DNA of 37,479 nucleotides from an uncultured Bacillota bacterium (GTDB lineage Bacteria > Bacillota > Sulfobacillia > JAMDAP01). This document shows, in pieces, positions 1-37,479 of the stretch (position 1 is the first letter of the stretch; each line of letters starts with the position of its first letter). The notes under the pieces were generated by a model. It searched no databases and was not told the DNA's origin. It saw only the letters and a program-made list of their open reading frames with translations. Where the stretch lies: contig CALMNP010000213.1 of the NCBI GenBank assembly GCA_937868875.1, positions 1 through 37,479 of the forward strand, read 5' to 3'. Position numbers and translations under genes: made by a program.

Positions 1-902
<902 letters not shown>

Positions 903-940
903 TCATCCCTCCTGGGTCAAAATCCCCTGGACGGGGTCCA

Positions 941-2185
941 CTACATCCGTTGAATGATCGCGTCCGCGAACTGGCTGCACTTGACCTCGGTAGCGCCGGT
1001 GGCCAGGCGAGCAAAGTCGTAGGTCACGACCTTTTCCTTGATGGTCTTCTCCATGGCCTTGATGATGGTCTCGGCGGCCTCAAACCAGCCCATATGCTCG
1101 AACATCATGACGCCGGAGAGGATCTCGGAGCCCGGGTTTACTTTGTCCTGGTTGGCGTACTTCGGTGCAGTGCCGTGCGTCGCCTCAAAGACGGCGTATT
1201 CGTCGCTGATGTTGCCGCCGGGGGCGATGCCGATGCCGCCCACCTGGGCGGCGGCGGCGTCCGAGAGATAATCGCCGTTGAGGTTCGGTGTGGCGATGAC
1301 GTCGAACTCCTCTGGTCGGAGCAGCAGCTGCTGGAAGGTGATGTCGGCGATGCGGTCGCGGACCAGGATCTTGCCGGCCGGCATCTTGCCGCCGAACTCG
1401 CTCCACAGCTCGTCTTCCGTGACGATGTAGTCGCGGAACTCGCTGGTGGCCACCTCGTAGCCCCAGTCGCGGAAGGCGCCCTCCGTGAACTTCTGGATGT
1501 TGCCCTTGTGCATGATGGTGACGGACTTGCGCTTGCGGTCAATGGCGTAGCGGATGGCGGCGCGGATGAGGCGCTTGGAGCCGAACTCGGAGATAGGCTT
1601 GATGCCGATGCCGGAGTCCGGACGGATGTTCTTGCCCATTTCCTTGTTGAGGAAGTCGATCACCTTGCTGGCCTCGGGCGTGCCTTCCTTCCACTCGATG
1701 CCGGCGTAGATGTCCTCGGTGTTCTCACGGAAGATGACGATGTCGATCTTCTCCGGGGCCTTCACCGGGCTGGGAACGCCCTCAAACCAACGCACCGGCC
1801 GCAGGCAGACATAGAGGTCCAGGATCTGCCGCAGGGCCACGTTGAGCGAGCGGATGCCGCCGCCGACCGGAGTGGTCAGGGGGCCCTTGATGCCCACGCG
1901 GTAGTCCTTAAAGGCGGTAATGGTATCCTCCGGCAGCCACTCGCCGAAGGTATTGAAGGCCTTCTCGCCGGCGTAGACTTCGAACCACTCAATCTGGCGC
2001 TTACCGCCGTAGGCCTTGGCCACGGCCGCGTCAAAGACGCGGACGGAGGCGCGCCAGATGTCGGGGCCGGTGCCATCGCCCTCGATGAACGGAAGGATCG
2101 GGTTGTCCGGAACGTTCAGCTTGCCGTTCTGAAATGTAATCTTCTGGCCCTGGGTCGGCGGCTTCAGCTTCAGGTACTTGCTCAC
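941..2185 (-). CDS. icd: Isocitrate dehydrogenase (NADP-type)
   Basis: ORF 941..2221 with ICDH sequence ([72 protein letters not shown]). Likely start is GTG at 2185 ([15 protein letters not shown]). Confidence 0.95.
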
Positions 2186-2261
2186 GCGAAGACTCCCCCC
2201 ACTGGAATGTAAGCCAAGCACTGGGTCCGCTCCGGGAGTAGGCGGTAGACTGCCCCACCCA

Positions 2262-2292
2262 AAAACATAGCCACGGCGAATAGGCCGTGGCT
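2262..2292 (-). terminator. Terminator-like hairpin in the icd leader
   Basis: Minus strand: AGCCACGGC-CTATTC-GCCGTGGCT followed by ATGTTTTTGGG; perfect 9-bp stem, 6-nt loop, short U tract. Confidence 0.6.
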
Positions 2293-2395
2293 CAGGTCGT
2301 CAGGGCGTTGGCCTCGTCACACCTCTTGGGGCGGCCCCAGGCACTTTAGCCCGAGGAATGGCTCAACGGGACACAAAGGTTGGAAAAGCAACCTC

Positions 2396-2425
2396 ATTAT
2401 ACACATGTGCGAAAAAACACGTCAA
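2396..2425 (-). promoter_or_regulatory. Sigma-A-like promoter for icd-mdh
   Basis: Minus strand TTGACG-18 nt-TATAAT (TTGACG TGTTTTTTCGCACATGTG TATAAT). Confidence 0.75.
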
Positions 2426-2463
2426 TAAATCATTCGCTTGCGATAGTGAGTCGGGGCGAGGGC

Positions 2464-2631
2464 CTAGCGTTCCTCTGAGACGGCGCGTTCCAGCCGCTTC
2501 AGTTCGGCCTCCAGGCGCCGCTGGCGGCGGGCCAGGAACCAGATGTAGCCGAACAGCGCCGCCCAGATAACGGCGTAACCGGCGAACAGAAACTGCAGGG
2601 TGCTGGATGAAACAAAGCCAGGTTCAGTCAT
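2464..2631 (-). CDS. ccmD: CcmD-like small membrane protein
   Basis: 55-aa minus ORF MTEPGFVSSSTLQFLFAGYAVIWAALFGYIWFLARRQRRLEAELKRLERAVSEER; one TM helix plus basic coiled tail, directly downstream of ccmC. Confidence 0.72.
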   Translation of the reverse strand: MTEPGFVSSSTLQFLFAGYAVIWAALFGYIWFLARRQRRLEAELKRLERAVSEER

Positions 2632-2637
2632 GGCTTC

Positions 2638-3330
2638 TCACCTCCGAAGGTCCCGCTTGAGAGCGGCGGCGCGCTCCGCCAGCGTCTCCAGGCGGACGCG
2701 GTAGCTGAGCAGGAAGGCGTAGAGAATCGTGAAGGAGACGAAGGAGAACACCATCGTAAACACCATGCTGGGCTCCATGTTCATCTTGTCCGTCTGAATC
2801 AGCGTCGGGTGAATGGAGCGCCACCAGCGGGTGCTCATGAAGACGATGGGCACGTCCACGAATCCTATGATGCCGAAGACCGCTGCCAGCCGTGACTGCT
2901 GCTGGCTGCCCTCGGCGGAGGACCGGATGACCAGGTAGGCCAGGTAGATGAACCAGAGAATCAACGTGGTGGTCAGGCGGGGGTCCCAGCTCCACCAGGT
3001 GTTCCAGATGGGGCGGGCCCAGATGGGGCCGGTGATGAGGGTGATGGTGGTGAACACGACCCCGATCTCGGCGGAGCAGTAGGCCAGGGTGTCCCAGCGG
3101 TGGGATCCGCTGCGCAGGAAGGCGATGCTGGCCACGAACACCACCAGGAAGGCGAGGAACGCGTTCCAGGCGGACGCCACATGGAAGTAGAAGATTCGCT
3201 GCACGTCGCCCATGACGCGCTCAGCCGGCACCCACAGGAACACCAGGCCCAGCGCAACGAACACGGCCACGGCCGCGAGGAGGCCCAGCGTCTGCGTCAT
3301 GTCGCGCGCGGGGCCCTTGGCTTGGGGCAC
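2638..3330 (-). CDS. ccmC: Heme exporter protein CcmC
   Basis: WWD-type motif WNTWWSWDPRLTTTLILWF with multiple TM helices; position in ccm cluster. Confidence 0.93.
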   Translation of the reverse strand: MPQAKGPARDMTQTLGLLAAVAVFVALGLVFLWVPAERVMGDVQRIFYFHVASAWNAFLAFLVVFVASIAFLRSGSHRWDTLAYCSAEIGVVFTTITLITGPIWARPIWNTWWSWDPRLTTTLILWFIYLAYLVIRSSAEGSQQQSRLAAVFGIIGFVDVPIVFMSTRWWRSIHPTLIQTDKMNMEPSMVFTMVFSFVSFTILYAFLLSYRVRLETLAERAAALKRDLRR

Positions 3331-3333
3331 GAC

Positions 3334-4023
3334 TCACACCTCCAGCAGATACTCGAAGAGGATAAAGGGAACGGCCAGGAAAATCAGGTCATAGGCCACC
3401 AGCAGCTTCAGCCAGATGGCGTAGTCCACAAGCCTCGCCCCCAGGAGGAGGCCGGCTGTGGACTTGACCGCCGCCATCACCACCGGCGTAATCACCGGAA
3501 AGACGATGATGGGCAGCAGGATCTCACTGGCCCGGGCCTGTGCCGCCAGGGCGGAAAGAAGCGTGCCCACGGCGATGAAGCCAAAGGTGGCGAGCAGCCA
3601 GATGGCCGCCAGCAGCCAGATGGATCCATCCAGCCGCATGTCAAAGAAGATGAAGAACAGCGGTGTCAGGACGACTTCGGAAGCGAGCATCACCAGCAGG
3701 TTGCCGATGACCTTGGCAAAGTAGATGGCGGAGCGGTCGAACGGCCCGAGCATCAGGGCCTGCAGACAGCCGTTCTGTTTCTCCGAGGCGAAGGACCGGT
3801 TCAAAGCCAGCATGCCGGCAAAGAAGAAGGCCACCCAGATCATGCCGGGGAAGACCTCGCGCAGGCCCTCCGGCGCCACGTCAAAGGCGAAGCTGAACGC
3901 CACCGCCACCAGCAGGGCGAAGATCAGCAGGGCGGAGAACATTTCCTTGGTGTGAAACTCGAGGCGCAGGTCCTTGACCAGCATGGCCCAAACGGCACGG
4001 GGAAAAGAGGGTTTCAAGGTCAT
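3334..4023 (-). CDS. ccmB: Heme exporter protein CcmB
   Basis: CcmB-like sequence (LRLEFHTKEMFSALLIFALLVAVAFSFAF, FASEKQNGCLQALML, LLPIIVFPVITPVVMAAVKST). Confidence 0.93.
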   Translation of the reverse strand: MTLKPSFPRAVWAMLVKDLRLEFHTKEMFSALLIFALLVAVAFSFAFDVAPEGLREVFPGMIWVAFFFAGMLALNRSFASEKQNGCLQALMLGPFDRSAIYFAKVIGNLLVMLASEVVLTPLFFIFFDMRLDGSIWLLAAIWLLATFGFIAVGTLLSALAAQARASEILLPIIVFPVITPVVMAAVKSTAGLLLGARLVDYAIWLKLLVAYDLIFLAVPFILFEYLLEV

Positions 4024-4730
4024 CCCACCAGGCCCTGATAGGTTTGAGCGAAGTCCTCGGGCGAGACCGGCCCATCCGAAAAATACCGCAGCCGGCCGCG
4101 GTAGAGGATGGCGGCCCGGTCTGCCGCCCGCAGCCCTTCGGCGAAGTCGTGCGAGATGAGGAAGATGGTGGTGCCGGCCGCCTTCGCCCGGTCCACCTCG
4201 TCGTCCAGCATGGCCACCGCTTTCTGGTCGAGTCCTGTGTATGGCTCGTCCAGGAGCAGCAGGTCCGGGTCGTGAAGGAGCGCGCGGGCGATGGCCAGGC
4301 GCTGAATCATGCCCCGGGAGAACGTCCGCACCGGGTCCCCGGCAAACAAGTCCAGGCCGACCTGGCTCAAGAGCTGGTCGGCCCGTTCGGCGGGCTGGGC
4401 AAGCCCGTAGAGCTGCCCGTAGAAGACGAGGTTTTCACGCGCCGACAGGGCGTCGTAGACGAAGGACTGGTGGGACAGGACGCCGATGCGCCTACGCAGG
4501 GCATCCTGATCCTCGCCCACGCGGCGGCCGTCCAGGTACAGCTCGCCGTTGCTGGGGCGGATGAGCATGGCCACCAGCTTCAGCAAGGTCGACTTGCCGG
4601 CGCCGTTGGGTCCGAACAGGGCCAGGCACTGGCCCTGATGGAGCGTAAAGCTCACGTCGTCAAGGACGTCGCGTTCTCCGTATCGCTTGGCCAGGTGGCG
4701 GGCTTCGATCAGCGGTGCCGCTTGCGACAT
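4020..4730 (-). CDS. ccmA: Heme exporter ATP-binding protein CcmA
   Basis: ABC ATPase: GPNGAGKSTLLKLV Walker A, FSRGMIQRLAIARALLHDPDLLLLDEPYTGLD; adjacent to ccmB. Confidence 0.92.
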   Translation of the reverse strand: MSQAAPLIEARHLAKRYGERDVLDDVSFTLHQGQCLALFGPNGAGKSTLLKLVAMLIRPSNGELYLDGRRVGEDQDALRRRIGVLSHQSFVYDALSARENLVFYGQLYGLAQPAERADQLLSQVGLDLFAGDPVRTFSRGMIQRLAIARALLHDPDLLLLDEPYTGLDQKAVAMLDDEVDRAKAAGTTIFLISHDFAEGLRAADRAAILYRGRLRYFSDGPVSPEDFAQTYQGLVG

Positions 4731-4734
4731 GCCG

Positions 4735-5703
4735 TCAGGCGCCTTTCAGCTGGTCCAGAACCGCCATCAGCTGCCGCTTCAACTCCAGGCGGCGATGCTC
4801 ATAAGCAACCGGGGCGATCCGGCCCAGCCCAAAATCTTGGTCCAGGTCGGAAATCTTCTCGACCAGGCGCTCCTTTTCCTGCTGCAGGCGCTGGCGCGGC
4901 AGGGGCAAGACCGCCTCCATGGTCGACGGAGGCCGGCGCCGAAACGCCATGAATCCCAGCCCGGCGGCCAAAGCCAGCAGTACGGGGACGCCGGCTTTCA
5001 GGACCTGTTTCAGCCAGGCCGGCTCGGGAATCGGTGTGGCGTTGACGGCGTCCTGTCCCGTCGGCGCGTACTGCAGGCTGAGGCGAAGTTCCTGGCCCGC
5101 CGGCGCCGCGTCGCGGGAGAACTGCTGCATGGTGCGCCCGGCCACGTCGGACTGCCCCTGGTCCGTCAGGGCCGTGTTGAGCGAGGGCGGAGCCGTCAGG
5201 GTGGTGGTGTCGGCCAGGACGGCCAGCCCGGCCGTGGCGTAGGGCAGGGGCTGAATGAAGGTCCCGGCCAGACCCGGTGCCGGCAGTTCAAACTGCACGC
5301 TGACCCGCACCGGACCATCCGTCCCCAGGCCGGGGCGATAGAGCAGCCCCCAGGCAGCCTGTGCCCATCCCGCTGGGTCCAGGTCGGACTCGATCTGAAC
5401 CTGGCGGGCCTCCGCCGGGAGCGGCAGAGGAAGGGGGCCCGTGGCCCGGCCATTGTGCAACAGCGTGAAACTCTCAAAGGCGCGCAGGGTGCCCGGCGCA
5501 TAGCTGAGCACCACCGTCACCACGTCCAGGCTGACGCCCGGCGGCACCACCGGCTGGGCCACCTCCTGCAGCGCCGGCTGCACGGGCAGCGATGCCGGGG
5601 CAGCGGCCTGTGCCGATCCGCCCTGCGGGGTCAGGGTCAGGATGGTGACGGCCGCGGCAAGGATCAGGGCGAGGCTGCAGGCCCGTCCTCCCGGGCGGCT
5701 CAC
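4735..5703 (-). CDS. Uncharacterised secreted/membrane protein in ccm cluster, CcmI-like C-terminal motif
   Basis: 322 aa: signal peptide, extracytoplasmic domain, TM (VLKAGVPVLLALAAGLGFMAF), cytosolic tail ISDLDQDFGLGRIAPVAYEHRRLELKRQL. Contains no CxxC. Confidence 0.8.
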   Translation of the reverse strand: MSRPGGRACSLALILAAAVTILTLTPQGGSAQAAAPASLPVQPALQEVAQPVVPPGVSLDVVTVVLSYAPGTLRAFESFTLLHNGRATGPLPLPLPAEARQVQIESDLDPAGWAQAAWGLLYRPGLGTDGPVRVSVQFELPAPGLAGTFIQPLPYATAGLAVLADTTTLTAPPSLNTALTDQGQSDVAGRTMQQFSRDAAPAGQELRLSLQYAPTGQDAVNATPIPEPAWLKQVLKAGVPVLLALAAGLGFMAFRRRPPSTMEAVLPLPRQRLQQEKERLVEKISDLDQDFGLGRIAPVAYEHRRLELKRQLMAVLDQLKGA

Positions 5704-6025
5704 GAGGGCCCACCCCCGCGGCGCACGGCCTTCTCGGCCTCGCGCTCCAGTTCAGTCAACGACCGGCGAACACGGCTGAGGGCCTCCAGCCTCTCCTGGT
5801 GGGAAGCGTCGTCCAGCTTGCCCGTCAGATGGTCGTACTCGAGTTCCTCCGCCTCCTCCTCCAGCCTGTGGACTGTGGCCTCGGTCCGTTCACCGACGGC
5901 CTCGCCCAGTCCGGGGAGGTGCGCCAGGCCCTGCCGATCGCCGGGGAGCCAGGGGCGAAGGCCGAGTGCCAGCAGAACCGCCATACCACCCAGGGGCAGC
6001 ACCCAGGGCGCGATGTTCATGGGGC

Positions 6026-6029
<4 letters not shown>
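5700..6029 (-). CDS. Uncharacterised small membrane-anchored coiled-coil protein in ccm cluster (CcmI-like fragment)
   Basis: 109 aa: one N-terminal TM then LEEEAEELEYDHLTGKLDDASHQERLEAL, resembling the CcmI N-terminal helical region; 4-nt overlaps with its neighbours. Confidence 0.78.
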
Positions 6030-8071
<2,042 letters not shown>

Positions 8072-8081
8072 GGCCGTCCCC

Positions 8082-8564
8082 CTACTGGGTCGCCGTCCGG
8101 CTGCCGGGGACGTTCCCGACTGCGGCGGCGGTCTGACTGGACTGGTACTTGCTGGGGCAGCTCAGCATGACCTTGTTGGCGAGGAAGCTGCCGGACCGGT
8201 CAAAACGCCCTTCCACGATGGCCTGTGTGGCCATATCCATGTTGTCAGGCTTGACCCCGTGGTAGACGATCGGCACCAGGCCGCCGTTCTGCCCCTTGAC
8301 GGAGAAGGTCAGAACAGGGCCGCTCAGGTCGAAGGACACCGTCGACGGGTCCAGAGCGCCGCTCATGCGGACCGGCTTGCCCGCCAGGGCGCTGCCCTGG
8401 GCCAGGGCTTCATCCACGGTGAGATAATACTGCTTTCCCTGGCCGAAGGCGTTGACAATCAGGAACGCCACGGCAGACAGGATAACCCCCACGGCAAGCA
8501 GGACTCGGGTCTGCTTCTTCAGGGCCCATCCCTCCCACTGTCCAGCCTTTATCTGTTTTTGCAA
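8082..8564 (-). CDS. ccmE: Cytochrome c maturation protein CcmE, CxxxY variant
   Basis: N-terminal TM, OB-fold-type sequence, terminal VMLSCPSKYQSS (CxxxY in place of HxxxY). True start may be CTG at 8522, preceded by GGGAGGG, rather than 8564. Confidence 0.88.
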   Translation of the reverse strand: MQKQIKAGQWEGWALKKQTRVLLAVGVILSAVAFLIVNAFGQGKQYYLTVDEALAQGSALAGKPVRMSGALDPSTVSFDLSGPVLTFSVKGQNGGLVPIVYHGVKPDNMDMATQAIVEGRFDRSGSFLANKVMLSCPSKYQSSQTAAAVGNVPGSRTATQ

Positions 8565-8573
8565 AGAAATACT

Positions 8574-8614
8574 ACAAAAAGGTGACGAGGCTATTATAGC
8601 ATAGCCCCGTCACC
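8574..8614 (-). terminator. Strong Rho-independent terminator downstream of copA-copZ
   Basis: Minus strand GGTGACGGGGCTAT-GCTATA-ATAGCCTCGTCACC-TTTTTG: 14-bp stem (one G-U), 6-nt loop, U5. Confidence 0.85.
8593..8601 (-). promoter_or_regulatory. Candidate extended -10 (TGCTATAAT) in the terminator loop, upstream of ccmE
   Basis: Minus-strand TGC-TATAAT spanning the terminator loop; no well-spaced -35. Confidence 0.4.
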
Positions 8615-8681
8615 CTCCTGTCAGGCAAAACCTTTCAAGCCGAGGGGCCTGCCCTCCAAAGGCGGGACAGGCAGCAGCCTC

Positions 8682-8891
8682 TTAGACCGCCATCGCGTAC
8701 CCGGCGTCCTCCACAGCTTCCTTCATCATGGCCGTGGAAGCGGTGGCCGGGTCGTAGGTAACGGTGGCTTCGCCCTTCGCCAGGTCGACCCTGGCTTCGC
8801 TCACCCCGGATACGCCCTTGAGGGCCCTGGTAACGGCCATGACGCAGTGGTTGCAGGTCATGCCCTTAACGGAAAAGGTCTTGGTCTCCAT
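8682..8891 (-). CDS. copZ: Copper chaperone CopZ (HMA domain)
   Basis: 69 aa, METKTFSVKGMTCNHCVMAVTRALKG, classic GMTCxxC motif. Confidence 0.92.
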   Translation of the reverse strand: METKTFSVKGMTCNHCVMAVTRALKGVSGVSEARVDLAKGEATVTYDPATASTAMMKEAVEDAGYAMAV

Positions 8892-8958
8892 GGAAGAACC
8901 TCCTTGTTATCAGGCCGCCGGTGGAGCCGCCGGCCGTGGATCACAATTTGAATGAGAA

Positions 8959-11520
8959 TCAGGCGTTGGCCCGACGCGGGTCATAGCGCTTGAGCAACAG
9001 GGAGTTGCTGACCACGCTGACCGAGCTGAAGGCCATGGCCCCTCCGGCGATGGCCGGCGACAGGTAGCCCAGGGCGGCGATGGGGATGCCGATGACGTTG
9101 TAGATAAAGGCCCAGAACAGGTTGAGCTTGATGGTGCGCATGGTCTTCTTGGAGAGCCGGATGGCGGCGGCGATGCCGCGCAGGTCGCCGGCCATCAGGG
9201 TCACGTCGGCGGCCTCGATGGCCACATCCGCGCCCGTACCGATGGCCAGGCCCACGTCGGCGGTGGCCAGGGCCGGGGCGTCGTTGATGCCGTCGCCCAC
9301 CATGCCCACCACTCGGCCCTGGCCCTTCAGTTTCTCCACCTGGCTGGCCTTGTCTTCCGGCAGCACCTCCGCCAGCACGTGGTCAATGCCCACCTGACGG
9401 GCGATGGCCTGGGCCGTCCGCCGGTTGTCGCCGGTGATCATGACCACCTCCAGGCCCATCCGCTTCAATTGGGCAATGGCCTCAGCCGAGTGCTCCTTCA
9501 CCGTGTCGGCCACGGCCACCAGGCCGGCCAGGCGGCCGTCCACGGCTGCCATCATGACCGTCTTTCCTTCACCTTCGAGAGCATCCATCCGCGCTTCGAC
9601 GGCGGCCGTATTCAGACCCCGTGCCGCCATCAGCTTGCGGTTGCCCACCACCAGGCTGCGGCCTTCCACCATGGCCTCTATGCCGTGGCCAGGGATGGCC
9701 TGGAAGCCTTGCGGCTCCTCCAACTTCAGGCCCCGGTCCCGGGCGCCCTGAACGATGGCCTGACCCAGGGGGTGCTCCGAGGATGTCTCGGCAGCGGCCA
9801 CCAGGCGGAGCAGTTCGTCGCCTTCCATCCCCTGGGCCTCGACATCGGTGACCTCGGGTTCGCCCTTGGTGATAGTGCCCGTCTTGTCCAGGACGATGGT
9901 GTTCAATTGGTGCGCCTTCTCCAGGTGCTCGCCGCCCTTGAAGAGGATGCCGGATTCGGCCCCCTTGCCCGTGCCCACCATGATGGCGGTGGGCGTGGCC
10001 AGACCCAGTGCGCAGGGGCAGGCAATGACCAGAACGGCCACCATGTTAAGAAGAGCCACCGTCAGCCGGTCGCCGTCCGGAATCCAGGCGGCCGGCACCA
10101 GGAAGTACCAGATGAGGAACGTAACGGCGCCGATGCCGATGACCACGGGCACAAAGACGTTGGACACCACATCGGCCAGGCGCTGAATGGGCGCTTTGGA
10201 GGCCTGGGCGTCCTCCACCATGCGAATGATCTGGGCCAGGGCGGTGTCCTTGCCGACCTTGGTGGCCTTGAACTTGAAGGCGCCGTGCTTGTTGATGGTG
10301 GCGCCGACCACCGGATCGCCCACGCCCTTCTCCACCGGCAAACTCTCGCCGGTGAGCATGGACTCGTCGACGGCGGACGACCCTTCGACCACCACTCCGT
10401 CCACCGGCACCTTCTCGCCGGGCCGGACCAGTACGATGTCGCCCACCGTCACGTCGTCAAGGGTGATGTCCTGTTCCTGGCCGTCTCGGATGACGCGCGC
10501 CGTCTTGGGCTGCAGGCCCATCAGCTTCTTGATGGCCTCGGAGGTGCGGCCCTTGGCCACAGCCTCCAACAGTTTGCCAAGCTGGATGAGAACCAGGATG
10601 ACGGCAGCGGCCTCGTAGTAGACCGGTACCATGCCGCCCATGCCGCTCCTGGCGTGCTCCGCCAGGGGGCTGAAGAACTGATTGTAGACACTATAGCCGT
10701 AAGCCGCCGTGGTGCCCATCGCCACCAGTACATCCATGTTGGCACTGCCATGGCGCAGGTTCAGATAGGCGTGGCGGTAGAAGGGTGCACCGGCCACCAC
10801 CTGAATCACCGTTCCCAGGAGGAACTGGAGCGTCAGGTTGGCCAGGATGGTGTGCAGGCCCAGGTTCTCCAGGACCATGTTGAGGAGCAAGGGAAGGGTC
10901 AGGATCGCCGAGAAGATGAAGAGCCGGGTCTTGCCGCGAACCTCGCGCTGGCGTGCTTCCTTCTCCGTGTCCACGCTGCCCTTGTCCTGCAGAAGGGCGG
11001 CGTGGTAGCCGATCTCCTCGACGGCACGCACCAACTGCTGCGGGGAGACCTGGCCGGCGGTGTATTCCACCGTGGCCCGTTCCGTGGCCAGGTTGACAGT
11101 CGCAGTGACGACTCCCGGGGACTTACGCAGGGCCTTCTCCACCCTGGCCACGCACGAGGCACAGGTCATGCCCTGCACACTAAGCGTGAGCTTCTCCGTC
11201 GCCACCCCGTAGCCCAGTTCCGTGACCACCTTCAGGAGGTCCTCGGGCTTGACGAGCTTGGGGTCGTAGTGGACGGCGGCCTTCTCCAGGGCGAGGTTGA
11301 CGTTGGCCTTGACCCCCGGGAGCTTGTTGAGTCCCTTCTCGATGCGGTTGGCGCAGGTGGCGCAGGTCATGCCGGTGATGCCAAAGGCCGCATGCTGGGA
11401 AGTGCCGGACTCATCCGGCGCCTCCGCCGGCACCGGCGGAAGGCTCAATTCGAGGCTGATTTCCTGTCGATCTTCCGTCTGGTTCTTGACGGACTCAGCG
11501 GTGTTGCTCATCTCATTCAC
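8959..11520 (-). CDS. copA: Copper-transporting P1B-type ATPase CopA with two HMA domains
   Basis: GMTCATC and GMTCASC N-terminal HMA motifs, CPC in TM ([14 protein letters not shown]), DKTGTIT phosphorylation motif, [10 protein letters not shown]. Confidence 0.96.
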
Positions 11521-11590
11521 CTCGCCGGCGAAGAGTTTGGGCAGGACTATTTTGCCCCGTGAAAGGCCCAGCGGTCCGCCGAAGATTGCA

Positions 11591-11613
11591 CTACCCTACT
11601 GGGGTATCCTAGG
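11591..11613 (-). promoter_or_regulatory. Putative CsoR operator at copA promoter
   Basis: Minus strand GGATACCCCAGTAGGGTAG; TACCC/GGGTA inverted repeat typical of CsoR sites, just downstream of the -10. Confidence 0.8.
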
Positions 11614-11616
11614 TCC

Positions 11617-11645
11617 ATCATAGGAAAAGGGCGGCACGCTGTCAA
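11617..11645 (-). promoter_or_regulatory. copA promoter, sigma-A type
   Basis: Minus strand TTGACA-17 nt-TATGAT. Confidence 0.85.
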
Positions 11646-11657
11646 GGCCTGCCGCCC
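11625..11657 (-). terminator. Rho-independent terminator for csoR
   Basis: Minus strand GGGCGGCA-N13-TGCCGCCC-TTTTCC; 8-bp perfect stem, followed by U4. Confidence 0.65.
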
Positions 11658-11698
11658 AATTTTCTCCAAAAACTATATCCTGGGAAGTACAGGAGTCT

Positions 11699-12001
11699 CT
11701 ACTTGACGAACTTGGACAGGACGTCCATGAGCTCCTGCACCGCCGGTTCACCCTGGTCCAGCTTGATGGCGCTGGAGACGCAGCCCCGCGTGTGCGATTC
11801 GATCAGGGCCAGACCCACCTTATTAAGGCCGGCCTTGACCGCCGCCACCTGCGTCAGAATGTCGACGCAGTAGCGACTTTCCTCAATCATGCGCTGCAGG
11901 CCGCGAACCTGGCCCTCGATCTTCCGCAGGCGATCGAGAAGGTCCTGGTTCTCGCGGTTGGAGCGAGAGCTATGATGAAGTTCGATGTTGACGTCGCTCA
12001 C
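11699..12001 (-). CDS. csoR: Copper-sensing transcriptional repressor CsoR
   Basis: RLRKIEGQVRGLQRMIEESRYCVDIL...ALIESHTRGCVSSAI; Cys-His-Cys ligands of CsoR. GTG start at 12001 with GGGAG RBS. Confidence 0.9.
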   Translation of the reverse strand: MSDVNIELHHSSRSNRENQDLLDRLRKIEGQVRGLQRMIEESRYCVDILTQVAAVKAGLNKVGLALIESHTRGCVSSAIKLDQGEPAVQELMDVLSKFVK

Positions 12002-12023
12002 GCTGACCACTCCCGAATGAACC

Positions 12024-12048
12024 CCTACCCTACCCAAGTAGGTGTAGG
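12024..12048. promoter_or_regulatory. Putative CsoR operator upstream of csoR
   Basis: Plus strand CCTACCCTACCCAAGTAGGTGTAGG; shares TACCC(A/C)AGTAGG with the copA operator, in opposite orientation. Confidence 0.65.
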
Positions 12049-12056
12049 CTAATTTC

Positions 12057-12085
12057 AGTATCCCACGGGGAGAACTCGATGTCAA
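12057..12085 (-). promoter_or_regulatory. csoR promoter, sigma-A type
   Basis: Minus strand TTGACA-17 nt-GATACT, directly upstream of the operator. Confidence 0.65.
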
Positions 12086-12142
12086 CGCTGGTTCGGCGCC
12101 GGGAGCCTGAAGGGATCGATTCCTCCGCCTGTGGGTGGGGGA

Positions 12143-12799
12143 TCAGGTTCTGGAGGGTGCGGCGGCGTCGGAGGGGCCGGGAACAGAGTCGGCGCGGCGG
12201 GCTCGAACGGTCAGGGCCAGGCCGGCCGTGAGCGCCAGCAGCCACACCCAGGAGAAGGCCTTGACCTGGTTGATCAGCTCCGGGGCCTGCAGCCACGGGC
12301 TGGTCCCCTGGTAGTAGTCAAAGTACCACTGGGCCAGGATCCAGCCGGAGGCGATCCCCAGGTGGCTGAGCCGCAAACGGCGCACCGCCAGAAACAGGAA
12401 CCCCTCGAACCCGAGCCCCACGTGGGAGGCCAGCAGCATGAAGTTAGCCCAGTCAAAGGTCTGGTGGACGATGAAGTACTGCAGAATGACGACCACGGTC
12501 CAGACGCCGAAGTAGGCGGACGTGACGTAGGTCGCCGCCTCAAACCAGGGGCTGCGCCTTCCGGCCAGCCAGATACCCAGAGTCATGGTGAAGTACGTGC
12601 TGGCCAGGGGACAATCCGGCGTGAATAGCCAGTAATACCAGGGCGTCACGGCCAGCTGCTCACGGTACCAGTAGAAGCCGTAGACCGAGCCGGCCAGGTT
12701 GACCAGCAGCAGCGGCCACCACCAGCGCCGGGAACGAGGCACGTCCAGGAGCCAGGCGACCAGTCCCTTCACCACCGGAACCCTCCCCGCCTGTCGCAC
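12143..12799 (-). CDS. DUF1405 family (YpjA-like) integral membrane protein
   Basis: Multi-TM; LVNLAGSVYGFYWYREQLAVTPWYYWLFTPDCPLASTYF resembles Bacillus YpjA. Confidence 0.75.
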   Translation of the reverse strand: MRQAGRVPVVKGLVAWLLDVPRSRRWWWPLLLVNLAGSVYGFYWYREQLAVTPWYYWLFTPDCPLASTYFTMTLGIWLAGRRSPWFEAATYVTSAYFGVWTVVVILQYFIVHQTFDWANFMLLASHVGLGFEGFLFLAVRRLRLSHLGIASGWILAQWYFDYYQGTSPWLQAPELINQVKAFSWVWLLALTAGLALTVRARRADSVPGPSDAAAPSRT

Positions 12800-12821
12800 G
12801 TCTAGACCCGATAATCCGGCG

Positions 12822-13463
12822 CTACTTCGATGCCTGTTCCAGGAACGTCTTCATGCCGCGCTCGTCCAGGGCGCCCGGGTAAATGCCCGTGATGACGCCG
12901 TCCTTGTTCACAAAGACACTGGTGGGAAGCGCGCGGATCAGGTAGTTATTGGCGACCTCGCCGCTGGGGTCGTACGCCATGGGTAGGGCCAGTTTGTTGT
13001 CCTGGGCGAACTTCTTCATCATGTCCGGCGTTTCATTAAGGTCAGCGTCAACCAGAAGTACGTGGATCTGACCCTTCTGTGCCTGGTAGACCTTCTGGAT
13101 GTCCGGCATCTCCACCTTGCACCACTTGCACCAGGTGGCCCAGAAGTTGATGTACACCGGCTTGCCCCGCAGGTCGGAAAGCTTCACCTTCTTGCCGGTG
13201 GCGATGTCCGTGACCTCGAAGTCCGGCGCCAGGTAGCCTTTTTCCGGCCGTACTTCCAGGTTGGCGGGGGTAGCGCCCGCGCTGGCGCCGCTGCTGCCGC
13301 CTTCGACGGGAACGGGGCCGGCCTCGGGCGGGTTCGGCGAGCGCGTGCTCACCCGAGCCTGGTAGACGGTCCACGCCACCAGCACGGCGGCGGCGGCCAG
13401 CACGGCCAGGGTCAGCCATCTGTTGCGGCCCTGCTGGGAACGGTTCGTAGCGCTCACGGGCAT
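12822..13463 (-). CDS. Membrane-anchored thioredoxin-like protein (TlpA/ResA/CcmG type)
   Basis: N-terminal TM; GKPVYINFWATWCKWCKVEMPDIQKVY active-site motif WCKWC. Confidence 0.88.
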   Translation of the reverse strand: MPVSATNRSQQGRNRWLTLAVLAAAAVLVAWTVYQARVSTRSPNPPEAGPVPVEGGSSGASAGATPANLEVRPEKGYLAPDFEVTDIATGKKVKLSDLRGKPVYINFWATWCKWCKVEMPDIQKVYQAQKGQIHVLLVDADLNETPDMMKKFAQDNKLALPMAYDPSGEVANNYLIRALPTSVFVNKDGVITGIYPGALDERGMKTFLEQASK

Positions 13464-13473
13464 CCTCCTTCAC

Positions 13474-14181
13474 CTAGCCCCAGAATGCGTACCGGGCGAG
13501 GCTGTTAAACAGGCTGAAGTAGATCATCACGCCAACGCCCACCAGGAGCAGGCCGGATACGACCTTGATGGTGGGCAGGTACCGATAGAGCCGGCGCACC
13601 AGCCGCGGCGAGCGGCTGAGCACCAGGGCGGCGGCCAGGAAGGGCACGGCCAGACCGGCCGAATAGACGCCCAGCAGCACAATGCCCTGGCCCACCGTCG
13701 TCTGCGTGGAAGCCAGGACCAGGATGGAGGCGAGAATCGGCCCGATGCAGGGCGTCCAGCCGGCGGAAAAGGCCATACCCAGCAGGAACGAGTAGCCCAG
13801 GCCCGAGGCCCGTGGTCTCACGTCCATGCGGACCTCGCGCGACAAGAAGGAGAGGTTGATGATGCCGGCGGTGTTGAGCCCCAGGACGATGACCAGGATG
13901 CCGGCGATCTTCCCCACCAGCCGCTGGTTCTGGAGCAGGAAACGGCCAAGGGTGCTGGCCGCGGCTCCAAAGGCGACAAAAACAACGGAGAAGCCGAGGA
14001 CAAAGAGAAGGGCGTTGGCCATCAACCGGCTGCGGCCGGCCTTTTGGTCGGCCATCTGTTCCAGCGTGTGGCCGGCCAGATAGGTGAGGTAGGTGGGGAT
14101 CAGCGGCAGAACACAGGGCGACAGAAACGAGAGGAGCCCCGCGGCAAAGGCGACCGGCAGGGCTACAGTCTGAGGACCCAC
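13474..14181 (-). CDS. ccdA: Cytochrome c biogenesis / thiol reductant transporter CcdA
   Basis: FLSPCVLPLIPTYLTYLAG and GWTPCIGPILASIL with six TM segments. GTG start at 14181 with GAGGTGG upstream. Confidence 0.92.
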   Translation of the reverse strand: MGPQTVALPVAFAAGLLSFLSPCVLPLIPTYLTYLAGHTLEQMADQKAGRSRLMANALLFVLGFSVVFVAFGAAASTLGRFLLQNQRLVGKIAGILVIVLGLNTAGIINLSFLSREVRMDVRPRASGLGYSFLLGMAFSAGWTPCIGPILASILVLASTQTTVGQGIVLLGVYSAGLAVPFLAAALVLSRSPRLVRRLYRYLPTIKVVSGLLLVGVGVMIYFSLFNSLARYAFWG

Positions 14182-14222
14182 AAACCCACCTCGCTTTCGT
14201 CCTTGAGAGCCGATCTGAGGCG

Positions 14223-14252
14223 ATTATACCACCGGGGGGTTCCCGGCGGCAA
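14223..14252 (-). promoter_or_regulatory. Promoter for ccdA-tlpA-DUF1405 operon
   Basis: Minus strand TTGCCG-18 nt-TATAAT. Confidence 0.65.
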
Positions 14253-14623
14253 CGCAAGCCTGCGGCGCGTCAGCAAGCCTCCAAAAGCCCGTCGCGTTTT
14301 GAACTCCCGGTTCGAATAAACCAGGTGACGACAAGGATCTGGGCCTATGGGAACGGGGGTATCCCTGTCCGTCGGGGCGGCGGACTCCCCCAGCACAGGA
14401 CGTTCCGCTGACGCGAAGAGATGCAAGAGGACTTATCAACAAGGTTATCCCCAGGCTGTGCACATCCGAAGGCTTGTTTGGCTTACAGAATGTGGCTCCG
14501 GTCAACCGCAGGCAGAACGGTTCGGGGCCTGCCGCCGCAGGCCTTGGCGGCGGCGCCCCAGCAGGAAACAGGCTCGTACAGGCGGAAATGCGAGGAAAAG
14601 GCCAGCAACGAGGAGGCGGCGGC

Positions 14624-15574
14624 ATGACTCAGGTGCGCGAACTGGCAACGGCCGTGGAGCAGAACATTCAGCAGGTGATGGTGGGCAAGCGCCGCGAGAT
14701 TCAGTATGTGCTGGTGGCGCTGCTGGCCGGCGGACACGTTCTTGTGGAGGATGTTCCCGGCGTTGGCAAGACCACGCTGGTGAGGGCCCTGGCTCGTTCG
14801 CTGGGCTGCCAATTCCGCCGCATTCAGTTCACCCCGGACCTGCTGCCATCCGACGTCACCGGGGTCTCCGTTTTCAACCAGGGCACCGGCCAGTTTGAGT
14901 TCCGGCCGGGCCCCATCTTCGGTCAGGTGGTACTGGCGGACGAGATCAACAGGACCTCGCCCAAGACGCAATCCGCCCTGCTGGAAAGCATGGAGGAAGG
15001 CCAGGTGACCGTGGACGGCGTCACCCACCCGCTGCCGCGCCCCTTCCTGGTCCTGGCCACACAGAACCCCATTGAGTACGAGGGAACCTTCCCCCTGCCG
15101 GAGGCCCAACTGGACCGCTTCCTGCTGCGGCTGCAGATCGGCTACCCGCGTCCGGAGGAGGAGCGCCTGATCGTGGAGCGCTCGCGGCAGTTGCCGTTGG
15201 AGAGGCTGCAGCCCGTGGCTCAGTCGGAGGGCGTCCTGCAGGCGCAGGCCGAGGTGGCCGAAGTATTCGTGGAACCCTCGGTGCAGGACTACATTGTGCG
15301 ACTGGTCCAGCGCACACGCCAGCATCCGGACGTCTATCTGGGTGCGAGCCCGCGCGGCTCCATCGCCCTCTCCCGGTCCGCTCAGGCCCTGGCCTTGATC
15401 CGCGGGCGCAATTACGTCGCCCCGGACGACGTCAAGGAGCTGGCGCCTGTAACCCTGGCGCACCGCCTCATCCTCAAGCCCGAATCGCGGTTTTACGGCG
15501 GAACGCCGGAGAAAGTGCTGGCCGACGTTCTGTCCCAGGTGCCCGTCCCGGTGGAGACGGCCCATGCGCGGTAG
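14624..15574 (+). CDS. MoxR family AAA ATPase
   Basis: GGHVLVEDVPGVGKTTLVRALARSLG, DEINRTSPKTQSALLESMEEGQVT, ATQNPIEYEGTFPLPEAQLDRF. ATG at 14624 is a better start than 14474. Confidence 0.92.
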   Translation: MTQVRELATAVEQNIQQVMVGKRREIQYVLVALLAGGHVLVEDVPGVGKTTLVRALARSLGCQFRRIQFTPDLLPSDVTGVSVFNQGTGQFEFRPGPIFGQVVLADEINRTSPKTQSALLESMEEGQVTVDGVTHPLPRPFLVLATQNPIEYEGTFPLPEAQLDRFLLRLQIGYPRPEEERLIVERSRQLPLERLQPVAQSEGVLQAQAEVAEVFVEPSVQDYIVRLVQRTRQHPDVYLGASPRGSIALSRSAQALALIRGRNYVAPDDVKELAPVTLAHRLILKPESRFYGGTPEKVLADVLSQVPVPVETAHAR

Positions 15575-16841
15575 GCTGCGGCACGAGCGGACGCAACCGT
15601 GGTCCGTCACCGGCGGCCGGGCTCCGGCCCGGCTCTCCCGGCTCTCCCTGCGGGACTGGCACCTGCCCCTGCTGGCCGTGGGCGCCTTCATCTTCGCCCG
15701 GCTCAGCGGCGGGGCCCTGCCCTGGTTCCTGTTCTATGCCGTTACCGGACTCCTTCTCGTCTCCTGGCTCTGGACCCGCCACCTCCTGCGCAACCTGGCC
15801 TGCCGCTGGGACATCCCCTCCAACTCGCTCACGGTGGGGGAGACCTCTGAGGTGCGGCTTCGTCTCTACAACGAAAGCTGGCTGCCGGCCACCTGGCTGG
15901 AGGCGACCCACCAGGCGGCCCTGGGCGAGGGAAGCTCGTTGGCCGGCGCCGTGCCGTCCCTGGGCAGCCTGGTGCTGACCCTGCCCGTGACCGCGGCGCG
16001 GCGTGGCTTCTTCCCCGCCGGCAGGCTCGACGTCGCTCTGGGAGACCCCCTGGGGGTCTTCACCGCACGCCGCCTGCTGGTCTCCGACCGGCACCTGACG
16101 GTGTATCCCCGCGCCCTGAGGGTCGGCCGCCTGCCCCTGGCCCTGCGCCAGCCCTACGGGCATACGCGGACGCACAGGCACGCCCAGGAGGACCTCACCA
16201 GCGTCGCCGAGGTGCGGCCCTTCCGCACCGGCGACAGCCCACGTCGCATCCACTGGAAGGCCACGGCCCACCGGGGAGAACTGCAGGTGCGCGAGTACGA
16301 ACTGGCGGCCACCACCGAGGTCCACCTGATACTCGACCTGTACGGCCGGGGGCATCACGGGGACGGTCCGGACTCCAGCCTGGAACGGTCGGTGGAGGTC
16401 ACAGCCTCCCTGGCCAGGACCATCCTGGAGCAGGGACTGGCCGTCGGCGTGGTGGGCCACGGCGCGAAACGCCTGACCGTGCCTCCCGGCCGCGGACTGC
16501 GGCAGCTGCGGCGCATTCTGGAATCGCTGGTGGCGGTGCAGGCCGATGGCGTGCTGCCCCTGGCCCATGCCCTTGCCGGCGAGAGCCGGTCCTTCTCACC
16601 CCGCTCCACGGTCATCGTGGTCACGGCGGCCCTGGGCCGGGACCTGGTGGCGTCTCTGCTCACCCTCCGCGGCGAGGGGCACGGGCTTTTGGTCGCAGCC
16701 GTGCGCCCGGGCGGTCCGGCGGAGGATGAGTGGGCGGCCGCCCTTGGAGCGCTCCAGGCGGAATCCATCCCCACCCTGGTGGTGCACGAGGCCGCGGACC
16801 TGGTACCCCATCCCTTGTCGCCGGCGGGGGTGAGGGTATGA
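15564..16841 (+). CDS. DUF58 domain-containing protein
   Basis: Two N-terminal TMs and FRTGDSPRRIHWKATAHRGELQVREYE DUF58 signature; follows moxR. Confidence 0.9.
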   Translation: MRGRLRHERTQPWSVTGGRAPARLSRLSLRDWHLPLLAVGAFIFARLSGGALPWFLFYAVTGLLLVSWLWTRHLLRNLACRWDIPSNSLTVGETSEVRLRLYNESWLPATWLEATHQAALGEGSSLAGAVPSLGSLVLTLPVTAARRGFFPAGRLDVALGDPLGVFTARRLLVSDRHLTVYPRALRVGRLPLALRQPYGHTRTHRHAQEDLTSVAEVRPFRTGDSPRRIHWKATAHRGELQVREYELAATTEVHLILDLYGRGHHGDGPDSSLERSVEVTASLARTILEQGLAVGVVGHGAKRLTVPPGRGLRQLRRILESLVAVQADGVLPLAHALAGESRSFSPRSTVIVVTAALGRDLVASLLTLRGEGHGLLVAAVRPGGPAEDEWAAALGALQAESIPTLVVHEAADLVPHPLSPAGVRV

Positions 16842-19102
16842 GGCTGGAACTGGAGAGGCGACAGGGCCTTGCCCTGTCGGTCCTGGCGGCGGGGCTGTTC
16901 GCCGCGCTGACCTATTCCCTGGTGCTGGGTCTCACCCTGGCACCCTACGTCCGGTTCCTCGTCCCTCTGGCCTTCCTCACCACCCTGGCCGGCACGACCG
17001 CCGTCCGCCGGCCCTGGCCGGTGGTGACGGGGCTCGGGCTGCTGACCGTGCTGGCCACGGGTATGCTCGCCCTGCCCCAGGTGCGCCCCTGGCTGAACCT
17101 GGTCTGGGAGGGGTTCGACCTGCTCCTCACCTCCGCCGGTCAGGCCGGTCCACCGCCGCATCTGGCCGCCCTGGAAGCTCTGGCTGCAGGAATTGTATTC
17201 ATCCCCGGCGGCCTTCTGGCCGGCTGGGCGGCAGCCTGGCTGCTGTGGCGCCGCGGCACCGCCCTGCCGCTGCTGCTCCTCGGCGTGCTGGTGCTGGGGG
17301 CGCAGTGGCTTTGGTTCGTGGAGTCGGCGCACCCGGCCATGGTTGCCTACTGGCTCCTCTGGGTGATGATTGCGGCCCTGACGCAGACGGGCCTTCGCCG
17401 GGCCGCCTGGCGCCAGGCCGGCTCCCGCCTCTTCGAGCCCCCGGCGGGCCTGGTGTTGGCCGTGTCCCTGGCCCTGGCGGCAGCCCTCACCGTCATCGGA
17501 GTCGCTTTGCCCAACCGCTTTGAGCCGGTCAGCCTGGAGTCCGTGTCGCGGGCTGTGGTGAACGCACTGCCGAGCCTGGAAGGCCTGCGCGGCGCGGCAG
17601 CGGGGTCGTCGCGCTTTCGGTTCAGCCTGACCCGCACCGGATTCGCCCGCAGCCAGGAGCGCCTCGGCGGACCGGTCCGAACCGACGACCGCGAGGCCCT
17701 GACCCTCCGCATCCTGGGGGACAGACTGCCGGCCACCCTCTACCTCCGGGGCTCCGTGGATTCGGAGTACACGGGCCAGGGCTGGCGGACGCCGGAAGAC
17801 GTGCAGGGCGAGAGCACCCGGGGCGACAGCACCAAGGTCATCCCAGGGGAACGGTTCGTCACCCTTCCCTCCACCCCGGCGCAGGTAACCCTCACCGTGC
17901 AGAACCTGCGCACCAACACCATCTTCGCTCCCACCGGTCTGCACCGGCTCTCGGTGCCGGGCGGCTCCTACCTGCGGGACTCCCTCGGCAACCTCACGGC
18001 GGAGCGTCCCCTGGGCCGGGAGGAAACCTACCAGGAGCAGGTGGAGGTGGCCTGGGACAACGCCGGCCTGCTGGCCAGGACCGACCGGGTGGAGCCCACC
18101 AACCGGGACCTGGCGCCCTTCCTCCGCCTGCCTCCCGCCCTGCCGCCCCGCGTGGGCGGCCTGGCGCAGGAAGTGACCAGGGGGGCGACCAACCCCTACA
18201 ACCAGGCCCTGATGGTGGAGGATTATCTGCGCGGTCTCCCCTACAGCCTGGACGTCCCGGCGCCGCCGGCCGGCCGTGACTTCGCTGACTACTTCCTGTT
18301 TGACCTGCAGCGCGGCTACTGCACCTACTCGTCCACCGCCATGGCGGTCATGCTGCGCACCCTGGGCATCCCGTCACGCTGGGTGCAGGGTTTCGCCGTG
18401 CCCCTGGACAGCGGCTCGGGAACCTACGCCGCCCGCAACAGTCAGGCGCACGCCTGGGTGGAGGCCTACTTCTCCGGGTACGGCTGGGTGGCTTTCGATC
18501 CCACCCCACGTTTCACACCGCCAGCGCGCACTCAGCCGGCGCCGGTGGAAGAGGCGACGGGCACAGGCAACGGGGCGACCGGCTCCACCGGGACGGGAGG
18601 ACCCGGCCGCAACCGCGGCCTGGATGAGGAGGCACTGCCGCCGGGGAGCCAGGTCCAGGCCCAGATTCCCGTGTCCCATGAGGGTTTCCGGCCCTGGACT
18701 CTGCTTGCGGCCGCATTCAAAGTGACCTCGGTCCTGGCTCTGCTGGCTGGTCTGGGCCTGGTGGTCCTCCGCTGGTGGCGGGAGCGTCTGCCTGCCGGCA
18801 ACGGCAAGGCGCGGCTGCGCGCCTTCTTCCGGAACCTGGAGGGACTGCTCAGCCGTTTCGACCACGGGCGTAGGCAGGACCAGACTCCCGAGGAGTGGCT
18901 TCGCGCCCTGGGCTACCGCTGGCCCGACCTGAAGGGCGACATGCAGGCCCTCTCGCTGGCCTACCAGGACACGCGCTATGGCCTGCGGACGCCGGCGGCC
19001 GAAGCCCTGAACGGCGCCGACCGCCTCTGGGCGGCATTGCGCCGCCGCCTGCTGGCAGAGACTTCCTGGGCGGGGTACCTGTGGCGACGGTTCAGGCCGT
19101 GA
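16838..19102 (+). CDS. Transglutaminase-like (TgpA-type) membrane protein
   Basis: N-terminal multi-TM; GYCTYSSTAMAVMLRTLGIPSRWVQGF...NSQAHAWVEAYFSGYGWVAFDPTP Cys-His-Asp triad; start ATG 16838 overlaps the DUF58 stop. Confidence 0.92.
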   Translation: MRLELERRQGLALSVLAAGLFAALTYSLVLGLTLAPYVRFLVPLAFLTTLAGTTAVRRPWPVVTGLGLLTVLATGMLALPQVRPWLNLVWEGFDLLLTSAGQAGPPPHLAALEALAAGIVFIPGGLLAGWAAAWLLWRRGTALPLLLLGVLVLGAQWLWFVESAHPAMVAYWLLWVMIAALTQTGLRRAAWRQAGSRLFEPPAGLVLAVSLALAAALTVIGVALPNRFEPVSLESVSRAVVNALPSLEGLRGAAAGSSRFRFSLTRTGFARSQERLGGPVRTDDREALTLRILGDRLPATLYLRGSVDSEYTGQGWRTPEDVQGESTRGDSTKVIPGERFVTLPSTPAQVTLTVQNLRTNTIFAPTGLHRLSVPGGSYLRDSLGNLTAERPLGREETYQEQVEVAWDNAGLLARTDRVEPTNRDLAPFLRLPPALPPRVGGLAQEVTRGATNPYNQALMVEDYLRGLPYSLDVPAPPAGRDFADYFLFDLQRGYCTYSSTAMAVMLRTLGIPSRWVQGFAVPLDSGSGTYAARNSQAHAWVEAYFSGYGWVAFDPTPRFTPPARTQPAPVEEATGTGNGATGSTGTGGPGRNRGLDEEALPPGSQVQAQIPVSHEGFRPWTLLAAAFKVTSVLALLAGLGLVVLRWWRERLPAGNGKARLRAFFRNLEGLLSRFDHGRRQDQTPEEWLRALGYRWPDLKGDMQALSLAYQDTRYGLRTPAAEALNGADRLWAALRRRLLAETSWAGYLWRRFRP

Positions 19103-19134
19103 GGCGAACCGTTGCTTGAGGGAGAAACGGAGAA

Positions 19135-19160
19135 GGCAGGCAGCCGATCGGCTGCCCGCC
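19135..19160. terminator. Candidate bidirectional terminator between convergent genes
   Basis: Perfect palindrome GGCAGCCGATCGGCTGCC (19139-19156) with flanking GGC/GCC; weak T tracts. Confidence 0.4.
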
Positions 19161-19165
19161 CTTCA

Positions 19166-19948
19166 TCACTCGCCACCGCCCGCGGCGTCCGTGTCCTCGG
19201 CCGCCTCTTGCTCCCGGCGCCGGTCCATGCTCCGACGCACCAGGCGCGACACCACAATGCTGCTCTCAAACAGGCCGTACAGGGGAAGGGCCACCAGGCT
19301 CTGCGTGATGATGTCCGGCGAGGGCGTGATTACGGCAGCCACCACGAAGGCGAGCAGCACCGCATACTTGCGCATCCGCCGCAGGAAGCGCGGCGTGACC
19401 AGCCCCAGACGGGTCAGCAGGGCCACTACCAGAGGCAGCTCGAAGACAAGGCCGAAGGGCATGATGAAGCCCGTCACAAAGCTGATGAGGTTGTTCACTG
19501 ACACCAGGGTCTGGGCCTGGCCGCGGGTGAAGCCGACCAGGAACCCGACGGCGGCGGGCAGGAACAGCAGGTAGGCCATGACCGTGCCGGCCACGAACAG
19601 CAGCACGGCCGCCGGCAGGTAGGTCCAGATGTAGCGGCGCTCCCGCGGCGTGAGGCCGGGCATGATGAAGGCCAGGATGTGGTAGCCGAGGACCGGTGAC
19701 GCCACCACGATGCCGATGTAGGCGGCCAGCCTGAACTGGATGAGGAAGCCCTCGGTGATGCCCAGGAAGGCGATGTTGCCGCCGGCCTTTTGGATGGGAC
19801 CGATTACGGGCGCCAGCAGGACAGTAAAGAGGCGCGGCGCATAGGCGAAGGAGACGCCGATGGTCACCACCAGCGTCAGGGCCGACCAGATGAGCCGGCG
19901 ACGCAGTTCCTCCAGGTGTTCGGTGATGGTCATGCGGTCCCTGGCCAT
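19166..19948 (-). CDS. tatC: Sec-independent translocase TatC
   Basis: MTITEHLEELRRRLIWSAL, TEGFLIQFRLAAYIGIVVASPVLGYHILAFIMPGLTPRERRY, six TM segments. ATG 19948 follows a GAAGGAG RBS. Confidence 0.94.
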   Translation of the reverse strand: MARDRMTITEHLEELRRRLIWSALTLVVTIGVSFAYAPRLFTVLLAPVIGPIQKAGGNIAFLGITEGFLIQFRLAAYIGIVVASPVLGYHILAFIMPGLTPRERRYIWTYLPAAVLLFVAGTVMAYLLFLPAAVGFLVGFTRGQAQTLVSVNNLISFVTGFIMPFGLVFELPLVVALLTRLGLVTPRFLRRMRKYAVLLAFVVAAVITPSPDIITQSLVALPLYGLFESSIVVSRLVRRSMDRRREQEAAEDTDAAGGGE

Positions 19949-19966
19949 GGGCATCTCCTTCTCGTA

Positions 19967-20971
19967 TCAGGCCTGGCGCGGCAGCAGTCCGCCGACGCCC
20001 AGGCGCGTAAAGTCGGAGCGTTCCAGCCGCTCGCCGGCCAGCACGCGGGGTAAGACCAGGTCGAACACCGTGGCCTTCTCGTAAATGACTGCCCCCGGCA
20101 GGCCCATGACGGGAATGTCCCGGCCGCCTTCGGCGGGCAGATAGCCGAACAGGAACATGGAGCCGGGCAGGACCGGCGTGCCGTGGGTGATGACCGTGGC
20201 CCCGGCGCGGCGAATGGCTCCCGGCGTCCGGTCGTCGGGGTCCACGGACATGCCGCCGGTGACCAGAATCAGCTCGGCTCCCTGGCGGGCGAAGTCCAGG
20301 ATGGCCGCCCTGGTTTGATCCGGGTCGTCGGAGACGAAGGTCTGCGCCAGGATGGGGGCGCCGAAAGGCTCCAGCTTCTGCCGCAGCGCCGGGCCGAAGG
20401 CATCCGGGATGCGCCCCTTGTAGACCTCGCTGCCGGTGGAGACGATGCCGGTCCGAAGCGGTCGGAAGGGCAGAACCTGCACGGCTCGGGGCCCCCCGGC
20501 GCAGAGCGCCTCAGCCTCGGCCACGGTGGACTCCGGCACCAGCAGGGGGACCACTCGGGTCGCCGCCACGACCTCGCCACGCTGAACGGGCACCCGGTCG
20601 GGCCGGGTGGAGACCACCACGTACTCGATCTGGTTGAGCCGGTGGACGAGTTCCGTCTCCAGGGCAAGCAGCCCGTGGTGGGCCGCGGTCAGGTTGACCC
20701 GGCCCTCGGCCGGCGGCGTGAACTCGCACCCCGGGCCGCCGATGGCCTGACTCAGCCGGATGGCGGCGTCTTCCTCGTGAACCTCATCCGGGCCGATGTC
20801 CAGGACATAGACGTGCTCCTTGCCGCAGTTCAACAGCTCCGGCACGTCCTCCCTGCGGATGACGTGGCCTCGCCTGAACAGAACGCCCTTGGAGACCCCC
20901 GGAACAATGCGGGTAATGTCGTGGGCCAGAGCCAGCCCCACGGCCTCTTCCGTCAGCACTTCGCGGAGCAA
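19967..20971 (-). CDS. Molybdopterin-binding protein (MoeA/MoaB-like domain)
   Basis: LILVTGGMSVDPDDRTPGAIRRAGATV and HGTPVLPGSMFLFGYLP...GLPGAVIYEKATVFDLVLPRVLAG; TTG start. Confidence 0.85.
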   Translation of the reverse strand: MLREVLTEEAVGLALAHDITRIVPGVSKGVLFRRGHVIRREDVPELLNCGKEHVYVLDIGPDEVHEEDAAIRLSQAIGGPGCEFTPPAEGRVNLTAAHHGLLALETELVHRLNQIEYVVVSTRPDRVPVQRGEVVAATRVVPLLVPESTVAEAEALCAGGPRAVQVLPFRPLRTGIVSTGSEVYKGRIPDAFGPALRQKLEPFGAPILAQTFVSDDPDQTRAAILDFARQGAELILVTGGMSVDPDDRTPGAIRRAGATVITHGTPVLPGSMFLFGYLPAEGGRDIPVMGLPGAVIYEKATVFDLVLPRVLAGERLERSDFTRLGVGGLLPRQA

Positions 20972-20990
20972 TCAACCCGCCTCCCACGCC

Positions 20991-21021
20991 ATCTTACCGT
21001 CGGCCGTTTTGACGTGTCAAA
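20991..21021 (-). promoter_or_regulatory. Promoter with inverted repeat over the -35, upstream of the molybdopterin gene
   Basis: Minus strand TTGACA-18 nt-TAAGAT; the -35 lies in TTTGAC-AC-GTCAAA (21008-21021). Confidence 0.55.
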
Positions 21022-21072
21022 CAGGCCCTGCATCGGGCCGGCCCGCAAGGGCTCGGGAGGCCGCGGCGGGCC

Positions 21073-21750
21073 TCACTTCCTGGGAATGGCGGCTACCGCC
21101 AACTGGTCGGCCAGCTCATTCAGTTCGTTGCCGGCGTGGCCCTGGACCTTCACCCAGGTCACACGGCGCTGCTCGGCTTCGGCCCGCAGTTGTCTCCACA
21201 GGTCCTGGTTCTCCACCGGGGCTCCCTTGACGTTCCTCCAGCCGCGAGCTTCCCAGCCGCGGAACCAGTTCTGCAGAAAGGCGTTGACCACATAAGCCGA
21301 GTCACTGTTGATGGTCACCGCACTCCCCGGCGGCGTCTGACGCAGGGCCTCGATGGCGGCGCGCAGCTCCATGCGGTTGTTGGTGGTGGCCTCATCGCCG
21401 CCGGAGAAACTGCGGCCGTCGGTGAAGACCGCGGCCCACCCGCCGCGCTGGGGGCCGGCCGCCTGGTTGTTGGAGCAGGCGCCGTCCACGTAGGCGACGT
21501 AGCCGCTTGCACCGGCCGGCGGGGACGGCGGGGCTGCCGCGGCCGCCGGGGCCGCCGCGGTGTCCCGGGACGAGGCCGCCTTGCGGCGGGAGGGCCTGGA
21601 GGCAGGGGCGGCGGGCTCGCCGGTCAGCCCCAGGGGCGAGCCGCACCAGGGGCAATACCGCAAGGGCGAGCCCTGCAGGGTGGGGAGCCCGGAGACGGGG
21701 TCGGCCAGTTGGGCGCGAGCCCGTTCAAAGTCGTTGCAGCAGGACTTCAT
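21073..21750 (-). CDS. rnhA: Ribonuclease HI with N-terminal Cys-cluster (zinc-ribbon-like) domain
   Basis: VAYVDGACSNNQAAGPQRGGWAAVF...NNRMELRAAIEAL...INSDSAYVVNAF...VKVQGHAGNELNELAD; N-terminal MKSCC...RYCPWCGSPLG and Ala/Pro-rich linker. Confidence 0.92.
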   Translation of the reverse strand: MKSCCNDFERARAQLADPVSGLPTLQGSPLRYCPWCGSPLGLTGEPAAPASRPSRRKAASSRDTAAAPAAAAAPPSPPAGASGYVAYVDGACSNNQAAGPQRGGWAAVFTDGRSFSGGDEATTNNRMELRAAIEALRQTPPGSAVTINSDSAYVVNAFLQNWFRGWEARGWRNVKGAPVENQDLWRQLRAEAEQRRVTWVKVQGHAGNELNELADQLAVAAIPRK

Positions 21751-21827
21751 GGAGTGCTCCTTCCATCCCGGAGGATGGGTCTGTGGTTTGGGGACAGCGC
21801 GGGCGTCTGACGGAGCCGGCGGCCGGA

Positions 21828-24710
21828 TCAGCGGGATACCGGCTCCGGCAGCTCGATGATGCGGGCGCCGGAGGGGTAGCGCCGGGCCGCCTCGACTTCA
21901 CGCTGGTGGCAGCTGAACAGCAGGACCTGGCTGGTACGGCTGAGTTCCACCAGGTGGCCCATGGCCCGCATCAGCCGCTGGTCGTCAAACTGAACGAAGG
22001 TGTCATCCAGCAGGAAGGGCACGGTCTCGCCGCCGCCCGTCAGGAGGCGCGCCATGCCCAGGCGCAGGGCCAGGTAAAACTGGTCCAGGGTGCCTCCGGA
22101 GAGGTCCTCGGCGGCATGAAGTTCACCGTTCTCCGGCACAACCGCGCGCAGGCCGAGCCGGGCGTCCACCCGCACCTCCCTGTACCTGCCTCCGGTGATG
22201 GCGGCGATGGCGGCGGAGGCCGCTTCGTTGAGCCGGGGCGCGAACTCGCGGTGGACCTCTTCCGAGGCGGCTTCGACCTCGGACCTGGCCTGTTCCAGCA
22301 CCCAGCGCCGGTCGTCCAGGCCCTGCCGGGCGATCCGGGCCTCCTCCAATTCGGCCTGCAGCGAGGCGACGTCGGGCAGGTCGCGGTAGGCCTGCTCGAT
22401 GCGCTCTTCCAGGCCGCGAACCTCGGCCTGCTTGCGGGAGCGTTCGGCCCTCAGGGCATCGAGCCGCCGGGCCAGGTCGGAGGGGTCTCCCGACACCGGC
22501 TCCTCCGGTCGGGAAGGCTCCTCGATTTCGCCCAGGGCCTGCTCCAGCGAGGCCTCGTCGCCCTCGGCCAGCGCCTGGCGGAGCACTTCCTCCGCCGTGC
22601 GCCGGGCTGACTCGGCCTCGCGATAGGACTGATAGCTCTGGTAGGCGCGCCGGAACTCGTCCGGGGTGGCCACGCCGGCGGCCCGGAGGACACCGTCCAG
22701 GCGGGTTTGCAGCGAAGACAACTCCGTCTGCTGCGCCGCCAACCGGGACTGGACCTGCTGGATCTGGCGGTCCAGGTCCTCCAGGGCCAGGCGGGTCCGG
22801 CTGTGGGCGGCCCAGACCTGACGAAACTGCCGAATGTGTTCTTCCTGAATGGCCTGCGGGTCAGGGCGGCCTATCCCGGCGGTCGGCGCACCCTCACCCG
22901 GGACGGCGGCCGCCGCAGCCGAGGCCGCACCCTGGGGCAGAGCCGCTGCTACCTGCTGGGCCGCGTCGACGGCTTCGGCCAGGGCCCCGCCTGTTACCTG
23001 GAGAGCCCGGGCAATATTGCGCCGGTCGGTCTCCAGCCGCTCCAGGTCGCGCTCCAAGGACTGGCTCTCCTGCAGCAGCCGCTGACACTCCCGGTTCCTG
23101 GCCTTGAGTTCGGCGGTGCCGGTCACCGCGGCCCCCTGGAGCAGGCCCTCTCGCTCTGCGCGCAGTCCGGCCGCCTGTTCGGCAGCCTGCTGGGCCTGGC
23201 CCTCCAGGGTCTCAAGGGCCAGTGCGGCCTCGCGGGCAGCCTGAAGGGCGGACCCCGGAGGGCGCTTGAGGAGGAGCCACAGGGGAAATGCCGCCACGGC
23301 CGTCAGGGCAACCAGGGGCTGGCGCAGCACCACGGCCAGGCCCAACCCCAGCAGGGCTGCGAGGCCGGAGACCAGGGCGGCAGTCCTGCCGCGGCTGTTC
23401 CGGGCCACCTCCGCCAGCCGCAGGCGCTCCGCCGCCTCGGGCCGGGCCTGGGCCAGGCGAACCTGCTCGGTCTCACTCTGACGGAGGCGGTCGTCCAGTT
23501 CCTCCAGCCGCGTCTCCCACTCCACGCCGCGCTCGGCCAGGGGCCCGAACGCCGCCAGCCGGCTCTTCAAGGCCTCGCGGTCTGCGGCCAGCTTCTGCAG
23601 GCGGGTCTCCCGATCGCGGGCATCGTCCTGCGCCGCGCTGTAGGCGCCGAAGTCCCGTGTGACCTGAGCTTCCAGGTCGGGGTCCAGGGACTGCAGGGGC
23701 TGGAAGGCGGCCAGGGTTCCCTCCGCCTCGGAACGGCGCCGGCGCAGAGACTCCAGAGCGGACTGGGATTCGCGCCCCTCCCGCGCCAGGCGGGAAAGGG
23801 CTTCGGCCAGGGCGGCGACCTCGTCCCGCTGGTCCGCGGGAAAGCCCTGCCAGGCCTGCAGCGAGGCGACCTTCGCCTCCGCCTCGGTCAAAGCCTGCCT
23901 CAGATCCCTCAGGCGCTGCAGCCGTTCCGTCAGGTCCTGCCGGCGCCTGGACGCCAGGTTGCGGCCGGCTTCGGCCTCGCGAGCAGCCAGTTCCTGCTCC
24001 TCTAGCCGGAGGTGTCGCAGACGCGCTTCGTTCCCCAGGTTCTCGTCGCGCACCTGGCAGGCTCGCTGCAACTGACTGTCCAGGGATGCCACCCGCCGGA
24101 CAGCCTGCGCCAGGGGCTTGCCGGAGTCGCGGTCCGGGTGCCCGATCTTGGCCATCTCCTGGTCGAGGAGCTTGATCACGCCGCTGATGGACACGTCCTC
24201 CTGCCCGCCGCCGGCCAGGTTGGCCAGGCGGGCCGTCAGGTCGTGCGTCAGCCCCAGCTTGCCCGCCTCCATCTGCCCGATGCAGGCGGTGGCGGAAAAC
24301 ATCGCGTCGGTAAGGCCCAACTGTTCTTCGGCGAAGAGCAGTTCCTTGCGCCGGTCCTGCCGGAACCGCGAGGTCAGTTCCTGGCCGGTGGCGGCGTCAT
24401 AGAGGCGGATGAAGCCCTTGTCGCCGAAGTCACGCTCGACGCGAAAGGTGGCCCCGCTGTCCAGGCGGTAGAGCAGGACGCCGCGGGGCGATGACCCGTC
24501 CCAGGGGGAGAGGCGCTCCAACTCGGGCAATGGCTGCCGCCGGGCGGCACCGGGCTTCTGCAGGCCGAAGAGCATACCCTGGATGAATCGCATCAGGGTG
24601 GTCTTGCCGGTCTCGTTGGGGCCGTAGATGACGTTGAGGCCGTCGCCGAACTCCAGGCTGAGGCTCTGGAACCGTCCGAACGACGCCACCTGCACCTTGC
24701 GAATCTTCAC
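21828..24710 (-). CDS. SbcC/YhaN-like SMC-type AAA ATPase
   Basis: N-terminal GPNETGKTTLMRFIQGMLFG Walker A, long coiled coils, C-terminal LSGGTLDQFYLALRLGMARLL...PFLLDDTFVQFD; central hydrophobic pair; no CxxC zinc hook. Confidence 0.88.
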   Translation of the reverse strand: MKIRKVQVASFGRFQSLSLEFGDGLNVIYGPNETGKTTLMRFIQGMLFGLQKPGAARRQPLPELERLSPWDGSSPRGVLLYRLDSGATFRVERDFGDKGFIRLYDAATGQELTSRFRQDRRKELLFAEEQLGLTDAMFSATACIGQMEAGKLGLTHDLTARLANLAGGGQEDVSISGVIKLLDQEMAKIGHPDRDSGKPLAQAVRRVASLDSQLQRACQVRDENLGNEARLRHLRLEEQELAAREAEAGRNLASRRRQDLTERLQRLRDLRQALTEAEAKVASLQAWQGFPADQRDEVAALAEALSRLAREGRESQSALESLRRRRSEAEGTLAAFQPLQSLDPDLEAQVTRDFGAYSAAQDDARDRETRLQKLAADREALKSRLAAFGPLAERGVEWETRLEELDDRLRQSETEQVRLAQARPEAAERLRLAEVARNSRGRTAALVSGLAALLGLGLAVVLRQPLVALTAVAAFPLWLLLKRPPGSALQAAREAALALETLEGQAQQAAEQAAGLRAEREGLLQGAAVTGTAELKARNRECQRLLQESQSLERDLERLETDRRNIARALQVTGGALAEAVDAAQQVAAALPQGAASAAAAAVPGEGAPTAGIGRPDPQAIQEEHIRQFRQVWAAHSRTRLALEDLDRQIQQVQSRLAAQQTELSSLQTRLDGVLRAAGVATPDEFRRAYQSYQSYREAESARRTAEEVLRQALAEGDEASLEQALGEIEEPSRPEEPVSGDPSDLARRLDALRAERSRKQAEVRGLEERIEQAYRDLPDVASLQAELEEARIARQGLDDRRWVLEQARSEVEAASEEVHREFAPRLNEAASAAIAAITGGRYREVRVDARLGLRAVVPENGELHAAEDLSGGTLDQFYLALRLGMARLLTGGGETVPFLLDDTFVQFDDQRLMRAMGHLVELSRTSQVLLFSCHQREVEAARRYPSGARIIELPEPVSR

Positions 24711-25891
24711 CGGTTTGCCACCCTCCCTTCAAAGGCGTCAAGGCCGGTGAACAGCACCCGCTGCCAGCGGGCCTGCTCGGCCGGGTCCTGCGTCGCCTCC
24801 AGCTTCGCCAGCAGGCGGCGCACGAAGACGCCTCTCGCCGTCTGTTCCCGGGCCAGCCTGTCCAGGTCATGCTCCGGGTAGGCGGCCGAGGAGAGCCGAA
24901 GGACGTGAAACTCCCCCGCCAGGCGGCGCTGCAGTTGGGCCACGTCGACATCCAGGGAGGGGTCCACGGCGCCGGTCAGTTGAATGCGGTAGAGGTGTCG
25001 GCGGCGCTCCTGCTCGGGCACGGCCTGCAGCACCCGGGCCATGACGTCCTCGGGGCTGACCGCACCGGTGATCGCCACCTCCAGGCTGACGTGCTCGCGC
25101 CGGCCCACAGGGCGAAGCTCCAGGCGGCTCGCGCCCTTGCCGACCTCGCCCACCGCCACGCCGTGCGCCCCGGTCTGGCCGAAGTCCAGGGACTCCGGAC
25201 TCCCTGGGTACTGCGCCACCACCCGCTGCTGTCCGCCCGGCCCGGGGACCGCGGCCACCACCCGAGCCTTGTGGAAGTGCCCCAGGGCCACGTAATCGGC
25301 GCCGGTGGCCAGCACCTCCTCGGGCGTGAGCGGCAGGTAGGGGGACTTGCCGGCCGGCAGGCCGGTAACGTCGGACCCGTGCACCACCACCAGGTTGATG
25401 CGGGAGGGGTCGTCCACCTTGAGGTCGCGCAGCAAGTGGCCCGAGACCTCAAAGCGGTCGAACCCGTAGCCGTAGACCGTCACCGGCAGGGCGGGGCAGC
25501 CCTCCGGCCGGTTGTCATCGTCCAGCCGGACAGCCTCCCAGGCGGGGCCGAAGATGTGCACGTTGGTGGGCCAGGCATGGGTGCGGTAGAAGGAGGTTTC
25601 GGTAGCCGCGTCGTGGTTGCCGGGGGCGATGAACACGCGAATCTCCGGGAGGGAGGCCAGCAGGTCACAGACAAACTTGACGGTGCCCTTGCGCACCGAC
25701 TTCTGCTCCAGCAGGTCGCCGGCCACCAGGAGCACCGACACCTGCTCCTGCGCCGCCATCTCCACGATGCGGCGAAACGTGTCCTTGAGCTCCTCGGTAC
25801 GGTCCCGGGCCGCCGCCGGATCCAGGCCCAGGCCGCTGAAGGCCGTGTCCAGGTGCATGTCCGCCAGGTGCAGGATCTTGATCGTGTCCAT
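24707..25891 (-). CDS. SbcD/YhaO-like metallophosphoesterase (DNA repair exonuclease)
   Basis: MDTIKILHLADMHLDTAF, LLVAGDLLEQKS, FIAPGNHDA, VVVHGSDV, VALGHFHKA. ATG 25891 overlaps the addA stop. Confidence 0.9.
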   Translation of the reverse strand: MDTIKILHLADMHLDTAFSGLGLDPAAARDRTEELKDTFRRIVEMAAQEQVSVLLVAGDLLEQKSVRKGTVKFVCDLLASLPEIRVFIAPGNHDAATETSFYRTHAWPTNVHIFGPAWEAVRLDDDNRPEGCPALPVTVYGYGFDRFEVSGHLLRDLKVDDPSRINLVVVHGSDVTGLPAGKSPYLPLTPEEVLATGADYVALGHFHKARVVAAVPGPGGQQRVVAQYPGSPESLDFGQTGAHGVAVGEVGKGASRLELRPVGRREHVSLEVAITGAVSPEDVMARVLQAVPEQERRRHLYRIQLTGAVDPSLDVDVAQLQRRLAGEFHVLRLSSAAYPEHDLDRLAREQTARGVFVRRLLAKLEATQDPAEQARWQRVLFTGLDAFEGRVANR

Positions 25892-28800
25892 CAGGACACC
25901 TCCCCGTGGCCGGCCAGCGCGCCGCTGGCCCGGCAAAAGTCCCTCTGGGGGCAGGTGAGGCAGTGGTTACCAACCTGGGGGGGATAGTCGGTCAGGCTCC
26001 GGCCTTCGGTCATGGTCGCCACAAGATCCTTGAGCCGGATCTCGATGCCGTCCAGGTCGTCCCCCGCCACAGGTATTCGCAGGCATACGTCGGGCTGCAG
26101 GAAGTAGAGCCAGCAAGCCTCCACTGGCAGCCGCAACAGCCGGTGCGCCACCAGGGCGTAGGTCTCCATTTGAATCCGATACTTGCCGGCGGTCTCCTCC
26201 ACCTCATCCAGGCCGATGGCGTTGGTCTTGAAGTCGATGACCAGATGGCGGCCGTCCGCCGCCGTCACCAGGTTGTCCATGACGCCGCCGACGGAGAGCA
26301 GGGTCCCCGGCAGTCGGTACTGGAAGGCATGCTCGGCCCGGGACAGGCCCGAGGCGATGACCGCGAAGACCTCGCTCCGGAGGTAGCGTTCCAGCAGCGG
26401 CCTTACTTCCTTCTCCGCGGCCCGGGCCCGAGCCTCCTCCGTCAGGCCGGCCTCGCGCAGAACCTGGGCCAGGAGGTCGTCCAGCTGGTCCGGGTGCCGC
26501 AGGCGTTCAGCCACGCGGTGGACCAGATTGCCTCGCGTGATGGCGTCCAGGCCCCTGGCCTCCGTGGCCCGGCCCTGCCCCCGGCCCGCGGGTCGGTCCG
26601 TCGGCAGGCCGAACCGCCGCTCCAGGGCGAACCGTCGGGGACAGCCCTGGTAGGTCATGAGGTCCGTCACGGACCAGGAGACAGGCGACTCCGGGCCAAC
26701 CCCCCCCACCCCGGCGCCAGGTTGCGGAGCCGCACCGGTGTGCCTTCCCCTGTCCGGCAGAAAGCCGGCCGCCTCCAGCAGGTCCGGCGGTGGCTCCGGG
26801 ATGGGTGCGGCGCCGGCGGGGGTCTTCGTCCCCCCCTGGGTTTCGGCGGCCAACAGGCCGGCGATGTCGTCCGGCAGCCACAACCGCACCCGGGCCAGAC
26901 CAGGGGTTATGTCCGGGGGCGCGGCAAAGGGGCGATAGGCCGGTACTCCCTCAGCCCGGGCCGCCTGCAGCTCGTCCGTGTCGGTGATGCCCAGGGCGCG
27001 GCAGAGCCACTCCAGCCAGGAGGCCATCTCCAGGTAGTCGCGGGCGGTGTTGATGCGGCTCCTGGTACCCGCCAGCACCAGCCGGTCCCGGGCCCTGGTG
27101 GTCGCCACATAGAGCACCCGCATGGACTCCTGGCGCTCCAGCCGGCGCTCCTCCTCCTCCAGGCGGCGGCGCAGCCAGGTAGTGCGGCGCTCGCCGTCCG
27201 GCCCCACGGCGGACAGGCCCAGTCCCAGTTCCGGACGGTAGAGCATGCCGCGCAGGGCCTGCTGCGTCCGCGCCAGGTCCGCCACCACCACGACCGGAAA
27301 CTCCAGCCCCTTGGACTGGTGCACGCTCATGAGCTTGACCGTGTCCCCCTGGCCGGACTGAATGGCAGCCTCGCCCTCGCGGGCCTCCCTGTCCTCAAAC
27401 TCCCCCACCAGGGCGATGAACTCGCGAAGCCCCGCCGTCCCCTGGCCGAGCCGCCGGGCCAGGGCCACCAGCTTGCGCAGGTTGGCGATGACCTGCTCGC
27501 CGTCGTGCCCGCCCAGAGCGACCAGGCTGTAGCCCGTCTCCTCCAGGATCGTCTCCAGCAGGTCGGGCAGGGGCAGGCGGGACTGCAGCAGGCGGAAGCG
27601 GGACAGCAGGCGGGAGGCGCGCTGAACCAGCCCCGCCTGGACGGGCTCCAGCCCGGTCGGCGGTGCGGCGAGCCGATCCAGCCAGGACGCAGGGCCCTCC
27701 TGCCGGCGAAGGAGGAACAGGGTCTCATCGGACAGCCCGAAGAAGGGGGAGCGCAGGGCTCCCACCAGGGAGATCTCGTCGGCGGGATTCTCCAGGCCGC
27801 GCAGCAGGTTGAGGCAGTCCCGGACCTCCTGCTTGCCGTAGAAGCCGCGCCCCGACACCACGTAGTAAGGGATGCCCCGCTCCCGCAGGGCCTGCTCGTA
27901 GCGCCCCATGTCCGTAGTGGCCCGCATCAGTACAGCGATGTCGCCGTAGCGCACCGGGTGGTCCTCGACCCGGAAGCTCCCCTCGTCCACCAGGCGGTGG
28001 ACATAAGCCGCCACCGCTTCGGCCTCCAGGGCCACGTCGTCCTGGCGGCTGGAGCCGGAATCGCGGCCCGCCTCGCCATCCTTGAGGGCGCGGGGCAGCA
28101 ACACCTCCACCGGCTGCGCCTGGCCCTGCCCCCCGCCTTCGGCCTCATCCTGCCGGCCCGGCACGGCCTCGTCGTAGTCTTCCCGCATCAGGGCGCGGAA
28201 GAGGTAGTTGCTGAAGTGGATCAGGCCCTGGCGGCTGCGGAAGTTCTCGGCCAGCAGGACCTCCTCGCCCCCGGCCTCGGGAATCTCGCGACGGGCGCGG
28301 CGGAACAGCTCGACCTCGGCCCCTCGGAAGCGATAGATGGACTGCTTGGGGTCACCCACCAGAAACAGGTTGACGGGCCGCCATAACCCGATGATCTCGC
28401 TCTGCAGCGGGTTGGTGTCCTGGTACTCATCCACCATCAGGAAGGGGAGACGCTGCCGCAGGTCGCTCGCTACCTCTCCGCGCCGCAGCAGGTCCCGGGC
28501 CAGGATCTGCAGGTCGGAGAAGTCCAGGGCGCCGGCTCGCAGCTTCCTCTCCCGGTAGAGGCCGTGAGCCGACTGCAGCAGGCGCCCGGCCGCCAGCGAG
28601 GCGGGGGCGACGGACAGGCCCCAGACCACATCCTGAAAGGTCTCCAGGGGCTCCGCCAGGGCCTCGATCTCGGCCAGCAGCGAGCGGGTGTTGCGGCTGA
28701 CCACCTTGCCCAAGGGCTCCAGCCATTCCAGTAGGGCCAGGTCCTCCGGGCCCGGATCCCGGTCCTCCGCCGCTGCAACCAGCAGTCGTTCCAGGGCCAG

Positions 28801-29562
28801 GGCGGCCCGGTCCCAGCGCGTCTGCAGCTCGACCGCCTGCTCGGCGGCTCTGGCATTGGTCTTGCCCTTGCCGTCGCCGGCCCGGGCCTTGAGCCCTGCC
28901 AGCAGGCCGGCCACGCCCTCGGTGATGGCGCGGGCCAGGTCCGGCAGAAAGCGGCGGCTCTCCTGCAAGGAACGGGCCGTGGCGGCGGCCGCCTCGTCGG
29001 GCTCCAGCCCGTGCTCCCGCAGCCGGCCATAGACGCCGGACAGCTCGCGCAGGAGCGTGCCCCGGGCGTACAGGGACAGGAGTTGCCCCACCCCTTCGTC
29101 GCCCTGTTCCGCCAGGCTCAGCAGGCTCTGGTCCAGGGCCTCGTGCAGCCAGAGCGCCGCCTCCATCTCCTCCAGGACGCTGAACTGCGGGTCGACCTCG
29201 GCCTCCACCGGGTACTCCCGCAGCAGCTGCGTGCAGAAGCTGTGGATGGTGGTGATGCGTGCCTGCTCCAGATCGCGCTTGCGCCGCTCCCAGAGGACGG
29301 CCTGTTCGCCGGAGGCTGCAGCCGCCGCCTGCTCCAGGGCCTGCCGCAGGCGCTCCTTCATCTCCAGGGCCGCCTTGTTGGTAAAGGTCAGGGCCACCAC
29401 CTGGTCCAGCTCCGCCAGGCCCTGTTCCAGCAGCCCCAAGACCCGGGTGATGAGCACCCGGGTCTTGCCCGCGCCGGCGCCGGCCGTCACCACCAGATGG
29501 CGGTCGAACGTGGTGGCCGCCCGCTCCTGGGAGGCCGTCAGCTCAGTCGGCACGGGGCTCAC
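25891..29562 (-). CDS. addA: AddA helicase-nuclease subunit (UvrD-type helicase plus PD-(D/E)XK)
   Basis: LVVTAGAGAGKTRVL, VALTFTNKAALEMKERL, MVDEYQDTNPLQ, GDPKQSIYRFRGAEVELF; C-terminal nuclease GGVMDNLVTAADGRHLVIDFKTN. Confidence 0.95.
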   Translation of the reverse strand: MSPVPTELTASQERAATTFDRHLVVTAGAGAGKTRVLITRVLGLLEQGLAELDQVVALTFTNKAALEMKERLRQALEQAAAAASGEQAVLWERRKRDLEQARITTIHSFCTQLLREYPVEAEVDPQFSVLEEMEAALWLHEALDQSLLSLAEQGDEGVGQLLSLYARGTLLRELSGVYGRLREHGLEPDEAAAATARSLQESRRFLPDLARAITEGVAGLLAGLKARAGDGKGKTNARAAEQAVELQTRWDRAALALERLLVAAAEDRDPGPEDLALLEWLEPLGKVVSRNTRSLLAEIEALAEPLETFQDVVWGLSVAPASLAAGRLLQSAHGLYRERKLRAGALDFSDLQILARDLLRRGEVASDLRQRLPFLMVDEYQDTNPLQSEIIGLWRPVNLFLVGDPKQSIYRFRGAEVELFRRARREIPEAGGEEVLLAENFRSRQGLIHFSNYLFRALMREDYDEAVPGRQDEAEGGGQGQAQPVEVLLPRALKDGEAGRDSGSSRQDDVALEAEAVAAYVHRLVDEGSFRVEDHPVRYGDIAVLMRATTDMGRYEQALRERGIPYYVVSGRGFYGKQEVRDCLNLLRGLENPADEISLVGALRSPFFGLSDETLFLLRRQEGPASWLDRLAAPPTGLEPVQAGLVQRASRLLSRFRLLQSRLPLPDLLETILEETGYSLVALGGHDGEQVIANLRKLVALARRLGQGTAGLREFIALVGEFEDREAREGEAAIQSGQGDTVKLMSVHQSKGLEFPVVVVADLARTQQALRGMLYRPELGLGLSAVGPDGERRTTWLRRRLEEEERRLERQESMRVLYVATTRARDRLVLAGTRSRINTARDYLEMASWLEWLCRALGITDTDELQAARAEGVPAYRPFAAPPDITPGLARVRLWLPDDIAGLLAAETQGGTKTPAGAAPIPEPPPDLLEAAGFLPDRGRHTGAAPQPGAGVGGVGPESPVSWSVTDLMTYQGCPRRFALERRFGLPTDRPAGRGQGRATEARGLDAITRGNLVHRVAERLRHPDQLDDLLAQVLREAGLTEEARARAAEKEVRPLLERYLRSEVFAVIASGLSRAEHAFQYRLPGTLLSVGGVMDNLVTAADGRHLVIDFKTNAIGLDEVEETAGKYRIQMETYALVAHRLLRLPVEACWLYFLQPDVCLRIPVAGDDLDGIEIRLKDLVATMTEGRSLTDYPPQVGNHCLTCPQRDFCRASGALAGHGEVS

Positions 29563-32500
29563 CTCCCTCTTGTGAGGATGGGACGGCGACTCCGCCGTCA
29601 GACGGGCGGACTGCCTGGCCGGCCGCCGAAGCCGCCTTGCCTTGCAGGCGCCTCCGGTCGACGCGGCAGATGCGCTGGTAGGGGCAGTGATCGGGGCACT
29701 CGCCGTTGGGATTCACCCGGAAGTCGCCGGAGCGAATAGCGGCCACATAGGCGCGGGCCATGGACAGGCTGGCCTGCAGCCTTGCCTCCCAGTCGGCCTC
29801 GGAGAGCACCCCGGCGCCGCGGGAGACACCGGTCCGCTCCGATTCCTCCTTCTTCCACAGGCCCTGGGTCCTGGTCCGCAGTTTGATGGATTCATAACCG
29901 CCGCCCAGGGGCCGGTGGCCCTCGCCCAGCAGGTTTCGTGCCGCCTCCAGGTACAGGGGCACCTGCAGGTCGCGCCCGACCTCCATGTCGGCACTGCGTG
30001 GGGTAGCGCCGGTCTTGTAGTCCAAAACCACGAACCCGCCGTCTTCCGCCAGGTCCAGCCGGTCCATCTTCCCCTTCAGGAGGAAGCCTTCTCCCGGATC
30101 GCCGATCCAGACCGGCTCGGGCCGGCTGTCCGGATCCAGCCCCGGCACGCCAAAGCCCATCTCCAGCCAGGCGGGGGACAGGCCGCTTCCGGCCGTTCGC
30201 TCCAGCTCCCAGTCCAGCAGAGCAAGCACGCGCCCCACAATCTCGGCGCGCTTCACCCGCCACAGACCGGGGTGAGACCGGAGTCCCTGGGCTTCGTAGG
30301 CCGTCAGTTGGGCCTCCGCCACCTGGCGCAGTTCGGCCAGGTAGGCATCGCGGCGGGCCGGGCTGACGGTCTCGCCCCGGTGCAGGCTCCAGAAGGCGTA
30401 AAGGATCTGATGGTAGAGGTTGCCCACCTCCAGCGGGTCTGCCTCGGCCTCTGCCTCCTCCAGGGGACTGAGGCGAAGCAGGCGCTCGGCGAAGAAACTG
30501 AAGGGACAGACGCCGAACCGGCTGAGCTGGCTGGCGCTGAAGGCGTAATCCGGGGTGTATCGTGCCGCCAGGGAAGCGAGGATCTCCGGATGAGTCAGGC
30601 GGCCATCGTAGGCCCCCCAGTCCCGCCCTTCCCGTTCCACCTGCGCCTCCAGGCGCGGCCAGAGCGAGTCGTCCAGGAGGCCGCCCTTGGCCAGCCCGGC
30701 GAGCAGCGGGGAGATCCCCGCGCCAGCGGCGCCAACGGCGCCGCCGGCCTTCCCGGCCTGGGCGGACCGGAACAGGGCCATTTCCGCCAGTTCTCCGGCG
30801 CTTGCAGCATCCTCCCAGCCGTCCGGCCACAGTTGGCCGGCCCGCGGTCCGAAGCGGCGTACCGCCTCGGGCGGGAACAGGGATACGGCCTCTTGCACCA
30901 GGAAGGAGGGCTGCTGTGCATTGCCGTCATCGCCCTGGGACGGGTAAGACAACACCAGGCGTTCCGCGGCGCAGGTCACCGCCTGGTAGAAGGCCAGGCG
31001 TTCCGCGGCCGCCAGGTCGCGGCGCGTGTCCAGGTAGACCCCGTGGGAGCGGAGGACCTCCCGCTCCCGGTCCGGCAGCAGCCAGTCGGGGCGGAAGACC
31101 TTGGGGAACACCCCGTCCAGCAGCCCGGCCACGATCACCAGCCGGAAACGCAGACGCCGTGCGGCCGCAGCCGGCAGAATGCGGACGGCGGCCTGCCCCC
31201 GCGGGGCGATGTCAGGGAGAGCCAGGTCCTGCATCCCCAGGGCTTCTTCCAGGGCCGAGCGCCAGTGGGCCGGAGCGATTTTACCCGCCCCCTCCGCCTC
31301 CAGAGCAGCGGCGACTGCGGCCACCGTCTCCTCCAGGCGCTGCAGGGCCTGCATGTCCCGGGCAACCAGCCGCGCCGCTTCATCCTGGCCCAGAGTCTCA
31401 TGCTGCAGGGGTGCCAGGGCGGCCTCCCGCAGACCGAAGGCTTCCAGCAGTCGCCGCGTCCCCTGGGCGGCATCAGTTGGGGTCAGAGCGTCAGGCCACC
31501 GGCCCAGCCGGCCCTGCAGGGCGCGGGCCGCAGCGCGGGCCGCCTCGAAGCGCTGTATGTCGCGGGCCAGTCGCCAGGCCCTCAGTTCCTGGTCGGACTC
31601 CCCGCCGGGGCGGGCCTCAGCCAGGGCCCCCTGATCCCGACGCAGTCCGGCCAGGACCGCCTCCAGCCGATCTTGCCACTGGCGCGTGGAGAGCGTGGCT
31701 CCCAGCTCTAGAACGACACCCTCGAACAGTTCCTTGCGGGGAAGCTGCACATAGCCGGACTTGGCCGCGCCCAGCAGGTTCGCCACCTGGCCGGGGTCGG
31801 TGGCGGCCGCCAGGAGGCGCAGGGCGGCCTGCACCACCGGCACGCCGGTGAGGGGCAAGGTCCTGGTCCGGTCGCAGGAAACGCCTGCCCGGCGCAACTC
31901 CTGCGCCAGCAGGTCGGCCTGGGGACCCAGTTCGCGATAGATGACGCCCACGTCCCCGGGCGACAGGCCCGGGTCCTGCCGCAGGGCCGACTTGATCAGC
32001 CGGGCCACCTCCCGCGCCTCGGAGGCATCCCCCTGGGCGGACAGCACCTCCACGGCCGGGGCCGCACCGGCCGCCGCCTCCCGTTCCCGCCCGGCTCCGG
32101 CGCGGCGGAACAACTCCTCCGCCAGGCGCCTCAGGGCGGGAGTCCGGGTCTCCTCTCCCTCTGCCGGCCGGGGCGTCAGGACGCCGCCGGCGATGGCCTC
32201 CAACTGCTGAACGGTGCGCTCCGTGGAGCCGTAGAGCTCCGGCCTGTCCGGGTCGAACTCGAGATAGACCGTAACCTGCGGCGTCAGGGCTGCGGCGGCC
32301 TGCAGCCAGGCCAGTTGCACCGGGGTGAAATCCTGATAGCCGTCCACCAGAACCCGGTTGACGGGCGGCCGGCCCCGTTCCGGATCGCCGCGGAAGAAGG
32401 CTCCCCGGGTGCGAACGAGCGCGTCCAGGGTCCAGAGGCCCAGGTCGTCCGGGTCGGCCGCCGCCATGCGCTCCAGGGCCCCCTGGTAGGCCTCGTAGAT

Positions 32501-32971
32501 AGCGGCGATGTCCAACTGGCGCGGCACACCCCGGGCTTCAGCCGCCCGTCGCCACTGCGCCGGGCGGACGCCGGCGCGCTTCAGCTCCGCCAGCAGCCCG
32601 GCAACAGAACGGGCCAAGCCTGGCCTGCCGGCGATGGGGCCCAGGGATGCCAGGCGGCCTTCAGCAGCCAGGCGCGCGATGGTCCCGGACAGCACCAGGT
32701 CACGTGCCGCCGGGTCCAGGACCGGCGGCTCCGACAGGGCGTCGCGCAGAATCAGGCTGACCAGCCCCTGAAACAGAACCAGTCGAAGGCGCCCCAGTCC
32801 GGGCACCCCTGGGCGCACGAGCAGGCTCCGCCGCGTCTCTTCCAGCAGGGGCCGCGTGGCGCACACGTAAAGTAACGAGCCCTCCTCGCCGGTGAGGATG
32901 GCCCGCTCCAGCTCGCCCAGGACCTCTTCGCGCGCGCCGCTCAGGGCGCTCAGGGTGACCAGCTCCAGCAC
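29543..32971 (-). CDS. addB: AddB nuclease subunit
   Basis: Partner of addA; C-terminal FSASQLSRFGVCPFSFFAERLL, KGKMDRLDLAEDGGFVVLDYKTG, CPDHCPYQRICRVD. GTG start at 32971 with GGGAGG RBS proposed instead of 33022. Confidence 0.88.
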   Translation of the reverse strand: MLELVTLSALSGAREEVLGELERAILTGEEGSLLYVCATRPLLEETRRSLLVRPGVPGLGRLRLVLFQGLVSLILRDALSEPPVLDPAARDLVLSGTIARLAAEGRLASLGPIAGRPGLARSVAGLLAELKRAGVRPAQWRRAAEARGVPRQLDIAAIYEAYQGALERMAAADPDDLGLWTLDALVRTRGAFFRGDPERGRPPVNRVLVDGYQDFTPVQLAWLQAAAALTPQVTVYLEFDPDRPELYGSTERTVQQLEAIAGGVLTPRPAEGEETRTPALRRLAEELFRRAGAGREREAAAGAAPAVEVLSAQGDASEAREVARLIKSALRQDPGLSPGDVGVIYRELGPQADLLAQELRRAGVSCDRTRTLPLTGVPVVQAALRLLAAATDPGQVANLLGAAKSGYVQLPRKELFEGVVLELGATLSTRQWQDRLEAVLAGLRRDQGALAEARPGGESDQELRAWRLARDIQRFEAARAAARALQGRLGRWPDALTPTDAAQGTRRLLEAFGLREAALAPLQHETLGQDEAARLVARDMQALQRLEETVAAVAAALEAEGAGKIAPAHWRSALEEALGMQDLALPDIAPRGQAAVRILPAAAARRLRFRLVIVAGLLDGVFPKVFRPDWLLPDREREVLRSHGVYLDTRRDLAAAERLAFYQAVTCAAERLVLSYPSQGDDGNAQQPSFLVQEAVSLFPPEAVRRFGPRAGQLWPDGWEDAASAGELAEMALFRSAQAGKAGGAVGAAGAGISPLLAGLAKGGLLDDSLWPRLEAQVEREGRDWGAYDGRLTHPEILASLAARYTPDYAFSASQLSRFGVCPFSFFAERLLRLSPLEEAEAEADPLEVGNLYHQILYAFWSLHRGETVSPARRDAYLAELRQVAEAQLTAYEAQGLRSHPGLWRVKRAEIVGRVLALLDWELERTAGSGLSPAWLEMGFGVPGLDPDSRPEPVWIGDPGEGFLLKGKMDRLDLAEDGGFVVLDYKTGATPRSADMEVGRDLQVPLYLEAARNLLGEGHRPLGGGYESIKLRTRTQGLWKKEESERTGVSRGAGVLSEADWEARLQASLSMARAYVAAIRSGDFRVNPNGECPDHCPYQRICRVDRRRLQGKAASAAGQAVRPSDGGVAVPSSQEGGEPRAD

Positions 32972-32972
32972 G

Positions 32973-33004
32973 AAAAACCCTCCCGGAAACAATCCCAGGA
33001 GGGT
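32973..33004 (-). terminator. Terminator-like hairpin overlapping addB RBS
   Basis: Minus strand ACCCTCCTGGGA-TTGT-TTCCGGGAGGGT followed by TTTT; about 12-bp stem with two wobbles. Confidence 0.7.
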
Positions 33005-33038
33005 ATTTCGACGGGGGAACATCCGTTTCCTACCGGTT

Positions 33039-33860
33039 CTACCGTTCGCTGCCTTCCTTTTGGCGCATGGTGTCCAGCACCTCCAGCAGCCGATTCAGGT
33101 CCTGCTGCTGCTGGTCCGGGATGTCGCCCCAGATGGCGCCCACCTCAAGCAGACCGCGCAGATTCTGGTCGATGCGGCGCACCTCCACGGGCAGGGGGCC
33201 GAGCCCATGAAGGCCAAGGCCGGCCTCCTTCAGGCCGTGGGCGTGGCCGCGAATGAAGACGGTAAAGCGGTCACCGGGTTGTGGCGGAACGCCGGCGATG
33301 AGGCCCAAGCCGCCCTGGCTGAGATTGATCACGCGGGCCCGCCGCGGGGCAGGCCAATCCTGGTGGTGCAGTTCGGCGTCCAGGTGGCAGGGCACCCGAA
33401 CGAAGGAGCGGCGCTGCAGGCGGAAGATCTCGGGCGGGACGCCCAGGCGGAGGAAGTACTCGCCCTCGTCTCCTCCTATCTGACGCAGGCGGCAGAGGGC
33501 CTCGTACACGCCGCCATCGGTGGGAATGCGCAGCAATACGGACATCGCGGCCCCGCGGCCGGCCATCTGGGGCGCGGCCAGAACCGGGAAGGTCACGGTC
33601 ACCTCTTCTGCGGTCACGCTCAGCAGGGTGCCCCGAATGTCCCGGTCCGCGGCGTAAAGCCCAACAGCGGCCTCTTCGCCGGGGTCTGGGTCGTCATCCG
33701 GCCCGAGGGGGCGGAACCAGACCCGACGGCCGATCATGGGGCGAAGGATGACGGCGGGGTCTTCCGGCGTTTCCGACCCTACCAGTACCGCTCCCGGCGA
33801 ACCGCTGGTCCGGATCGGCCGGGAAGCCGGCGCCGCCGAACGGAAAAGTCGCTGCCACAC
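33039..33860 (-). CDS. PilZ-domain (YcgR-like) c-di-GMP-binding protein
   Basis: QRRSFVRVPCHLDAEL (RxxxR) and VINLSQGGLGL (D/NxSxxG) PilZ motifs after an N-terminal flagellar-brake-type domain. Confidence 0.82.
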   Translation of the reverse strand: MWQRLFRSAAPASRPIRTSGSPGAVLVGSETPEDPAVILRPMIGRRVWFRPLGPDDDPDPGEEAAVGLYAADRDIRGTLLSVTAEEVTVTFPVLAAPQMAGRGAAMSVLLRIPTDGGVYEALCRLRQIGGDEGEYFLRLGVPPEIFRLQRRSFVRVPCHLDAELHHQDWPAPRRARVINLSQGGLGLIAGVPPQPGDRFTVFIRGHAHGLKEAGLGLHGLGPLPVEVRRIDQNLRGLLEVGAIWGDIPDQQQQDLNRLLEVLDTMRQKEGSER

Positions 33861-33946
33861 CCGGCCTGCACCTCCCGCAAGGCTGTCGTCTACTCTGACT
33901 GGATTTCGACATCAGCCGCAATTTTCCTACCGATTGACCGGAAAGG

Positions 33947-34825
33947 TTAACCAGGCAGGCTCCTCCTCTCCGCCAGAACAAGGCGGGTGTTGTTGCCATG
34001 GGCCTTCCGCAGGTGGTCCGGCACCGGGCCGCCCCGGTAGGGAACGCCCTCCAGACGCGCCAGGGCTTCAGCCTCATCCAGGCCCTCACGGACCGAATCC
34101 CCCGCCGCCTGCCAGAGGGCCTCCAGGTAGGCCTCGTCACGCTCCACTCGCCCCAGGATGTCCGCCTGGCTCGAGGCCGCCGGGCCGTGCCCGGGGACCA
34201 GAACCCTTAGCCCCAGGTCGTGGACGGCCTTTCGAAAGGTGCCCAGGGTCACGCGGTACCGGACGAGGCTGTCCTCCACGAAGGGAAACTCCAGGTCGGA
34301 CAGGTAATCCCCCGCGAACAGCAGGCCCAGGGCCGGCACCGCTGCCGCCAGACCGTCCGTGGTGTGCCCGGGGGCGGGCCAGAAAAGCACCTCCAGAGCG
34401 CCCAGGGTCTGGCGCGCGTAGCCACCCGGCTCCGGACCCGCCGCCTCCCAGGTCAGCCGGGGGAAGGTAAAGGGCTGCGGGCGCTCCACATAATAGCGAA
34501 GGTCGAATTCCCGGACCTGGTCTTCCACCGGCCCGGGGTCGCGGCGGGCCAGGTCGGGGCTGCCCCAACGGGGAGCGCCTGGAAAGGCCTGGTGACCGGC
34601 CACGTGGTCGAAGTCCCCGTGGGTGAAGTACAGCGTGGGGCGAAGGCCCCGTCCCTGAACGAAGTCGCGTAGGGTCGCGATTTCATCGGGGAAGAAGCCC
34701 GGGTCGACCACCAGGGCCTCTCCGTGGCTGCACAGCACCGCGCTGTTCATCTGCCAGACGGAACTGGGGAAGAGAAAGAGGCCTGGCGCCAGCTCCGCTG
34801 GGCCCGGGCCTTGTATGTGGCGCAT
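33947..34825 (-). CDS. MBL-fold metallo-hydrolase
   Basis: YFTHGDFDHVAGHQ, WPAPGHTTDGLA, LFAGDYLSD, LVPGHGP. Confidence 0.88.
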   Translation of the reverse strand: MRHIQGPGPAELAPGLFLFPSSVWQMNSAVLCSHGEALVVDPGFFPDEIATLRDFVQGRGLRPTLYFTHGDFDHVAGHQAFPGAPRWGSPDLARRDPGPVEDQVREFDLRYYVERPQPFTFPRLTWEAAGPEPGGYARQTLGALEVLFWPAPGHTTDGLAAAVPALGLLFAGDYLSDLEFPFVEDSLVRYRVTLGTFRKAVHDLGLRVLVPGHGPAASSQADILGRVERDEAYLEALWQAAGDSVREGLDEAEALARLEGVPYRGGPVPDHLRKAHGNNTRLVLAERRSLPG

Positions 34826-34860
34826 AGGGCTCCTCCCGTGGGCCGGCCCGGGGCCGGCCG

Positions 34861-35874
34861 TCAGAAGCTCAGATCGACGGGGTCCTTGAGGAACTGGGTC
34901 AGGACCGCGACCGCGCCCTCCAGATCCTCCACGTCCACCACCTCGGTCGGACCGAAGCGGTAGCGGGTGGGAATGGACAGGCCAGAGGCGGGGATGCCGC
35001 CGTGGCTCAGCTGAACCACGCCCAGCTCACTTCCGGCGGTCTCCAGAACCTCGTACTGGACGGACTTTCCCGCCTTCTCCGCTGCGGCGGCCAGGGCCCG
35101 GCGCAGGGCCGGATAGGCCATGCCCGACTGGTCCTGCACCTTGATGGCAGGACCCTTGCCCAGGGAGACCTCCATTCGCCTGGCCTCGGGCGTATCGCCG
35201 GTCGCGGTGGCATCCAGAACCAGGGCCAGGTCAGGGTCGACGCCGAAGGCGGCCGGTCTGGCTCCGCGGCTGCCCACCTCCTTCTGGACGGTGAACGCCA
35301 CCAGCACCTCGTGCGGGGTGGCGCGCAGGCCCCGGAGGGTCTGCAGCAGCACGGCCGCGGCGCCGCGCGAGCCCACGGCCCGCCCGGTCACGCGGTGCCC
35401 AAGGACGGCCGGCGCGCGGTCGAAGGCGGCCACGTCGCCGGGGCGCACCGTCTTGCGCGCCTCCTCCTCGGAGGCCGCGCCGATGTCGATGAACAGCTTG
35501 TCTATCTTGAGGTCACCGGGCTTCTCCACTGGCTCAGCATCGATGACGCCCAAGGCCCCGCCCGTGAAGCGTATGCGCTGCCCCAGGCAGACATGGGGGT
35601 CCAGGCGCCCCATGGGGCTGAAGCGGAGGAAGCCGTTCTTCTCGACGTTGGTCACAACCAGGCCGACCTCGTCCAGGTGGGCCATCAGCAGCACCTTGTG
35701 GCCCCCCTTGGAGGCACGGCCCCTGGGGCCTGTGCGGGCAAGCAGGTTGCCCATGGCGTCGACGCGGACGTCCTCAGCCAGCCCGGCGAGTTCCTTCTTC
35801 ACCAGTTCGCGGACCGCATCCTCGCTGCCCGAGGGTCCGGTGGCTTCGGCGAGCTTCAGCAGCATGTCCTTCAT
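34861..35874 (-). CDS. M42 family peptidase paralog with degenerate active site
   Basis: M42 architecture (MAHLDEVGLVV, VQKEVGSRGA, LSIPTRYRF) with substitutions at expected catalytic/metal positions. Confidence 0.87.
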   Translation of the reverse strand: MKDMLLKLAEATGPSGSEDAVRELVKKELAGLAEDVRVDAMGNLLARTGPRGRASKGGHKVLLMAHLDEVGLVVTNVEKNGFLRFSPMGRLDPHVCLGQRIRFTGGALGVIDAEPVEKPGDLKIDKLFIDIGAASEEEARKTVRPGDVAAFDRAPAVLGHRVTGRAVGSRGAAAVLLQTLRGLRATPHEVLVAFTVQKEVGSRGARPAAFGVDPDLALVLDATATGDTPEARRMEVSLGKGPAIKVQDQSGMAYPALRRALAAAAEKAGKSVQYEVLETAGSELGVVQLSHGGIPASGLSIPTRYRFGPTEVVDVEDLEGAVAVLTQFLKDPVDLSF

Positions 35875-36974
35875 AGCGTCAGATCCCCCTTCGCCAGGTG
35901 GTCGAGAATGAGCGAGAGCAAAGCCTGAGCGTTGGCGTAATCGTCCAGGCTGATGAGCTGTGCGGGCGCGTGGATGTAGCGGGTCGGCAGGGAGATGGCC
36001 AGGGTGGGAATGCCGGCACGGCTCTTGTGGATGGAACCGGCGTCGTTGCCACCCAGGGTCACCCGTTTGAACTGAAAGGGAATCTTGTGCTTCTCAGCCA
36101 GATCCGCCACCTGGCGTACCAGCCTGATGGGCGCGATGGTGAAGGAGTCCACCAGGGTCAGGGCCGGACCCCGGCCGAACCAGGTGGACTGGCCGTGCAG
36201 CGGGTTGAAGGGCATGTCGTTGCAGGATGTGCCCTCCAGCACAATGGTCAGGTCCGGATCGACGGCATGAGCCGCCACCCGCGCCCCGCGCAGCCCAACC
36301 TCCTCCTGAACCGTAAACGCCCCCACCACCTCCAGGCCGTAGCGCCCCACCAGGGATTCGGCCAGGATGGCGCATCCTGCCCGGTCGTCGAAGGACTTGG
36401 CCTTGGCGGCATTCCGGCCGATCTCTTCGTAGCGGGTGGCGAAGATGGCACGGTCGCCTACCTTGACGTGGCGCTCCGCCTCATCGCGGGAGGTGGCGCC
36501 GATGTCGATGTACATCTCGTCGTAGGGGATGGGCTTCTCCCAATCCCCCCGCTCCTGCAGGTGGATGGGTTTGGCGCCGATCACGCCGGGCAGGCGCCTG
36601 TCGCCCACGAAGACGGCCTTGGAGACCAGGACCCGGTCGTCGATTCCGCCTACCTTTCCGAAGCGGAGCAGCCCGTCCTTGCCGATGCGCTGCACCATCA
36701 GGCCGCACTCGTCCATATGGGCCGCCAGCATGACCCGCAGGGGGCGTTCGCCCTCCGGGCCCTTCACGGTCCGGACCTTGCCGCGGCGGGGCGCCTGTTG
36801 CGTTGCGAAGAGGTTGCCGATGGTGTCGGACCGGATCTCGTCCGCCAGACCCTCGATGGTCTCCCTCACGACGCGGCGGATCTCCACCTCGTCGCCGGAC
36901 ACCCCGGCCGCTTCCGTGAATTTCTGCAGGACCGGTCTGGTCACGGCCGGTCTCGGTTCCGCCGGTTGCGTCAC
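35871..36974 (-). CDS. M42 family aminopeptidase (intact active-site motifs)
   Basis: AAHMDECGLMV, KSFDDRAGCAILAE, VQEEVGLRGA, ISLPTRYIHAPAQ. GTG 36974 start overlaps the upstream stop. Confidence 0.9.
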   Translation of the reverse strand: MTQPAEPRPAVTRPVLQKFTEAAGVSGDEVEIRRVVRETIEGLADEIRSDTIGNLFATQQAPRRGKVRTVKGPEGERPLRVMLAAHMDECGLMVQRIGKDGLLRFGKVGGIDDRVLVSKAVFVGDRRLPGVIGAKPIHLQERGDWEKPIPYDEMYIDIGATSRDEAERHVKVGDRAIFATRYEEIGRNAAKAKSFDDRAGCAILAESLVGRYGLEVVGAFTVQEEVGLRGARVAAHAVDPDLTIVLEGTSCNDMPFNPLHGQSTWFGRGPALTLVDSFTIAPIRLVRQVADLAEKHKIPFQFKRVTLGGNDAGSIHKSRAGIPTLAISLPTRYIHAPAQLISLDDYANAQALLSLILDHLAKGDLTL

Positions 36975-37479
36975 GCCCACACCAGTCCCTTCACGAACTC
37001 CTCGTCCACCCGGGAGACGAAGCGCGCCAGCAGGCGGCCGGCCCGGGCCACGTTCTCCAGCGAGAGCGTCTCGACGGAGGTATGCATGTACTTGATGGGC
37101 ACGGAGAGGACGGCCGTGGGAACACCGGCCGCCACCACCTGCATGGACCAGGCGTCCGTGCCCGTGTGTCCGGGCGCCGCCTCGATCTGCACGTTCATGT
37201 CCAGCTCCCGGGCCGCCTCGCGCAGGGCCTCGAAGACGCGGGGGCTGATATTCGGCCCCATGGTCAGGACCGGCCCCCTGGCCGGATCCCAGGTCTCGTC
37301 CTCCTCGGTCCCGGGCTGCTGGGCGAAGGTCACGTCCACAGCGATGGCCACGTCGGGGGCCAGTTGGTAGGTCACGGTCTCTGCACCAGCTGAGGTGATC
37401 TCCTCGGCCGTGGTGGCCACCGCCAGGACCTCCGCCTGGAACTGCGCGCGCTCCAGCTCCTGGAGGCACTCGTAGAGGA
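36971..37479 (-). CDS. M42 family aminopeptidase, third paralog (5' end truncated by window edge)
   Basis: AVATTAEEITSAGA, DVTFAQQPGTEEDETWDPARGPVLTMGPNIS, GHTGTDAWSMQVVAAGVPTAVLSVPIKYMHT; open at window end. Confidence 0.85.
   Translation of the reverse strand, partial: LYECLQELERAQFQAEVLAVATTAEEITSAGAETVTYQLAPDVAIAVDVTFAQQPGTEEDETWDPARGPVLTMGPNISPRVFEALREAARELDMNVQIEAAPGHTGTDAWSMQVVAAGVPTAVLSVPIKYMHTSVETLSLENVARAGRLLARFVSRVDEEFVKGLVWA

Follow-up and report, generated by a model that had tools for sequence, protein, structure and literature searches.

Recurrent, position-specific loss of catalytic residues in the third gene of a conserved M42 aminopeptidase trio

Introduction

Why would a bacterium keep a full-length M42 aminopeptidase paralog that has lost active-site residues, directly beside related genes that retain theirs? 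Accounts of M42 peptidases usually present them as homododecamers. The question is raised by a 37,479-nucleotide stretch of DNA from an uncultured Bacillota bacterium (contig CALMNP010000213.1; this whole stretch is referred to below as the window), near one end of which three M42 genes lie in a row on the minus strand. The original prediction, made from the letters of this stretch, was that the last of the three encodes a pseudoenzyme subunit, perhaps a regulatory or structural partner in a hetero-oligomeric TET-like particle.

Results

An M42 gene trio with a full-length third member

The first gene of the cluster, M42-1 (M1; 36971..37477, minus strand; Pfam 1.5e-33), is truncated by the contig end, leaving a C-terminal half that retains E197, E198, D220 and H307. 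It is followed by M42-2 (M2; 35871..36974, minus strand), an M42 peptidase with a GTG start (Pfam 6e-83) whose signature HDDEEEH agrees with the earlier description of the adjoining paralog as intact, and then by M42-3 (M3; 34861..35874, minus strand), an uninterrupted, full-length frame of 337 aa with an ATG start. Both junctions are 4-nt stop-start overlaps, the stop of M1 overlapping the start of M2 (GTGA) and the stop of M2 overlapping the start of M3 (ATGA), and a search for a promoter found none. Downstream of M3 are genes for a metallo-beta-lactamase-fold protein, a PilZ-domain protein, AddB and AddA. The source genome, assembled as 475 contigs, has further M42 genes on other contigs. 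Elsewhere in the window (14483-17944, minus strand), three ORFs of 364-529 aa between cytochrome c/thioredoxin genes and the gene for TatC had no Pfam match at 1e-5.

By both fold and sequence, M3 belongs to the M42 family. The Pfam M42 model (PF05343, 8.1e-67) covers residues 55-322, scoring 225.8 bits where the cut-off is 23.2, and the closest solved structures, the TmPep1050 entries 4p6y and 3isx, match over the entire length at about 1e-61. An AlphaFold model of the protein (pLDDT 72) superposes on 4p6y with a TM-score of 0.83, although it is poor at the active-site loops, with residues 198-204, 225-242 and 279-293 below pLDDT 50. Its place after M1 and M2, its top-scoring profile (that of M3) and its top structures (3isx/4p6y) all mark the protein as the TM1050-type member of the trio (degenerate, TmPep1050-type). 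GC content by codon position (0.75/0.47/0.88) equals that of the neighbouring genes.

Loss of the general base and two metal ligands

We describe the M42 centre in what we take to be TmPep1050 numbering, as H60, D62, D168, E197, E198, D220 and H307, the roles of these residues being established in the literature. Titles of PDB entries confirm the TmPep1050 mutant names H60A, D62A and H307A. When aligned with 93 other third-position paralogs, the window M3 has H, D, G, K, E, D and F at these seven sites. Three motifs are replaced (all on the minus strand), as was originally noted and as re-reading of the codons bears out: AVGSRGA stands in place of S/A-x-D-D-R-x-G at 35359..35379, turning the bridging metal ligand Asp168 into Gly (GTGGGCTCGCGC, encoding V-G-S-R); VQKEVG stands in place of VQEEVG at 35272..35289, turning the catalytic Glu197 into Lys while retaining the metal ligand Glu198 (GTCCAGAAGGAG, encoding V-Q-K-E); and TRYRFG stands in place of TRYIHx at 34951..34968, turning the metal ligand His307 into Phe (ACCCGCTACCGCTTC, encoding T-R-Y-R-F). 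The HLDEVG segment (35662..35679, minus strand), with His60 and Asp62, and the DATATGD segment (35194..35214, minus strand), with the metal ligand Asp220, had been reported to remain, and the alignment keeps both, as well as the second Glu of the catalytic pair.

Among the five metal ligands (H60, D168, E198, D220 and H307), the window M3 therefore has H60, E198 and D220 but Gly for D168 and Phe for H307, and the catalytic Glu (E212 of PhTET2, E197 of TmPep1050) is Lys. Such a residue set means that the general base is gone, as are two metal ligands, one bridging and one terminal. Alternative residues supplying the ligands would have spoken against a pseudoenzyme, and in the alignment the replaced motifs hold no substitute acidic residue or His. 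Judged from these residues, it is near certain that the window M3 is catalytically inactive.

A trio in fixed order across class and phylum

The search covered 154 class genomes and a 399-genome sample of the phylum; we fetched the matching loci, located their M42 frames by six-frame ORF search and classed these frames with three profiles. Loci from the phylum sample were picked for their similarity (1e-60) to the window M3, a criterion that could miss highly degenerate third genes elsewhere in the phylum; a contig-level similarity scan for relatives of the window gave distant ones only. Nearly all class loci not truncated by contig ends carry their M42 genes in the order M1-M2-M3. So do 94 of 100 additional phylum loci, and the six exceptions are explained by an additional copy of M2, a split frame or contig ends. 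The trio also has counterparts in Thermotoga, among whose structures M3 best matches TM1050, M2 best matches TM1049 (2fvg) and M1 best matches 1vho. The numbers TM1050 and TM1049 are given in PDB titles; 1vho is presumably TM1048, and we take the genes TM1048, TM1049 and TM1050 to be adjacent in Thermotoga. These results establish M1-M2-M3 as an old trio in fixed order. In the sole other sampled genome of the window's order (G001, 99% complete), the trio is apparently missing, with one weak M42 match at 8e-13.

Catalytic residues are lost at the third position

Comparing the three positions revealed that, within the trio, loss of catalytic residues is confined to the third. The catalytic set of M1 was retained in all readable copies, comprising 61 complete and 26 partial ones in the first sample and 95 of 95 in the second. 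M2, in which Glu is the normal state at site 220, had HDDEEEH in 87/90 frames of the first sample and 93/98 of the second, the exceptions being two copies with Asp220, one with D62E, and partial or split frames. M3 had the canonical H-D-D-E-E-D-H in 79 of the 94 copies of the first sample and in all 100 further copies from the phylum, which speaks against chance as the source of the window's substitutions. Degenerate third genes were found in 12 genomes of the class, spread over six families (the window's genome, G000, along with G022, G054, G142, G140, G141, G041, G144, G143, G044, G038 and G050), and the remaining non-canonical rows are two fragments and a single E198K in G373. In this last genome (locus L143), the third gene has only the metal-ligand Glu198 changed to Lys and is otherwise canonical, which may represent an early-stage loss or a sequencing error.

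The replacing residues vary among the degenerate copies: Gly, Lys and Phe in the window, two Gly with Asp168 kept in family f23, and Ser and Leu in G038, while the third genes of G143 and G050 also lack His60 and Asp168. Such differences fit separate losses or long divergence alike. The G050 locus (L114) carries a highly divergent trio in which M3 is without nearly all catalytic residues (VPMDE, KALASR, QSELG, VGAV) and M1 and M2 are intact. With the base and two metal ligands gone from the window copy, and with M3 degenerate beside two intact neighbours in 11 other genomes of the class, the pseudoenzyme assignment of the original prediction is strongly supported. A search of the literature accessible to us for M42 pseudoenzymes found nothing relevant; the new part is the recurrent, position-specific loss at M3.

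We also observed a change in M1 that accompanies degenerate third genes. In 9 of 11 genomes with a degenerate M3, the Gln that normally precedes the catalytic Glu of M1 is replaced, compared with 1 of about 168 genomes whose M3 is intact. Since most of these nine genomes are related, the pattern may reflect shared ancestry rather than co-adaptation. In the window's M1 (36971-37477, minus strand), the residue before the catalytic Glu is Ala (TAEEI, as against QEE), at a site where Gln is nearly invariant elsewhere, and Symbiobacterium-like genomes, like the rest of the nine, have Gly there.

How many losses

An rpoB tree rejects a single clade of degenerate genomes (p-AU 4e-57), and at least three changes are required by its strongly supported branches. 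On this tree the window's order neighbours families f23 and f35, the Symbiobacterium-like clade, with support of 93, so the loss may be common to them, and the clearly separate losses are only those of G038, G050 and perhaps G044. Gene trees of M3, M2 and M1+M2 were also used to compare a shared with a separate loss in the window, and the completed AU tests were not significant. The window M3 sits on a long branch of the M3 gene tree (1.43).

Purifying selection on degenerate third genes of relatives

The dN/dS of homologs had been suggested as a check on the pseudoenzyme reading, and in relatives it falls at 0.17-0.34 for degenerate M3 (Nei-Gojobori method): 0.30-0.34 among G022, G142 and G054, 0.17 for G140 vs. 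G141, and 0.28 for G041 vs. G144. The corresponding M1 and M2 genes in these genomes gave 0.16-0.29 where available. Purifying selection on the degenerate third genes of relatives is thus clear, if slightly relaxed in one genus, where their values exceed those of their own M1 and M2 (0.30-0.34 vs. 0.18-0.29), a difference that also fits relaxed constraint. Degenerate M3 frames are also uninterrupted and retain the majority of M42 fold positions. The window M3 itself retains 59 of 73 near-invariant positions (at least 95% in intact M3), compared with 66 to 73 in intact copies, and its losses near the active site include window residues 168, 173, 198, 280, 282, 283 and 307. Within residues 78-146, a putative PDZ-like domain, 13 of 15 near-invariant positions are kept and both changes are conservative. 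Retention rather than decay is supported by dN/dS in the relatives and may extend to the window M3, which has no close kin.

Discussion

We consider it probable that the window M3 is a pseudo-aminopeptidase that has been retained to partner its two active paralogs, structurally or in a regulatory role, in a mixed TET-like particle. M1, M2 and M3 would be made together, as the stop-start overlaps suggest, and would assemble as dimers into such a particle, in which M3 may fill shell positions, set the stoichiometry or the geometry of entrance or chamber, or hold peptide ends, with hydrolysis left to M1 and M2. On the most parsimonious reading, the contribution of M3 within such a mixed particle would be partly structural in most species, and in some lineages only this structural part would be left. 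Its third place in a trio conserved across the phylum suggests that M3 probably persists as a non-cutting part of a shared particle.

Hetero-oligomerisation of the three proteins, the other part of the original prediction, is plausible, with indirect support from the fixed trio and its stop-start overlaps and from known M42 systems. In Pyrococcus horikoshii, whose PhTET1/2/3 share the M42 family and fold with M3, dimers of PhTET2 and PhTET3 co-assemble into heterododecamers of defined layout, and TET assembly from dimers is metal-dependent (PMC4220976); a word search of that paper found no mention of an inactive subunit, which sets PhTET apart from the window M3. The M42 paralogs YtoP and YsdC were cross-linked in Bacillus subtilis cells (PDB 9a5r), forming a heteromer of two gene products rather than three, with no inactive member claimed in the excerpt of the source available to us (PMC10090944). 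Since M42 assembly normally depends on the active-site metals, an M3 without its metal pair would form a homododecamer poorly and depend on partners. TmPep1050 (TM1050 of Thermotoga maritima; 3isx, 4p6y), the nearest relative of M3 to have been characterised, resembles the window M3 in that the trio partners match TM1049 and 1vho, but it retains every metal ligand along with the catalytic Glu, whereas the window M3 lacks three of the seven residues. Although it corresponds to the M3 position of Thermotoga, it acts alone as a leucine aminopeptidase in vitro (PMC3511314), so an intact M3 can be active without partners and the trio is not obligately hetero-oligomeric everywhere; no other evidence weighs as heavily against an obligate particle. 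We hold only tentatively, as something short of an even chance, the broader proposal that an obligate three-paralog M42 particle is conserved across the phylum and shared with Thermotoga, its third subunit having repeatedly turned into a dedicated non-catalytic one (for gating, assembly or peptide holding), mostly alongside the M1 Gln change.

The strongest rival, which we regard as unlikely, is that the inactive M3 works by itself outside M1 and M2, either as a homomer that binds or scavenges peptides or in some new non-hydrolytic job. A kept fold and purifying selection in relatives would be expected of such a protein too, and TM1050, TM1049 and 1vho each crystallised separately, meaning that homomers are possible; yet M3 remains tied into a trio whose start and stop codons overlap, and the loss of metal ligands should weaken a homododecamer, if the metal-dependent assembly of PhTET (PMC4220976) is a guide. 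Somewhat less probable again is that M3 is decaying, its activity dispensable because it is covered by M1, M2 and other M42 peptidases, and its frame open merely through recency. The long branch of the window M3, the M42 genes elsewhere in its genome and the slightly raised dN/dS in one degenerate genus would all fit decay, whereas full-length degenerate copies persist in three genera within one family and in two within another, and their dN/dS of 0.17-0.34, the neighbour-like GC by codon position and the 59/73 near-invariant positions kept all point the other way.

A different hydrolytic activity is improbable to a degree that places it well behind these two. Four of the seven catalytic-site residues remain, and an altered, perhaps single-metal site could in principle use His60, Glu198 and Asp220, but the general base is Lys, the bridging ligand is gone from both metal sites and the replaced motifs offer neither acid nor His; moreover, where relatives retain Asp168 they still lack both His307 and the base, and in G143 and G050 the losses extend to His60 and Asp168. 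An assembly or sequencing artefact of the metagenome bin, for which fragmentation into 475 contigs might speak, can be set aside given three separate in-frame substitutions (at least four bases) within an open 337-codon frame and like losses in the single-contig genomes G022 and G143.

The reading that we favour, a dead subunit within a mixed particle, has parallels in other self-compartmentalised proteases, inside which non-catalytic paralogs are kept, as with ClpP/ClpR and inactive proteasome beta subunits; the folds of these rings are unrelated to M42, and the likeness to M3 is one of analogy only. Closer to hand is G022, which is perhaps Symbiobacterium thermophilum. It has the same trio with a degenerate M3 that carries two Gly where the window M3 has Lys and Phe, the loss of Asp168 being additional in the window. 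For the M42 enzymes of S. thermophilum, PMC3511314 cites Kumaki 2011 for three aminopeptidases and has only SthPep1079 and SthPep1080 in its alignment. Should G022 indeed be that species, direct measurements on a degenerate M3 may already be available (Kumaki 2011).

The finding bears on why bacteria keep three M42 paralogs side by side: a trio fixed across the phylum, in which only one position repeatedly tolerates loss of the chemistry, argues that the three proteins function together as one machine. Degenerate third genes would offer natural dead subunits for probing subunit roles, as in proteasomes and Clp proteases, and recognising them would correct the annotation of proteins that databases call peptidases or endoglucanases.
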